DNA of 64,000 nucleotides from Sphingomonas rosea (lineage in GTDB: Bacteria; Pseudomonadota; Alphaproteobacteria; Sphingomonadales; Sphingomonadaceae): NCBI RefSeq assembly GCF_039538065.1, contig NZ_BAABBR010000001.1, positions 2,084,501-2,148,500 of the forward strand. The letters run 5' to 3'. The translations under genes were made by a program, and so were the position numbers. Each line of letters begins with the position of its first letter. Within the stretch, counting starts at the first letter, position 1. This document shows, piece by piece, positions 1 through 64,000 of this stretch. The notes under the pieces were generated by a model, which saw nothing but the letters and a program-made list of their open reading frames with translations, was not told the origin of the DNA and did no database searches.

Positions 1-27
1 GCGGGATGCCGCATCGAGGCCATGACC

Positions 28-1209
28 ATGACCGAGCATCGCATCCCGAAGATCCTGATCATCGCCGGCTCGGACAGCGGGGGCGGTGCCGGCATCCAGG
101 CCGACATTAAGACCGTGACCATGCTCGGCGGCCATGCGCTGACGGCGATCACCGCGGTGACCGCGCAGAACAGCCTCGGGGTCGAAGCGGTCCATCCGGT
201 TCCAGCCGAGATCGTGCTCGCGCAGATCGACAGCGTGCTGTCCGATTTCGGCGCCGACGCGATCAAGATCGGGATGATCGGCTCGGCCTTCACCGCGCGG
301 GTCGTCGCCGATCGCCTCTCGCGGCTGGAACGCAAGATCCCGCTGGTGTTCGATCCGGTCATGATCGCCTCGAGCGGCGCCGCGCTCGCCGACGATGCGA
401 CCATCGAGGCGTTCGGCGAACTGATGGACCTCGCCACCGTCACCACGCCGAACCTTCCCGAACTCGTCCGGCTGACCGGCAAGGAAGACCCGGTCGAGGG
501 TGCGCTTGGCCTCGTCTCTGCCCATCGCTGCGCGGTGCTGGTCAAGGGCGGGCACGACGAGGGCGAGGCGGTCGCCGACGCCCTGATCGAGGAAGACAAT
601 CTCACCAGCTGGCAGGGCACGCGGATCGAAACCCCGCACAGCCACGGCACCGGTTGCACGCTGGCGAGCGCGATCGCGGTCGGCCTCGCCGAGGGCAAGC
701 GCCTGCCCGATGCCGTCGCTGCCGCGCGCCAGTTCGTCCGGCTTGCCCTGCTCGAGGCGCCGGGGCTGGGCGAGGGGGCGGGACCGATGGGTCACGGCCG
801 GGTCCGCCTCGACGTCGGCGGCGCGCCGCGGCTCAACCAGGTCACCGTCACCGGCAAGGACTATGCCGCGCAGGTCGCCTTCTATCGCAAGCTCGGGCTC
901 CACCAGATCGTCGACAGCCCGGTCAACGGCTACGCGCGCTTCGAGGCCTGGGGCGGGGTCACCTTCTCGGTCCAGATCGATCCCGACGAGGAGATCGCGC
1001 CGACCAGTGCCGTCTACTTCGAGTGCGACGATCTCGATTCCCGGGTCGAAGCGCTCGCGCGGAGCGGGATGGTGTTCGAGCACGGCCCCCGCGACCAGCC
1101 GTGGCTGTGGCGCGAGGCACGGCTGCGCGATCCGGCCGGTAACATCGTGTTTCTCTATCGAGCGGGCGAAGCGAGACGATTTCCACCGTGGCGGATACAA
1201 CCGAACTGA
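28..1209 (+). CDS. thiD: ThiD (HMP/HMP-P kinase) fused to a C-terminal VOC/glyoxalase-like domain
   Basis: Residues about 5-262 are a ribokinase-fold pyrimidine kinase: the N-terminal motif GSDSGGGAGIQADIKT and the C-terminal anion-hole motif HGTGCTLASA are both present. ThiD phosphorylates hydroxymethylpyrimidine and its monophosphate for thiamine synthesis in the cytoplasm. Stand-alone ThiD is about 260-270 residues; here about 120 more follow that read as a vicinal-oxygen-chelate module (FYRKLGL near its start, RDPAGN near its end). Two ATGs are possible (22 and 28). The GAGG at 16-19 is well spaced only for 28. What the VOC half does is unknown. No other thiamine gene is visible nearby. 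Confidence 0.88.
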   Translation: MTEHRIPKILIIAGSDSGGGAGIQADIKTVTMLGGHALTAITAVTAQNSLGVEAVHPVPAEIVLAQIDSVLSDFGADAIKIGMIGSAFTARVVADRLSRLERKIPLVFDPVMIASSGAALADDATIEAFGELMDLATVTTPNLPELVRLTGKEDPVEGALGLVSAHRCAVLVKGGHDEGEAVADALIEEDNLTSWQGTRIETPHSHGTGCTLASAIAVGLAEGKRLPDAVAAARQFVRLALLEAPGLGEGAGPMGHGRVRLDVGGAPRLNQVTVTGKDYAAQVAFYRKLGLHQIVDSPVNGYARFEAWGGVTFSVQIDPDEEIAPTSAVYFECDDLDSRVEALARSGMVFEHGPRDQPWLWREARLRDPAGNIVFLYRAGEARRFPPWRIQPN

Positions 1210-1253
1210 CCCGAACTGATGCGGATTTCCGCCCTTCGTGTCAGTATAGGCAC

Positions 1254-1281
1254 TTGCATACATCCATTTTGGGCTGATAAC
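1254..1281 (+). promoter_or_regulatory. possible sigma70-type promoter of the peptide/asparagine-synthetase island
   Basis: TTGCAT at 1254-1259 and GATAAC at 1276-1281 are separated by 16 bp in an unusually AT-rich gap between thiD and the small peptide gene. The arrangement would start transcription about 50 bp before the peptide start codon. It is a by-eye match only. Confidence 0.3.
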
Positions 1282-1339
1282 GGCAACTTACCAATGGCCG
1301 CTGCTCGGTGGCCGCAGTTGCATGAAAAGGCGGCTCACG

Positions 1340-1450
1340 ATGAAGAAGACCTGGAACAAGCCCGAACTGAAGCGCATGGTTGCCGGCGGTGCCGAGAATG
1401 GCGCAAATCCTGGCAACAAGGACGGCAATCCGGGCAGCCGCCGCTCCTGA
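1340..1450 (+). CDS. 36-residue RiPP-precursor-like peptide (lasso-type leader motif)
   Basis: A 36-codon frame opens with MKKTWNKPEL and ends GNPGSRRS; AAAAGG lies 9-14 bp upstream of the ATG. The start resembles lasso-peptide leaders, which carry a Tyr-x-x-Pro-x-Leu recognition motif, with Trp replacing Tyr. The C-terminal half is Gly/Asn/Pro-rich. If Gly21 were the first core residue, Asp28 would be residue 8, which is compatible with a lasso macrolactam ring. The usual Thr at core position -2 is absent. The gene lies 28 bp before an asparagine-synthetase homologue, the enzyme type that closes lasso rings. No leader peptidase, PqqD-like protein or exporter is next to it. The product class is an inference. 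Confidence 0.6.
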   Translation: MKKTWNKPELKRMVAGGAENGANPGNKDGNPGSRRS

Positions 1451-1452
1451 GT

Positions 1453-1472
1453 GCTGGCGGCCGGGCCGCAGC
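1453..1472 (+). promoter_or_regulatory. stem-loop between precursor peptide and synthetase genes
   Basis: GCTG-CGGC (1453-1461, one bulged G at 1457) pairs with GCCG-CAGC (1465-1472) around a 3-nt loop. It ends 6 bp before the synthetase start codon, which has no recognisable Shine-Dalgarno sequence. Such a hairpin could protect the short upstream message or limit synthetase translation. The function is inferred. Confidence 0.4.
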
Positions 1473-1478
1473 TCTTAA

Positions 1479-3347
1479 ATGAGCGGGCTTGCCGCTGCCA
1501 TTGGCGGCTCGACACCTCGGAGTAAGCAACTTCTCAAAGCGCTGCTCGACGCGCAAACGTCTTTAGGGCCGGATGCTTGTTTTGCCGCGTCGGTCGAAAC
1601 GGCCTCGTTCGGGAAGCGACTTTTGGCCGCGCTTCCGGAGGATCGATACGATCAGCAGCCTTTCCGATCGGCTGATGGCCGGTGGATCGTAATATCTGAA
1701 GGTCGCCTTGGCGACCGCGATGAACTGATTGAGCGGCTTGGCCTAGGCCGAGACGTTCCCATGAGCGATGCCGGCTTGCTCGCTCTTGCTTGGACGAGAC
1801 TGGGTCCGTCAATTGGCGAAGTCGTTCCCGGGGACTGGACTCTGTGCGCCTGGGAGACAGAGAGACGGCGCCTGACCTTGGCCCGAAGCCCTCTCGGATC
1901 GCTACCCATGTTCTACGGGACACACGAAGGTGTGTTCATGTGTGCCAGCATCCCGCAAGCCCTGCATCGCGCGGGAATGCCGGCCATCCTCGACGTCGAA
2001 TATTCAGCAGCAACGTTTGCCATGGCGGAGGCCTCCCTCGACGCAACCATGTTCAAAGGCATTCGACGACTTGGCCCCGGCGAGGCTATTACGTTTTCCA
2101 TGGACGGAGCCGCCATATCGCGGACTCGAATTTGGCATCCCGACACTCAAGTGCAGCGCGCCCCGTCGCCGGAGCGCGTCTTCGAGATCGTCGAAAAGGC
2201 AGTCACTGCAGCCTTGCGCCGGTCGAGAGGCTTGGCGGCGACGCAATTAAGCGCCGGTCGTGACAGTGGCTTGATTACCACGATGGCCGCAAGGCACGAG
2301 CCACACCTCGTCGCATTCACCGCTGCTCCGAGCCGCGGGTTTTTCGACAGTGGTCTGCCGCATTTTCTCCAGGACGAGAGTGAATTGGCCGGAACGGTCG
2401 CACGATGGTGCGGCGCACGGCATCATGTCGTCCGAACGGTAGACGATTCCTCTTCGTTCATGGAAACGGTTCGACGGTTCCATGCGACTTCGGCGCGCTC
2501 GGTCCTCAATGTCCGTAATGTCTTTTGGTGGGATGGGATTGGACGTGCAGCGAGCGCGACGGGCGCCTCAATTCTCCTGACTGGGAGTATTGGAAACCTC
2601 ACGGTCAGTGCGGGCGGCGTCAACGCCTTGGGTGATGTCAGACGGGAAGAAGGCCTGGGAAGGTGGTGGCCGCTCGCGCAGAAACTGGCGCTATTACCGG
2701 ATGTTGATTGGAAGACCGTAGCGAACCAGTCATTTCCGGTCCTGTTTCCGGCCAGAGTTCGTCGTGGCTTGAGGAAGCTTGCCCGGCGCCCGGACCGTTT
2801 CTCGCCAGGTCGTAATCTCTTCAGACAAGACTTTCAGGAACGAGTTGCGGCAATTCGCGCCGAAAAAGGCCGATACGATCAACGTTTCTATCACGAAGAG
2901 CGTGCTCAGGCTCTTGAGGTGGTGGACCTAGAGGAACGGACCCTCGCTGCGCATTACGGTCTGTCCGTTCGGGATCCCACGGCGGATCTGCGGGTGGCTA
3001 AGTTGTTCTTGGGGATGCCCGCTATCGATCTTGTGTCGGAGAAGGGCGGTCGCCCCTTGTTCGATCGATGTTTCGGTCCCCTCTTTCCGCCCGAATGGCA
3101 TGACGAGCGGCGGCGGGGGCTGCAAAGCGCAGACTGGATGGAGCAATTCAGGCCTAACGATTTGCTGGAGACGCTCGAGGAGATTGAGACTAGCAATCTC
3201 GCTCGCGAGCTTATCGACCTACCCTATGCGCAGCAATTGCTTCAGCGATGGGTCTCTGTGCCCACTACTCCCGCCGAGCAGCTCTTATATTCCGGAAGTC
3301 TTCTCGAGGCCCTCGCGTTCGGCCTCTTCGTGAAGGATCATTTCTAG
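1479..3347 (+). CDS. asparagine-synthetase-like amide-bond-forming enzyme, glutaminase site lost
   Basis: 622 residues with the two-domain asparagine synthetase layout: an N-terminal Ntn-like domain (about 1-200) and an ATP-pyrophosphatase-like domain (about 225-560). The nucleophilic Cys2 of glutamine-dependent AsnB is Ser2 (MSGLAAA), so glutamine hydrolysis is not expected, as in lasso-peptide cyclases and beta-lactam synthetase. The PP-loop SGGxDS reads SAGRDS (258-263) and the second ATP-site motif reads TGSIGN (368-373) instead of a GDGxDE-type sequence. The ATG directly follows an in-frame TAA, so the start is fixed. The gene follows the short RiPP-like peptide and is visibly more AT-rich than parC. 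It probably modifies that peptide by amide formation, but the altered ATP-site residues leave this open. Confidence 0.75.
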   Translation: MSGLAAAIGGSTPRSKQLLKALLDAQTSLGPDACFAASVETASFGKRLLAALPEDRYDQQPFRSADGRWIVISEGRLGDRDELIERLGLGRDVPMSDAGLLALAWTRLGPSIGEVVPGDWTLCAWETERRRLTLARSPLGSLPMFYGTHEGVFMCASIPQALHRAGMPAILDVEYSAATFAMAEASLDATMFKGIRRLGPGEAITFSMDGAAISRTRIWHPDTQVQRAPSPERVFEIVEKAVTAALRRSRGLAATQLSAGRDSGLITTMAARHEPHLVAFTAAPSRGFFDSGLPHFLQDESELAGTVARWCGARHHVVRTVDDSSSFMETVRRFHATSARSVLNVRNVFWWDGIGRAASATGASILLTGSIGNLTVSAGGVNALGDVRREEGLGRWWPLAQKLALLPDVDWKTVANQSFPVLFPARVRRGLRKLARRPDRFSPGRNLFRQDFQERVAAIRAEKGRYDQRFYHEERAQALEVVDLEERTLAAHYGLSVRDPTADLRVAKLFLGMPAIDLVSEKGGRPLFDRCFGPLFPPEWHDERRRGLQSADWMEQFRPNDLLETLEEIETSNLARELIDLPYAQQLLQRWVSVPTTPAEQLLYSGSLLEALAFGLFVKDHF

Positions 3348-3387
3348 ACCTTGGTGCAAGCCGCGAGACCGCGTAATCGTCACCCCC

Positions 3388-5622
3388 ATGCAGCCTAGCG
3401 AAACCGAGATTGAGGTCCCGTTCGATGCCGCTCTGTCCGAGCGCTACCTCGTCTATGCCCTGTCGACGATCACCGCCCGCTCGCTGCCCGATGTCCGTGA
3501 CGGGCTGAAGCCGGTCCATCGGCGCCTGCTCTGGGCGATGCGGCTGCTGCGGCTCGATCCTGCCGGCGCCTACAAGAAGTCCGCACGCGTCGTCGGCGAC
3601 GTGATCGGCAAATATCACCCGCACGGCGACCAGTCGGTCTATGACGCGATGGTTCGGCTCGCCCAGTCCTTCGCGCTGCGTTACCCGCTGGTCGACGGGC
3701 AGGGGAACTTCGGCAACATCGACGGCGATAATGCCGCGGCCTACCGCTACACCGAGGCCAAGCTCACCCCAGTTGCGACCCAGCTCATGGCCGGGCTCGA
3801 CGAGGGCACGGTCGCGTTCCGCCCGACCTACAATGGCGAGGAGGAGGAGCCCGAGGTCTTCCCGGGCCTGTTCCCCAACCTTCTGGCCAACGGCGCGAGC
3901 GGCATTGCGGTCGGCATGGCGACCAGCATCCCGCCGCACAACGTCACCGAACTGATCGACGCGGCCGCGCATCTGATCGACAACCCGGCCGCCGAGACCC
4001 GCGACCTGATGGACTTCGTCGCCGGGCCCGATTTTCCCACCGGGGGCCTGCTGGTCGATGCGCGCGAGACGATCCTGGCGGCCTATGAAAGCGGCCGTGG
4101 CAGCTTCCGGCTTCGCGCGCGGGCCGAGCAGGAAAAGGAGAAGGGCGGCGGCTGGAACCTCGTCGTCACCGAAATCCCTTACGGCGTGCCCAAGGCCAAG
4201 CTGATCGAGCAGATCGCCGAACTCATCGGCAACAAGAAGCTGCCGATCCTCGCCGATGTCCGCGACGAGAGCGCCGAGGACCTGCGCATCGTGCTCGAGC
4301 CGCGCAGCCGGACGGTCGATCCGGCGCTGCTGCTCGAGAGCCTGTTCAAGCTGACCGATCTCGAGATCCGCTTTCCGCTGAACCTCAACGTCCTCGACCA
4401 GCACCGCACGCCGGGGGTCATGGGGCTGAAGTCCTGCCTCGCGGCCTGGCTCGAGTTCCAGATCGAGGTGCTGCTCAACCGCTCGCGCACCCGCGTCGGC
4501 AAGATCGAGGACCGGCTCGAGCTGCTCGACGGCTTCCTCGTCGCGTATCTGAACCTCGACCGCGTCATCGAGATCATCCGCACCGAGGATGAGCCCAAGG
4601 CGGTGATGATGGCCGAGTTCAGCCTCACCGACCGGCAGGCCGAGGCGATCCTCAACATGCGCCTGCGCTCTTTGCGCAAGCTCGAGGAGATGGAGATCGC
4701 CAAGGAGCGGACCGCGCTGTCGAAGGAGCGCGAGGACCTGCTCGCGCTGATCGACAGCCCACGCAAGCAGCGCAACCGGCTCAAGAAGGATCTGGAGAGC
4801 GTCAAGGCGAAGTTCGGCGACGCGCGCCGCACCACGATCGAGGAGAAGCCGCTGGCGGCGCGCGCCGAGATCGACTGGTCGGCGATGATCGAGAAGGAGC
4901 CGATCACCGTCATCCTCTCGGCGCGTGGATGGATCCGGGCGATGAAGGGGCATCTCGCGCCGGCCGAGTTCGACACGCTGAAATTCCGCGAGGGCGACGA
5001 ACTGTGGGGCAAGCCGCTTCACGCGCAAACGACCGACAAGATCCTGATCGCGGGCGAGAATGGACGGGTCTACACGCTCGGCGGCGACAAGCTGCCCGGC
5101 GGCCGCGGCTTCGGCGAGCCGATCCGCCTGTCGATCGATCTTAACGCCGAGGTCGAGATCGCGGCGATGCTGGTGGTCAAGCCGTCGCACCGACTTCTTG
5201 CCGCGTCGAGCGACGGGCGCGGCTTCGTCACCAGCGGCGAAGCGGTGCTGGCCGAGACCCGCAAGGGCAAGCAGCTGATGAATCTTCGCGAGGGTTCGAA
5301 GCTGCAGGTCCTGCGCCCGATCCCGGCCGAGGCCGACGCCGTCGCCGTGGTCGGCGACAATCGCAAGCTGCTCGTCTTCAACCTCACCGAATTGCCCGAG
5401 ATGGGCCGCGGCGCCGGGGTCCAGCTCCAGCGCTACCGTGATGGCGGCTTGGCCGATGTCACCGTGCTCAAGGCCGCCGAGGGACTGAGCTGGAGCATGG
5501 GCGGGGAGACCGGCCGCACCCGCAGCGAGACCGACCTCACCCCGTGGCGCGCGATCCGCGGGGCAAGCGGCCGAATGGCGCCGCTCGGCTTCCCGCGCTC
5601 GAACCGGTTCCAGGGCGAGTGA
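3388..5622 (+). CDS. parC: DNA topoisomerase IV subunit A
   Basis: 744 residues, typical ParC length. The breakage-reunion domain starts with [19 protein letters not shown] and [14 protein letters not shown]. The catalytic tyrosine lies in [10 protein letters not shown], and the C-terminal beta-pinwheel follows from about residue 490. With ParE, encoded elsewhere, it decatenates daughter chromosomes. In the quinolone-determining region the sequence is [12 protein letters not shown]: the residue matching E. coli Ser80 is Gln and that matching Glu84 is Asp. The stop overlaps the GTG start of the next gene by 3 bp, so the two are probably translated together. Confidence 0.96.
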
Positions 5623-6401
5623 CCGCACCCAGCCTCGCCGAGGTCGTCGGTTCCATGACCGGCGACCCGCTCACGCTCGACGCACCGCCGAGCTGGAGCC
5701 AGGGGCGCACGCTCTACGGCGGGATGACCGCTGCGCTCGCCTGGGCGGCGGCCACGCGCGCGCTGCCCGACCTGCCGCCGCTGCGCTCGGTCCATGCCGC
5801 CTTCATCGGGCCCGCCGCGGGCCGGCTGACCCTGCGACCCGAAATTCTTCGGCAGGGCCGGTCGGCGACCACCGTCGGCGTCGACGTCCATGGCGAGCAG
5901 GGCCTGGCCGCACGCCTGACCTTCTTCTGTGGCGCGCCGCGCACGAGCAAGGTCGCGCACGAGCGGATCGAGGCGCCGGGCGCCGACGCGCCGGACAGTT
6001 TTCCTGCCGTGCTCGGAAGCGGGCAGGGGCCGACCTTCGCCGCCAATTACGACATCCGCCACGTCAGCGGCGGGCTGCCTTTCCAGGGCGGTCCACCCGA
6101 ATTTCTGATGTGGGCGCGCATGCGCGAAGCCGATGGCGCCGACCCGCTCGTCTCGCTCATCGCGCTCGCCGACGTCCTCCCGCCCGCCGCCATGCCGGTG
6201 TTTCCCGAGTTCGGCGTGATCAGCTCGCTGAGCTGGAGCTTCGACCTCGATCGGCTGCCGACCGATGCGGGCGCCTGGTATCTTGCGGGCGCCACGTCGG
6301 AAAGCACCGCCGACGGTTACTCGCGGCAGTCGATGACGTTGTGGAACGAAGCAGGGGAGCGGATCCTCGCCGGGCGCCAGACCGTAGCCATCTTCGTTTG
6401 A
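5619..6401 (+). CDS. acyl-CoA thioesterase family protein (double hot-dog)
   Basis: About 260 residues. The GRTLYGGMTAALAWAAATRA stretch resembles the start of the first hot-dog domain of TesB-like thioesterases; a second half with SLSWSFDLDRLP and GRQTVAIF resembles their C-terminal domain. The GTG start at 5619 overlaps the parC stop. The frame stays open upstream, but that part lies over parC and has no family character. It probably hydrolyses acyl-CoA in the cytoplasm; the substrate cannot be told from sequence. Confidence 0.75.
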   Translation: MTAPSLAEVVGSMTGDPLTLDAPPSWSQGRTLYGGMTAALAWAAATRALPDLPPLRSVHAAFIGPAAGRLTLRPEILRQGRSATTVGVDVHGEQGLAARLTFFCGAPRTSKVAHERIEAPGADAPDSFPAVLGSGQGPTFAANYDIRHVSGGLPFQGGPPEFLMWARMREADGADPLVSLIALADVLPPAAMPVFPEFGVISSLSWSFDLDRLPTDAGAWYLAGATSESTADGYSRQSMTLWNEAGERILAGRQTVAIFV

Positions 6402-6783
6402 GTTCGGCCGAGGCGGTCTCAGCGATGTCGTTCGCGATCGCCTGCTCAGCGAAGCGGCGGAGCTTCGCGCCCAGATCCGTGCGCTCGGTGAACAGAAGAA
6501 GGAGGCCGAGAATAGCCACGCGACCACGCCCATGTCCTTCAGCTATGGCTCCGGAGTGATCGCGCCCAGCACCGACGAGGAGAAGCCGATCGCCCGGGCC
6601 TTCGCGACCGCCGGGCTGAACTTCGAACGGGCGGCGGCCTTCCTGATCATCGCCGGCGCGGCGCTTCTTCCCTGGGCACTGATGGCCGGCCTTGTCATCT
6701 GGCTGTGGCGGCGGTTCCGGATCGGCGCCTGGCTGAACGCCCGGAGCGACGTTTCTTACGCCCGGCAGGTCGATCCGGACTGA
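6388..6783 (+). pseudogene. remnant of a DUF4349-like coiled-coil/membrane protein (N-terminus lost)
   Basis: The frame is open from 6388, just after a TAG, to a stop at 6783, but its only plausible start is ATG at 6532. Before that ATG the frame encodes about 48 residues with coiled-coil character (RDRLLSEAAELRAQIRALGE) running into TTPMSFSYGSG. After it come a transmembrane helix (about AAFLIIAGAALLPWALMAGL) and a basic tail. Coiled coil, strand, single C-terminal helix is the order of the C-terminal part of DUF4349 proteins. The upstream half of such a gene is missing. An 83-residue membrane protein starting at 6532 is the alternative. Confidence 0.5.
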
Positions 6784-6791
6784 CCGCTTCG

Positions 6792-6820
6792 TTGCTTCGC
6801 TGGCGGCGGCTCTCTATGGC
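6792..6820 (+). promoter_or_regulatory. possible purC promoter
   Basis: TTGCTT (6792-6797) and TATGGC (6815-6820) are 17 bp apart in the short gap before purC. This is a by-eye match with a reasonable distance of 38 bp to the start codon. Confidence 0.3.
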
Positions 6821-6858
6821 GGGTGCCAAATCATCCCTAGAAACGGAAGCACCGCTTT

Positions 6859-7641
6859 ATGGCTCGCCGCCGCCAGATCTACGAAGGCAAGGCCAAGATC
6901 CTCTATGAGGGCCCTGAGCCGGGAACGCTTATCCAGTATTTCAAGGACGACGCGACCGCCTTCAACGCGCAGAAGCGCGGCACGATCAACGGCAAGGGCG
7001 TCATCAACAACCGGATCAGCGAGCATATCTTCACCGCGCTCGCGACCATCGGCGTGCCGACTCACTTCATCCGCCGCCTCAACATGCGCGAGCAGCTGAT
7101 CCGGCAGTGCGAGATCGTCCCCATCGAGGTGGTCGTCCGCAACGTCGCGGCGGGTTCGATCTCCAAGCGCCTCGGGATCGAGGAAGGGACGCAACTCCCG
7201 CGCACGATCATCGAATATTATCTCAAGGACGATGCGCTCGGCGATCCAATGGTCGCGGACGAGCATATCGCCTGCTTCGGCTGGGCCACGCAGGAAGAAA
7301 TGAACGACATCGCCGACATGGCGATCCGCGTGAACGACTTCATGGCCGGGCTGTTCGCGGCAATCGGAATCCGGCTGGTGGACTTCAAGCTCGAGTTCGG
7401 CCGCGTCTGGGAGAATGACTTCAGCCGCATCATTCTCGCCGACGAGATCAGCCCCGACGGCTGCCGCCTGTGGGACATGCGCTCGGGCGAGAAGCTCGAC
7501 AAGGACCGCTTCCGCCAGAACCTCGGCGGCGAGGCCGAGGCCTATCAGGAAGTCGCCCGCCGGCTTGGCCTCCTCGAAGGGCAGGAGGGGGAGAACAGCG
7601 TGCTCGACCTCGAGAGCCACCGGAAGAAGCGGGGCAAGTAG
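6859..7641 (+). CDS. purC: phosphoribosylaminoimidazole-succinocarboxamide synthase
   Basis: 260 residues with the family signatures: [16 protein letters not shown] at the start, the nucleotide-site stretch [14 protein letters not shown], and VDFKLEFGR and SPDGCRLWD in the second half. PurC joins aspartate to CAIR to give SAICAR in purine synthesis, in the cytoplasm. It stands alone; purF is 38 kb away and the other pur genes are outside the window. Confidence 0.97.
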
Positions 7642-7672
7642 CCTCCAATCACTGAATATCGGCAGGTTGCGC

Positions 7673-7688
7673 GCGGCGATTTCGCCGC
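7673..7688 (+). terminator. hairpin after purC without a U-tract
   Basis: GCGGCG-ATTT-CGCCGC forms a perfect 6-bp stem 32 bp after the purC stop. It is not followed by a T-run, so termination here is uncertain. Confidence 0.3.
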
Positions 7689-7759
7689 CGTGCCCGTTTG
7701 CGTCGCCCGGTCGCCGCAATGGAATTCTTGCTGATTGATGAATGGTAATCACGCCGTGC

Positions 7760-7806
7760 CTGAACGCCTGTTCAGCAAGCATACGTATACCTGAACCGAT
7801 GTTCAG
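7760..7806 (+). promoter_or_regulatory. double palindromic operator (two CTGAAC-N4-GTTCAG sites)
   Basis: In the 318-bp gap between purC and the barrel gene, CTGAAC-GCCT-GTTCAG (7760-7775) and CTGAAC-CGAT-GTTCAG (7791-7806) are perfect 6+6 palindromes. Their centres are 31 bp apart, about three helical turns, so they face the same side of the DNA. Between them sits the small palindrome ATACGTAT (7781-7788). This looks like a dimeric repressor or activator site (TetR- or LexA-like geometry) controlling the downstream outer-membrane gene. The regulator is not identified. The rest of the gap to 7945 shows nothing I can name. Confidence 0.6.
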
Positions 7807-7959
7807 CGCAGAAAGGCGAAAGTAAGGCACGGCATCAGTTCGTCGACAAATTCGAAACTTTTGTGCGCGTTGGCCCTTCACATTGGCGAGCGGCCTGTCC
7901 ACATGCCGCCTTGAGCAGGTCGTGACAGACCCGTTCCAATGATAATCAGGAGAATATCT

Positions 7960-8523
7960 GTGAAGAAGTTTCTTGCGCTGACCGCCCTTGCCACCACGGC
8001 CATCGTTGCGGCGCCCGCCGCCGCCGCGCCGGTGCAGGGCCCGCGCGTCGAGGCGCTTGTCGGCTACGACGCGGTGCGCGCCAACGTCGGCGACGCCAAT
8101 TTCGTCGACAAGTACAAGGACGAGGGCGTCCTCTACGGCATCGGCGCCGGCTATGACTTCGCGCTCGGTAACAAGGCCTCGCTCGGTGTCGACCTCGAAG
8201 CGTCCGACTCGACCGTCCGTGACCGCCAGGCCGAAGGCACCCTCAAGGCCGGCCGTGACCTCTATGCCGGCGGCCGCGTCAGCTTCCCGCTCGGCGCCGA
8301 CGGCAGCAACGTCTACCTGAAGGGCGGCTACACCAATGCCCGCGTCACGGCGACCAACGGCATCGTTAGCGCTTCGGAGGACCTCGACGGCTACCGCATC
8401 GGCGGCGGCGCGCAGTTCGCGCTGACCGGCAAGGCCTATGTCGGCGGCGAGTATCGCTACAGCAACTACGAGCAGGGCGTCGAGCGCCACCAGCTCGCGC
8501 TGAACGTCGGTACCCGTTTCTGA
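7960..8523 (+). CDS. small outer-membrane beta-barrel protein (OmpA/OprF-barrel or opacity-like)
   Basis: With the GTG start at 7960 the product is 187 residues; AGGAGA at 7948-7953 is placed 6 bp before it, and the ATG at 7939 has no such site. A clear signal peptide (KKFLALTALATTAIVAAPAAAA) is followed by about 160 residues of alternating amphipathic strands. These end in LALNVGTRF, with the C-terminal phenylalanine typical of outer-membrane barrels. It probably forms an 8-stranded porin-like barrel. The paired palindromes about 155-200 bp upstream suggest regulated expression, and a strong terminator follows. Confidence 0.8.
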   Translation: MKKFLALTALATTAIVAAPAAAAPVQGPRVEALVGYDAVRANVGDANFVDKYKDEGVLYGIGAGYDFALGNKASLGVDLEASDSTVRDRQAEGTLKAGRDLYAGGRVSFPLGADGSNVYLKGGYTNARVTATNGIVSASEDLDGYRIGGGAQFALTGKAYVGGEYRYSNYEQGVERHQLALNVGTRF

Positions 8524-8547
8524 GAGAAACGGTTCATCCGATCGGAA

Positions 8548-8581
8548 GGGGCGTCCGGCGTGTCCGGGCGCCCCTTTTTTT
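8548..8581 (+). terminator. rho-independent terminator after the outer-membrane barrel gene
   Basis: GGGGCGTCCGG (8548-8558) pairs fully, with one G-T wobble, with CCGGGCGCCCC (8564-8574), followed by seven T residues. Confidence 0.9.
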
Positions 8582-8635
8582 GTCGATTTTCCGCCATTGT
8601 GATAGCGTTCGAGTCGGCTCAATCGGGAGGGCGAG

Positions 8636-8818
8636 ATGCACGAGGACAACCGCATCTACTTCGCGCGGCGCGCGGTCGAGGAACAGACCCGTGCCGAGCA
8701 GGCGAGCAATCCGCTCGTCGCCGACATTCATCGCCGGCTCCAGCGCGTCTATGTCGAGCGGGCGAGTGTCGGCGAGCGCGAGGCGAGCGCCGAGCCTAGC
8801 GGTCCGGTTCGCCCTTGA
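8636..8818 (+). CDS. 60-residue conserved hypothetical protein
   Basis: A short charged protein starting MHEDNRIYFARRAVEEQTRA. GGGAGG at 8625-8630 lies 5 bp before the ATG, which is one of the better ribosome sites in the window. I recall similar small proteins, an N-terminal ExNRxYFxRRAxEE pattern followed by a short helix, in sphingomonads, with no known function. Its last 23 bp overlap the 3' end of the convergent ilvC-like gene. Confidence 0.6.
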   Translation: MHEDNRIYFARRAVEEQTRAEQASNPLVADIHRRLQRVYVERASVGEREASAEPSGPVRP

Positions 8819-9773
8819 GCGATAGCCGCGCGGCCTCCAGCGCCGACGCTCGCGCGCCCCGCCGCGCCTCGCGCAGCGCCGGATAGTCGCTCGCCGCCTC
8901 TTGCTGCAGTGCCCGCGCGAAGGCGTCCGAGCGCAGTTCGCCGAGCATCGCGGCCATCCGCGCCTTGACCGCCTCGTCGACGACCCGGTGCCCGCCGCTC
9001 GCCGCGCCAAATTCGGCGGTGTTGCTGATCGCTTCGCGCATGCCCGCGATCCCGCGCTCGGCGACGAGGTCGGCGAGGAGTTTCAACTCGGTCACGCATT
9101 CAAGATAGGCGAGGCGCGGATCGATCCCGGCGGCGACGAGGGTCTCGAACCCCGCCTCGAGGATCGCGGGGACAGCGCCCCACACGACTGCGCTTTCATT
9201 GAAGAGGTCGGACACGGTCTCCTGTTCGAAGGTCGAGCGGAGCACGCCGGCGCCGGCGCGGCCCGAGCCAAGCGCCGCGGCATAGGCCAGCGCCAGCGGC
9301 CAGGCCGCGCCGGTCGCGTCCTGCGCCACCGCGGCGAGCGCGACCATGCCCTTGCCTTCGGTATAGAGCCGCCGCAGCGCCGCGCCGGGCCCCTTGGGCG
9401 CGACCATGATGACGTCGAGGTCGGCGCGGGGCTCGATCAGCCCGTAGTGGATCGTCAGGCCGTGCGCGAAGCCCAGCGCGGCGCCGGGCCGAAGCGAGCC
9501 TTCGATCGCGCGATAGATTCCCGGCAGATGCTCGTCGGGGGCGAGGAGAAAGACGAGGTCGGCGCCCTCGGCCGCGTCCGCCGGCGACGCCACGCGCAGG
9601 CCGTGCGCACTCGCGTCCTCGGCCCGCGCGCTCCCCGGGCGGAGGCCGACCGTCACCGCGATCCCGCTGTCGTGAAGATTGAGCGCCTGCGCGCGGCCCT
9701 GGTTGCCGAAGCCGATGATGGCGACCGTCTTGGCCGTGATCGGGGTGGGGTCAAGCTCGGCGTCGGTCAGCAT
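8796..9773 (-). CDS. ilvC: ketol-acid reductoisomerase (divergent IlvC)
   Basis: 325 residues. The Rossmann motif is GFGNQGRAQALNLHDSG, followed by the coenzyme loop GLRPGS and the MVAPKGPG motif. The Mg-binding segment DLFNESAVVWG keeps the Asp and Glu ligands, and ISNTAEFG near the C-terminus is also typical. IlvC isomerises and reduces acetohydroxy acids in valine, leucine and isoleucine synthesis. The N-terminus lacks the usual MKVYYD start and no ilvBN genes adjoin, so this may be a second copy. Its ATG overlaps the end of miaA by 7 bp. Confidence 0.85.
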   Translation of the reverse strand: MLTDAELDPTPITAKTVAIIGFGNQGRAQALNLHDSGIAVTVGLRPGSARAEDASAHGLRVASPADAAEGADLVFLLAPDEHLPGIYRAIEGSLRPGAALGFAHGLTIHYGLIEPRADLDVIMVAPKGPGAALRRLYTEGKGMVALAAVAQDATGAAWPLALAYAAALGSGRAGAGVLRSTFEQETVSDLFNESAVVWGAVPAILEAGFETLVAAGIDPRLAYLECVTELKLLADLVAERGIAGMREAISNTAEFGAASGGHRVVDEAVKARMAAMLGELRSDAFARALQQEAASDYPALREARRGARASALEAARLSLKGEPDR

Positions 9774-10687
9774 GCCGGCTCCTTAGCCATGTCGAGCAGC
9801 CTTCCCAAGGCGTCGTCGTCAGGCAAGGGATCGATCCCGAGCCGCTGGTTGCGAAACCAGGTGCGTTGCCGCTTGGCATATTGGCGGGTCGCGCGCTGCC
9901 CGGCGGCGATGGCCTCGTCGAGTGTCGCGGCGCCGCGCACGTAGCCGGCGATCTCGGGAACCCCGATCGCGCGCATCACGGGGAGGGCGGGGGACAGGTC
10001 GCGCGCCAGCAGCCGTTCCACTTCCGCGATGGCGCCATCGTCGATCATCCGCATGAAGCGCCGGTCGATTGCCGCTCCGAGACCCTGCGGCTCGCCCAAG
10101 GTCAGCCCGCCGAACAGGCCGACCCTGTCGCGAATGCCGCCGGTCGTGGACGATTGCCACGCCTTGAGCGGCCGACCCGTCGACAGCATCACTTCGAGCG
10201 CGCGCGCGATCCGGGTGGTGTCGTTGGCATGAAGCCGCTCCGCCGCCTCGGGATCGACCTGTCCAAGGCGCCGGTGGTTGTCAGCAACGCCTTGCCCGCG
10301 CACCTCGTCGCGGATCGCGGGATCGACCGGCGGCACTTCGGCGATCCCGTCGAGCAAGGTCCGCAGATAAAGCCCCGTGCCCCCGACGAGGATCGGCAGC
10401 TGCCCGCGGCCGTGCACCTCGGCGACGACCGCCTTCGCCTCGGCCGCCCAGTCCGCCGCGCTGCATGCCTCCGCCCCGTCGCGATGCCCGAACAATCGGT
10501 GCTCGACCCCGCCCATCTCCGCCTCGCTCGGCCGGGCGCTCAGCACGCGAAGGTCGGCGTAGACCTGGGCGCTGTCGGCGTTGACGATCACGCCGTTCGT
10601 GCGTTGAGCGAGCGAGACGGCCAGGGCCGACTTGCCGCTCGCGGTTGGCCCTGCGATGACGCACAGAGGAGGAACGCCCTTGTTCAT
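9767..10687 (-). CDS. miaA: tRNA dimethylallyltransferase
   Basis: 306 residues. The P-loop GPTASGKSALAV, the DSAQVY motif, LVGGTGLYLRTLLDG and the C-terminal RQYAKRQRTWFRNQ are all MiaA hallmarks. The enzyme adds a dimethylallyl group to A37 of tRNAs that read UNN codons. The chosen ATG (complement 10685-10687) starts MNKGVPPL; further upstream the frame lies antisense to serB. The 5' end overlaps the divergent serB start by 8 bp, and the 3' end overlaps the ilvC-like gene. Confidence 0.95.
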   Translation of the reverse strand: MNKGVPPLCVIAGPTASGKSALAVSLAQRTNGVIVNADSAQVYADLRVLSARPSEAEMGGVEHRLFGHRDGAEACSAADWAAEAKAVVAEVHGRGQLPILVGGTGLYLRTLLDGIAEVPPVDPAIRDEVRGQGVADNHRRLGQVDPEAAERLHANDTTRIARALEVMLSTGRPLKAWQSSTTGGIRDRVGLFGGLTLGEPQGLGAAIDRRFMRMIDDGAIAEVERLLARDLSPALPVMRAIGVPEIAGYVRGAATLDEAIAAGQRATRQYAKRQRTWFRNQRLGIDPLPDDDALGRLLDMAKEPAC

Positions 10688-11615
10688 TGCGACGCTGATA
10701 GCAGCAGGACGGCTTGGAGACGACGACCTCGCGCGTGCCATCGACGTCGCGGGCGGGGGCGAGGCGCGCTGGATCGACGAAGGCGATGCCGCCGACCTCC
10801 TGCTCGGTCCGATCGAGGACTGGCGCGACCTTCGCGACCGGCTCGAAGCCGCGCTGCCGGGCGTCGACGTCATCGTCCAGAAGGTCGAGGACCGCGAGAA
10901 GAGGCTGTTCGTGGCCGACATGGATTCGACCATGATCGGGCAGGAATGCATCGACGAGCTCGCCGATTTCGCCGGCAAGAAAGCCGAAATCTCTGCGGTG
11001 ACCGAACGCGCGATGCAGGGCGAGATGGATTTTGCCGAGGCGCTCCATGCCCGCGTCGCCGAACTGAACGGCCTCGGAGTCGGTGCCATCGAGCGCTGCC
11101 GGACCGAGCGCGTCACGCATAACGAGGGGGCCAGGACGCTCGTCCAGACGATGCGCGCCCGCGGCGCGGCCACCTTGCTGGTAACCGGCGGTTTCCATGA
11201 TTTCGCCGATCCGCTCGCCGCCGAACTCGGCTTCGAGGAAGTCCGCGCCAATTATCTCGAAAGCATCCACGGCCATCTGACGGGCCGGGTCACGGGTGCG
11301 ATTGTCGATTCGTCGGCCAAGCGCCAGGCGCTGATCGCGCGACGCGACGAGAAAGGCATATCGCCGGGTGCGGTGCTGGCGGTCGGCGACGGGGCCAATG
11401 ACGGGCCGATGATCGAGGAGGCAGGGCTCGGCGTCAGCTATCGCGGCAAGCCCAAGCTCGAGGCGATGGCCGACGCCCGGCTGCGGCACAACGATCTGAC
11501 CGCGCTCCTCTGGGCGCAGGGCATTCCCAAGGCGGAATGGGTCAGCGGGCCGGCACCGGAAAGCACGGCTGGGGCCGGAGCGCCGCACAGGCCGAGCTTG
11601 CCGCGGCACGCGTAG
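10680..11615 (+). CDS. serB: phosphoserine phosphatase
   Basis: 311 residues. The HAD motif I is FVADMDSTMIGQECIDELA, motif II lies in LLVTGGFHDFA, and motif IV is VGDGANDGPMI. SerB makes serine from phosphoserine. The start is taken as TTG 10680 because AGGAGG at 10667-10672 lies 7 bp before it; the longer frame from 10632 runs inside miaA. The protein carries about 20 extra C-terminal residues compared with typical SerB, and these overlap the 3' end of the convergent SPOR gene by 74 bp. Confidence 0.92.
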   Translation: MFIATLIAAGRLGDDDLARAIDVAGGGEARWIDEGDAADLLLGPIEDWRDLRDRLEAALPGVDVIVQKVEDREKRLFVADMDSTMIGQECIDELADFAGKKAEISAVTERAMQGEMDFAEALHARVAELNGLGVGAIERCRTERVTHNEGARTLVQTMRARGAATLLVTGGFHDFADPLAAELGFEEVRANYLESIHGHLTGRVTGAIVDSSAKRQALIARRDEKGISPGAVLAVGDGANDGPMIEEAGLGVSYRGKPKLEAMADARLRHNDLTALLWAQGIPKAEWVSGPAPESTAGAGAPHRPSLPRHA

Positions 11616-12432
11616 GGTAGGGGCCGACCTGAAGCCGGGTCATCGTGCCCGAAGGCACCAGCGTCATGCCCGCGCCGCCGAGCCGCGGCCTGAGGCTGGC
11701 GAACAGCTTCTGCGCCGACGCACTGTCGCGAAACGCGCCGAGCTGGACCCGGAACGCCCCGCCGCCGCTGGCCGGCGTCGTGACGCTCGGCGGAGCGACG
11801 ACGACCGGCTTGGCGGTTGAGGCGACCTTGACCGGAGCCGCCTTGGCACCGGGCTTGGTCGCTGCCTTCGGGCCGCTACCCGTGGCCAGCTGCTGCGCCA
11901 TGACCACGCCCTTCTGGCGCTCCTCGAGCGGGATGAGCTGGTCCATCTCGCTCAATGTTGCCTTGGCGGGGGCGAGGCCCTGCGCCGCCGCGCGGCTGAC
12001 GAGGGCATAGGCCCGCACCCGGTCCTCGGGCACGCCGTCGCCGTTGAAGAGCGCAGTGCCGTAGACCAGCATCGCGCGCGGCTCGCCCGCGTCCGCCGCA
12101 CCCTTGAGCCAGCGCAGCGCGGCCACGCGGTTGCCGTTCTGGAAAAGAAGCAGTCCGAGGCTGGTTTGCGCCTCCGCATGACCCGCTCGCGCCGCCTGCT
12201 CGTACCAGCGCTGCGCTTCGGCGAGATCGGCGGGCACGCCCTTGCCGAGCTTGTAGGCCTGGCCGAGGTTGAAGGCGGCGTCGGCGCTGCCCTTGGCCGC
12301 GAGCGGTTTCCAGATCGCGACCGCCTGCTCGGGCTTGCCCATCGTCCAGGCGTCGATCCCGGCCCTGACGCTCTGCGCGGGCAACGGCGCGCTCGCCGCC
12401 AATAGCGACAACCCGAGGACAAAATGACGCAT
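11542..12432 (-). CDS. secreted Sel1-repeat protein with C-terminal SPOR domain
   Basis: 296 residues. A signal peptide (LGLSLLAASAPLPAQ) precedes Sel1-like repeats at about 40-150 (DAAFNLGQAYKLGKGV, AEAQTSLGLLLF, RAMLVYGTALFNGDGV). A Pro/Ala/Lys linker and a SPOR domain at about 220-293 (FRVQLGAFRDSASAQKLF) follow. SPOR domains bind denuded peptidoglycan at division sites, so a periplasmic cell-wall or division role is likely. It lies divergent from the parA cluster, which ends in another SPOR-like protein. Confidence 0.82.
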   Translation of the reverse strand: MRHFVLGLSLLAASAPLPAQSVRAGIDAWTMGKPEQAVAIWKPLAAKGSADAAFNLGQAYKLGKGVPADLAEAQRWYEQAARAGHAEAQTSLGLLLFQNGNRVAALRWLKGAADAGEPRAMLVYGTALFNGDGVPEDRVRAYALVSRAAAQGLAPAKATLSEMDQLIPLEERQKGVVMAQQLATGSGPKAATKPGAKAAPVKVASTAKPVVVAPPSVTTPASGGGAFRVQLGAFRDSASAQKLFASLRPRLGGAGMTLVPSGTMTRLQVGPYPTRAAASSACAALRPQPCFPVPAR

Positions 12433-12554
12433 GGACCCCTCCCTGACTGGCGCATCGTCTAGAACAGCGTCGCGGCCCCGTTAACCTGATTTTAGGCCGG
12501 CGGCGGCATTCCACTCGGAAGTAGCAAAATTGCACCTTACCCGAGGGGATCGGA

Positions 12555-13274
12555 ATGCGCGTTCTGGCTTTGGCATCGCAGAAGGGAGGGTCCGGCAAGA
12601 CCACGCTCTCCGGCCATCTGGCGGTGCAGGCACAATTGGCGGGCGCCGGCCCGGTCTGCCTGATCGACATCGATCCGCAAGGCTCCCTTGCCGACTGGTG
12701 GAACGAGCGCGAGACCGAGATGCCGGCCTTCGCCCAGACCACCGTGGCGCGCCTCGCGAGCGATCTCGAGGTCCTTCGCCAGCAGGGCTTCCGCCTCGCC
12801 GTCATCGACACCCCGCCGGCCATCACCATGGCGATCCAGAGCGTCATCGCGGTGGCCGAGCTGATCGTCATCCCGACCCGTCCGAGCCCGCACGACCTTC
12901 GCGCCGTCGGCGCCACGGTCGACCTGTGCGAACGCGCCGGCAAGCCGCTGATCTTCGTCGTCAACGCCGCGACGCCCAAGGCCAAGATCACCTACGAAGC
13001 CGCGGTGGCGCTGTCGCAGCACGGCACCGTCGCCCCGGTCACGCTCCATCACCGCACCGATTTCGCGGCCTCGATGATCGATGGCCGCACGGTCATGGAA
13101 GTCGATCCCAAGGGCAAGTCGGCCGCCGAAGTCACCGAGCTGTGGGAATATATCTCCGACCGCCTCGAGAAGAATTTCCGCCGTACCGTCTTTGCTGCGC
13201 CGGGCGTGCAGCCGGGCATCGGTGCGGCCAGTCCGCGTCCCGTCGGTGGCTTCGGCCGCCGCGTGGTCGGCTAA
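12555..13274 (+). CDS. ParA-family ATPase
   Basis: 239 residues. The deviant Walker A motif KGGSGKTT is at the N-terminus, with IDIDPQGSLADWW (Walker A') and VIDTPPAI (Walker B). It heads a three-gene run with an RHH-like partner (15 bp downstream) and a TPR/SPOR lipoprotein. It is not a parAB-parS chromosome partitioning pair: no ParB is adjacent. ATPases of this shorter type position plasmids, protein clusters or division factors; the cargo here is unknown. Confidence 0.85.
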   Translation: MRVLALASQKGGSGKTTLSGHLAVQAQLAGAGPVCLIDIDPQGSLADWWNERETEMPAFAQTTVARLASDLEVLRQQGFRLAVIDTPPAITMAIQSVIAVAELIVIPTRPSPHDLRAVGATVDLCERAGKPLIFVVNAATPKAKITYEAAVALSQHGTVAPVTLHHRTDFAASMIDGRTVMEVDPKGKSAAEVTELWEYISDRLEKNFRRTVFAAPGVQPGIGAASPRPVGGFGRRVVG

Positions 13275-13288
13275 AGGGAGCCCGACCC

Positions 13289-14023
13289 ATGATGAAGAGC
13301 GAACCGAGGCCTTTCGCCTCCCTGTCGAGCGGCCTGCTCGCCCGCAAGGGTGCCGCCCGTCCTGCCATGCGCCCGCAAGGCTTCGGCCAGATGGGCAGCA
13401 ACCTCGAGGACCTGGGCTGGAACGACATGGGCTTCGAGCCTCCGCGCCCGGTGCTCGCGCCGGTCGGTGAGGGCGAGGACATCCTCGCGCATCGCCCGAA
13501 CCCGGTCACCGGCCTGTCGCCGATCAGCCCGGTCCATGCGGTGCACGAGGAAATCGCCAGCCGCCTGACCCACGATCCGGTCGAGGACGAACTCGACGAG
13601 ACCGCCGAGCCGGTGCCGGCCGACGTGCCGCCGCTCAGCGCGGTCCTCGGCGCGGCCGAGATGGCCGGACCCGAGGCTGCGGAAGAGACCGTTCCGGTCG
13701 CCGCCGAGCCGGTGGTGTCGGTGACCATGAAGAAGCCGGCGGCCAAGGTCGCGCCGGCGCCGGTGGTCGCGGTCGCGCCCGCTCCGGTCATTCGTCCGGC
13801 GCCCGAGCCGCGCACCCGTCGCTCGACCGACGGCCGCGCCAAGGCGGCCTTCACGCTGCGCCTCGACCAGGAGCGGCATCTCAAGCTTCGCCTCGCCTGC
13901 GCCGTCACCGGCACTTCGGCCCAGATGCTCGTGACCCGCGCGCTGGACGAACTGCTCGCGAGCATGCCCGAACTCGATGCCATGGCCAGCCAGGCACCCG
14001 AACGCCAAGCCAGCAGGGGATGA
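13289..14023 (+). CDS. ParA-associated protein with disordered middle and RHH-like C-terminus
   Basis: 244 residues starting MMKSEPRPF. About 100-190 is a low-complexity Pro/Ala/Val stretch. The last about 60 residues (RAKAAFTLRLDQERHLKLRL, then TGTSAQMLVTRALDELLA) look like one ribbon-helix-helix unit: a short strand followed by two helices. It starts 15 bp after the ParA gene, with AAAGGGAG upstream, and its stop overlaps the next start (ATGA). It is probably the DNA- or cargo-binding partner of the ATPase. The frame also extends far upstream, but that part is the shadow of parA. Confidence 0.75.
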   Translation: MMKSEPRPFASLSSGLLARKGAARPAMRPQGFGQMGSNLEDLGWNDMGFEPPRPVLAPVGEGEDILAHRPNPVTGLSPISPVHAVHEEIASRLTHDPVEDELDETAEPVPADVPPLSAVLGAAEMAGPEAAEETVPVAAEPVVSVTMKKPAAKVAPAPVVAVAPAPVIRPAPEPRTRRSTDGRAKAAFTLRLDQERHLKLRLACAVTGTSAQMLVTRALDELLASMPELDAMASQAPERQASRG

Positions 14024-15363
14024 TCACCATGCGCAAGCCCAACACCGCTCTTCTGGCCGCCACCAGCATTGCGCTGGCCCTGACTGTCACCGGATGCGCG
14101 ATGGGGGGCAAGCGCACCTCCTTCGGCGGCAAGGCCGACAATGCGAACATCGGCATGGCGCTGCGTGCGCAGGCCGCGCTCGAAGGCGGCGACGTCGCCT
14201 CGGCGGTCGGCTACGCCGAGCGCGCGGTCGCCAATACGCCCGACGACGCGGGCTTCCGCGCGCTGCTCGGCAACGCCTATCTCGCCGCCGGCCGCTTCCG
14301 CTCGGCCGAGGCGGCTTATGCCGACGCGCTCGCCATGGTCCCGAACCAGGCCGGCGTTCCCTTGAAGCTCGCGCTGACCCAGGCCGCGCAGGGCAAGGGC
14401 GATGCCGCCCTCGCCACCATCGATACCTACAGCCAGATGATCGACCCCGCCGATGCCGGCCTCGCCATGGCGCTGGCCGGGCGCCCGGGCGCCGCGGTCG
14501 AGATGCTCGACAGCGCCGCCCGCCAGCCCGGTGCCGACGCCCGAGTCCGCCAGAACCTTGCCCTCGCGCTGGCGATGAGCGGCGACTGGGTCCGTGCACG
14601 CAGCATCGCGGCGCAGGACGTGCCCGGCGACCAGCTTGAGGCCCGCATGGCCGAATGGGCCAAGGTCGCGCAGCCCGGCCAGTCGGCCGCGCAGGTTGCG
14701 TTGCTGATCGGCGTCGCCCCGGTCGCGGGCGATCCGGGCCTCCCGGTCAAGCTCGCGCTCGACCGTGGCGGCCAGTCCGTCCAGACCGCTTCGGTCGAGG
14801 CCGCTCCGGCGCCCGTCGCCGCGCCGGCCGAAACAGTTGCCGTCGCCGCTGCCCCGCAGCCGGTCGAGGTCGCCGCCGCGGCGCCCGCCCCGAGCTTCGC
14901 CGCTCCCGCCGCCGATCCGATGCCGGTCGAGGTCGCCGCTGCCGCGCCTGCCGAGACGCAGACCGTCGCCGCCGCGCCCGACGTCGCCGACATGGTCGAC
15001 AGCCTCCGCGCCGAGCGGGTCCGCCCGTCGGGCGCGCTGCCGAAGGTCGCCGAACTGCGCCGCTCGGCCGCCAAGCGCTTCAACGCCAGTAACGCGGTGC
15101 TGCAGCTCGGGGCCTATGCGACCCCGGCCGGGGTCAAGATGGGCTGGTCGACGGTGAGCAAGCGCCACCACCAGCTCGCCGCCTACGTGCCCGCCAGCGC
15201 CCGCTTCGCCGGCCCGCGCGGCACCGTCTATCGCCTCAGCCTCAAGGGCTTCGCGAGCGACGCCGAAGCGCGCAAGGTGTGCATGCAGCTCAAGGCCTCG
15301 GGTGCGAGCTGCTTCGTCCGCAACGCCGCGGGCGATGCGCCGGTGATGTTCGCCAGCCGCTAG
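14020..15363 (+). CDS. TPR lipoprotein with SPOR-like C-terminus
   Basis: 447 residues. A lipoprotein signal ends in the lipobox VTGC. TPR-like repeats cover about 45-220 (LEGGDVASAVGYAERAVANT, FRALLGNAYLAAGRFRSAEA). An Ala/Pro-rich linker and a C-terminal domain of about 75 residues (LQLGAYATPAG ... YRLSLKGFASDAEARKVC) match the SPOR fold. It is probably anchored in the outer membrane and reaches peptidoglycan. Being third in the ParA run, it may link the ATPase system to the division site. Its stop overlaps that of convergent pyrB. Confidence 0.78.
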   Translation: MITMRKPNTALLAATSIALALTVTGCAMGGKRTSFGGKADNANIGMALRAQAALEGGDVASAVGYAERAVANTPDDAGFRALLGNAYLAAGRFRSAEAAYADALAMVPNQAGVPLKLALTQAAQGKGDAALATIDTYSQMIDPADAGLAMALAGRPGAAVEMLDSAARQPGADARVRQNLALALAMSGDWVRARSIAAQDVPGDQLEARMAEWAKVAQPGQSAAQVALLIGVAPVAGDPGLPVKLALDRGGQSVQTASVEAAPAPVAAPAETVAVAAAPQPVEVAAAAPAPSFAAPAADPMPVEVAAAAPAETQTVAAAPDVADMVDSLRAERVRPSGALPKVAELRRSAAKRFNASNAVLQLGAYATPAGVKMGWSTVSKRHHQLAAYVPASARFAGPRGTVYRLSLKGFASDAEARKVCMQLKASGASCFVRNAAGDAPVMFASR

Positions 15364-16238
15364 GGCGAGACGAGCATCTCCAGCACCGCCATCCGGGTCG
15401 CGACTCCGTTCGCGACCTGGCGGAGAATGAGCGAGCGGTCGGCAAGATCGGCGACCTCGTCGGCGATCTCGACCCCGCGGTTCATCGGCCCGGGATGAAG
15501 CACCACCGCCTGCGGGCTGGCCAGCGCGAGGCGCTCGGCCGTCAGCCCGTAGTGCCGCAGATATTCGCCGGGCGCGTCGCCGAGATCCTCGTCGAGCCGC
15601 TCGCGCTGGACGCGAAGCATCATCACCGCGTCGGCCCCACTGATCGCCTCGTCGATCGACAAGGCGGTCATGTCCTCGGGGAGCAGCGTGGGCGGACCCG
15701 CCACCCGGACCGTCGCGCCGAGCCGGGGCAGCAGCAGCGCGTTCGATCGCGCGACGCGGCTGTGGCGGATGTCGCCGACGATCGCGATGGTGAGGCCCTC
15801 AAGGCTGCCGAACCGTTGCTGCAGCGTCAGTGCGTCGAGCAGCGCCTGGGTCGGATGCTCGTTGGTGCCGTCGCCGGCGTTGATCACCGGGCAATCGACC
15901 AGCGCCGCGACCTCGGCCGCCGCGTCGTTCTGGCGGTGCCGGAGCACCAGCGCGTCAGGCCCCATCGCGCCCAACGTCCGCGCGGTGTCGGCCAGCGTCT
16001 CGCCCTTCTTGACGCTCGAATGCTCGACCGAGAGCGTGATCGCCTGCGCGCCCAGCCGGGCCGCCGCCTGTGCGAAGCTCATCGCGGTGCGGGTGCTGTT
16101 CTCGTAGAAACAGTTGAACACAGACCGTCCGGCAAGCACCCCGCGTCCGGCATCGCGATCGGCGGCGAAGGCGGCGGCCCGGGACAGGATGGCCGCGATC
16201 TGGTCGTCGCGGAGCGAATTGATGGAGAGCAGGTGCAC
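15360..16238 (-). CDS. pyrB: aspartate carbamoyltransferase catalytic chain
   Basis: 292 residues. The carbamoyl-phosphate motif is FYENSTRTAMSF (STRTR variant), with HSSVKKGET as the mobile loop and NAGDGTNEHPTQALLD as the aspartate/phosphate site. PyrB makes carbamoyl-aspartate in pyrimidine synthesis. The GTG at complement 16236-16238 is the start (VHLLSINSLRDDQI); the frame beyond it lies over ruvX in a different register. ruvX ends 17 bp upstream, so the pair is probably co-transcribed. No pyrI or pyrC gene is adjacent. Confidence 0.95.
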   Translation of the reverse strand: MHLLSINSLRDDQIAAILSRAAAFAADRDAGRGVLAGRSVFNCFYENSTRTAMSFAQAAARLGAQAITLSVEHSSVKKGETLADTARTLGAMGPDALVLRHRQNDAAAEVAALVDCPVINAGDGTNEHPTQALLDALTLQQRFGSLEGLTIAIVGDIRHSRVARSNALLLPRLGATVRVAGPPTLLPEDMTALSIDEAISGADAVMMLRVQRERLDEDLGDAPGEYLRHYGLTAERLALASPQAVVLHPGPMNRGVEIADEVADLADRSLILRQVANGVATRMAVLEMLVSP

Positions 16239-16255
16239 GAGGCAGCCTGCTAGCG

Positions 16256-16729
16256 CTACCGCGGCAACATGCAAAGGGCGTCGAGCGCGCCCTGCAGGAT
16301 GTGCGCGGCGGCGAGCTTGTCGACCGCCTCGGCGCGCCTCGCGCGGCTGACGTCGGCGGCGATCATCGCCCGCTCGACCGCCTGGGTCGACCAGCGCTCG
16401 TCCCAAAGCAGCAGCGGCAGCTCGAGCGGCCCGAGATTGCGCGCGAAGGCACGGACCGACTGGGTGCGCGGACTGTCGCTTCCGTCCATGTTGAGCGGCA
16501 GGCCGACCACCAGCCCGGCGACCTTGTGCCGCTCGCAGAAGGTACGCAGCGCGGCGAGATCGGCGGTGAACTTGGTGCGGCGGATCGTCTCGGCCGGTCC
16601 GGCGAAGCTCCACCCGCCGTCGCACAGGGCGAGGCCGACGGTCTTGGTCCCGACGTCGAGCCCGGCGAGCACCCCGCCCGCCGGCAAGGCCGCGGCGAAG
16701 TCGGCGGCGGCGGCGGTGATCAGCGCCAC
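16256..16729 (-). CDS. ruvX: RuvX/YqgF-family putative pre-16S rRNA nuclease
   Basis: 157 residues. The RNase H-like fold starts [33 protein letters not shown] and [10 protein letters not shown] are family motifs, and [14 protein letters not shown] is at the C-terminus. The family completes 5' processing of 16S rRNA. The GTG start at 16729 overlaps the stop of the upstream hydrolase gene by 10 bp. Confidence 0.93.
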
Positions 16730-17841
16730 GCCGCCAGCCGCTCCTCGGCGTCGCGCCGGATGTCGGCCCAGAACAGGGCGATGTCGTAGACGTGGTAATT
16801 GTTGCCCGGCAGCACATAGGGCCCGAGCGCGGGCGGCTTGTCGTCGGCGAAGCTCAGCGACAGGAACCCGCCGCGGCACTCGGCACCGACCAGCCCCTTC
16901 TCGAGGGTCGCGTCGGCGAGCGTGTCGTCGGTCGGGACCAGGGTCCCGGCATTGGCCGAGCTCGTCGCCTTGCCCGCCTGATCGCCGGTGATCGGATTGA
17001 CGCACAGGAGGTCGCCGCGCTGGCGCTTGCCCCCGGTGAATCCGGTGGTCCCGTCATAGACGTGGACGAAGGGGTCGATATTGGCCGGCTCGCCGAAGCT
17101 CATCCAGCTGAGGATGCAGCCCGGCTGGCCGCGCCGCTCGCAGGCAGGCAGGCCCATGGCAGGAACGTCCGCCGCCTTGCTGACGGGCCAGCCGACGACA
17201 TAGGCCGCGACCACCCGCTTCGCGAGCGCCGGATCCTTCGCCACCCGCTCGCGTAGCAGCCGGGTCAGGTGCAGCGCGCCTTGGCTGTGCCCGACGAGGA
17301 TGATCGGCCCCTTGGGCTCCTGGACGAGGAAGCGGTCGAACGCCTTGCCGACGTCCTGATAGGCGAGGTTGAGCGCGCCCTGCGCATCCTTGCCGGTGTC
17401 GAGGAAGGCGCCGAACGCCGCCTGCCGGTACTTGGGCGCATAGACCCGGCTGAACTGGAAGGCGCTCGCCTGGCTGCGCACGAACAGAGCCGCGCGGTCC
17501 TGGCTCTCCTTGTCGCCGAGTGGCGCGTTCCAGCGATCCTTTTCGAGATAGGTCGTCGGATGGATGTAGAAGGTCGCCGCCTCGCGCCCGAGCAGGCGGT
17601 CGGGGGTCGCGCCCTGGGGCGACCAGTCGGCCGGTCCCGGCGGCACCGTGTCGGGTAGGTTGAGCCAGTTCTCCACGCGGACATAGTCGGGGCCCGTGTC
17701 GTTCTTGGGTGCCTCGAACGGCACGCTCGGCAGCGCCTGCTTGACCAGCACCTCGCTGCCATATTGGAACACCGCGAACGCGCCGGCGACCACCAGCAGC
17801 GTCAGGACGAAGATCACCATCAGGAACCGGCGTGCGCACAT
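16720..17841 (-). CDS. DUF3089-type alpha/beta hydrolase, membrane-anchored
   Basis: 373 residues. An N-terminal transmembrane or signal helix ([20 protein letters not shown]) is followed by the DUF3089 stretch ([20 protein letters not shown]). The lipase-type nucleophile elbow GHSQG lies at about residue 185. It probably acts in the periplasm or at the membrane surface as an esterase; the substrate is unknown. It leads a run with ruvX and pyrB. Confidence 0.8.
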
Positions 17842-17885
17842 GGGCGCGGACCTAGGGGAGGGGCCGCGCCCCCGCAAGGCAGGCT

Positions 17886-18419
17886 TCAGGCCCGCCGAAG
17901 CACGAAGAAATAGGGATCGGCGAACCCGCGAATGTCCATCGCACCGAGCAGGGTGTCGGCATCGACGCGCCGGAAGCAGTCGACGATCGGCAGCTGGTCG
18001 TAGATCATCGCTGCCGAGGTCACCCCGCGATAGGTGACGGGCCGCAGCCGTGCCCGCGGTTTCCGCGTCTTGAGCAAGGGCGAGAGCAAGCGGAACAGCG
18101 CGGCGCTCGGGGCGGACTTGGCGAGACCCGGCATCCGCTCGACCAGCCCAAGCGGCATCAGCCCCGGGTTGCCCGCGAAACGCCGTCCGCCACGCTCGAA
18201 CACCAGGGGATCGACGTCGTCGACCGAGCGGAAGGCCTTGCCCCACCAGCCCGAGGGGCCGAGCAGCCCGTCATAGGCATGCCCCGTCGCCAGCTCCTCG
18301 CCCTTCCACTGACCGAGCATCGCCGCCGGATTGACCGCCGGCAGCGAGTCGTAAAGATCGAGGGCCTCGGCTCGATCGCAGGCGGGCAGCAGCGCGGCGA
18401 GGCGGGCGGCGGGATCCAT
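17886..18419 (-). CDS. GXWXG/DUF4334-domain protein
   Basis: 177 residues. GQWKGEELATGH, then GPSGWWGKAF, is the GXWXG domain; the second half with VTYRGVTSAAMIYDQLPIVD and ADPYFFVLRR matches DUF4334. Family members are small cytoplasmic proteins without a proven function. The ATG at 18419 was chosen; an in-frame ATG 72 bp further upstream adds residues with no family character. Confidence 0.75.
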   Translation of the reverse strand: MDPAARLAALLPACDRAEALDLYDSLPAVNPAAMLGQWKGEELATGHAYDGLLGPSGWWGKAFRSVDDVDPLVFERGGRRFAGNPGLMPLGLVERMPGLAKSAPSAALFRLLSPLLKTRKPRARLRPVTYRGVTSAAMIYDQLPIVDCFRRVDADTLLGAMDIRGFADPYFFVLRRA

Positions 18420-18517
18420 GGCCCTCACCCTATCAGCCGGCGCCGGGCAATTCACCTGCCGTTCAAGCGCGCGGGCGTCAGGTGGTACCATCGGGGGCGA
18501 TCAATCGGAGCGTATCC

Positions 18518-19099
18518 ATGTCCCTGTTCCAGTTACGAAATCTTGCCCTGGCGGCCGTTGGCGCCGTGACCCTCGGCGGCTGCGCCGGGATTGATCCTTA
18601 CAGCGGCGTCTCGGTCGGCGTCGGCACGGGCTACAATAGCGGCTACGGCTATGGCTACGGTGACCCCTATTACGGTGGCTACGGCAACTACGGCAGCTAT
18701 GGCGGCTACAGCCCTTACGGCGGTTACGCTGCGCCCTACGGCGGCTGGTACGACAATTACTATTATCCGGGCCAGGGCGCCTACGTCTACGATCGCCAGC
18801 GTCGTCGCTACCCGATCAACGACGCCCAGCGTCGCTATTGGGAGCAGCAGCGCGCGATCCGCGCGCAGAACCCGGCGGTCCGCGAAAACTATCGCAACTA
18901 CCGGACCGAGCGCCGTGACGACCGCCGCGACTATCGCGTCGAGCGCCGCGACGACCGCGCGGCCTATCAGGGCGGTCAGGTGACCCGCGAGCAGTATCGC
19001 GCCGACCGCCGCGACGACCGCCAGGACTATCGCCGCGACCAGCGCGAGGACCGCCGCGACCTCCGCCGCGAAAATCGCAAGGACCGTCGCCCCAAGTAA
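18518..19099 (+). CDS. Gly/Tyr-rich lipoprotein with Arg/Asp repeat tail
   Basis: 193 residues, GGAG at 18507-18510 before the ATG. The signal ends in the lipobox LGGC. A Gly/Tyr-rich stretch follows (GYGYGYGDPYYGGYG), then a basic/acidic repeat region built on RRDDRxDYR units to the C-terminus. It is probably an outer-membrane or periplasmic lipoprotein. The function cannot be told; similar RcnB-like and glycine-zipper lipoproteins also carry YxxD/R repeats. Confidence 0.7.
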   Translation: MSLFQLRNLALAAVGAVTLGGCAGIDPYSGVSVGVGTGYNSGYGYGYGDPYYGGYGNYGSYGGYSPYGGYAAPYGGWYDNYYYPGQGAYVYDRQRRRYPINDAQRRYWEQQRAIRAQNPAVRENYRNYRTERRDDRRDYRVERRDDRAAYQGGQVTREQYRADRRDDRQDYRRDQREDRRDLRRENRKDRRPK

Positions 19100-19161
19100 G
19101 GCACGGCCCGCGTCAGCGTGGGGGAGTTGAAGCCTCGGCTCCCCCTCGCTAACGCCGCGCC

Positions 19162-19464
19162 ATGTCCGTCGATACTGCCACCGTGCGGCACGTCGCCAAG
19201 CTTGCGCGCCTCGCCATGAGCGACGCCGAAGTCGAGGCGCTGGTGCCCGAACTCAACAACATCCTCGGCTGGGTCGACCAGCTGGGCGAGGTCGACACCA
19301 GCGGGGTCGAGCCCCTCGCCACCGTGATCGACCAGAAACTGCGCTTGCGCGACGACGTCATCGACGCCGATCCGCTCACCGGCGGCAATGTCCGCGACAA
19401 GGTGCTCGCCAACGCCCCCGACGCGCAGCACGGCTTCTTCGCCGTTCCCAAGGTGATTGAATAG
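19162..19464 (+). CDS. gatC: Asp/Glu-tRNA amidotransferase subunit C
   Basis: 100 residues, the normal length. [20 protein letters not shown] at the start and [10 protein letters not shown] near the end are family signatures. It stabilises the GatA-GatB complex that makes Gln-tRNA (and Asn-tRNA) by transamidation. It is first in a three-gene operon, sharing one base with gatA. Confidence 0.96.
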
Positions 19465-20944
19465 TGGCCGACCTCACCAGCCTCACGCTGACGCAGCTCC
19501 GCGACGGCTTCCGCGCCGGCGACTTTTCCGCGCGCGAGATCGCGACAAGCTTCAACGCCGCGGTGGCCGCGTCGAAGGCGCTCAACGCCTATACGGTCGA
19601 GACCCCCGAGGATGCGCTCGCCTGCGCCGACAAGGCCGACGCTGCGCGCCAGTCGGGCGACCTGAAGCCGCTCTCGGGCTTGCCCCTCGGCATCAAGGAC
19701 CTGTTCGCGACCGAGGGCGTCGACACGACCTCGGGCTCGAACATCCTCAAGGGCTTCAAGCCGCCCTACGAAAGCACGGTCTCGGCCAAGCTTCGGGCCG
19801 ACGGTGCCGGCATGCTCGGCAAGCTCAACATGGACGAATTCGCCATGGGCTCGTCGAACGAGACCAGCGCCTACGGCCCCGTCATTTCCCCATGGAAGCG
19901 CAACGATGGCGGCAATGCCGCGCTGACCCCGGGCGGAAGCTCGGGCGGGTCGGCGGCGGCGGTCGCGGCGGGCCTCGCGCCCGGCGTCACCGGCACCGAC
20001 ACCGGCGGCTCGATCCGCCAGCCCGCGGCCTTCACCGGCATCACCGGCATCAAGCCGACCTACGGCCGCTGCAGCCGCTGGGGCATCGTCAGCTTCGCCT
20101 CGTCGCTCGACCAGGCCGGCCCGATGAGCCGCACCGTGCGCGACTGCGCGATCCTCCTGGAATCGATGAGCGGCTTCGATCCCAAGGACGCAACCTCGCT
20201 CGACGCCCCCGTGCCCGCGTGGGAGCAGGGACTGTCGAGCGATTTGAAGGGCAAGCGGATCGGCATCCCCAAGGAATACCGGATCGACGGCGTCCCCGAC
20301 GAGATCAACGCGCTTTGGGACCAGGGCATCGCCTGGCTCAAGGACGCGGGCGCGACGATCGTCGAGATTTCGCTTCCCCACACCAAATACGCGCTGCCGA
20401 CCTATTACATCATCGCGCCGGCCGAAGCGTCCTCGAACCTCGCCCGCTATGACGGCGTCCGCTACGGCCTGCGCGAAGCGCCCGAGGGCGGCAATCTCGA
20501 CGCCATGTATGCCGCGACCCGCGCCGCCGGCTTCGGCGCCGAGGTCAAGCGCCGCATCATGATCGGCACCTACGTGCTCTCGGCCGGCTTCTACGACGCC
20601 TATTTCACCAAGGCGCAGCGCGTCCGCGCACTGATCAAGCGCGACTTCGCCGAAGCTTTCGAGAAGTGCGACCTGATCCTGACCCCGACCGCGCCGAGCG
20701 CGGCCTTCGGTCTCAAGGAAAAGACCAGCGATCCGCTCGCCATGTACCTGAACGACGTCTTCGCCGTTCCCGCCAGCCTCGCCGGCCTTCCGGCGATGAG
20801 TGTGCCCGGCGGCCTCGACAGCCAGGGCCTGCCGCTCGGCCTGCATCTCATCGGCCGCGAAATGGACGAGCAGGGCGTCCTCAACGCCGGCCTCGCAATC
20901 GAAGAACGCGCGGGCTTCAGCGCCCGTCCGGAGAAGTGGTGGTA

Positions 20945-20945
<1 letters not shown>
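19464..20945 (+). CDS. gatA: Asp/Glu-tRNA amidotransferase subunit A
   Basis: 493 residues. The amidase-signature triad is visible: Lys in LPLGIKDLF, then the serines in [14 protein letters not shown] and [13 protein letters not shown]. GatA releases ammonia from glutamine and passes it to GatB. The GTG start overlaps the gatC stop (TAGTG) and the stop overlaps gatB (TAATG). Confidence 0.97.
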
Positions 20946-22420
<1,475 letters not shown>

Positions 22421-23221
22421 TTACAGCACCTCGTCGGGGACGGGGATCACGCTTGTCTCCGTCACGGGCTGCCAGCTGATCCGCGCCGTCCGGGCGGCCT
22501 TGTCGACCTCGCTGAGGACGAAGCTTCGCCCCGGCAGCTCGACCAGGAAGGTGCCGTCGGGCTGCTTGTGACCCTTGATGGTGCTGGCAAAGCCGTGCCG
22601 CCCGCGCGCGTCCTCGTAGCGGAAGAAGGCGAAGGGCTGCTCGGTGCCGCCTTGCTCCATCGACAGCTGGAAATTGGCGCCGCCGTTATAATGCACCTTG
22701 AAGCGGTCGCCCGGGCCGACCTTGGGGCCGGCTTCGAGCGTGTAGCGAATGGCCGCCAGCGGCTGCGGCTGGCGCTCGGCTGGTTCGCCGGTGTTGAGCA
22801 GCATCGAGTGATCGACCGACCCGTCGTTGTCGCGATCGATGACGCAGAACTGACCGTCGGTGGTGCTGCGCCAGACCGCGCGGGACAAAGGATTGCCGAC
22901 ATAGGTCGCGCGCGGCAGGCAGAAGGTCATGGCCTGCTCGAACCCGGGCTGCGGATAGGTGACCTGGGTCCGCGCCAGCACGTCACCTGCGGCGACCGCG
23001 AAGCTTCGTTTCCCGAACTGCCGCGAGACAGGACCGGCAAGCGTCGCGCCCTGCCGCCAGCGCATCGGGATCTCGAGGATCATCTCGCCGGTGAGGATCG
23101 TCCGGGTGCCGCCTTCGTGCGGCTCGACCACCGCGAAGCGGGACTCGACCTCGAGCAGCTTCGGCTCGGCCAGCACCGGCGTGGCCGCCTGCGCGGCCAG
23201 CAACAACCCGACGATCATCAT
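22421..23221 (-). CDS. secreted hypothetical protein
   Basis: 266 residues with a short signal peptide (MIVGLLLAAQAATPVLA). The mature part is beta-rich with no motif I recognise; GQFCVIDRDNDGSVDHSML looks like an isolated EF-hand-like Asp-rich loop (DRDNDGSVD), which may bind Ca2+. Its stop codon abuts the gatB stop tail-to-tail. Two adjacent ATGs (23221, 23218) follow a GGGGGTG stretch. Function unknown. Confidence 0.65.
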   Translation of the reverse strand: MMIVGLLLAAQAATPVLAEPKLLEVESRFAVVEPHEGGTRTILTGEMILEIPMRWRQGATLAGPVSRQFGKRSFAVAAGDVLARTQVTYPQPGFEQAMTFCLPRATYVGNPLSRAVWRSTTDGQFCVIDRDNDGSVDHSMLLNTGEPAERQPQPLAAIRYTLEAGPKVGPGDRFKVHYNGGANFQLSMEQGGTEQPFAFFRYEDARGRHGFASTIKGHKQPDGTFLVELPGRSFVLSEVDKAARTARISWQPVTETSVIPVPDEVL

Positions 23222-23322
23222 GACGCACCCCCTGACCTCGATGCCGCCGAACCTAGAGCGGGCGCGAGCCGAGCCGCAAGAGCACACTGGATTGCGCCGC
23301 CGATCCGGCTAGACCGGTGGCC

Positions 23323-24936
23323 ATGCGTAGCCTCCTCCTCGCCGCCGCCGCTTCCCTCGTCGCCGTTCCTGCCGCCGCGCAGGGGCCGGCCAAGCCGCCG
23401 AAGCTCATCGTCGCCATCTCGATCGACCAGTTCTCGAGCGACCTGTTCGAGGCCTATCGGCCGCACTTCACCGGCGGGCTGAAGCGGCTCGCCGACGGGG
23501 GCGTCACCTTCGCCAACGGCTATCAGAGCCACGCCGCGACCGAGACCTGCCCCGGCCACTCGACCCTGCTCACCGGCCGCCATCCCGCCGTCACCGGGAT
23601 CGTCGCCAACGACTGGACCGACCAGAATGCGCCGCGGGCCGACAAGACGGTCTATTGCGCCGAGGACGAGCGCGTGCCCGGATCGACCTCGTCGGCCTAT
23701 ACCGTGAGCCCGCTTCACCTGCGGGTCACGACCTTCGGCGAGCGGCTGAAGGCGTTCAGTCCCCAGAGCCGCAACGTCGCGGTCGCCGGCAAGGACCGCG
23801 CGGCGATCATGATGGGCGGGCACAATGCCGACCAGCGCTGGTACTGGGACGGCAAGAACTGGGTCACCGACCTCAAGACCGCCGCCGTGCCGCGGACCAT
23901 CGCCGCCGTCCGCCCGGCCTTCGCCGCCGCCTTCGCCCAGCCCCGCGCGGGGCTCGAGCCGCCCGCGCTCTGCCAGGCCCGCGCAACCCCCTACCAGGTC
24001 ACCCCGACACTGACCGTCGGCAACGGCACGCTGGCGCGCGGCGCGGGCGACAACCGCAATTTCCGCGCCAGCCCCGAGATCGACGGCGCGACGCTGGCGA
24101 TCGGGCTCGGCCTCGTCGGCGAGATGGGGCTCGGCAAGGGCCCCGCCACCGACGTCCTCAGCCTCAGCCTGTCGGGCACCGACTATGTCGGCCACAGCTA
24201 CGGCTGGGGCGGGCAGGAGATGTGCCTCCAGATGCTTGCCCTCGACCGCGAGCTGGCGGGCTTCCTCGCCGCCCTCGACGCGAGCCGGGTCGACTATGCC
24301 GTGGTCCTGAGCGCCGATCATGGCGGGCTCGACCTCGTCGAACGCCTGCGCGCCGGGGGCATGGCCGACGCCGCCCGGCTCGACCCCAATTTCTCGGTCG
24401 AGACGATCGGCAAGCAGCTTGCCGGCCGGATCGGACGCACCGCGCCGGTGCTGCTCGGCGGCTCGGTCGGCGACGTGTGGATCGACAAGAGCCTGTCGCC
24501 CGCCGACCGACGCACGGTCGAGACCGGCGCGCTCGCCATCGCCCGCGCCCACCCGCAGGTCGAGGCGGCCTACACCGCTCGCGAGATCGGCGCGTTGCCA
24601 CTGCCGAGCGGCGACCCGTCGAAGTGGACCGTCCCCCAGCGCCTCCGCGCGAGCTTCGATCCGGCGCGCTCGGGCGATCTGCTGATCGTCCTCAAGCGCC
24701 ACGTGGTGCCGATCCCGAAGCCCAGCACCGGCTATGTCGCGGGCCACGGTTCGCCCTGGGACTACGACCGCCGCGTGCCGATCATCTTCTGGCGCCCCGG
24801 CACCAGGCCCGCCGCGCCGCGCACCGCCGCCGACACGGTCGACATCCTGCCGACGCTGGCAAGCTGGGTCGGGCTGCCGATCGAGAAGGGCAGCGTCGAC
24901 GGCATCTGCCGGACCGAGGCCGCCCGCTGCCGCTAG
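23323..24936 (+). CDS. secreted alkaline phosphatase (PhoK/PafA-like, Thr nucleophile)
   Basis: 537 residues with a signal peptide (LLLAAAASLVAVPAAAQG). It belongs to the alkaline phosphatase superfamily: SIDQF carries the first metal Asp, the nucleophile is Thr75 in TETCPGHST, and the remaining metal ligands are in TDYVGHSYG, SADHGG and GHGSPWDYD. Length and motifs match the secreted PhoK enzyme of Sphingomonas and PafA. It should release phosphate from organic phosphomonoesters in the periplasm or outside. A GTG two codons upstream of the ATG is an alternative start. Confidence 0.85.
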   Translation: MRSLLLAAAASLVAVPAAAQGPAKPPKLIVAISIDQFSSDLFEAYRPHFTGGLKRLADGGVTFANGYQSHAATETCPGHSTLLTGRHPAVTGIVANDWTDQNAPRADKTVYCAEDERVPGSTSSAYTVSPLHLRVTTFGERLKAFSPQSRNVAVAGKDRAAIMMGGHNADQRWYWDGKNWVTDLKTAAVPRTIAAVRPAFAAAFAQPRAGLEPPALCQARATPYQVTPTLTVGNGTLARGAGDNRNFRASPEIDGATLAIGLGLVGEMGLGKGPATDVLSLSLSGTDYVGHSYGWGGQEMCLQMLALDRELAGFLAALDASRVDYAVVLSADHGGLDLVERLRAGGMADAARLDPNFSVETIGKQLAGRIGRTAPVLLGGSVGDVWIDKSLSPADRRTVETGALAIARAHPQVEAAYTAREIGALPLPSGDPSKWTVPQRLRASFDPARSGDLLIVLKRHVVPIPKPSTGYVAGHGSPWDYDRRVPIIFWRPGTRPAAPRTAADTVDILPTLASWVGLPIEKGSVDGICRTEAARCR

Positions 24937-25073
24937 GCGAAGCTGAACAAGGTCTCGAAGGTCCTGGGGTCGGCGAGTCGTTTTCGGGCGATGCGGTCGC
25001 GGGCGATGTTGTCGGCTTCATGATGGTCGGCGGGTGTTTTCGTTCCTCCGTTGCTTGATGATCACGCGCCCGT

Positions 25074-25092
25074 ACTAACCTTTACGGTTAGT
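25074..25092. repeat. perfect 7-bp inverted repeat
   Basis: ACTAACC and GGTTAGT flank TTTAC. It could be a regulator site or a remnant of an inserted element; no T-run follows, so it is not a standard terminator. Confidence 0.4.
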
Positions 25093-25144
25093 TGAGCATG
25101 GCGAATCCTACTTGGCAAGCGACGCCATTCGGTTATTCGCCGTC

Positions 25145-25187
25145 AGCGAAGTCGAAGGGGTCGCGCCATGCGTGCTTCGACTTCGCT
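25145..25187. repeat. dispersed palindromic repeat (AGCGAAGTCGAAG family)
   Basis: AGCGAAGTCGAAG (25145-25157) and its exact reverse complement CTTCGACTTCGCT (25175-25187) flank a 17-bp loop. Related pairs occur at 44820-44891 and 45485-45550, always between genes. Confidence 0.75.
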
Positions 25188-25219
25188 CAGCTCAAACGAG
25201 CGGCGGCAAACTCCTGACC

Positions 25220-25248
25220 TTGCCATTTGGCAGTTGGAGGCCTACATA
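25220..25248 (+). promoter_or_regulatory. promoter and operator of the Xre/RES toxin-antitoxin pair
   Basis: TTGCCA (25220-25225) and TACATA (25243-25248) are 17 bp apart. A perfect palindrome TGCCA-TT-TGGCA (25221-25232) covers the -35 box, fitting autorepression by the antitoxin. The ATG lies only 7 bp beyond the -10 box, so the message may be leaderless. Confidence 0.55.
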
Positions 25249-25255
25249 AGTCCAC

Positions 25256-25669
25256 ATGGCACTATCGCTCGTTCCCCAATCGAACGATCCCCCGCCCGCC
25301 GCCGGACCGATCAGCGAGGCGGAGGGGCAGGCGGCGTTCCGGGCGGTCCGGACCCTCTTCGGCCACTGGGGCGTGACCGACGAACAGGCCGCGCTGCTGC
25401 TCGACACGCCGGTGCGCACCTATCGCCGGTGGAAGGCCGACGGCCCGCCGCGGCTCGGGCGCGACACCAAGGCGCGGCTCTCGAACCTGCTCGGAATCCA
25501 CAAGGCGCTGCGGATCCTCTTCACCGATCCCCAGCGCGGCTATGCCTGGGTCAAGGCGGCGAACGCGGCGTTCGGGGGGACAAGCGCGCTCGGCGTGATG
25601 CTCGGGGGCGAGCTCACCGACTTGATGCGCGTGCGGCGCTATCTCGACGCGGAGCGGGGCGGGTGGTGA
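25256..25669 (+). CDS. Xre/MbcA/ParS-type antitoxin (DUF2384)
   Basis: 137 residues. The N-terminal helix-turn-helix-like part includes LFGHWGVTDEQAALLLDTPV and YRRWK; the C-terminal DUF2384 toxin-binding part includes RLSNLLGIHKALRILFTDP and GYAWVKAANAAFGG. It should neutralise the RES toxin encoded 93 bp downstream and repress the shared promoter. Confidence 0.88.
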   Translation: MALSLVPQSNDPPPAAGPISEAEGQAAFRAVRTLFGHWGVTDEQAALLLDTPVRTYRRWKADGPPRLGRDTKARLSNLLGIHKALRILFTDPQRGYAWVKAANAAFGGTSALGVMLGGELTDLMRVRRYLDAERGGW

Positions 25670-25680
25670 GGGCTCGCTCC

Positions 25681-25758
25681 CGTCGTCCCGGCCTTGAGCC
25701 GGGATCCACCGTCTTCGCCGGCAAGGCAGGTGGACCCCGGATCAAGTCCGGGGTGACG
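25681..25758. repeat. dispersed inverted repeat between antitoxin and toxin genes
   Basis: The 30-nt left arm (25681-25710) contains CCCGGCCTTGAGCCGGGATC. The right arm (25729-25758) is its imperfect reverse complement and contains CCGGATCAAGTCCGGGGTGA. The element fills the gap between the two genes almost exactly. GGACTTGATCCGGGG-type sequences are, from memory, common intergenic repeats in this order. Confidence 0.7.
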
Positions 25759-25762
25759 TCTT

Positions 25763-26548
25763 ATGGCTAGGGCCGCCCCCCGCACCCGCCTGGTCGAGTG
25801 GCCGGCGGCGCGGCGGATCATCCGGAGCCTGTTCCCGCCGATCGACCTGTTCGAGGACCTCGCCGACCCCGCCGACTGGCCGCTGCTGCTCGCCGCCGAG
25901 GCCAAGACCAATCCGCGGCTGGCGGCCAGCGTCGGCGCGCTCGATTTGATACCTCCCGAGCGGCGGGTCGCGGGGCCGGGGGCGAGCCTCGTCATGGCGC
26001 CCTTCACCCATGTCTCGACCGATCGCCCGAGCCGGTGGAGCGACGGGAGCTTCGGCCTCCTCTATCTCGCCGACAGCTTCGAGACCGCGCTCGCCGAGAC
26101 CATCCACCATTTCGAGCGCTTCATGGCGCGCACCCGCGAGCCCGCCGGCTGGACCAGCCAGTTCCGCGAACTGGTGGTGCCGGTCACGGTGCGCGCCGAG
26201 GTGGTGGGGAAGGCGCGGGCGGACTTGCTGGATCCCGACGATTATGCCGCGAGCCAGGCCCATGGCGCGGAACGCCGCGCGGCGGGGGTGGAGGCACTGC
26301 TGTGGCCAAGCGTCCGCGCGCACGGCGGCGAGTGCCTCGCGCTGTTCTGGCCCGACCTGTGCGGGTTGCCCGTGCAAGCGCGGCACCTCGACTATCACTG
26401 GGACGGGGCGCGGGTGGACTATGTGCGCGACGCGGGGACGCGGGAGGTTTGGGGGGTCGCAATCAGCCGGTGGGGGCGAGACCTCGAAATCGATCAAGGT
26501 CCCTGCGACCGCCCAGGCGCGAAAGACCGGGAAGCAAGCCAAGACTGA
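25763..26548 (+). CDS. RES-domain toxin (NAD+-consuming)
   Basis: 261 residues. The R, E and S of the RES name are visible: Arg in RWSDGSFGLLYLAD, Glu in ETALAETIHHFERF, and Ser in WPSVRAHGGECLALFW. RES toxins paired with DUF2384 antitoxins degrade NAD+ or ADP-ribosylate targets and arrest growth. The last about 20 residues look unlike the family and may come from sequence change at the 3' end. Confidence 0.87.
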   Translation: MARAAPRTRLVEWPAARRIIRSLFPPIDLFEDLADPADWPLLLAAEAKTNPRLAASVGALDLIPPERRVAGPGASLVMAPFTHVSTDRPSRWSDGSFGLLYLADSFETALAETIHHFERFMARTREPAGWTSQFRELVVPVTVRAEVVGKARADLLDPDDYAASQAHGAERRAAGVEALLWPSVRAHGGECLALFWPDLCGLPVQARHLDYHWDGARVDYVRDAGTREVWGVAISRWGRDLEIDQGPCDRPGAKDREASQD

Positions 26549-26573
26549 AATGATCCTCGAGAAGCTTGCCTGA

Positions 26574-26630
26574 TCACGGGTCCAGCAAGCGCCGCCTCTT
26601 CCGTGCGCGGCTCGGGTGCTCGAGCTTCCC
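26574..26630 (-). pseudogene. remnant resembling the 3' end of rpoD
   Basis: Read on the minus strand, these bases encode KLEHPSRARKRRLLDP and a stop. The end of RpoD in this window reads [17 protein letters not shown] and a stop. Over 38 bp the two DNA stretches (here 26593-26630) differ at 5 positions. The frame is closed by a TAG just upstream (26631-26633), so only this tail exists. Together with the real rpoD end it brackets the BLUF gene as a direct repeat. Confidence 0.55.
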
Positions 26631-26695
26631 CTATGCCCGCCCGCGCGCTTGGGTTAGCCTGCATGCTCGGCGCGGCGGACGAGGGTGGGACGACG

Positions 26696-27127
26696 ATGAA
26701 GCAGCTGATCTATCGCTCGCAGCCCTTCGGGTTCGACAAGGCGATGCTGGCGGGAATCCTGATGAGTGCGCGGCGCAACAATCCGCGGGACGACATCACC
26801 GGTGCGCTGATTTGCCGGCATGACCTGTACCTGCAACTGATCGAGGGGCCGGCGGCGGCGATCGATGCGCTTTATGCCAGGATCGCCGAGGACGATCGCC
26901 ACAACGACGTCCGTCTGCTGCTGACCGAGGAGGTCGAGGAGCGGATGTTCCCCGACTGGGCGATGCTCGACGACGAGCCGCGCTCGTTGTTCTGGTCGCC
27001 CGAGGAGATCGCCGCCGGCGCGCTCGAAGCGGCGGGACCGCGGGGGCTGCGCGCGGCTTTCGCGCGGTTGCAGCGGCCGGGGCCAGGGCGACCGAAGCCG
27101 GGGCCAAGCCTCTCGCTGGTCGAATAA
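26696..27127 (+). CDS. BLUF-domain blue-light receptor
   Basis: 143 residues: a BLUF domain (about 1-95) and a Pro/Arg-rich tail. The flavin-site residues are present: Tyr6 (LIYRSQ), Asn29 (SARRNNPRDDITGAL), Gln47 (LYLQLIEG) and Trp in FPDWAML. It senses blue light through FAD. There is no output domain, so it must act by binding another protein. It converges on rpoD, 42 bp between stops. Confidence 0.9.
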   Translation: MKQLIYRSQPFGFDKAMLAGILMSARRNNPRDDITGALICRHDLYLQLIEGPAAAIDALYARIAEDDRHNDVRLLLTEEVEERMFPDWAMLDDEPRSLFWSPEEIAAGALEAAGPRGLRAAFARLQRPGPGRPKPGPSLSLVE

Positions 27128-27132
27128 GGCGG

Positions 27133-27156
27133 CCGGCCGGACCATCGCCCGGCCGG
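27133..27156. terminator. hairpin between the BLUF gene and rpoD
   Basis: CCGGCCGG (27133-27140) pairs with CCGGCCGG (27149-27156) between two convergent genes. No T-run follows on either strand, so its terminator role is uncertain. Confidence 0.35.
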
Positions 27157-27169
27157 GATCAGTCGCGCC

Positions 27170-29209
27170 TTATTGATCGAGGAACGAGCGCATCTTCCGT
27201 GACCGGCTCGGGTGCTTGAGCTTCCTCAGCGCCTTGGCTTCGATCTGGCGGATGCGTTCGCGGGTCACGCTGAACTGCTGGCCGACTTCCTCGAGGGTGT
27301 GGTCGGTGTTCATGCCGATGCCGAAGCGCATGCGCAGGACGCGTTCTTCGCGCGGGGTGAGGCTCGCCAGGACCCGGGTGACGGTTTCCTTGAGGTTGGC
27401 CTGGATCGCGGCGTCGACCGGGATGACGGCGTTCTTGTCCTCGATGAAGTCGCCGAGGTGGCTGTCTTCCTCGTCGCCGATCGGGGTCTCGAGGCTGATC
27501 GGCTCCTTGGCGATCTTCATCACCTTGCGGACCTTCTCGAGCGGCATCGAGAGGCGCTCGGCCAGCTCTTCCGGGGTCGGCTCGCGGCCCGTTTCGTGGA
27601 GGAACTGGCGGCTGGTGCGGACGAGCTTGTTGATCGTCTCGATCATGTGGACCGGGATTCGGATGGTCCGCGCCTGGTCGGCGATCGAGCGGGTGATGGC
27701 CTGCCGGATCCACCAGGTGGCGTAGGTCGAGAACTTGTAGCCGCGGCGATACTCGAACTTGTCGACCGCCTTCATGAGCCCGATGTTGCCTTCCTGGATG
27801 AGGTCCAGGAACTGCAGCCCGCGGTTGGTGTATTTCTTCGCGATCGAAATGACGAGGCGCAGGTTCGCCTCGACCATTTCCTTCTTGGCGATGCGCGCTT
27901 CGCGCTCGGCCTTCTGGACCTGGTTGACGATCCGGCGGAACTCGCTGAGCGCCATGCCGGTGCCCTGGGCGATCTCGCCGATCTCGGTGCGGATGCGGTC
28001 GACGCTGTCGCGCTCGGCCGCGGCGAAGGCGGCGAACTTCTTGTCGATGGTGCTCGCGCGGTCGAGCCAGCTGTCGTCGAGCTCATGGCCCATGTAGCTG
28101 TCGAGGAAGGCCTTGCGCGGCACGCGGTGGCGCTCGGCAAGACGCAGCATCTGGCCGCCCAGCGCGGTCAGGCGCCGGTTGTAGCTGTAGAGCTGCTCGA
28201 CCAGATACTCGATCTTGGCATTGTGGAACTGCATGCTCTCGACCTCGGCCGTGAGCTGCTCGCGAAGCTTCTGATATTCCTTCTCCTTGGCGGGGGAGAA
28301 GGGCGTGCCGGCGGCCATGCAGGCGAGGCGCGCGTCCTGGAGCTTGGCGAACTTCTTGTAATGGTCGGTGATGGCGGCGAACCGTTCGAGCGCCTGCGGC
28401 TTGAGGGTTTCCTCCATCTGCGCGAGGCTGAGGGTGTTGTCCTCCTCTTCCTCTTCGGCGGGCTTGGGCGCGCGGTTCTCGCGCAGCTCGTCCTCGTCGT
28501 CGCCGTCGGCAGGGGCCGATTCGGGCTCGTCCTCTTCCTTGAGCGTCGGGCCGGCGGCCGCGGCGGTGACTTCGCCGTCGCCGTCCTCGTCATTCTCGGC
28601 GGCGTTCAGCTGCTCGGCGCTGGGGCCCTTGGACAGCATCGCCTCGAGATCGAGGATCTCGCGCAGCTGCATCCGGCCTTCGTTCAGCGCGGTCGACCAT
28701 TCGATGATGGCGTTGAAGGTGATCGGGCTTTCGCACAGCCCCCAGATCATCGTGTCGCGGCCGGCCTCGATGCGCTTGGCGATGGCGATCTCGCCCTCGC
28801 GGCTGAGAAGCTCCACCGCGCCCATCTCGCGCAGGTACATGCGGACGGGATCGTCGGTGCGATCGACCGTCTCCTTCTTGACCGCGGCGGCGGGGCGCGG
28901 GCCACCGTCGTCGAGCGGATCGACCTCGTCGTCGCTCGACGCCTCGGCCTCGTCCGATTCCTCGTCGTCCGAGCCTTCTTCCTTCTCGACGATCTGCACG
29001 CCCATGTCGTTCAGCGCCGACATGACGTCCTCGATCTGCTCGGAGGACATCTGGTCCTGCGGCAGCGCCTCGTTCAGTTCGTCGATGGTGATCGTCCCGC
29101 GCTTCTTGGCGCGCGCGATCAGCTTCTTCACCGAAGCGTCGTTGAGATCGATGAGGGGGGCGTCGCCGCCGTCCTGATCGTCGGTGTCCTGAGGTTCTAC
29201 TTTGGCCAT
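27170..29209 (-). CDS. rpoD: RNA polymerase primary sigma factor (sigma70)
   Basis: 679 residues. Region 1.1 is at the N-terminus, an acidic non-conserved block lies at about 60-270, and region 2 includes [20 protein letters not shown] and [17 protein letters not shown]. Region 3 follows, and region 4 ends with [20 protein letters not shown]. It directs RNA polymerase to housekeeping promoters. It lies 12 bp after dnaG in the conserved yqeY-dnaG-rpoD order, here interrupted by a DUF559 gene. Confidence 0.98.
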
Positions 29210-29221
29210 GTGCGCTCGCGC

Positions 29222-31093
29222 TTATTCAATAATACTGAAATCTGCCAGTCTTCTGTTCGCTTCGGTGATCGCACGCTCCAGCCGGAGCATGTCCGCCGGC
29301 GCATGTTCGTCGCCCTCGATCGCGCGTTGCCGGGCATGTCCGAGGGCGGCCGAAATTTCCCGCTTTTCCGCGAGAAGTTCGATCACGGCCTTGAGATCGG
29401 CCCGGCCTTTCGCCGGATCGGTCTCGGAGCGGTTGAAGGAGAAGACCACGCCCGAACCGCGCTGCATCTCTTCGAGGAGCTTCGCGGTCCGTTCGTCCGC
29501 CAAGATGGGAGCGAGTGCACGCGAATCAAGGGCGGGGGCGTGGAGCGCGGCGGAGAGGAGGCGTTGCTTCAGCGCCTCGGCCGCGGGATCGGCGAAGGGG
29601 AGGGCGGCAAGGAGCTCGGCTTCCTCGAGGATGAGGTCGGGATGGACCGCGAGGCCCGCCGCGAGCGCGCGGGCGGTGAAGGGGTCGATCCCCGAGGCGC
29701 CGATCGCGCGCGCTTCGGCCCCGGGCGGGGGCTCGGGGGGCACGAAGCCCTTGCCCCTGACCCACGCGCCGCGGCGCTGGCCTGGCGAGGACGGGCGGCC
29801 CGGCGTGGGGGCGGGGGCGGTCCCGCGATCGCGGCGATTGAGCGCGTAGAAGCGGTCCATCCACTCCTCGCGGTAGAGCTGTGACAGCGAGCGATCGGCG
29901 ATCGCGGCGGCATGGTCGACCAGCCGCTGCTTGAGCCCCGCGCGCTGCTCCGGGGTGGTCAGCGGCGAGGCTTCCACCTCATGGCGCCACAGGCGGTCGA
30001 CGAGCGGCTCGGGCCGGCCAAGCAGCGCCTCCACCGCATCGCGGCCGCCGGCGTTGACGAGGTCGTCGGGGTCCTGGCCCTCGGGCAGGGTGACGAAGGA
30101 GAGGGTGCGCTCGGGACCGAGCAGGGGCAAGGCGCGCGTCGCGGCGCGGATCGCGGCCTTGGCCCCGGCCTTGTCGCCGTCGAAGCAGAGGATGGGCGAG
30201 GGGTCCATCCGCCACAGCAGCTCGAGCTGGCGCTCGGTCAGCGCGGTGCCGTTGGGGGCGACCACTTCGGCGATACCGGCGCGGTCGAGGCCGATCACGT
30301 CCATATAACCCTCGACCACGATCAGTCGGCGGGCCTGGCGCGACGCGGGCGAGGCGCGGTCGATGTGATAGAGCGAGGAGCCCTTGTCGAAGAGCACGGT
30401 CTCGGGGGAGTTGAGATATTTGGGCTCGCCGGTCCCAAGGATCCGCCCGCCGAAACCGATCACGCGCCCGCGCTGGTCGCGGATCGGGATCATGAGGCGG
30501 CCCCGGAAGCGGTCGTAAGGCTCCTTCTTCGGCTCGTCCTCGACGCGGATCAGGAGGCCGCATTCGACCAGCTTGTCGTCGCCATGGCGTTCCAGCGCCT
30601 TCCTGAGGCCGTTGCGGCGGTCGGGGGCGAAGCCGATCCCGAAGCGCTTCACCGCGCCCGCGCCGATTCCGCGTTTCTGGCAGTAGGCGCGGGCCTCGGC
30701 GCCATCGAGGCCCTCGAACTGCTCGGTGAACCAGGCGGCGGCATCGGCCATGACGTCGTGGAGCGTTGCCTGGCGCTTGGCGCGTTCCTGCGAGCGCGGG
30801 TCGGCGGCGGGCACTTCGAGGCTCGCGGCCTGGGCGAGTTCCTTGACCGCGTCCATGAAGGGCAGGCCGCGGTTCTCGGTCAGGAAGCGGATCGCGTCGC
30901 CATGCGCCCCGCACCCGAAGCAATGGTAGAAATGCTTTTCGTCGTTGACGGTGAAGCTCGGCGTCTTCTCGTTGTGGAACGGGCAGCACGCCTTCCACTC
31001 GCGCCCGGCGCGGGTGAGCTTCACATGCGGCGCGATGACGCTGCTGAGCGTCGTGCGGGCGCGGAGCTCGTCGAGGAAGGCGGGGGTCAGCAT
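29222..31093 (-). CDS. dnaG: DNA primase
   Basis: 623 residues. The N-terminal zinc finger is CPFHNEKTPSFTVN with HCFGCGAHGDAI. The Toprim catalytic core shows VVEGYMDVIGLDRAGI and CFDGDKAG, and the helicase-binding domain follows from about 430. It makes RNA primers at the fork. The gene begins 7 bp after the DUF559 stop; GAGGAG lies directly upstream of the ATG, outside the palindrome. Confidence 0.98.
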   Translation of the reverse strand: MLTPAFLDELRARTTLSSVIAPHVKLTRAGREWKACCPFHNEKTPSFTVNDEKHFYHCFGCGAHGDAIRFLTENRGLPFMDAVKELAQAASLEVPAADPRSQERAKRQATLHDVMADAAAWFTEQFEGLDGAEARAYCQKRGIGAGAVKRFGIGFAPDRRNGLRKALERHGDDKLVECGLLIRVEDEPKKEPYDRFRGRLMIPIRDQRGRVIGFGGRILGTGEPKYLNSPETVLFDKGSSLYHIDRASPASRQARRLIVVEGYMDVIGLDRAGIAEVVAPNGTALTERQLELLWRMDPSPILCFDGDKAGAKAAIRAATRALPLLGPERTLSFVTLPEGQDPDDLVNAGGRDAVEALLGRPEPLVDRLWRHEVEASPLTTPEQRAGLKQRLVDHAAAIADRSLSQLYREEWMDRFYALNRRDRGTAPAPTPGRPSSPGQRRGAWVRGKGFVPPEPPPGAEARAIGASGIDPFTARALAAGLAVHPDLILEEAELLAALPFADPAAEALKQRLLSAALHAPALDSRALAPILADERTAKLLEEMQRGSGVVFSFNRSETDPAKGRADLKAVIELLAEKREISAALGHARQRAIEGDEHAPADMLRLERAITEANRRLADFSIIE

Positions 31094-31099
31094 GGCTCC

Positions 31100-31504
31100 T
31101 CACTCCCCTCCCGCTTGCGGGAGGGGCTGGGGGTGGGCGCGACGGGACCAGGAGGGCAGGCCGTCGAGCTTGGCGAGGATCACGGACAGTACCCCATCCA
31201 TGTTGCCGAGCACGTCATGGTTCCAGAAGCGCATGACTGTGAGGCCTTCGGAACGAAGAAATTCGGTCCGCATGGTATCGGAAACGCTCTCCGCATGCTG
31301 TCCGCCATCGAGCTCGATGACAAGTCCACGCTCGCGGCAAAGGAAGTCAGTAATGAAAGGTCCTACCGGCATTTGCCTCGAAAACTTGTGGCCGCCGAGC
31401 TGCCTGCGACTGAGATGACGCCACAAGAGACGTTCGGCATCCGTCGCGTTGTTGCGGAGGTATCGAGCGCGGCGAGTGGGGCGTTCGGTGCGCTCAGCCA
31501 TCAT
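31100..31504 (-). CDS. DUF559 endonuclease-domain protein
   Basis: 134 residues. ARYLRNNATDAERLLWRHLS, then GHKFSRQMPVGPFITDFLC and LVIELDGGQHAE, is the Vsr-like restriction-endonuclease fold of DUF559; the Asp and the ELDGGQH motif are probable metal ligands. The C-terminal HPQPLPQAGGE is encoded by the flanking repeat. Function in the cell is unknown. The gene sits as an extra between yqeY and dnaG and is bracketed by inverted palindromes. Confidence 0.85.
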   Translation of the reverse strand: MMAERTERPTRRARYLRNNATDAERLLWRHLSRRQLGGHKFSRQMPVGPFITDFLCRERGLVIELDGGQHAESVSDTMRTEFLRSEGLTVMRFWNHDVLGNMDGVLSVILAKLDGLPSWSRRAHPQPLPQAGGE

Positions 31505-31550
31505 GTCAGAATGCCCACCCCCGGCCCCTCCCGCAAGCGGGAGGGGTGAA
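31101..31550. mobile_element. DUF559 cassette bounded by palindromic inverted repeats
   Basis: Left: CCCCTCCCGC-TT-GCGGGAGGGG (31105-31126) followed inward by CTGGGGGTGGGC. Right: CCCCTCCCGC-AA-GCGGGAGGGG (31525-31546) preceded inward by GCCCACCCCCGG. The two ends form a near-perfect inverted repeat of about 35 bp, each with an internal 10-bp-stem palindrome. The DUF559 gene fills the interior. This looks like a nuclease gene that moves with its own repeats. No transposase is present, so mobility is inferred. Confidence 0.55.
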
Positions 31551-31564
31551 GGCGTGAGCGTGCG

Positions 31565-32023
31565 CTAGGCCCCGCTCAACGCCCCCTTCACCAGCCCGCT
31601 CGCGCGCGCCGGTTCGATGCTGGTGCCGAGCCGTTCCTTCACCGCGGCCATGACGCGGCCCATGTCCTTCATGCTCGTGGCGCCCAGTTCGGCGACGATT
31701 TCCCTGACCTTGGCCTGCGCCTCCTCGTCCGACAGCTGCGCGGGGAGGAAGCGTTCGATGACGGCGATCTCGCTTTCCTCCTGGGCGGCGAGCTCCTCGC
31801 GGTTGCCCTGGCGGTACATGGTCACCGATTCGCGGCGCTGCTTGATCATCTTCTGGAGGACCTCGGTGACGACCGCGTCGTCGTCGGTTGTCGCCGCGGC
31901 GGTGCGCAGTTCGATGTCCTTGTTCTTGATCGCGCTCTGGATCAGGCGGATGGTGGCGGTGCTCTGCTTGTCGCCGCTTTTCATGGCGGTGACGAGGGCG
32001 GTCTTGATGGTGTCGCGGATCAT
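31565..32023 (-). CDS. yqeY: GatB/YqeY-domain protein
   Basis: 152 residues. MIRDTIKTALVTAMKSGDKQ at the start and AKVREIVAELGATSMKDMGR later are typical YqeY. It is homologous to the tRNA-binding tail of GatB, but its own role is not settled. It is first of the yqeY-dnaG-rpoD run and divergent from carA. Confidence 0.93.
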   Translation of the reverse strand: MIRDTIKTALVTAMKSGDKQSTATIRLIQSAIKNKDIELRTAAATTDDDAVVTEVLQKMIKQRRESVTMYRQGNREELAAQEESEIAVIERFLPAQLSDEEAQAKVREIVAELGATSMKDMGRVMAAVKERLGTSIEPARASGLVKGALSGA

Positions 32024-32133
32024 GGGGGCGCTCGTTAAATGCTCGCGCGCCGGTTGACCAGCGGGACGCTTTTCCCTAGCGGCGGCGGCTTAGCGACATC
32101 GTTGTCCCGACCCGAAGAGGAGCCCTCCGCCCG

Positions 32134-33297
32134 ATGGCCAATCCTGCGCCCGATGCTGCGCCCGCCGGAGCCACCGGCGCCCTCGTCTTTGCCGACGGCC
32201 GCGTGATCTGGGGCAGGGGGTTCGGCGCTGAAGGGGCCGAGGTCGCCGAGCTGTGCTTCCACACCGCCATGACCGGCTATCAGGAGGTGATGACCGATCC
32301 CTCCTTCGCGCGGCAGGTGGTCTGCTTCACCTTCCCGCACATCGGCAACGTCGGCGCCAACGACGAGGACGTCGAGGCCGACGATCCCCATGCGGTGGGC
32401 GCGATCGTGCGCGAGGCGGTGACCGGACCGAGCAACTTCCGGGCGACGGTCGACTTTCCGGCCTGGATGGCGAAGCACGGGCGGATCGGGCTGTCGGGCG
32501 TCGACACGCGGGCGCTGACGAAGCTGGTTCGGCGCGAGGGGCCGCCGACGGTGGTCATCGCGCATGACGCCGAGGGCAAGTTCGATATTCCGGCGCTGGT
32601 GAAGATGGCGGCGGAATGGCCGGGGCTCGAGGGGATGGACCTCGCGAAGGACGTGAGTTGCGAGCAGCTCAGCACCTGGTCGGGCGGCAAGTGGGAGATC
32701 GCGCTCGGCTATGCCGACAAGGGCGCGGAAGCGGACCGCCCCCACGTCGTCGCGATCGATTACGGCGCCAAGCGCAACATCTTCCGCAATCTCGTCGAGG
32801 CGGGTGCGCGGGTGACGATCCTGCCGGCGACCGCGAGCTTCGAAGACGTCATGGCGCACGAGCCCGACGGCTTCTTCCTGTCGAACGGGCCGGGCGATCC
32901 GGCGGCGACGGGGGAGTATGCGATCCCCGTCATCCGCCAGATGCTTGAAACGAAGCGGCCGCTGTTCGGTATCTGCCTCGGCCACCAGCTCCTCGCGCTC
33001 GCGGTCGGCGGCCGGACGAGCAAGATGTTCCAAGGCCATCGCGGGGCCAACCACCCGGTCAAGCGCCTCGCCGACGGCGCGGTCGAGATCACATCCATGA
33101 ACCACGGTTTCGCAGTCGAGCGCGAGGGGATGCCCGACAACGTGCGCGAGACGCATGTGTCGCTGTTCGACGGGTCCAATTGCGGGATCGAGCTTCAGGA
33201 CCGGCCGGCGTTCAGCGTGCAATATCACCCCGAGGCGAGCCCGGGGCCGCAGGATAGTTTCTATCTGTTCCAGCGGTTCGTGGGGATGATGCGGTGA
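32134..33297 (+). CDS. carA: carbamoyl-phosphate synthase small subunit
   Basis: 387 residues. The N-terminal CPSase domain has CFHTAMTGYQEVMTDPS; the class-I glutaminase has FLSNGPGDP, the nucleophile Cys in GICLGHQ, and HPEAS near the C-terminus. It supplies ammonia to CarB for pyrimidine and arginine synthesis. The stop overlaps the next gene by 4 bp (GTGA). Confidence 0.98.
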   Translation: MANPAPDAAPAGATGALVFADGRVIWGRGFGAEGAEVAELCFHTAMTGYQEVMTDPSFARQVVCFTFPHIGNVGANDEDVEADDPHAVGAIVREAVTGPSNFRATVDFPAWMAKHGRIGLSGVDTRALTKLVRREGPPTVVIAHDAEGKFDIPALVKMAAEWPGLEGMDLAKDVSCEQLSTWSGGKWEIALGYADKGAEADRPHVVAIDYGAKRNIFRNLVEAGARVTILPATASFEDVMAHEPDGFFLSNGPGDPAATGEYAIPVIRQMLETKRPLFGICLGHQLLALAVGGRTSKMFQGHRGANHPVKRLADGAVEITSMNHGFAVEREGMPDNVRETHVSLFDGSNCGIELQDRPAFSVQYHPEASPGPQDSFYLFQRFVGMMR

Positions 33298-33671
33298 GCT
33301 TCAAGCTCACTGGGCCTGACCATTGGCGTTACCGTTACGCCGCGCGTTTCCTCGGCAGCAGACTCATGCTCGCCTTGCAGGTCCTGCTCGTCGGGGCATT
33401 TCTCGCTGCTCTTTTCTTGCAGAGGCCGGCCATCATGGTGGCGGGCATGATTGTCGCGGCGCCGTTCATCATCCCGGCGGCCGGTCTTGGCTGCTGGCGA
33501 TGCAACTACAATCTGCTTCGGAGGTATCGCGGTTCAGGCTCCATCGAACATGGGGATAGCTGGACTGGAGAGCCGGACACAGTGGGCATGTTGAACCGGA
33601 TCCCGAACCGCTGCCCCAAATGCCAAGCAACGATCCTCACCGAAGAACCTTTGGAAGTGAGAACAGCCTAA
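33294..33671 (+). CDS. membrane protein with zinc-ribbon-like cysteines, inserted between carA and carB
   Basis: 125 residues. A GTG start overlaps the carA stop and the TAA is directly followed by the carB ATG. Two hydrophobic helices at about 25-70 precede a soluble tail with CWRC and CPKC, about 40 residues apart, a likely four-Cys zinc site. No known family comes to mind. Overlap with both neighbours shows it is translated as part of the carAB operon. Confidence 0.65.
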   Translation: MSFKLTGPDHWRYRYAARFLGSRLMLALQVLLVGAFLAALFLQRPAIMVAGMIVAAPFIIPAAGLGCWRCNYNLLRRYRGSGSIEHGDSWTGEPDTVGMLNRIPNRCPKCQATILTEEPLEVRTA

Positions 33672-36600
33672 ATGCCCCGCCGCACCGACATCTCCTCCAT
33701 CCTCATCATCGGCGCCGGCCCCATCGTCATCGGGCAGGCCGCGGAGTTCGATTATTCGGGCAGCCAGGCGGTCAAGGCGCTGAAGGCCGAGGGCTACCGC
33801 GTCATCGTCGTCAATTCGAACCCGGCGACGATCATGACCGATCCCGAGCTCGCCGACGCGACCTATATCGAGCCGATCACGCCCGAAGTGGTCGCGCGGA
33901 TCATCGAGGCGGAGAAGCCTGACGCTTTGCTGCCGACGATGGGCGGGCAGACCGCGCTCAACACCGCGCTGTCGCTCTACAAGGACGGGACGCTCGACCG
34001 GCTGGGGGTCGAGCTGATCGGGGCCAATGCGGCGGCGATCGAGAAGGCCGAGGACCGGCAGCAATTCCGCGACGCGATGGACGCGATCGGGCTCGAAAGC
34101 CCCAAGAGCGCGGTGATCCACTCGGTCGAGGAGGCGCTCGGCGTGCTCGACACGATCGGCTTGCCGGTGGTGATCCGGCCGAGCTTTACGCTGGGCGGCA
34201 CCGGCGGCGGCATCGCCTACAACCGCGAGGAATATCTCGAGATCGTGAAGTCGGGGCTCGAGGCCTCGCCGACGACCGAGGTGCTGATCGACGAGAGCCT
34301 GGTCGGGTGGAAGGAATATGAGATGGAAGTCGTGCGCGACCGCGCCGACAACGCCATCATCATCTGCTCGATCGAGAATGTCGACCCGATGGGCGTGCAT
34401 ACGGGCGACTCGATCACCGTCGCGCCGGCGCTGACGCTGACCGACAAGGAATATCAGCGGATGCGCTCGGCGAGCATCGCCGTGCTGCGCGAAATCGGTG
34501 TCGAAACAGGCGGTTCGAACGTCCAGTTCGCAGTCGATCCCAAGACCGGGCGGATGGTCGTGATCGAGATGAATCCGCGCGTGTCGCGTTCGTCGGCGCT
34601 GGCGTCGAAGGCGACCGGCTTCCCGATCGCCAAGGTCGCGGCCAAGCTCGCGGTCGGCTACACATTGGACGAGATCGCCAACGACATCACCGGCGGTGCG
34701 ACCCCGGCGAGCTTCGAGCCGACGATCGATTACGTGGTGACCAAGATCCCGCGCTTCACCTTCGAGAAGTTCGCCGGATCGAAGGTCGAGCTGTCGACCG
34801 CGATGAAGTCGGTCGGCGAGGTGATGGCGATCGGCCGCAGCTTCGGCGAAAGCCTGCAGAAGGCGCTGCGCGGTCTCGAGATCGGGCTGTGCGGGCTGGA
34901 CCGCGTGCGGCACCTCGAGAATGCGGCGCCCGAGGAGATCGAGGCCGCGCTGGCGGTGGCGACCCCCGACCGGCTGCTGGTCGCGGCCGAGGCGCTGCGC
35001 CATGGGCTCAGCGTCGAGCGGATCAATGCCATTGCCGGCTTCGATCCCTGGTTCCTCGAGCGGCTGGCCGAGATCGTCCGCGCCGAGGGCCAGGTCCGCG
35101 CTTATGGCCTGCCCAACGACGCCGCCGGCATGCGGCGGCTGAAGGCGATGGGCTTCTCCGACTCGCGGCTGGCGCAATTGTCGCTGCGCTCGACCGGCAT
35201 GCACCGCGGCATGAGCGAGATGCAGGCGCGCGGTGGTGGGATCGTCCACGAGGCGATGCGCGCGATGACCGGCGGGGTGACCGAGGACGAGGTTCGCAGC
35301 CACCGGCTGAAGCTCGGCGTGCGCCCGGTCTACAAGCGGATCGACAGTTGCGCGGCCGAGTTCGATGCCTCGACGCCCTATCTCTATTCGACCTACGAGG
35401 CGCCCCTGTTCGGCGAGCCCGAGGACGAGGCGGAGATTTCGGACAAGCGTAAGATCGTGATCCTCGGCGGCGGTCCCAACCGGATCGGGCAAGGGATCGA
35501 ATTCGATTATTGCTGCTGCCACGCGGCCTTCGCGCTGCGTGATGCGGGCTTCGAGACGATCATGGTCAACTGCAACCCCGAGACCGTCTCGACCGATCCC
35601 GACACGTCAGACCGGCTCTATTTCGAGCCGCTGACGCAGGAGGACGTCCTCGAGATCGTCACGCGCGAAGCGGAGAAGGGCGAACTTGTCGGGGTGATCG
35701 TGCAGCTGGGCGGGCAGACGCCCCTGAAGCTCGCCGCGGGCCTGCAGAAAGCGGGAATCCCGATCCTCGGGACGAGCCCGGACTCGATCGACCTCGCCGA
35801 AGACCGCGAGCGGTTCGCGGCGCTGGTCAATCGCCTCGGCCTCAAGCAGCCCGAGAACGGAATCGCGCGCAGCCGCGAGGAAGCGCTCAAGGTCGCCGAG
35901 CGGATCGGTTATCCGGTGCTGCTGCGGCCGAGCTACGTGCTCGGCGGGCGGGCGATGGAAATCGTCGACGGCCCGGCGCAGCTCGAACATTATATCGCCA
36001 CCGCGGTCCAGGTGTCGGGCGAGAGCCCGGTGCTGGTCGACCGGTACCTGCGCGACGCGACCGAGGTCGATGTCGACGCGATCTGCGACGGCGAGACGGT
36101 CGTGCTCGCGGGCGTGCTCGAGCATATCGAGGAAGCCGGCGTCCATTCGGGCGATAGCGCCTGCTCGATCCCGCCGCACAGCCTCGGCCAGGCGATCATC
36201 GCCGAGATCGAGCGGCAGACCGAGGCGCTCGCGCTGGCGCTCAAGGTCAAGGGGCTGATGAACGTCCAATATGCGGTGAAGGACGGCGAACTGTATCTCA
36301 TCGAGGTCAATCCGCGGGCGAGCCGGACCGTGCCCTTCACCGCCAAGGCGATCGGCACCCCGGTCGCGAAGATCGCGGCGCGGGTGATGGCGGGCGCGTT
36401 ACTGGGCGACCTGCCGACGATCGACCGGGCGATCGCCCATGTCGCGGTCAAGGAGAGCGTCTTCCCCTTCGCGCGCTTCCCCGGCACCGACCCGGTCCTC
36501 GGACCGGAAATGAAGTCGACCGGCGAAGTCATGGGAATCGCGGCCGATTTCGAAATGGCCTTCGCCAAGAGCCAGATCGGCGCCGGCACCACGATGCCGC

Positions 36601-37007
36601 AGGAAGGGACCCTGTTCGTCTCGGTCAAGGACAGCGACAAGGACGCGATCGTGCCCGCGGTCGAGGCGATGCTCGACCTCGGCTTCGAGGTGGTCGCGAC
36701 CGGCGGCACGCACGACCATCTCGCCGCGCGCGGCCTGAAGGTCACCAAGGTCAACAAGGTGGCGCAGGGGCGGCCGCACATCGTCGACCGGATCGTCGAT
36801 GGCGGGGTGAGCCTCGTCTTCAACACGACCGAGGGCTGGCAGAGCCTCAAGGACAGCCAGTCGATCCGCGCCACCGCGCTCAATCGCAAGGTGCCCTACG
36901 TCACCACGGTGGCGGCGGCACAGGCGATGGCGCGGGCGATCCGGGCGGCGCGGGGCCGCTCGCTTGAAGTCCGGTCCTTGCAGTCCTATTATTCCGCCCG
37001 CGTATAA
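33672..37007 (+). CDS. carB: carbamoyl-phosphate synthase large subunit
   Basis: 1111 residues with two homologous ATP-grasp halves: the first starts [20 protein letters not shown], the second [20 protein letters not shown] at about residue 590. Each half has its [17 protein letters not shown] or [17 protein letters not shown] motif. The MGS-like allosteric domain is at the C-terminus. It makes carbamoyl phosphate from bicarbonate, ammonia and two ATP. Confidence 0.98.
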
Positions 37008-37083
37008 ATCCCTCCCAGCAACGGACCACATCGGCCCGCATCCCGCGGGGGAGCCAGACTTTTGAAGAAGGACAGGGGCGTCA

Positions 37084-37557
37084 ATGGCGAGTGAAAAGGT
37101 GCCGATGCTGGCCGAAGGCTATCGGCTGCTCGAGGAAGAACTGAAGCGCCTTCGGCAGGAGCGCCCCGAGATCGTCGACGCGATCGAGGAAGCGCGCGCC
37201 CATGGCGACCTCAGCGAAAACGCCGAATATCATGCCGCCAAGGAGCGGCAGGGCCAGGTCGAGGCGCAGATCGCCGACATCGAGGACCGCCTCGCGCGGG
37301 CCCTCGTGATCGACCCCACCACCTTGTCGGGCGACAAGGTCGTGTTCGGCGCGACGGTCAATCTGGTCGACGAGGACGACAAGCCGATCCGCTACCAGCT
37401 GGTCGGCCAGCAGGAAGCCAATGCCAAGAACGGCCGGATCAGCTACAATTCGCCGCTCGGCCGCGCGCTGATCGGCCGTCAGGTCGGGGACGAGGTGGAA
37501 GTCACCACCCCGTCGGGCGACCGCTATTACGAGATCGCCGGGATCGAGTTCGTCTAG
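37084..37557 (+). CDS. greA: transcription elongation factor GreA
   Basis: 157 residues. The N-terminal coiled coil ([19 protein letters not shown]) carries the acidic tip in [18 protein letters not shown], and the C-terminal FKBP-like domain ends [18 protein letters not shown]. It rescues backtracked RNA polymerase by stimulating transcript cleavage. Probably in the carAB transcription unit. Confidence 0.97.
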
Positions 37558-37568
37558 GCGCCGCGCGG

Positions 37569-38198
37569 GTGTCCGGCGTCCTTCGCACCGCGACCTTCTG
37601 GATCGCCGTCGTCACGGCGGCGGTGAGCCTCGCGGTCATGAGCAGCCTGTTCGGGCCGCACGCCGTGCTCGCCTTCGCCTTCGTCCCCGCGCGGATCGCC
37701 GGCGTGGCGTTTCCGTTCGAGGCGGTGCCCGCGATCCTGACACCGCTCAGCGCGACCCTCGTTCACGGTGGCTTCGCGCATCTCGGCTTCAACCTGCTGA
37801 TGCTGGTCTATTGCGGGCTGGCGGTCGAGCGGGTGCTCGGGCGCTGGGCGCTCGTCCTGCTCTATGTGGTCAGCGCCTATGCCTCGATGGCGGCGCAATA
37901 TGCGGTCGATCCGATGAGCACCGGGCCGGTGATCGGGGCGAGCGGGGCCATCAGCGGAGTCGTCGGCGCCTACGCGCTGAGCTTCGGGCGAGCCAAGAGA
38001 ATCACCGACAATTTGCGCCTCAACCGCTGGATCAACATCGTCTGGCTGGCGCTCGCCTGGGCCATACTGCAGGTGATCATCGGCTGGTCGGCCGGGCAGG
38101 GCGGGATGATGCTCGCAACCCCGGCGCATGTCGGCGGGTTCGTGGCGGGGCTGCTGCTCCAGCGCCCGCTGCTCCTGTGGCGCTACCGGAAGGCCTAG
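37569..38198 (+). CDS. rhomboid-family intramembrane serine protease
   Basis: 209 residues, six or so hydrophobic helices. The catalytic Ser is in GASGAISG, the His in ATPAHVGGFVAG, and THGGFAHLGFN-like VHGGFAHLGFNLLML forms the oxyanion helix. The GTG start lies 11 bp after greA. It cleaves membrane proteins within the bilayer; the substrate is unknown. Confidence 0.9.
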   Translation: MSGVLRTATFWIAVVTAAVSLAVMSSLFGPHAVLAFAFVPARIAGVAFPFEAVPAILTPLSATLVHGGFAHLGFNLLMLVYCGLAVERVLGRWALVLLYVVSAYASMAAQYAVDPMSTGPVIGASGAISGVVGAYALSFGRAKRITDNLRLNRWINIVWLALAWAILQVIIGWSAGQGGMMLATPAHVGGFVAGLLLQRPLLLWRYRKA

Positions 38199-38443
38199 CG
38201 GGAAGGCCGACCGGTCCGATAGGCGGTCAGGAGGATCGCGCCGATCCCGGCGAGATTGGCGAAGGCCACCAGTCCGATCCGCGCGCCCAGCGGCTCACCC
38301 TCCGTCACGGCGATGGCCGCGGTCACGGCGACCATGGTGAGGAGGATCCCGCCGATCAGCACGACCCAGCCCTGCCAGGACGCCGGCGCCGCCCGGAACC
38401 GGCCTGCGCTCAGCTTGTAGATGAACCAGGGGTCACCGCGCAT
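38195..38443 (-). CDS. 82-residue two-helix membrane protein
   Basis: MRGDPWFIYKLSAGRFRAAP at the start, then two hydrophobic helices (WVVLIGGILLTMVAVTAAIA and LVAFANLAGIGAILLTAY). Small proteins opening with xxPWFxYKLxxGRF are, from memory, conserved in alphaproteobacteria without known function. It overlaps the convergent rhomboid gene by 4 bp. Confidence 0.65.
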   Translation of the reverse strand: MRGDPWFIYKLSAGRFRAAPASWQGWVVLIGGILLTMVAVTAAIAVTEGEPLGARIGLVAFANLAGIGAILLTAYRTGRPSR

Positions 38444-38459
38444 CGCGGCGGACGACCGC

Positions 38460-38672
38460 TCAGACTTCGGGTTCGAGCAGGCGGTGGAGGTGCACCACCA
38501 CATATTTCATCTCGGCGTCGTCGACCGTGCGCTGGGCCTGCGCGCGCCAGGCTTCCTCGGCGTCGGCGTAATTGTCGTACATGCCGACGATGTGGAGGTT
38601 GGGGAGATCGGAAAAGTCGAGGCCCTGCGGGTCCTTCACCTTGCCGCCGAACACGAGGTGGAGCTTGCTCAT
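38460..38672 (-). CDS. DUF4170 protein
   Basis: 70 residues: LHLVFGGKVKDPQG, then LHIVGMYDNYADAEEAWRAQAQ and YVVVHLHRLLEP, the complete DUF4170 domain. A small soluble alphaproteobacterial protein without assigned function, 16 bp upstream of the two-helix membrane protein and probably co-transcribed. Confidence 0.85.
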   Translation of the reverse strand: MSKLHLVFGGKVKDPQGLDFSDLPNLHIVGMYDNYADAEEAWRAQAQRTVDDAEMKYVVVHLHRLLEPEV

Positions 38673-38710
38673 GCGGGGGCCGGTAGCATGGGCAGGTTCG
38701 GCGGTGAAGG

Positions 38711-38790
38711 CGTCCTTCGACGTCGCTCGGGACGAACGAACATTTATCCGTTGATCCCGAGCGGAGCGCGACGCGCGTCGTCGAAGGACG
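38711..38790. repeat. nested intergenic inverted repeat
   Basis: CGTCCTTCGACG (38711-38722) and CGTCGAAGGACG (38779-38790) are exact reverse complements; inside them CTCGGG (38726-38731) pairs with CCCGAG (38756-38761). TTTT follows on the plus strand. It is a diverged relative of the CTTCGAC repeats elsewhere in the window and fills the gap between the DUF4170 gene and the stress operon. Confidence 0.65.
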
Positions 38791-38801
38791 TTTTCGTCAG
38801 G

Positions 38802-39149
38802 TCAGGCGTTGGCCGAACCGCTCGAGCTGGCGCCGAGGAAGTCGCGGAGCTTGTCGCCCGCCATTTCGTCGAATTTCTGCTTGGCCATGCCGCGGCCGCG
38901 GTCGATCGCGCCGGTGCCGGCCTCGGTGATCTTCGCGCCCAGCGGCTTGAGGAGTTCGCGCTCCTTGGCGCTCGCCGGAAGCACCGCGCCGAGCACGGCG
39001 CCGAGCGCGAGACCCGCGCCGAGCGCGATCAGCGGGCTGTTGTCGATCTGGTTCGAGGCGGTTTCGCCGAGGTCGGCGAAGCGGTCCGACAGGCCGCTCT
39101 GGCCCGCGGTGTCGAGGTTGCTGTTCGCATAAGCGTCGGTCTTGGCCAT
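38802..39149 (-). CDS. small membrane-associated stress protein
   Basis: 115 residues. One hydrophobic segment (LIALGAGLALGAVLGAVLPA) lies between two amphipathic helical parts. It is last in a four-gene run of small envelope proteins with an EcfG-type promoter. No firm family name; the layout is like YtxH or DUF883-type proteins. Confidence 0.7.
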   Translation of the reverse strand: MAKTDAYANSNLDTAGQSGLSDRFADLGETASNQIDNSPLIALGAGLALGAVLGAVLPASAKERELLKPLGAKITEAGTGAIDRGRGMAKQKFDEMAGDKLRDFLGASSSGSANA

Positions 39150-39153
39150 CACT

Positions 39154-39498
39154 CTACTCCTTGTCCGCGCCGGCATGGGCGCGTCGTGTCACTGGTTGGT
39201 CGTCCTCGTCGTCGCCGCCGATCCACCGCCCGACCGCCGCGACGAGCGGCTTCCTGGCGATGAAGGCCGCGGCCGCCGCCGCAATTCCCGCCGCCATCAG
39301 CGGACGGTCCTTGACCGCGGTGACCGTCTCGTCGGCGACGACGAGGCCCTTGTTCTTGGCATTCTGGACCGCGTCGGAGGCGAGCTTGCCGGGCGCAAGC
39401 CGGAGCTTCACCTCGTCGAGCGTCGCCATCAGACGGGCCTTGGCCGCATCGGCCTCGCCCCGGGCGCGGGCGATCCGGATCTCGTGCGCGTCGCTCAT
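39154..39498 (-). CDS. DUF3618 protein
   Basis: 114 residues. An N-terminal helix (RIARARGEADAAKARLMATL) and KLRLAPGKLASDAVQN match DUF3618; one hydrophobic segment follows (LMAAGIAAAAAAFIARKPLV). Small inner-membrane-associated protein in the stress operon; it overlaps the upstream holin-family gene by 4 bp. Confidence 0.82.
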   Translation of the reverse strand: MSDAHEIRIARARGEADAAKARLMATLDEVKLRLAPGKLASDAVQNAKNKGLVVADETVTAVKDRPLMAAGIAAAAAAFIARKPLVAAVGRWIGGDDEDDQPVTRRAHAGADKE

Positions 39499-39848
39499 TT
39501 CGCCGGCTCCTTCGGGAGGGGCAGGCGGGAATAAGCGAGGTAGCCGAAGATCCCGGCCAGCCCTCCGAGGATCACGACGGTCAGCAGACCGGCCAGCGCC
39601 GCATTCATTACCTGCGCCAGCGCGACCCAGACGAGCGCGCAGCCGGCGAGAAATGCCGCATGGGCGAACAGCAGGGCAACGACCCCGAAGACGAGCGGGG
39701 CCTTGAGGGCACCGACCTTCTCCGAGCCGAGGGTCTTGTAATAAGCCACCTCGGCCTGGGCGTAGCTCTTGCCGTCCGCGACGAGGCGCTGGAGAAGGTC
39801 ACCGACCCCCTCCGAAACGCCCGCCACCTTGTCGGTCTGCTTGAGCAT
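39495..39848 (-). CDS. phage-holin-family (Phage_holin_3_6/DUF1469) membrane protein
   Basis: 117 residues. GDLLQRLVADGKSYAQAEVA is the family's N-terminal amphipathic part, followed by two transmembrane helices. Despite the name these proteins are chromosomal envelope proteins found with DUF883 and DUF3618 partners, as here. Confidence 0.85.
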   Translation of the reverse strand: MLKQTDKVAGVSEGVGDLLQRLVADGKSYAQAEVAYYKTLGSEKVGALKAPLVFGVVALLFAHAAFLAGCALVWVALAQVMNAALAGLLTVVILGGLAGIFGYLAYSRLPLPKEPAK

Positions 39849-39853
39849 CGGGC

Positions 39854-40414
39854 TCAGTTCTTGGTCCCGTCGCGGCGCGTGCCCTCTTCAGGCATGCCGG
39901 CCTTGAGCAGGCGCACGAGGCCGAACCCGAGGATCGCCGCGCCGGCAAGCGCGACGGCCGGGCTCTTGCGGACGAGGTCGCGGGCGTCGTCGACCAGTTC
40001 GTCGGGATTCTTGTTCTCGAGCGTGGTCGCATAGCGCTGGACGGTGTCGCTCGCGGTGCGGGCGTAGCCGGCATATTGCGGCCCGAGCTTTTCCTCGATC
40101 TGCGCGACGGTGTCGCCGATCAGGCTCGAGATGTTGCCGAGCGTGGTCGAGCCGCTCTTGAGCGTGTCGCCGACGAACCCGCGGGCGCGGCCGGCGGCCT
40201 CGTCACGGGCCTTGGTCGAGACGTTGCTGATCATGCCGCGAATGCCGCCGCCAGAAGTCGAGCCGGTGTCCTCGTCGGTGGTGACGAGCGCGTCGGTCGA
40301 GCGATCGGTCGCAGTGAGGCTGGTCGCGCCGCCGGTGGCACGGGTCGTGCCGGTCGCGGCCGGTTCGATGGTGGTGTCGGTGCCCTCGGGCAGCTTGTTG
40401 GTCGTGTCGGCCAT
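39854..40414 (-). CDS. DUF883-like membrane-anchored stress protein
   Basis: 186 residues. A Thr/Ser-rich N-terminus is followed by long amphipathic helices, the pattern DARDLVRKSPAVALAGAAIL and a C-terminal hydrophobic anchor, as in ElaB/YqjD/DUF883 proteins. AAGGAG (complement 40423-40428) lies 8 bp before the ATG. It is first in the operon 40414-38802, which an EcfG-type promoter precedes. Confidence 0.78.
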   Translation of the reverse strand: MADTTNKLPEGTDTTIEPAATGTTRATGGATSLTATDRSTDALVTTDEDTGSTSGGGIRGMISNVSTKARDEAAGRARGFVGDTLKSGSTTLGNISSLIGDTVAQIEEKLGPQYAGYARTASDTVQRYATTLENKNPDELVDDARDLVRKSPAVALAGAAILGFGLVRLLKAGMPEEGTRRDGTKN

Positions 40415-40463
40415 GGCAGCCACTCCTTCCTTGAAACGCTGGAAAACTTTCTTGCGGCCTCCT

Positions 40464-40489
40464 AACGAGCCACCAGCGGGCGCCGTTCC
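40464..40489 (-). promoter_or_regulatory. EcfG-type general-stress promoter
   Basis: On the minus strand GGAAC (40489-40485) and CGTT (40467-40464) are 17 bp apart. This matches the established GGAAC-N16/17-CGTT consensus of the alphaproteobacterial stress sigma factor EcfG. It lies about 50 bp before the first gene of the small-envelope-protein operon. Confidence 0.75.
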
Positions 40490-40548
40490 GGCCTTTATTG
40501 GCAGATCGGAACCCGGCTCGTGACCTTCAAGTCCTTTGGCCACCGTAA

Positions 40549-41862
<1,314 letters not shown>

Positions 41863-41871
41863 TCGGCATCA

Positions 41872-41906
41872 GTGGCGCGCCGTCTTGGGCGGCGCGTCAC
41901 TTTTTT
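41872..41906 (+). terminator. rho-independent terminator of eno
   Basis: GTGGCGCGCCG (41872-41882) pairs with CGGCGCGTCAC (41890-41900), one G-T wobble, 7-nt loop, followed by six T residues. Confidence 0.92.
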
Positions 41907-41964
41907 GTTGCAGTGCCGTCCCAAACCCCTTGCGCCCATGACTCAAAACTGATTCTGTCTTTTT

Positions 41965-42285
41965 ATGGGAAGAGGGGCAGTCAGCCAGGCACGAGGCCTG
42001 ATCCGCAGGGCGATGTGGCCCGCGGTGTCGCTGCTCATCATCGGGACCTTCGCCGGCCATGCGGTCGCGGGTCCCAACGGCCTGCTCGCCTGGGGCGGCT
42101 ATCACCGCGATCTCGCCGCCAAGAAGGTCGAACTGGCGACGCTCGAGGAGCAGCGCAACCAGCTCAAGCATCGCTCGGCGCTGCTCGACCCGCGCAAGGC
42201 CGATCCCGACATGGCTGACGAACTGGTTCGCAAGGACCTGGGGCTGGTCCGCCCCGACGAAGTCATCGTTCCGCTCGAGGATTGA
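41965..42285 (+). CDS. ftsB: FtsB/DivIC-family septum formation initiator
   Basis: 106 residues. One transmembrane helix (WPAVSLLIIGTFAGHAVAG) precedes a coiled coil (LAAKKVELATLEEQRNQLKH) and the short C-terminal part DELVRKDLGLVRPDEVIV. With FtsL and FtsQ it links the divisome to septal wall synthesis. Position between eno and pdhA is usual in alphaproteobacteria. Confidence 0.88.
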   Translation: MGRGAVSQARGLIRRAMWPAVSLLIIGTFAGHAVAGPNGLLAWGGYHRDLAAKKVELATLEEQRNQLKHRSALLDPRKADPDMADELVRKDLGLVRPDEVIVPLED

Positions 42286-42364
42286 TGCAGACGTATGCGT
42301 GAGGTTGCACCTCGCGCGTCGCCGCTCCTATAGGACCGCCAATCCATTTCGATGAGGTAGACAC

Positions 42365-43414
42365 GTGGCGCGTTCGCCCAAGCAGGCCGCCGAGGCCGTT
42401 CCCCTGACACCCAATCGCGAACGCCCGCCGCAGCCGAAGCGCTACGAGGCGAGCAAGGAAGAGCTGCTCGGCTTCTACAAGCAGATGCTGATGATCCGCC
42501 GCTTCGAGGAACGCGCCGGCCAGCTCTACGGCCTCGGCCTGATCGGCGGCTTCTGCCACCTCTACATCGGGCAGGAGGCGGTCGCGGTCGGGCTCCAGAG
42601 CGCGATGGAAGTTGGCAAGGACAGCGTCATCACCGGCTATCGCGACCATGGCCACATGCTCGCCTACGGGATCGACCCCAAGGTCATCATGGCCGAGCTG
42701 ACCGGCCGCGCGGCGGGCATCTCGAAGGGCAAGGGCGGCTCGATGCACATGTTCAGCGTCGACCACGGCTTCTACGGCGGCCACGGGATCGTCGGCGCGC
42801 AGGTGTCCTTGGGCACCGGTCTCGCCTTCAAGCACCAGTATAGCGCCGACGGCGGGGTTTGCCTGAGCTACTTCGGCGACGGCGCGGCCAACCAGGGCCA
42901 GGTCTACGAGAGCTTCAACATGGCCGAGCTGTGGAAGCTGCCGGTCATCTACGCGATCGAGAACAACCATTACGCCATGGGCACCAGCGTCGAGCGCTCG
43001 GCGTCCGAACCCGAATTCTACAAGCGCGGCGAAAGCTTCCGCATTCCCGGCATCCAGGTCGACGGCATGGACGTGCAGGCGGTGCGCGGCGCGGCCGAGG
43101 TCGCGCTCGAATGGACCCGCTCGGGCAAGGGCCCGATCATCCTCGAGCTCAAGACCTATCGCTATCGCGGCCACTCGATGAGCGATCCGGCGAAGTACCG
43201 GACCCGCGAGGAAGTGCAGAGCTACCGCGAGAACCAGGACCCGATTGCGCGCGCCGAGAAGGAGCTGGTCGCAATGGGGGTGCCCGAGGAAGAGCTCAAG
43301 GCAATCGACAAGGAAATCAAGGACATCGTGGTGGAAGCCGCGAAGTTCGCTGAAGAGGCTCCGGAGCCCGATGCGGCCGAGCTCTTCACCGACGTCCTGG
43401 TGGAGAATTACTGA
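42365..43414 (+). CDS. pdhA: pyruvate dehydrogenase E1 component subunit alpha
   Basis: 349 residues. The thiamine-diphosphate motif [20 protein letters not shown] ... [10 protein letters not shown] is complete, and [15 protein letters not shown] is the phosphorylation-loop region. With PdhB it decarboxylates pyruvate. The GTG at 42365 is the start, with GAGG 8-12 bp upstream. It shares one base with pdhB. Confidence 0.97.
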
Positions 43415-44808
43415 TGGGCGTGGAACTGAAGATGCCGGCGCTGTCCCCGACGATGGAGGAGGGCACGCTCGCCAAGTGGCTGGTCAAGGAAGGCGACACC
43501 GTGTCGAGCGGCGACATCCTCGCCGAGATCGAGACCGACAAGGCGACCATGGAATTCGAGGCGGTCGACGAGGGCGTCATCTCGAAGATCCTCGTGCCCG
43601 AGGGCACCGACGGGGTGAAGGTCGGCACCGCCATCGCGCTGATGGGCGGCGACGCGTCGGATACGGCCGAGGCCGCGCCGGCTGAAGCGACTCCGGCCCC
43701 GGCCCCGACTCCGAGCGACCAGAAGACCGAGACCAGCGCGCCGGCGCAGAAGGCCGACACCGGCACGACCCAGCTCGTCGCCAAGGTTCGCCCCGCCGAC
43801 CCGCAGGTGCCCGAAGGCACGCCGATGCAGAAGCTGACGCTGCGCGAGGCTTTGCGCGACGCCATGGCCGAAGAGATGCGCAAGGACGAGCGCGTCTTCG
43901 TGATGGGCGAGGAAGTCGCGCAATATCAGGGCGCCTACAAGGTCACCCAGGGCCTCCTCGACGAGTTCGGCCCCAAGCGCGTGGTCGACACGCCGATCAC
44001 CGAATATGGCTTCGCGGGTCTCGGCACCGGCGCGGCGATGGGCGGCCTCAGGCCCATCATCGAGTTCATGACCTTCAACTTCGCCATGCAGGCGATTGAC
44101 CACATCATCAATTCGGCGGCCAAGACCAACTACATGTCGGGCGGCCAGATGCGCTGCCCGATCGTGTTCCGCGGCCCCAATGGCGCGGCCAGCCGAGTCG
44201 CCGCGCAGCACAGCCAGAATTACGGGCCCTGGTACGCCAGCGTGCCCGGCCTGATCGTCATCGCGCCCTATGACGCGGCCGACGCGAAGGGACTGCTCAA
44301 GGCCGCGATCCGCTCGGAAGATCCGGTCGTGTTCCTCGAGAACGAGCTGCTCTACGGGCACACGTTCGAACTGCCGCAGGTCGACGACTGGGTGCTGCCG
44401 ATCGGCAAGGCCCGGACGATGCGCGAGGGCAAGGACGTCACCATCGTCAGCTATTCGATCGGCGTCGGGCTCGCGCTCGAGGCGGCCGAAACGCTGGCGG
44501 GCGAGGGGATCGATGCGGAGGTGATCGACCTTCGCACGCTTCGTCCGCTGGACAAGGCCACGGTGCTGGAAAGCCTCAAGAAGACCAACCGGCTGGTCGT
44601 CGTCGAGGAGGGCTGGCCGACCTGCTCGATCGCGAGCGAGATCATCGCCATCTGCATGGAGGAAGGCTTCGACGACCTCGACGCGCCCGTCATGCGCGTG
44701 TGCAACGCCGACGTGCCGCTGCCTTATGCCGCGAACCTCGAGAAGCAGGCGCTGATCAAGGCGGCGGACGTCGTCGCGGCGGTCAAGAAGGTGACGTACA
44801 AGGGCTGA
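43414..44808 (+). CDS. pdhB: pyruvate dehydrogenase E1 beta with N-terminal lipoyl domain
   Basis: 464 residues. A lipoyl domain (about 1-80) carries the lysine in [11 protein letters not shown]. After an Ala/Pro/Thr linker, the E1-beta domain runs from about 138 ([14 protein letters not shown]) with [21 protein letters not shown] lipoyl domain on E1 beta instead of only on E2 is known in alphaproteobacteria. The E2 gene is not in the window. Confidence 0.97.
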
Positions 44809-44819
44809 GCGGAGCCGTG

Positions 44820-44891
44820 CTTCGACTGCGCTCGGCACGAACGATGCGTGGGAGATTTCCTTTTCATCGTTCGCCCTGAGCGAAGTCGAAG
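44820..44891. repeat. dispersed palindromic repeat (CTTCGACTTCGCTCAG family)
   Basis: A 26-nt left arm (44820-44845, begins CTTCGACTGCGCTCGG) and right arm (44866-44891, ends CTGAGCGAAGTCGAAG) are reverse complements with 4 mismatches. It lies between pdhB and def. Confidence 0.75.
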
Positions 44892-44932
44892 GGCGGGGTG
44901 ACGAAGAAAGCAGAAGTTACTAAATGGCCGCC

Positions 44933-45469
44933 ATGGCCATCCTTCCCATTGTCTGCATTCCCGATCCCATCCTGCGCGAGATCTCGACTCCGGTCGACAC
45001 CTTCGACGCGGACTTGAAGACCCTAATCGCCGACATGTTCGAGACGATGTACGACGCGCCCGGCATCGGGCTCGCGGCCGTGCAGGTGGGCGTGCCCAAG
45101 CGGCTGCTCGTGATCGACCTTCAGGAAGAAGAGGACGAGGAGGGCAAGCCGGTCAAGGATCCGCGCGTCTTCATCAATCCCGAGATCCTCGAGGAAAGCG
45201 ACAGCTTCGTCCCCTACAAGGAGGGCTGCCTGTCGATCCCCGAGCAATATGCCGAGGTGATGCGCCCCGACCGGATCAAGGCGAAGTGGCAGGATGCCGA
45301 CGGCGGCTGGCACGAGGGCGAGATCGACGGGCTGCTCGCGGTCTGCCTCCAGCACGAGATCGACCATCTCAACGGCGTGCTGTTCATCGACCACCTCACC
45401 CGCCTCAAGCGCGACATGCTGCTCAAGAAGCTGGCGAAGGGCCGCAAGGAAGGCGTGATCGCGGCCTGA
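44933..45469 (+). CDS. def: peptide deformylase
   Basis: 178 residues. All three motifs are present: GIGLAAVQVGV, EGCLSIPE with the metal Cys, and LQHEIDHLNGVLF (HExxH metal site). It removes the formyl group from new proteins. An ATG three codons upstream (44924) is an equal alternative; the chosen one gives the usual MAILPI start. Confidence 0.96.
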   Translation: MAILPIVCIPDPILREISTPVDTFDADLKTLIADMFETMYDAPGIGLAAVQVGVPKRLLVIDLQEEEDEEGKPVKDPRVFINPEILEESDSFVPYKEGCLSIPEQYAEVMRPDRIKAKWQDADGGWHEGEIDGLLAVCLQHEIDHLNGVLFIDHLTRLKRDMLLKKLAKGRKEGVIAA

Positions 45470-45484
45470 GGGCCGCCTCTGACG

Positions 45485-45550
45485 TCGTTGGTCCTGAGCC
45501 CAGTCGAAGGACCTTGGCGCAGCGCCCTTCGACTGCGCTCAGAGCGAACG
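45485..45550. repeat. dispersed palindromic repeat (CTTCGACTTCGCTCAG family)
   Basis: The left arm includes GTCCTGAGCCCAGTCGAAGG and the right arm CCTTCGACTGCGCTCAGAGC. It lies between the convergent def and purF genes, where it could also form a weak terminator. Confidence 0.7.
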
Positions 45551-45560
45551 AGGGTTCAGA

Positions 45561-47012
45561 TCAGCCCACCGCCGCGAGCTTGAGGCCGCTTTCCTCGGCC
45601 TTCTTCTCGGTGAGGTCGGTCAGCCGCGTCGGATAGTCGCCGGTGAAGCAGGCGTCACAGCGCTGCGGCGTCGCCGGGTTCCGCTGGTCGCCGAGCGCGC
45701 GGTAAAGACCGTCGATCGAGATGAAGGCGAGGCTGTCGGCGTTGATGTATTTGGCCATGGCCGCGACATCCATTTGCGCGGCCAGCAGCTTGGCGCGCTC
45801 GGGCGTGTCGACCCCGTAGAAGCAGCTGTGGCGCGTGGGCGGCGAGGCGATCCGCATGTGGACTTCGCGCGCGCCCGCGTCGCGCATCATCTGGACGATC
45901 TTCACGGACGTCGTGCCGCGGACGATCGAATCGTCGATCAGGATGATCCGCTTGCCCTTGATCAGCGCGCTGTTGGCATTGTGCTTGAGCTTGACGCCGA
46001 GGTGGCGGACTTCGGCGCTCGGCTGGATGAAGGTCCGGCCGACATAGTGCGAGCGGATGATCCCGAGTTCGAACGGGATTCCGCTTTCCTGCGCATAGCC
46101 GATCGCCGCCGGCACGCCGCTGTCGGGGACGGGGACCACGATGTCGGCGTCGATGCCCGATTCGCGGGCGAGCTCGGCGCCGATGTTCTTGCGGCTTTCG
46201 TAGACGCTGGTCCCGTCGACCACGCTGTCGGGGCGCGAGAAATAGACGTGCTCGAAGATGCACGGGCGCGGGGAGACGGCGGCGAAGGGGCGGAAGCTGC
46301 GGATGCCGTCGGCGTTGACGATGATCATCTCACCCGGGCCGACCTCGCGCTCGTAGCGGGCGCCGATCACGTCGAGGGCGACGGTCTCGGACGCGAAGAT
46401 GACGGTGTCGCCGATCCGGCCCATGACCAGCGGGCGGATGCCGAGCGGATCGCGGCAGGCGATCAGGCCCTGCTCGGTCAGCATCAGGAGCGAGTAGGCG
46501 CCTTCGACCTGGCCCAGCGCGTCGACGATCTTGTCGAGCATGGCGGTGTGCGTCGAGGTCGCGACAAGGTGGATGATCACCTCGGTATCGCTCGTCGACT
46601 GGAAGATCGAGCCGCGGCGGTTCAAGGTCCGGCGGAGCTTCATCGCGTTCGAGATATTGCCGTTGTGCGCGACCGCGAAGCCGCCCTCGGCCAGCTCGGC
46701 GAAGAGCGGCTGGACGTTGCGCATCGCGGAGGAGCCGGTGGTCGAATAGCGGACGTGGCCGATGGCGGTGCGGCCCGGAAGCGCGCGGATGATCTCGTCG
46801 CGGTCGAAGTTGCCCGCGACGTGGCCCTGCGCGCGGTGCGAGTGGAAGCCGGCCTGGTCCATCGACGAGATGCCGGCGGCTTCCTGCCCGCGATGCTGGA
46901 GGGCGTGGAGGCCGAGCGCGACGAAGCTGGCGGCGCTGTCAGCGTTCCAGGCACCGAAGATGCCGCACTCCTCGCGAAGCTTGTCGTCGTCGAAGGGGTT
47001 CGTCGTCAGCAT
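45561..47012 (-). CDS. purF: amidophosphoribosyltransferase
   Basis: 483 residues. A short propeptide precedes the nucleophile in EECGIFGAW. The glutaminase domain includes GHVRYSTTGSS and VAHNGNISNA; the phosphoribosyltransferase motif is RIILIDDSIVRGTTS. It makes phosphoribosylamine, the first step of purine synthesis. Confidence 0.98.
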   Translation of the reverse strand: MLTTNPFDDDKLREECGIFGAWNADSAASFVALGLHALQHRGQEAAGISSMDQAGFHSHRAQGHVAGNFDRDEIIRALPGRTAIGHVRYSTTGSSAMRNVQPLFAELAEGGFAVAHNGNISNAMKLRRTLNRRGSIFQSTSDTEVIIHLVATSTHTAMLDKIVDALGQVEGAYSLLMLTEQGLIACRDPLGIRPLVMGRIGDTVIFASETVALDVIGARYEREVGPGEMIIVNADGIRSFRPFAAVSPRPCIFEHVYFSRPDSVVDGTSVYESRKNIGAELARESGIDADIVVPVPDSGVPAAIGYAQESGIPFELGIIRSHYVGRTFIQPSAEVRHLGVKLKHNANSALIKGKRIILIDDSIVRGTTSVKIVQMMRDAGAREVHMRIASPPTRHSCFYGVDTPERAKLLAAQMDVAAMAKYINADSLAFISIDGLYRALGDQRNPATPQRCDACFTGDYPTRLTDLTEKKAEESGLKLAAVG

Positions 47013-47126
47013 GGGAATCTGCCCGCTTTCGAAAAGGTGTCGCGCCTATAGGGGAGGCCCGCGCCTTTGTCGCCGCCCAAGTGAACCGGGGTTGAAGGGC
47101 GGGCGGCCGGCGGGCAGGGTGAGGGC

Positions 47127-47561
47127 ATGCGCACCCTGCTTATCCCATTGCTGGTCCTCACCGCCGGATGCGGGAAGTCGGACGACGCAGGGGGACCGGA
47201 TTCGCCACGGCAGTCGGTTGGTGGTGAAGCCGGCGCCATCACGGTTTTCGCCGGCGCTGGGCGCGATCGCCTGTGTCTCAAGGAGGAGGGGAAACGGGTC
47301 GGACTGATCACCTTCGCCAAGTCGGGTGACGCCAATTGCTCGATCCGCGGTTCGGATACCGGTCCGCAGGCGATCCGTCCCGACGGCGACGTCAAATGCG
47401 CGATCCTCTACAACCGCCAAGGCGACACGGTGACCCTGCTCACCGGCAACAACGCCTGCGCTTATTATTGCGGGCCCGGCGCCAGCCTCGAAGGCAAGAC
47501 CTTCGTCCGCATGGACAAACCCGACCAAGTGACCGACCTCGGCGGCGATCCGCTCTGCTGA
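47127..47561 (+). CDS. cysteine-rich lipoprotein
   Basis: 144 residues. The signal ends in the lipobox LTAGC. The mature part has six more cysteines (in RLCLKE, ANCSIRG, VKCAILY, NACAYYCGPG and the last residue), probably forming disulfides in the periplasm. I do not recognise the family. Confidence 0.7.
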   Translation: MRTLLIPLLVLTAGCGKSDDAGGPDSPRQSVGGEAGAITVFAGAGRDRLCLKEEGKRVGLITFAKSGDANCSIRGSDTGPQAIRPDGDVKCAILYNRQGDTVTLLTGNNACAYYCGPGASLEGKTFVRMDKPDQVTDLGGDPLC

Positions 47562-47632
47562 CATTCTTGTTGATAAACGGGCGCTTGCCCACCTAGAGTT
47601 CGACCCGACCCCTTAGGAGAGGCTGTTTCACG

Positions 47633-49429
<1,797 letters not shown>

Positions 49430-49448
49430 TCGGCGGGGTGGTGCGAGC

Positions 49449-50735
49449 CTAGAACGCCCGCACCACCCCGAATTCCACTGCCTGGCGGCGGTAGTCGTAG
49501 ATCCCGATGCTGCTCTTGTTGCGCTCGGCGACGAGCTTCACCTGCGGCGCGAAGCCACGGGTCTCCAATTGGCGGAAGGTCGCGCCCAGTTGCGCCCGCA
49601 GCAGGGTGTCACGGCGCTTCTCGGGGTAGAGGAACAGCCGCTCGTCGGCGGTGAGGCGACTGCCCGATAGCGCCAGCGTCAGGCTTGCCCGGCCGACCTC
49701 CCGATAACCGTAGAGCGCAAGGCCGCGCGTCCAGTTGGCGAAGCCCGGGTCGCGCGCGTCGTAGCGTGACAGGCTCGCGCTCCCGCCGACCGCGCCGCGC
49801 GGACCGATCGCCTGGTCGAGCGACAGCGTCGCGCCGTGGATCCAGCCTTCCTCGAGGCGGTTGCGATGGTGGAACAGGCGGGTCGAGGCGAGGCCGACAC
49901 GGCCTTGCGTGCGCGCGCCCAGCGGCTGGAGGAGGTCGGCGCTGACCCCGGCGCTGTCGTTCAGCCGGTCGCCGCCGAACCAGCGCCGTCCGGCATTGGC
50001 GGCGAGGCTGAGGCGGCGCTTGCCGAGCGTCAGCTCCGGCCCGGCGCGGGCGCTGAGGTTGACGTCATTGAATTCGGAGCGGCGGTAGAGATTGGCCGAG
50101 CCGCCGATCGACGCGGTGACGCTGTGACGCCCAAGCGGTGCCCGGACATAGGCCTGGCCCTCGGCGCGAAGCCCCGTGCCGCTCGTCTCGCGCGCGTCGG
50201 GGGACAGGGTGAAGTCGCCGATGATCGTGCCGAGCGTGTCGCTGCTGGTCGCGCGGTTGATGTTGCTGTCGCCCGCGAGGCCGAGGCTCAGCGATCCGCC
50301 GAACGGCTTGACCGATCGCAGCGCCAGCGCCGAGCGCTCGACCAGCAGCCGGACCTCTGGCGGAAGCGGGCCGGCGCTCGCAGCGCGAAGCTGGGCGCGG
50401 GCGGCGTCGAGGTTGCCCATCTGCGCCAGCACCGCGGCGAGCTCGAGCCGGACGCGCTGCGCATCGGGCTTATCGTCGAGGATCCGCCGCAGCAGCACCG
50501 CCGCGGGCTCGAGCCGCTTCAGCCGGACCAGCAGCATGGCGTGGCGGAAGCGGGCTTCGGTGCGGATTTCGAGGTCGGGATCGTTCTCGAGCGCCTCGTA
50601 GGCGGCCTCCACCTCCGCGCTGCGCCCCTCCGCCTCAAGCCGGGCGGCGAGCCCGAACAGCTGGACCGGGGAAAGCTGGACGGCCTGCGGTGCCGGCGCG
50701 GCGACCACCGCCGCCGCGCCCATGAGGATGAGCAT
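49449..50735 (-). CDS. SLAM-family surface lipoprotein assembly modifier (T11SS translocator)
   Basis: 428 residues. An N-terminal TPR-like part (about 20-135: EVEAAYEALENDPDLEIRT, AAVLLRRILDDKPDAQRVRL) is followed by a beta-barrel (about 145-428, DUF560-like) ending EFGVVRAF. This two-part build is that of SLAM proteins, which move lipoproteins across the outer membrane to the cell surface. It lies 9 bp after a large TbpB-like lipoprotein gene, its likely cargo. No TonB receptor gene is adjacent. Confidence 0.82.
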   Translation of the reverse strand: MLILMGAAAVVAAPAPQAVQLSPVQLFGLAARLEAEGRSAEVEAAYEALENDPDLEIRTEARFRHAMLLVRLKRLEPAAVLLRRILDDKPDAQRVRLELAAVLAQMGNLDAARAQLRAASAGPLPPEVRLLVERSALALRSVKPFGGSLSLGLAGDSNINRATSSDTLGTIIGDFTLSPDARETSGTGLRAEGQAYVRAPLGRHSVTASIGGSANLYRRSEFNDVNLSARAGPELTLGKRRLSLAANAGRRWFGGDRLNDSAGVSADLLQPLGARTQGRVGLASTRLFHHRNRLEEGWIHGATLSLDQAIGPRGAVGGSASLSRYDARDPGFANWTRGLALYGYREVGRASLTLALSGSRLTADERLFLYPEKRRDTLLRAQLGATFRQLETRGFAPQVKLVAERNKSSIGIYDYRRQAVEFGVVRAF

Positions 50736-50744
50736 CGCGCCGGC

Positions 50745-53369
50745 TCAGTTCTTCTTGGCGGCGGCGATGCCCGACAGCTGCATCTGCCCGCCCGCGCCGT
50801 CGGGGCCGGCGATCATCCAGGTCGCCCCGACCTCGGCCGCGCCCGGACCGTAGAAGCGGCCGGACATGTTGCCATAGGCGCCGCTGATCGTGCTGCTGGT
50901 GCCATTGCCGAAGAAGCCGTTGCTCGCGACCTGACCGCCGAAGCCGAAGGTCCCGATCGTGGTCGGGGTATTGCCGCTGTTTACCTGCGCGCCGAGCAGC
51001 GAGACGCTGCCCGTCCAGCTCATGGTGCCGAAATTGATCTGGAAGGCGCTCGTGCCCGTGACGTCGACCGTGGCGAAGATGGGGTCGAAGCGGCCGCCGC
51101 CCAACGCCAGACCCGAATAGCTGGCCGTGCCCGAGGCCGGGAGTGTCGAGGGATTGGTCGCGACCCCATAGGTGAAGAGATAGCGGTCGGCGCCGCTATA
51201 GCCCGGGATATTGTAGTTCGGGCGCAGCTCGCCCCAGCTCGAATAGGTCAGCGCGAGCTCGGGATTGGCGCTGCCGGGGACGGACAGGTAGCCGGTGTAG
51301 CCGATGTCGCTGCCGGCCTTGTCGTAATAGGTCCGCGCCGCGGTCGACTTCGCCGCCACCTTGTCGGCGGGGGTCAGCGTGGTGTCGAAGCCGGTGCTGG
51401 TGAAATCATAGGGCTTGCTGTTGAAGCGATAGGTGCCCGCGACCGGATCATAGGTGAGGTCGATCCCGGCCGGGGTCGTCTGGCCGAGCTTCACCGCATC
51501 GACCTTGAAGGTCGTCGCCTGGGTGAGCTGCGCAAGCCCCTTGTCGGCGGCGAGGATGCTGTCGTCGCGAAGGCCGGTGAAGCTTCCGGCGGCCGCGCCG
51601 CCCGCGCCGTCGGTCGCCTTGAAGTTGGCGCCCACTTCCTGCCCGACCGGACCGAAGAACTGGCCCGCGAAGGAGCCGTTATAGGTTCCGACCCCGGTGA
51701 GGGTCAGCGAGCCGTTGAATGCGTTGGCGCTGCTCGACAGCGTGCCCGAACCGGTCAGCTGGCCGTTGGCGGTGGCGGCGGGACGGCCCGACTGGACGTA
51801 ATTCTCGGTGTAGTTGACGCCCGAATCGAGCGTCAGCGCGCCGGTACCGAAGTTGATCCGCATCAGCCCGTTGCCGAGGAAGTTCATGCGGTTGGCGAAG
51901 TCGGCGTCGGCGGCCTGGCCGCGGATCGCGATCTTGTAGGCGCCGTCGCCCGTGCGCGGGACGCCAGCGCTGGTCGTCGGCATGCCGATGATGAAATGCT
52001 GGAGCCGGATGTCGGTCCCGCCGGTCACCCCGGCCGAACTGCTCCAGACGCCGGACCGGACATAGCTGGTGCCGACGTCATTGATCGTCAGGCGGTCGTC
52101 CGCCGTGCTTCCGATCGCATAGACTTCGCCGCTGACGGCATTGGGGCCGAGCCCGGTGAATTGCACGGACCGGTCGGGGGCGATCACGGTGTAGGTCCCG
52201 GTCGCCGCGCTGTAGCTGATGATCAGCGGCGCATCGGACGCGGTCCCGTTCTGCGGCGCGGTGGCGGTCTGGCGATAGTCGAGCCGCGCGCTGCCGACCG
52301 AATACAGGTCGTTCTTGGACACCGTCGTGAAGCTGGTGTTCCCGTAGGTGCCGTCGCGGCGCCCTAGGAGCACGCCGCTGGCGGCATAGGTGGCGCTTTG
52401 CTGGGCGGTCCAGGACGCGCCCACCTCGTCGGCGGCGGGACCGAAGAAGGCGCCCTCGACGGTGCCCGACATGTTGGTGCCGAACTCGTTCAGGAAGAAA
52501 TTGCCCGAGAAGCCGTTGCCGGTCGACGAGATTCTGGCATCGGAGCGGAAGTTGCCGGTGACCGGATCCGGCCCCTTGGTGATGGTGCCGCTGGCAACGA
52601 GAATCCCCTTGCCGAAATCGACATCCATCCGGCCAGCGCCGGTGATGCCCACCACATTGGCCTGCTGGACAATGTAGCCGACGACATCGAGCCCGTAGGA
52701 AGCGGTGCCGGTCCTCGGGACGGCCGCGGCGGGGGTGGGGACGCCATAGACCGTCGATTGGGCCGAGGCGTTCAGCGTAGTGCCCGAGAGAACACTCCGC
52801 TCCCAGAAGGCGCCGCCGACATATTTGTAGGTGAAGCGGCCGCTCGTCCCCGGCTTGAGGAGGGTGAGCGTGTCGGTGGCGGTGGTCCCGTTCTTCTTCA
52901 CATAGACCGTCAGCACCGCATTGCTCTGGGTGCTGTCGATGTCGCTCGGGAGGAAGGTCAGCGTGCGACCGTTGACCGTCAGCGTATAGCCCGCGGTGGC
53001 GGCGTCATAGGCGATGGTCAGCGTCTTCTGCGCCACCGTCGACGTGCCCGCCTCGGTGATGACGTCCGCCGTCAGCGCGATCTCGGCGTTGCGGTTGAAG
53101 AAGGTTTCGCTGACGAGCGGCCCGAGCAGGTTCACGTTGCTCGGCGTGGGCGTGGGCGTCGGCGTCGGTGTGGGTGTCGGAGTGGGCGTCGGCGTGGGTG
53201 TTGGCGTCGGCGTCGGTGTCGGAGTTGGTGTCGGTGTGGGCGTGGGTGTCGGCGTCGGCGTGGGCGTCACCGGGGGCGTCGGGGTGCTTCCAACACCGCC
53301 GCCACCGCCGCCGCACGCCGAGAGCATGACGACGAGGCCGACGAGCGGCAGGTTACGCAAACTACGCAT
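50745..53369 (-). CDS. surface lipoprotein with three TbpB-like modules and a Thr-Pro linker
   Basis: 874 residues. The lipobox is LSAC, followed by a Gly run and about 45 residues of Thr-Pro repeats. Then come three modules, each ending in the same signature: [13 protein letters not shown] (about 307), [13 protein letters not shown] (about 571) and [13 protein letters not shown] (about 840). Spacing is about 265 residues. This signature belongs to the TbpB-type beta-barrel lipoproteins that SLAM exports. Three copies in one protein is more than the usual one or two. It is expected to be displayed on the cell surface; the ligand is unknown. The next gene encodes the SLAM. Confidence 0.8.
53143..53283. 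repeat. hexanucleotide tandem repeat encoding (Thr-Pro)n
   Basis: Near-perfect GGYGTS units (plus strand) run for about 140 bp inside the surface lipoprotein gene, encoding alternating Thr and Pro. Repeats in multiples of 6 bp change linker length without shifting the frame. Confidence 0.85.
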
Positions 53370-53457
53370 GATTAAGTCCCCCTGAAACGCGAAATACCCC
53401 GAGCGTTCGCCGGAATTCTGTCAAACCCGTTCCGGGCCCGCAAGGGGGTGGTGCCGT

Positions 53458-54003
53458 TCAGCCGCCGGGTGCGGCAGCAAGGTCACGGACGAGTACCGGC
53501 TCGTAGTGCGGGCCGTGGCGGGTGAGGTGGCTTTCGAACAGGGTGAAGCGGGTGACGGGCCAGGGCTCGCCGCCCAGATCGCCGTGGGCACGGAGCCAAG
53601 GGCCGAGGTCCGGCGCCGGGCCGCTCCAGCGCGCGAGCGTGATGTGCGGCACGAAAGCGCGGGTCTCGGGCGGGGCGCCGGCCGACTGGACCGCGCGCTT
53701 GATCTTGCGGGCGAGCGCCGCCACGGGTTCGCGCGGTTCGACCCCTGCCCAGAGCGCGCCCGAGCCCTTGTGATGAAACTGGCCGACCCCGTTCAACCTG
53801 AGCGTGAAGGCGTAAGCGTGGAGCGAGGCGAGCGCATGGGCCACGTCTTCGGCGAGGTCGCCGTCGACATTGCCGATGAAGCGCAGGGTGAGGTGCAACT
53901 GCTCGGCCTCGGTCCAGCGCAGCGCGTCGGGGCCGTCCATGCAGTCGAGCAACCGCTCCGAGACGGACGGCGGGACGGGCAGGGCAACGAACAGGCGATG
54001 CAT
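53458..54003 (-). CDS. thpR: RNA 2',3'-cyclic phosphodiesterase
   Basis: 181 residues. The two catalytic HxTx motifs are HLTLRF and HITLAR, at the usual distance; MHRLFVALPVP is the standard start (an ATG two codons upstream is possible). The family opens 2',3'-cyclic RNA ends. Confidence 0.93.
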   Translation of the reverse strand: MHRLFVALPVPPSVSERLLDCMDGPDALRWTEAEQLHLTLRFIGNVDGDLAEDVAHALASLHAYAFTLRLNGVGQFHHKGSGALWAGVEPREPVAALARKIKRAVQSAGAPPETRAFVPHITLARWSGPAPDLGPWLRAHGDLGGEPWPVTRFTLFESHLTRHGPHYEPVLVRDLAAAPGG

Positions 54004-54073
54004 TGCCATACCCTAGCCGAACCGCAGACGGCTTCATCCCCTCGACGAACGGCGGCACGCCGGCCGATAATTC

Positions 54074-54102
54074 TTGAAACCGGGCGACCCCTCAACGATA
54101 TA
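54074..54102 (+). promoter_or_regulatory. probable promoter of the Bax-inhibitor gene
   Basis: TTGAAA (54074-54079) and GATATA (54097-54102) are 17 bp apart, 50 bp before the start codon at 54152. Confidence 0.45.
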
Positions 54103-54151
54103 TGGTCACGTGGACGGGCCATATCGGCCCGCCGACAACGGAGCATATCAA

Positions 54152-54883
54152 ATGCAGAACTGGTCTGACCCGCGAACGACGACCGCTTACGAGCCGGCCG
54201 CCTCGGTCGGCGTGCCGCGCGCGGCCCGCGATGCGGGCCTGCGGTCCTACATGCTGAGCGTCTACAACTACATGGCCAGCGGCGTGCTGCTGACGGGCAT
54301 CGTCGCGCTGCTGTTCGCCTCGAGCGGTCTGGCCCAGCAGGTGCTGGCGACCCCGCTGCGCTGGGTGATCATGCTCGCGCCGCTCGGCTTCGTCATGGCG
54401 ATGAGCTTCGGCCTCAACCGGATGAAGACCTCGACGCTGCAACTGCTGTTCTGGGCCTTCACGGTCGCGATGGGCCTGTCGCTCAGCTCGATCTTCCTGG
54501 TCTACACCGGCACCAGCATCGCAACGACCTTCTTCGCCGTCGCCGCGGCCTTCGCCGGCCTCAGCCTCTACGGCTACACCACCAAGAAGGACCTGTCGGG
54601 CTTCGGCACCTTCCTGATCATGGGCGTGGTCGGCCTGTTCGTCGCCATGCTGATCAACCTGTTCGTGCAGTCGACCGCGCTGCAGATGGCGATCAGCGTG
54701 ATCGGCGTCCTGATCTTCGCGGGCCTCACCGCCTATGACACGCAGAAGATCAAGAGCATGTACGCCTATGTCGCCGGCACCGACATGATGGGCAAAGTCG
54801 TGATCATGGGGGCGCTGAACCTGTATCTCGACTTCGTGAACATGTTCACCTTCCTGCTGCAGTTCCTCGGCGACCGCCGCTAA
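54152..54883 (+). CDS. Bax inhibitor-1/YccA-family membrane protein
   Basis: 243 residues with about seven transmembrane helices. GYTTKKDLSGFGTFLIMGVV and GLTAYDTQKIKSMY with a final LYLDFVNMFTFLLQFLG are family hallmarks; the Asp pair forms the proposed Ca2+/pH sensor. The ATG at 54152 gives MQNWSDPR; upstream in-frame sequence overlaps the promoter. Confidence 0.92.
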   Translation: MQNWSDPRTTTAYEPAASVGVPRAARDAGLRSYMLSVYNYMASGVLLTGIVALLFASSGLAQQVLATPLRWVIMLAPLGFVMAMSFGLNRMKTSTLQLLFWAFTVAMGLSLSSIFLVYTGTSIATTFFAVAAAFAGLSLYGYTTKKDLSGFGTFLIMGVVGLFVAMLINLFVQSTALQMAISVIGVLIFAGLTAYDTQKIKSMYAYVAGTDMMGKVVIMGALNLYLDFVNMFTFLLQFLGDRR

Positions 54884-54907
54884 GCTGCATCAGCGCTGAA
54901 AGAAAAA

Positions 54908-54938
54908 GGGCTCGGCGGGCGACCGCCGGGCCCTTTTT
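54908..54938 (+). terminator. rho-independent terminator of the Bax-inhibitor gene
   Basis: GGGCTCGGCGG (54908-54918) pairs with CCGCCGGGCCC (54923-54933) around a 4-nt loop, followed by five T; five A precede the stem, so it may be two-way. Confidence 0.92.
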
Positions 54939-54981
54939 CGTGCCCGCGCGGTTGGAGCGCGCGGAGAGGAGACACGATGTG

Positions 54982-55695
54982 ATGCGCGCGATCGACGTCA
55001 GCAGCTGGCAGGGCCTGCTCTCGACCGTCCTCGGCCTCGTGCTGATCACGCTCCTGGGCGTCGGCATCCGGCTTCTCCTGATGATGACGCTGCAGCAGCG
55101 GCGCGAGCGCGAGAACCGCCAGATCAACGAGCGGCTGCGGACGCTGATCGCGGCCTATCGCGCGCTCGGCGGCTCCTTCACCGGCGACCTCGCGGTCGAT
55201 CCGACGCACCTGCGCGACCTCCTTCGAAGCGGCGCCGGCGAGGCGGAAGGCGCGAGCCCGCGCGGCGGCTCCGACCGGGCCCGGCGGATGCGCGACGCGG
55301 TCGAGGCGGCATTGTCCGACATCATTCTGCTCGGGACCGACGACCAGGTTCGGCTCGCGGCCCGCGCCGCGGCCGAGCTTGCCGAGGGCCGGCCGGTCCA
55401 TACCGCCGAACTGGTGGTCTCGCTCCGCGATTTCATCCGCGCCGCGCTCGGCCTCGCCGCCATTCCCAGCGACGTCGTCATCCCGCGTCAGGGCCCGACC
55501 CGGCCATCGTCGGGTGGGGGTGGTAGGGACCGCGGCGGCGACGGTGGGCAAGGCCGTGGCGGCGGTGGTGGTGGCGGTGGCGGTGGCGGTGGAGCAATGG
55601 GCGGAATGGCGGCCGGCATGGGGATGAGCATGGGCGGCATGGGGCTCGGCCTCGGCCACCGCCTCGACGACGAGCCCGACGGCGCTCGCCCGTAA
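54982..55695 (+). CDS. membrane-anchored hypothetical protein with Gly-rich tail
   Basis: 237 residues. One N-terminal transmembrane helix (LLSTVLGLVLITLLGVGIRL), a helical middle (RRERENRQINERLRTLIAAY, then SDRARRMRDAVEAALSDIIL) and a Gly/Met-rich tail (GGGGGGGGAMGGMAAG). No family recognised. AGGAG at 54967-54971 fits the ATG at 54982 or the GTG one codon earlier. Confidence 0.7.
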   Translation: MRAIDVSSWQGLLSTVLGLVLITLLGVGIRLLLMMTLQQRRERENRQINERLRTLIAAYRALGGSFTGDLAVDPTHLRDLLRSGAGEAEGASPRGGSDRARRMRDAVEAALSDIILLGTDDQVRLAARAAAELAEGRPVHTAELVVSLRDFIRAALGLAAIPSDVVIPRQGPTRPSSGGGGRDRGGDGGQGRGGGGGGGGGGGGAMGGMAAGMGMSMGGMGLGLGHRLDDEPDGARP

Positions 55696-55781
55696 GCGAT
55701 ACGGCCAAGCGAACAGCGTGGACCGATCCGCCGCGAGCCGTCATTGATGCGGTAACAGACTAGGACCGGAGGAGAGCCAGC

Positions 55782-56645
55782 ATGTGCGAGACCGACAAGG
55801 GGCGTTTCATCGTCGACACCGACATGACCCGGCGCGGGCTGATGATCGGGCTGACCAGCGTCGCCGCCGCGACCGGGCTGCCGGGCCTCGCGCTCGCCGC
55901 CAATGTCACGGAAAGCGACGTCGTCGTGCCGACCCCCGACGGACAGGCCGATGCGGCGCTGTTCCATCCGGCGGGCAAGGGCAGCTGGCCGGCCGTCCTC
56001 ATTTGGACCGACATCCTGGGCTTGCGTCCCGTGTTCCGCGAGATGGGCCGGCGCCTCGCCGCGCAGGGCTATGTCGTGCTCGTCCCCAATCCCTATTACC
56101 GCGCGAAGAAGGCGCCGGTCGTCTCGGGCTCGGTCGATTTCTCCGACCGCGAGGCGATGAAGCCGGTGATGGAATATCGCGCCCAGCTGACCGACGAGCG
56201 GATCGATGCGGACGCCAGGGCCTATCTCGCCTTCCTCGACGCGCAGAAGGTGACCAACCGCCGCAAGGGCGCGGGTGTCCAGGGCTATTGCATGGGCGGG
56301 CCCTTCACCTTCCGGACGGCCGCGGCGGTGCCGGGTCGGATCCGGGCGGCGGCGAGCTTCCACGGGGGCGGGCTCGTCACCGACAAGCCGAACAGCCCGC
56401 ACCTCCTCGTGCCTTCGACCAACGCCGACTTCCTCGTCGCGATCGCGCAGAACGACGACAAGAAGCAGCCCGACGCAAAAGGCCAGCTCCGCGCCGCCTT
56501 CGCCAAGGCCAGGCGCCGGGCCGAGATCGAGGTCTATCCCGCCGACCACGGCTGGTGCGTCCCCGGAAGCCAGGCCTATAACGAGGCGGCGGCCGAAAAG
56601 GCCTGGACTCGGCTCTCCTCGCTCTACCGCGCGCGGCTCGCCTAG
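55782..56645 (+). CDS. dienelactone-hydrolase-family protein, exported
   Basis: 287 residues. A Tat-like signal (TRRGLMIGLTSVAAATGLPG) precedes an alpha/beta-hydrolase fold with the Cys nucleophile in GYCMGG and the His in YPADHGWC. It probably acts in the periplasm on an ester or lactone. Its stop overlaps the stop of the convergent gst gene by 4 bp. Confidence 0.85.
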   Translation: MCETDKGRFIVDTDMTRRGLMIGLTSVAAATGLPGLALAANVTESDVVVPTPDGQADAALFHPAGKGSWPAVLIWTDILGLRPVFREMGRRLAAQGYVVLVPNPYYRAKKAPVVSGSVDFSDREAMKPVMEYRAQLTDERIDADARAYLAFLDAQKVTNRRKGAGVQGYCMGGPFTFRTAAAVPGRIRAAASFHGGGLVTDKPNSPHLLVPSTNADFLVAIAQNDDKKQPDAKGQLRAAFAKARRRAEIEVYPADHGWCVPGSQAYNEAAAEKAWTRLSSLYRARLA

Positions 56646-57271
56646 GCGGGAACGGCGGCCTTCATCGCCTCGGCCGCCTCGGTGTCGAGCTGCTGGCCGC
56701 GGCGATAGGCGTCGCGGTCGGTGCAGCGCGCGACATAGGCCTGCAATGTCGGCGAGCCGGTGATCATCCCGAAGCGCATCATGAAGCCGAGCTCGCTCGC
56801 CAGATAGAGGTCGGCCGCCGAGAAGGTGCCGGTGACATAGTCGCGGTCGCCGAGCATCCGATCGAGCGCCTCGAACACCAGCGCCTCGTTGCCGTGGCCG
56901 AACATCCGCTGCTTGTCGGCGGGCGGCTCATACTGGATCGCCTTCAGGCTGAAGGTCATCTCGAGCGGGCCGGCGGCGAAGAAGAGATAGCGATAATAGT
57001 CCGCGCGGTCGGTGAGGGCGGGGGCGAGGCCCGCGTCCGGAAAGGCGTCGGCGAGATAGGCGCAGATGGCCGCGACCTCGGTCACGACCTTGCCGTCGTG
57101 GACGATCGCCGGGATCTTCATCATCGGATTGATCGCGCGATAGGCGTCGCCCTTCAGCGTGGTCGCGTAATCGAGGATTTCGGTCCGGTAGGGCGCGCCC
57201 ACCTCCTCCAGCATCCATCGGACGATCTGCCCGCGCGACTGCGGGTTGGTGTAAAAGACGAGGTCGGACAT
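56642..57271 (-). CDS. glutathione S-transferase family protein
   Basis: 209 residues. The thioredoxin-like half begins LVFYTNPQSRGQIVRWMLEE and has NPMMKIPAIVHDG and EVAAICAYLADAFP; the helical half follows. The ATG at 57271 gives the family start. Its specific substrate is unknown. Confidence 0.9.
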   Translation of the reverse strand: MSDLVFYTNPQSRGQIVRWMLEEVGAPYRTEILDYATTLKGDAYRAINPMMKIPAIVHDGKVVTEVAAICAYLADAFPDAGLAPALTDRADYYRYLFFAAGPLEMTFSLKAIQYEPPADKQRMFGHGNEALVFEALDRMLGDRDYVTGTFSAADLYLASELGFMMRFGMITGSPTLQAYVARCTDRDAYRRGQQLDTEAAEAMKAAVPA

Positions 57272-57349
57272 CGGCGCTTCCCCTGCACGAGTGAACAAAA
57301 AGAGAACTACGCTTCGTGAGCGGCATTCGCAAGCGGGGGTTGGGGCCGA

Positions 57350-59097
57350 TCAGGCAGCCTTCTTCCTGGCCTCCTCGGCGGTCCAGTCGCGGAAGCGATC
57401 GACCGCGTCGGACTGCATCAGGAGCTTGCCCGCCGGGTCGATGGTGAAGGGCGTGTCAACCGCCGGAAGCGTCAGCGTCCCGCGCCCGCCGGTCATCGGG
57501 ACAGTCTCGACCCGGTCGCCGACGCGCACCTCGACCGGCATCGGGAAGGGCCTGCCCCCTTGCGTGCGCCACTGCAGCTGCACCCGGTTGCCTGCCTGTG
57601 TCGTCACCAGCCGCGGGAGCCTGGCCGAGCGGATGTAGACGTCGAAGAACCACCGCAGGTCGCGGCCCGTCTCCTCGTTGACGAGACGGACATATTCCTC
57701 GGTCGTCCCGAAGCGTGTGGTGAAGTTGCCGGGGCGGGGATCGGGGCGGCCGTAGACCAGCCGCCGGGTCGCGCGGAAGAAAGGCTCGTCGCCGATCAGG
57801 TTGCGCAACGTGTGGAGCGCGTAGGCGCCCTTGTAGTAGATGTCGGTGCCCGGCCCGACCTTGCTGTCATAGACCTGCTTCTCGAGCATGTGGTGGCCGG
57901 TGGCGATCGGGAACTTGTTCTGGATCAACGCCCGCTGCTTCCACAGCCAGGCGTCGTAGGGCAGGTCACCAAGGCGGTCGCGAATGCTGAGCGCCTGCAT
58001 GTAGGTGCCGAAGCCTTCGTGCAGCCACATGTCGTCCCAGTCGGCATTGGTCAGCTGGTTGCCGAACCATTCGTGCGCGAATTCGTGGTGGAACAGCCAG
58101 TCGAAGCCTTCGGCCGCCGGCTTGTAGCCATTGCCATAAGCGTTGATCGTCTGGTGCTCCATGCCGAGGTGCGGGGTCTCGACCGCCGCGACCTTTTCGC
58201 TGCCGAAGGGGTAGGGGCCGATCGTCCGCTCGTACCAGTCGAGCGTCGGTCCGAATTCGGCGAACAGCGCCTTCGCCTTGGCGTCTTCGCCCGGCAGGTA
58301 GAAATAGAAGACGGGGATGACGTTGCCGAAGCGGCTGCGATGCTCCTCGCGAAGCACCTTGTAGGGCGCGATGTTGAGCGCGATCGCGTAGTTGTTCGGA
58401 TTGCTCGTGCGCCAGTTCCAGGTCGGGCGGCCGTCCGCAGCGCGGGTCAGGCCGGTGAAGCGTCCGTTCGAGGGGGCGACGAGGCCCTTGGGCACGGTGA
58501 TGTGGAGGTCGACCGTGCCGACCTCGACCAGGCTGTTGTCGATGCACGGCCAGAAGAGGTCGCAGCCCTCGCCTTCGACTGCAGTCGCCACCCATGGCGC
58601 CCCGGCGGGGGTCTTCGACCAGACGAAACCGCCGTCCCACGGCGCCTTTTTCGCGACATGCGGCTGGCCGGCGTAGGCGATGCGCAACGCCAGCTTCTCG
58701 CCGGCGGCATAGGAGCGCGGGAGGGTGACGGTGAGCCGCCCTTCCGGATTGTCGAACCTGGCGTCCTTGCCGTCGGCGGTGAGCGAGGAAATAGCGAAGC
58801 GCGGATCGAGGTCGAGCTGGAGCTTGTCGATCGGCTTCAGCACGTCGAACCGCAAGGTCGCGATCCCGCCCAGCGCCTTCTTCGCCGGGTCGACATCGAA
58901 GGCGAGGTCGGCAGCGGCGAAGCGGACCGATCGCTGCTCGGCGGTCAGCGGATGACCGGTGTCGGCGGTCCATTCGCTGAGCACGTCCTCCTTGGCCCGC
59001 CCGTGCCACCACCAGGCCAGCGCGGCGACCAAGCCGGCGACAAGGAGGACGATCAGCAGGACCCGGCCGGAGCGCGGGCCCCGGCCGGCCGTGCTGC

Positions 59098-59101
<4 letters not shown>
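57350..59101 (-). CDS. M1-family aminopeptidase, membrane-anchored
   Basis: 583 residues. An N-terminal transmembrane helix (LLIVLLVAGLVAALAWWW) precedes the M1 domains. The zinc site is HHEFAHEW with the third ligand in WLHEGF; LGMEHQT takes the place of the GAMEN exopeptidase motif. The start is TTG at 59101, whose TTGA overlaps the stop of the M28 gene, so both peptidases are probably translated together. Confidence 0.92.
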
Positions 59102-60792
<1,691 letters not shown>

Positions 60793-61022
60793 AAGCGCAC
60801 TCCAAATATGGGGTGGAGGAGATTCTCAAGCCCGCGGTTCATGCAGCGCATGGGGGCGGGTGAAAAGGGCTTTGTCGCGCATCGCCGGAAAGCCGGGCGT
60901 CCGTTCGCTAGTGCAACGAAATTGGTCTGCTATAGGTTGGACAAGCCGACTCGCGGCCGCCGCCATCCGACGACGACCCTGTTCGAGAGCTTTCACCAGG
61001 CACAGGTTCGCAAGCAGTCCCC

Positions 61023-62933
61023 ATGAACGACATGACCGACGCCGGCACGACCGGCCATTCCGCCGACGCCCACGCGCCGCGCGGCTCGACCCCCTTGCTG
61101 ACGTTGGGCGCGCTCGGCGTCGTGTTCGGCGACATCGGCACCTCGCCGCTCTACGCGCTCAAGGAGAGCTTCATCGGGCACCACCCGATGCCGGTCACCG
61201 AACTCCGCGTGCTCGGCGTTCTGAGCGTCATCTTCTGGACGTTCATGATCGTGGTGACGCTCAAATATGTCGTCGTCATGCTGCGCGCCGACAACAAGGG
61301 CGAGGGCGGGAGCCTGGCGCTGCTCGCGCTGCTGTCGCGGCATGGCGACCGCAAGCGCTTGACCGCGGGGCTGACCATGCTCGGCGTGTTCGCGACCGCC
61401 TTGTTCTTCGGCGACGCGATCATCACCCCGGCCATTTCGGTGCTGTCGGCGGTCGAGGGTGTCGGCACGATCAACGCCGACTTCACGCCCTACGCAATGC
61501 CCGTTGCCCTTGTGATCATCGTCGGGCTGTTCGCGGTGCAACGCTTCGGCACCGCCCGCGTCGGCGCGGTCTTCGGGCCGATCATGCTCGGCTATTTCGT
61601 CATCCTCGCCGGCCTCGGGGCGATGGCGGTCGCGGACCGGCCCGACGTCATCCGCGCCCTGTCGCCGGTCTGGGCGCTGCGCTTCGTCCTCGACGATCCG
61701 CACCTCGCGTTCCTTGCTCTAGGCTCGATCGTCCTGTCGGTCACCGGCGCCGAGGCGCTTTACGCCGACCTTGGCCATTATGGCGCCAAGCCGATCCGCT
61801 TCGCCTGGCTGCTGTTCGCCTTCCCGGCGCTGATGATCAATTATCTCGGCCAGGGCGCGCTGCTGCTCGAGCAGCCGAACGCCATCGCCAATCCCTTCTA
61901 CCTCCTCGCCAGCGAGGCGTGGCGCCTGCCGCTCATCGTGCTCGCGGTCGTCGCCACGATCATCGCCAGCCAGGCAGTCATCACCGGCGCCTTCAGCGTA
62001 GTGCGTCAGGCAGTGCAACTTGGCCTCGTGCCGCGGCTCACCATCCGCCACACCAGCCGGATCGCCGAGGGGCAGATCTACGTGCCGCTGATCAACTGGC
62101 TGCTGTGCGTGTCGGTGGTCGTGCTGGTCGTCGTCTTCGGCAACAGCTCGAACCTCGCCAGCGCCTATGGCATCGCGGTGACCGGCACGATGGCGATCAC
62201 CACGCTGATGCTCGCGGTGCTGGTCACCCAATATTGGAACTGGCCGCGGTGGCTGTCGTGGCCGCTGATCGCGCTGCTTGGCCTCGTCGACCTCACCTAT
62301 TTCGCATCGAACCTGACCAAGTTCTTCGACGGGGGCTGGTTCCCGGTCGTGATCGCGCTGATCAGCTTCACCCTGCTCACCACCTGGGCCAAGGGCCGCG
62401 AGCTCGTCCATGTCGAATTGAAGGGCGGGGCGATGCCGATCGAGGTGTTCGTCAAGTCGGTCAGCCAGGGCGTCCACCGGATCCGCGGCACCGCGGTCTA
62501 CCTGACCAGCGCAGCGGTCGGCATTCCGCCGGCCTTGCTCCACAACCTCAAGCACAACCAGGTGCTCCACGAGCGCGTGCTGCTGACCACGGTCAAGGTA
62601 CTGAACGTCCCCTATGTCCGCGACGAGGACCGGGTCAGCGTCGAGGCGCTCGGCGGTGGATTGAACCGGGTGGTCATCCGCTACGGATTTTCGGAAGACC
62701 CGGACATCCCCGCCGCGCTCGCCGCAGCGCGCGACGAGGTCGGCGTGTGCGATGCCATGACCACCAGCTACTTCCTTTCTCGTCAGACCGTCATCGCCGG
62801 CAGCAAGCCCGGCATGGCGCGGTGGCGCGAGCGGCTGTTCGCCTGGATGGTCCGCAATTCGGCGACCGCGATGGACTTCTTCAAGCTGCCGCCCAACCGC
62901 GTGGTCGAGCTCGGCAGCCAAATCACCATCTAG
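61023..62933 (+). CDS. kup: KUP-family potassium transporter
   Basis: 636 residues. FGDIGTSPLYALKESF in the first helix is the KUP signature; about 12 transmembrane helices follow, then a cytoplasmic C-terminal domain. It takes up K+ with protons. The 230-bp gap upstream shows no clear regulatory structure. Confidence 0.96.
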   Translation: MNDMTDAGTTGHSADAHAPRGSTPLLTLGALGVVFGDIGTSPLYALKESFIGHHPMPVTELRVLGVLSVIFWTFMIVVTLKYVVVMLRADNKGEGGSLALLALLSRHGDRKRLTAGLTMLGVFATALFFGDAIITPAISVLSAVEGVGTINADFTPYAMPVALVIIVGLFAVQRFGTARVGAVFGPIMLGYFVILAGLGAMAVADRPDVIRALSPVWALRFVLDDPHLAFLALGSIVLSVTGAEALYADLGHYGAKPIRFAWLLFAFPALMINYLGQGALLLEQPNAIANPFYLLASEAWRLPLIVLAVVATIIASQAVITGAFSVVRQAVQLGLVPRLTIRHTSRIAEGQIYVPLINWLLCVSVVVLVVVFGNSSNLASAYGIAVTGTMAITTLMLAVLVTQYWNWPRWLSWPLIALLGLVDLTYFASNLTKFFDGGWFPVVIALISFTLLTTWAKGRELVHVELKGGAMPIEVFVKSVSQGVHRIRGTAVYLTSAAVGIPPALLHNLKHNQVLHERVLLTTVKVLNVPYVRDEDRVSVEALGGGLNRVVIRYGFSEDPDIPAALAAARDEVGVCDAMTTSYFLSRQTVIAGSKPGMARWRERLFAWMVRNSATAMDFFKLPPNRVVELGSQITI

Positions 62934-62985
62934 GCCTTTGGTCCGGTAGCGGAACGAAGCGCGGGGTTCGTTGCTTGCACGGGGG

Positions 62986-63846
62986 ATGTTCGCGTTTCTC
63001 CGTCGCCCGCCCACCCCCGCGGGCACCAGCCCGCTGCGGATCCAGCTCACTTACTGGTGGCGACACCGCCGGCTCGCCCGGCTGACCGATCCCAGGCTGC
63101 TGACCGAGTGGATCCAGCACCGCAAGCTCAACGACCGCGATCCGCGCCTCCCGATCCTCGCCGACAAGCTCCGGGTGAAGCCGTGGGTCGCGCAAATGCT
63201 CGGGACCGAATGGGTGACGCCGACCCTGTGGCAGGGGCGGAAACTTCCCGCCGAGCCTGTCTGGCCGATGCCGTTCGTCGTCAAGGCGCGCCACGGCTGC
63301 AACCAGACGGTCGTGGTGCGCACGGCCGATGATTATCGCCGGGTGCTGGGTCTCGCCGACGGGTGGCTCGGGACGAGCTATGGCGAGTGGCTCGACGAAT
63401 GGCTCTACGGACAGATCGAGCCGGGGCTGCTGGTCGAACCTTATATCGGTGAGGGCGAGCTTTTGCCGATCGACTACAAGGTCTTCGTCTTCGGCGGCGA
63501 AGCGCGGTTCGTCCAGGTCCACCTCGGCCGCGGCGGCAACCATCGCTGGATCGTGTTCGATCGCCAGTGGCGCCGGGTGTCGCCGGCCACCGCCGATCCC
63601 GATCCGGCGCGGCCGGCCTCGCTCCCCGCCATGCTGGCTGCGGCCGAGACGCTGGGCGAGGACTTCAGTTTCGTTCGCGCCGACTTCTACGAGATCGCCG
63701 GCAGCGCCCGCTTCGGCGAAATGACCTTCTATCCGGGGAGCGGCCTCGAGCCCGTCGAGCCGCCGGGCCTCAACGCCGCCATGGGCGCCCTCTGGGCGGC
63801 GGCGGTCGCGCTCGAGCCGCTCCGGTCGGTCATCCTCGCCGCTTGA
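62986..63846 (+). CDS. TupA-like ATP-grasp protein
   Basis: 286 residues. PFVVKARHGCNQTVVVRT is the ATP-binding lysine stretch, LVEPYIGEGELLPIDYKVFV and DFYEIAGSARFGEMTFYPGS the remaining ATP-grasp motifs of the TupA/teichuronopeptide group. Such enzymes add amino acids or sugars' acids to surface polymers. The ATG at 62986 has GGGGG just upstream; a TTG 15 bp earlier is possible. Confidence 0.82.
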   Translation: MFAFLRRPPTPAGTSPLRIQLTYWWRHRRLARLTDPRLLTEWIQHRKLNDRDPRLPILADKLRVKPWVAQMLGTEWVTPTLWQGRKLPAEPVWPMPFVVKARHGCNQTVVVRTADDYRRVLGLADGWLGTSYGEWLDEWLYGQIEPGLLVEPYIGEGELLPIDYKVFVFGGEARFVQVHLGRGGNHRWIVFDRQWRRVSPATADPDPARPASLPAMLAAAETLGEDFSFVRADFYEIAGSARFGEMTFYPGSGLEPVEPPGLNAAMGALWAAAVALEPLRSVILAA

Positions 63847-63899
63847 CCCACTGCCATTCCCGGCTGTATTGCTGTTGCAACACAGTGGGAGTGAGGCAA

Positions 63900-64000
63900 G
63901 TGAAGCAGGCTTTGTTGATCGTCGCGACGCTCGGTCTGTCGGCGTGCGACGTCGATTTCGACACCGACAATGCGAGCAAGTCCGAGAAGGTCGCGATCGA
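63900..64000 (+). CDS. lipoprotein, truncated by the window end
   Basis: The GTG start at 63900 gives KQALLIVATLGLSAC, a lipoprotein signal with lipobox LSAC, followed by an Asp-rich mature N-terminus (DVDFDTDN). The frame is open to the last base; only 33 codons are visible. Confidence 0.65.
   Translation, partial: MKQALLIVATLGLSACDVDFDTDNASKSEKVAI

Follow-up and report, generated by a model that had tools for sequence, protein, structure and literature searches.

A gene pair between thiD and parC of Sphingomonas rosea as the probable precursor-cyclase module of a dispersed lasso pathway of the kinase type

The window analysed here, a stretch of 64,000 nucleotides from Sphingomonas rosea, carries a gene for a short peptide (A) followed by one for an AsnB-like enzyme (C), which on sequence comparison probably constitute the precursor-cyclase module of a dispersed, paeninodin-like lasso pathway of the kinase type. 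The same chromosome encodes a PqqD/RRE protein (B1) 118 kb from C, and a B2 peptidase, an HprK-like kinase and a nucleotidyltransferase about 131-132 kb from C, beside a polysaccharide locus; B2 itself lies 132 kb away, so that the clustering of A, B and C is absent from this genome. A second A-C pair is located at 491 kb.

A preliminary description of this DNA had reported the 36-residue peptide, a 28-nt gap and a 622-residue AsnB-like ORF with Ser at residue 2, and both coordinates and translation agree (Table 1); the C ORF starts MSGLAAAIGG, and a further in-frame ATG for A lies upstream at 1322. Its placement of the motifs SAGRDS and TGSIGN in C and its count of 31 G+C among the 60 bases at 2701-2760 were also reproduced. 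Nothing besides A and C was recognised between thiD, which here is fused to a glyoxalase domain, and parC, so the pair does stand alone as had been said. It is also AT-rich compared with its neighbours, as described: C has a GC content of 0.598 and a GC3 of 0.627, against GC3 values of 0.873 for thiD and 0.903 for parC, and no 1866-bp segment as low in GC was found when the window was sampled every 200 bases.

Table 1. Features of the A-C locus (positions in the window).
Feature	Position	Strand	Description
A-C insert, thiD stop to parC start	1210..3387	+	2178 bp; 14-15 bp in three related genomes
Precursor peptide gene A	1340..1450	+	36 aa, MKKTWNKPELKRMVAGGAENGANPGNKDGNPGSRRS; member of precursor alignment A1
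A leader	1340..1396	+	MKKTWNKPELKRMVAGGAE; W(-15), P(-12), L(-10), A(-2), E(-1)
Predicted A core	1397..1447	+	NGANPGNKDGNPGSRRS; putative ring N1-D9, C-terminal Ser as putative kinase site
Putative macrolactam synthetase gene C	1479..3347	+	622 aa, AsnB fold, Ser at glutaminase Cys position
PP-loop SAGRDS (ATP pyrophosphatase motif)	2250..2267	+	C residues 258-263
Second motif TGSIGN	2580..2597	+	C residues 368-373

The thiD-parC site varies among relatives. In three genomes (G029, G017 and G011) it is empty and thiD directly adjoins parC, while A-C pairs occupy it in the window genome, G020 and G021. The G020 and G021 cyclases are only 29-33% identical to the window C, against 85-92% for thiD and parC. 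Since the site is either empty or filled, and filled with cyclases that diverge between conserved flanks, the A-C pair looks like an exchangeable module.

Peptide A shows several features of a lasso precursor of the paeninodin type. Residues W5, P8, A15, G16, A18 and E19 are invariant in 25/25 peptides of alignment A1 (AGxAE being partly a selection criterion), and the window leader retains all of them. The YxxPxL motif of lasso leaders reads WxxPxL here; the leader is of the YxxPxL type with Trp in place of Tyr, as in the paeninodin-like leaders described in the available part of PMC13381572. W..P.[LVI] occurs at fixed spacing in 28/28 precursors, where W, P and AGxAE were themselves selection criteria. 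Cleavage probably follows Ala-Glu, judging from the fixed spacing to the core acid and from W(-15), which agrees with the leader numbering of PbaA (PMC13381572, in part); all core numbering presupposes this cut. On that numbering, Asp or Glu stands at core position 8 or 9 in 27 of the 28 precursors with a W..P and AxAE leader (D9 in the window), compared with a mean of 3.8 and a maximum of 11 in 20,000 residue shuffles. Ser is the last residue in 27/28, and it is at a C-terminal Ser that paeninodin-type precursors are phosphorylated (PMC9266682, in part). The predicted product is therefore the core NGANPGNKDGNPGSRRS with an N1-D9 ring and a phosphorylated C-terminal Ser; for the A of the second pair, the expected ring is A1-E9. 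At position -2 the window leader has Ala instead of the usual lasso Thr (Ala in 28/28 by selection), which we do not take as excluding a lasso peptide because Ile/Val(-2) exceptions are known, Sphingomonadales being named among them in the portion of PMC10368454 available. Core position 1 is chiefly Ala, Ser or Asn, and Gly in 1/28. A profile of the 25 peptides matches two in the genome, A (E 9e-17) and one more (3e-12), values that are low by construction as both peptides are among the 25; each of the two lies directly upstream of an AsnB-like gene.

Protein C is an AsnB-homologous enzyme without the glutaminase Cys, as lasso cyclases are. It contains the Pfam domains Asn_synthase, GATase_6 and GATase_7, and its best NCBIfam model is the lasso cyclase NF033535, albeit at 113 bits against a cut-off of 525; asparagine synthetase B (TIGR01536) scores 84.6 bits with a cut-off of 267. 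For the second C of the genome, the AsnB model (83.8 bits) scores above that of the lasso cyclase (74.6 bits), and matches to the AsnB and XrtA-amidotransferase models are shared by all 26 aligned C proteins. The predicted structure (pLDDT 89.5) has TsnB9, AsnB and beta-lactam synthetase as its nearest folds; no lasso cyclase is among the solved structures listed, and this was not used as evidence. TsnB9, AsnB and beta-lactam synthetase are 16-18% identical to C, which differs from them in having no Cys at position 2 and in having a peptide gene upstream. A protein database search with C returned 11 proteins: its own entry (predicted there as 479 aa), one 35% identical and nine weaker AsnB-like ones.

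Among 36 family members, one of which (the G047a cyclase) entered the alignment as a near-empty row of 43 residues, the PP-loop is conserved at S258 (34/36), G260 (36/36), D262 (35/36) and S263 (35/36). G372 and N373 are kept in 35/36 and are invariant in alignment A2, which is too divergent for a pattern scan. The position-2 column holds no Cys in its 25 filled rows, the other 11 being gaps; in G021a and G039 a Cys occurs at residue 5. The preliminary description had regarded SAGRDS and GNLT-type motifs as recurrent in sphingomonad homologues and hence as marks of a distinct enzyme subfamily. The Gly-Asn of the second motif is nearly invariant, and the subfamily itself is a fair description, since 25 other C proteins share 20-32% identity with the window C while retaining G372-N373. 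SAGRDS was rejected as its signature, the family reading S[SGA]GxDS with few exceptions.

The B1, B2 and nucleotidyltransferase genes are recognisable by profile. There is one PqqD-type B1 (PF05402, 60.7 bits, cut-off 23.4; 46 bits for the lasso-specific NF033536, below its cut-off of 80) and one lasso B2, at 2217.7 kb (NF033537, 59.8 bits, cut-off 33). Directly after B2 comes the kinase, which is similar to HprK_rel_A (E 2e-8) and falls below the cut-offs of TIGR04352 (33.6/200 bits) and PF07475 (20.5/33.3 bits). The adjoining nucleotidyltransferase matches NTP_transf_5 (PF14907, 130.8 bits, cut-off 31.2). The Cys/His motif is present in 33/33 B2 proteins, and the His, P-loop and Asp-Asp motifs of the kinase in 37/39 frames read. 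In a contig scan, a relative of the nucleotidyltransferase (31% identity) was seen at one Terriglobus locus. No dedicated exporter was identified for the pathway; an MsbA-like ABC gene, considered for this role, adjoins B1 and an enoyl-CoA hydratase-like gene in 7/7 genomes of the dispersed clade (84-91% identical) and may be housekeeping.

To link these detached parts, we followed them across the genus (71 genomes in the collection, 61 of them searched for B1, B2, kinase and nucleotidyltransferase). E-value alone fails to separate some C proteins from amidotransferase paralogues (G013 7e-16, G040 1e-15). Matches extending beyond about residue 350, or accompanied by a precursor, were taken as C, and those confined to about residues 10-350 (G019, G023, G030, G040, G060) as paralogues; no precursor was seen for the four of these that were checked (G040, G019, G023 and G030). 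B1, B2 and kinase are present in 24/24 near-complete C-positive genomes and the nucleotidyltransferase in 20/24, while nine near-complete genomes are devoid of B1, B2 and kinase alike. Every near-complete genome with both B1 and B2 (29 in all) has C; in five (G002, G051, G055, G057, G058) C was assigned only by its position near B2, which makes a Fisher test of C co-occurrence partly circular. A check independent of C gives the same picture: all 11 near-complete genomes with a precursor at E ≤1e-10 have B1 and B2, and the precursor is absent from 6/6 near-complete genomes without B1/B2. The arrangement varies among the 24 C genomes, nine having a compact cluster, ten neither B1 nor B2 within ≤10 kb of C, and five a mixture. 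A peptide missing or unconserved upstream of C homologues would have spoken against the pairing, and a W..P.[LVI] peptide is found at 36/37 lasso-type loci, the lone exception (G014) having its precursor 15 kb off.

Taken together, these results suggest the following scheme. The distant B1 would bind the A leader through W(-15)xxP(-12)xL(-10). Phosphorylation of the C-terminal Ser would fall to the kinase, whose neighbour, the nucleotidyltransferase, may modify that phosphate further. B2 would cleave after Ala-Glu, and C would adenylate Asp9 of the core and couple it with the Asn1 amine; the resulting 9-residue macrolactam would presumably be threaded. That B1 and B2 act on the window A is suggested by their co-occurrence, and both A-C pairs of the genome would be served by the one B1/B2/kinase set.

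The closest known counterparts are paeninodin and pseudomycoidin of Bacillota (PadeK, PsmK, PsmN), which, in the parts of the sources available, share the split B1/B2, AsnB-like C, HprK-like kinase, nucleotidyltransferase, C-terminal Ser, WxxP leader at -15 and a link to polysaccharide loci. They differ from the window genome in its dispersed genes and in its leader Ala-Glu at -2/-1, and the present set lies outside Bacillota, to which paeninodins are restricted according to the excerpted PMC13381572. A Proteobacterial lasso clade with the gene order A-B1-B2-C-K-D encodes the same set of genes, with B likewise split (PMC5067487, in part), and SyanK of Sphingobium yanoikuyae polyphosphorylates the C-terminal Ser (PMC9266682, in part). 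In our reading the Syan system, compared here through its published description, is this cluster; the genes are described as forming a single cluster, unlike here. The bsf lasso peptides of Bradymonadales are likewise kinase-linked, with a non-Thr residue (Ile) at -2, whereas the window A has Ala(-2) and a predicted phosphorylation site at its last residue rather than Ser3 (PMC10368454, in part). Citrulassin PAD (PMC12971885) and unclustered lanthipeptide proteases (PMC8960859) are precedents, from partial texts, for RiPP pathways that draw on an enzyme gene located away from the cluster; in those cases a single tailoring or final enzyme is detached, whereas in the window genome it is B1 and B2, which define the class, that are separated from A-C. 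Linear phosphorylated peptides (LPP) have an RRE, a kinase and an NTP transferase with no cyclase, and the window genome has C.

A and C, with B1/B2 in trans, might instead make an N-to-side-chain macrolactam that is not a true lasso, either a branched ring without threading or a cyclic peptide carrying phosphate and sugar. The core tails are short and hydrophilic, with F, W, Y or H after position 9 in 8/28, which leaves no obvious plug to hold a threaded tail, and the kinase, the frequent nucleotidyltransferase and the polysaccharide genes adjoining nucleotidyltransferase-B2-kinase would suit a decorated product. Against this, the full lasso set of A, B1, B2, C and kinase is present and is clustered in relatives, and paeninodin-type peptides made by the same enzymes are lassos (PMC9266682, in part), and we consider this reading unlikely. 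Less probable still is a pair imported recently or now decaying, unserved by the host B1/B2 and hence silent. The foreign composition of C, the empty site in close genomes and the low identity to cyclases at the same site would fit such an origin, but C is a full-length ORF with its family motifs, the A leader is intact, and B1, B2 and kinase accompany C throughout the near-complete genomes.

We find it least credible of all that C is an asparagine-synthetase-like amidase that leaves the leader in place or forms a C-terminal amide. It would account for the AsnB fold, and an AsnB-like enzyme is reported in another RiPP pathway (PMC13060819, in part), but the absence of a position-2 Cys means that no ammonia from Gln is expected, the ring-position acid is fixed, and B1 and B2 go with C. 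Gln-dependent amidation with a leader-retaining product was put aside on these grounds. The preliminary description was right to relate the locus to lasso systems, and to note the missing glutaminase Cys, and one of its two options, processing enzymes encoded elsewhere, fits the genome; its alternatives of a reduced, stand-alone two-gene system and a leader-retaining amide found no support and are not needed with B1, B2, kinase and nucleotidyltransferase available in trans.

Searches for lasso peptides usually rely on A, B and C being neighbours, and this clustering is usual for lasso pathways without being part of their chemical definition. An A-C pair without B could thus be overlooked or misread. 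Co-occurrence across the genus ties the detached parts together and shows that clustering in this pathway is evolutionarily loose: genes that usually lie together seem to have been dispersed, one recognition protein serving several peptides is suggested, and plug-in pairs of peptide and enzyme may be in use. In a more tentative extension, which we hold to be possible though rather doubtful, fixed trans-acting B1, B2, kinase and nucleotidyltransferase would mature any A-C cassette that the genome carries, the leader serving as the plug; cassettes would be swapped at thiD-parC and similar sites, and one cassette branch would have exchanged the ring acid for Gln and use other ring chemistry. The testable questions raised are whether A-C modules can stand in for one another with a single B1/B2 set, and what a cyclase does with a core that has Gln at the acid position; such a branch (G029, G044, G049, G102) might close its ring by transamidation, or head-to-tail via the only remaining carboxylate. 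In this side clade, 5/5 cores have Gln where the ring acid would stand and contain no acid.

The window probably holds the A-C module (precursor peptide A and AsnB-fold cyclase C) of a dispersed kinase-type lasso peptide pathway, in which the leader-binding protein B1, the leader peptidase B2 and an HprK-like kinase would act in trans. The genome is a single contig of 2.68 Mb, on which B1 and B2 lie 118.5 kb and 131.7 kb, respectively, from the window pair. A precursor profile search of this genome returned the two known precursors and no third at E up to 0.05. The second A-C pair has a near-twin in a related genome, G024 (loci L007 and L072 for the two), with the core AGPNPVSPEGQFARGS; their C proteins are 52% identical vs. 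40% for B1.

Pathway genes in the genome that contains the window
Feature	Position	Remarks
A-C pair of the window	2086.0 kb	
Second A-C pair	491 kb	core AGPNPNAPEGQFAKGS
B1, PqqD-type, sole copy	2204.5 kb	neighbours on either side: MsbA-like ABC gene, enoyl-CoA hydratase-like gene
B2 peptidase, sole copy	2217.7 kb	NF033537, 59.8 bits (cut-off 33)
HprK-like kinase (putative)	directly after B2	scores under curated cut-offs
NTP_transf_5 gene (N)	faces B2	

According to excerpts of PMC5067487, a gene set of the same kind is known from lasso clusters of the kinase type with a split B, among them a proteobacterial A-B1-B2-C-K-D clade. What is new here is the recurrent dispersal of class-defining lasso genes, two A-C pairs predicted to be served by one B1/B2 set in one genome, Ala-Glu at positions -2/-1 of the leader, an A-C insert at thiD-parC and a branch with glutamine cores. 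Titles and abstract openings in the open-licence literature, which leaves most subscription papers outside and thus gives a weak negative, hold no report of unlinked lasso B1/B2 or of cores with Gln at the ring position.

An AsnB-like match (E up to 1e-3) is present in 80 of the 100 genomes searched with C, own genome included, many of these matches being paralogues; the C subfamily itself, at about 30% identity, is distinct within the genus. The set contains 61 genus genomes, 39 of them, the window's own genome among these, near-complete (≤10 contigs, ≥90% completeness). C, B1, B2 and the kinase (E < 1e-15) occur together in 29 of the 39, with C in five of these assigned by its place near B2 (weakest in G057, 24% identical and ~4 kb off) and with a weak B1 match in G002, G013, G055 and G058 (E 5e-4 to 1e-5). 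Nine are without B1, B2 and kinase at that level, and their C matches are paralogue-like or absent. In the last, G006, the only matches are a kinase frame and fragments of B2 that score below the cut-off; at this locus (G006:C2, L163) the kinase frame is 201 aa, B1 and a nearby C are absent, and the sequence looks like a decayed lasso cluster. The Fisher value for co-occurrence, 1.6e-9, is partly circular because the five C genes were assigned by proximity to B2, and it ignores kinship. Independently of C, 22 near-complete genus genomes were searched with the precursor profile: 11 gave a precursor match of E ≤ 1e-10, all of them with B1 and B2, the six without B1 and B2 gave none, and the remaining five have B1 and B2 and a diverged or weakly scoring precursor. 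The B2 motifs are intact in all 33 frames read, and the kinase motifs in 37 of 39.

For gene arrangement, 24 C-bearing genomes were used, with C called by similarity and a cluster defined as B1 and B2 ≤10 kb from C. Nine are clustered, ten have neither B1 nor B2 within 10 kb of C (G052 being borderline at 15 kb) and five are mixed; N was not found in 4 of the 24 by the search used. In G036, G053 and G005, N, B2, K (the kinase), C, A and B1 stand side by side. In the window's genome N-B2-K (L037, 706-5470) adjoins genes for a Wzz/GNVR protein, a TPR protein and an O-antigen ligase, and genes of the first and last of these kinds also border the complete cluster of G036 (L041). Given these shared neighbours, the cluster may originally have resided at the polysaccharide locus, which A-C and B1 would then have left in the window's lineage; paeninodins are often found together with loci for capsular polysaccharide, according to part of PMC13381572. 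The clustered cyclase of G024 (G024:C1:404580-406468; L024, L053) reads in two frames and so is split or broken; the second A-C pair of G024, at 545 kb, has a longer cyclase frame.

The thiD and parC genes are adjacent in G029, G017 and G011 (14-15 bp from stop to start), and this gap is occupied by an A-C pair in G020, in G021 and in the window, where stop and start are 2178 bp apart. Compared with the window, G020 and G021 are, respectively, 85 and 87% identical in thiD, 92 and 91% in parC, 61 and 63% in B1, 67 and 58% in B2, 60 and 58% in the kinase, 64 and 55% in N, and merely 29 and 33% in the C at the same site. A quick tree groups the window C with that of G021 (SH-aLRT 92) and the G020 C with those of G036, G009 and G015 (SH-aLRT 95, long branches). 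GC3 of the window C is 0.627 vs. 0.83-0.90 for parC, thiD, B1, B2, K and N; other C genes give 0.650 (G021a), 0.715 (G011), 0.739 (G020), 0.831 (G021b) and 0.855 (G029). Very fast evolution of C is a possible alternative; taken together, the empty sites, low C identity, tree and GC3 suggest that A-C moves or gets replaced as the maturation genes stay put. A wider plug-in system, with a fixed trans-acting core, exchangeable A-C cassettes and a glutamine branch closing its ring otherwise, is possible but less likely than not. Confidence in both this and the dispersed lasso pathway is slightly tempered by the kinase scoring under its cut-offs, the better AsnB score of the second C and the partly circular C calls. 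ThiD (window 22-1209) is one 395-aa protein with a C-terminal glyoxalase (VOC) domain, and its homologues in G029, G017 and G011 align up to residue 392. In G021 (L044, about 9000-9600), ~600 bp of extra sequence without assignment lie between thiD and the A-C pair.

A short upstream ORF with W..P.[LVI] is found at 36 of 37 C loci inspected. The exception is G014, whose precursor, the sole profile match there, is ~15 kb from the cyclase (G014:C1:895726-895827, L157); A itself can thus also be detached from C. The leader ends in AGxAE in 28 of these precursors, a constancy that is uninformative since they were chosen by it, the acid position and terminal Ser lying outside the selection. Mean pairwise identity is 60% for their leaders (W to E) and 15% for the first seven core residues. 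Asp or Glu stands at position 8 or 9, counted from the residue after AE, in 27 of the 28, against an average of 3.8 and at most 11 in 20,000 within-core shuffling trials, and 27 end in Ser; the precursors are partly non-independent (G011, G017 and G059 are near-copies, and the precursor of this genome's second pair is a near-copy of one from G024). Six more (G034, G018, G003, G045, G043 and G013) end the leader otherwise; by a looser test that allows two registers, all six place a Glu at position 8 (the core lies 16 residues past Trp in five of them and 15 residues past it in G013). If the cut is taken to fall after AE, Trp of the window leader is at -15, its Pro at -12 and its Leu at -10; WxxP is a feature of paeninodin leaders, and the Trp of PbaA stands at -15, as given in part of PMC13381572.

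From homology and conservation, B1 would recognise the A leader, the kinase would phosphorylate the C-terminal Ser, B2 would cleave after Ala-Glu and C would adenylate Asp9 and couple it to Asn1. In paeninodin-type systems B1 binds the leader and partners with B2 (excerpts of PMC5067487), and the C-terminal Ser is phosphorylated, PsmN acting on the phosphorylated residue (excerpts of PMC9266682). Threading of the predicted product is the main doubt about the lasso reading, because F, W, Y or H follows position 9 in just 8 of the 28 tails; our guess is that a modified C-terminal Ser might serve as plug.

The G029 precursor is the single one of the 28 without an acid at 8/9. Its cyclase forms a clade with those of G044 and G049 (SH-aLRT 100), and the precursors of all three have a predicted acid-free core with Gln at position 8 or 9. 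G102 and G105 were found later with the same trait, making 5 of 5 (L198 G029, L195 G044, L197 G049, L196 G102, L203 G105), and shuffling the cores reproduced this in 0.1% of trials. Ring closure in this branch would need another chemistry. G029 is a member of the dispersed group that also includes the window, and a precursor profile search of G029 gave no other precursor of comparable score. The G105 cyclase, which falls into two pieces and has an internal stop in one of them, appears broken.
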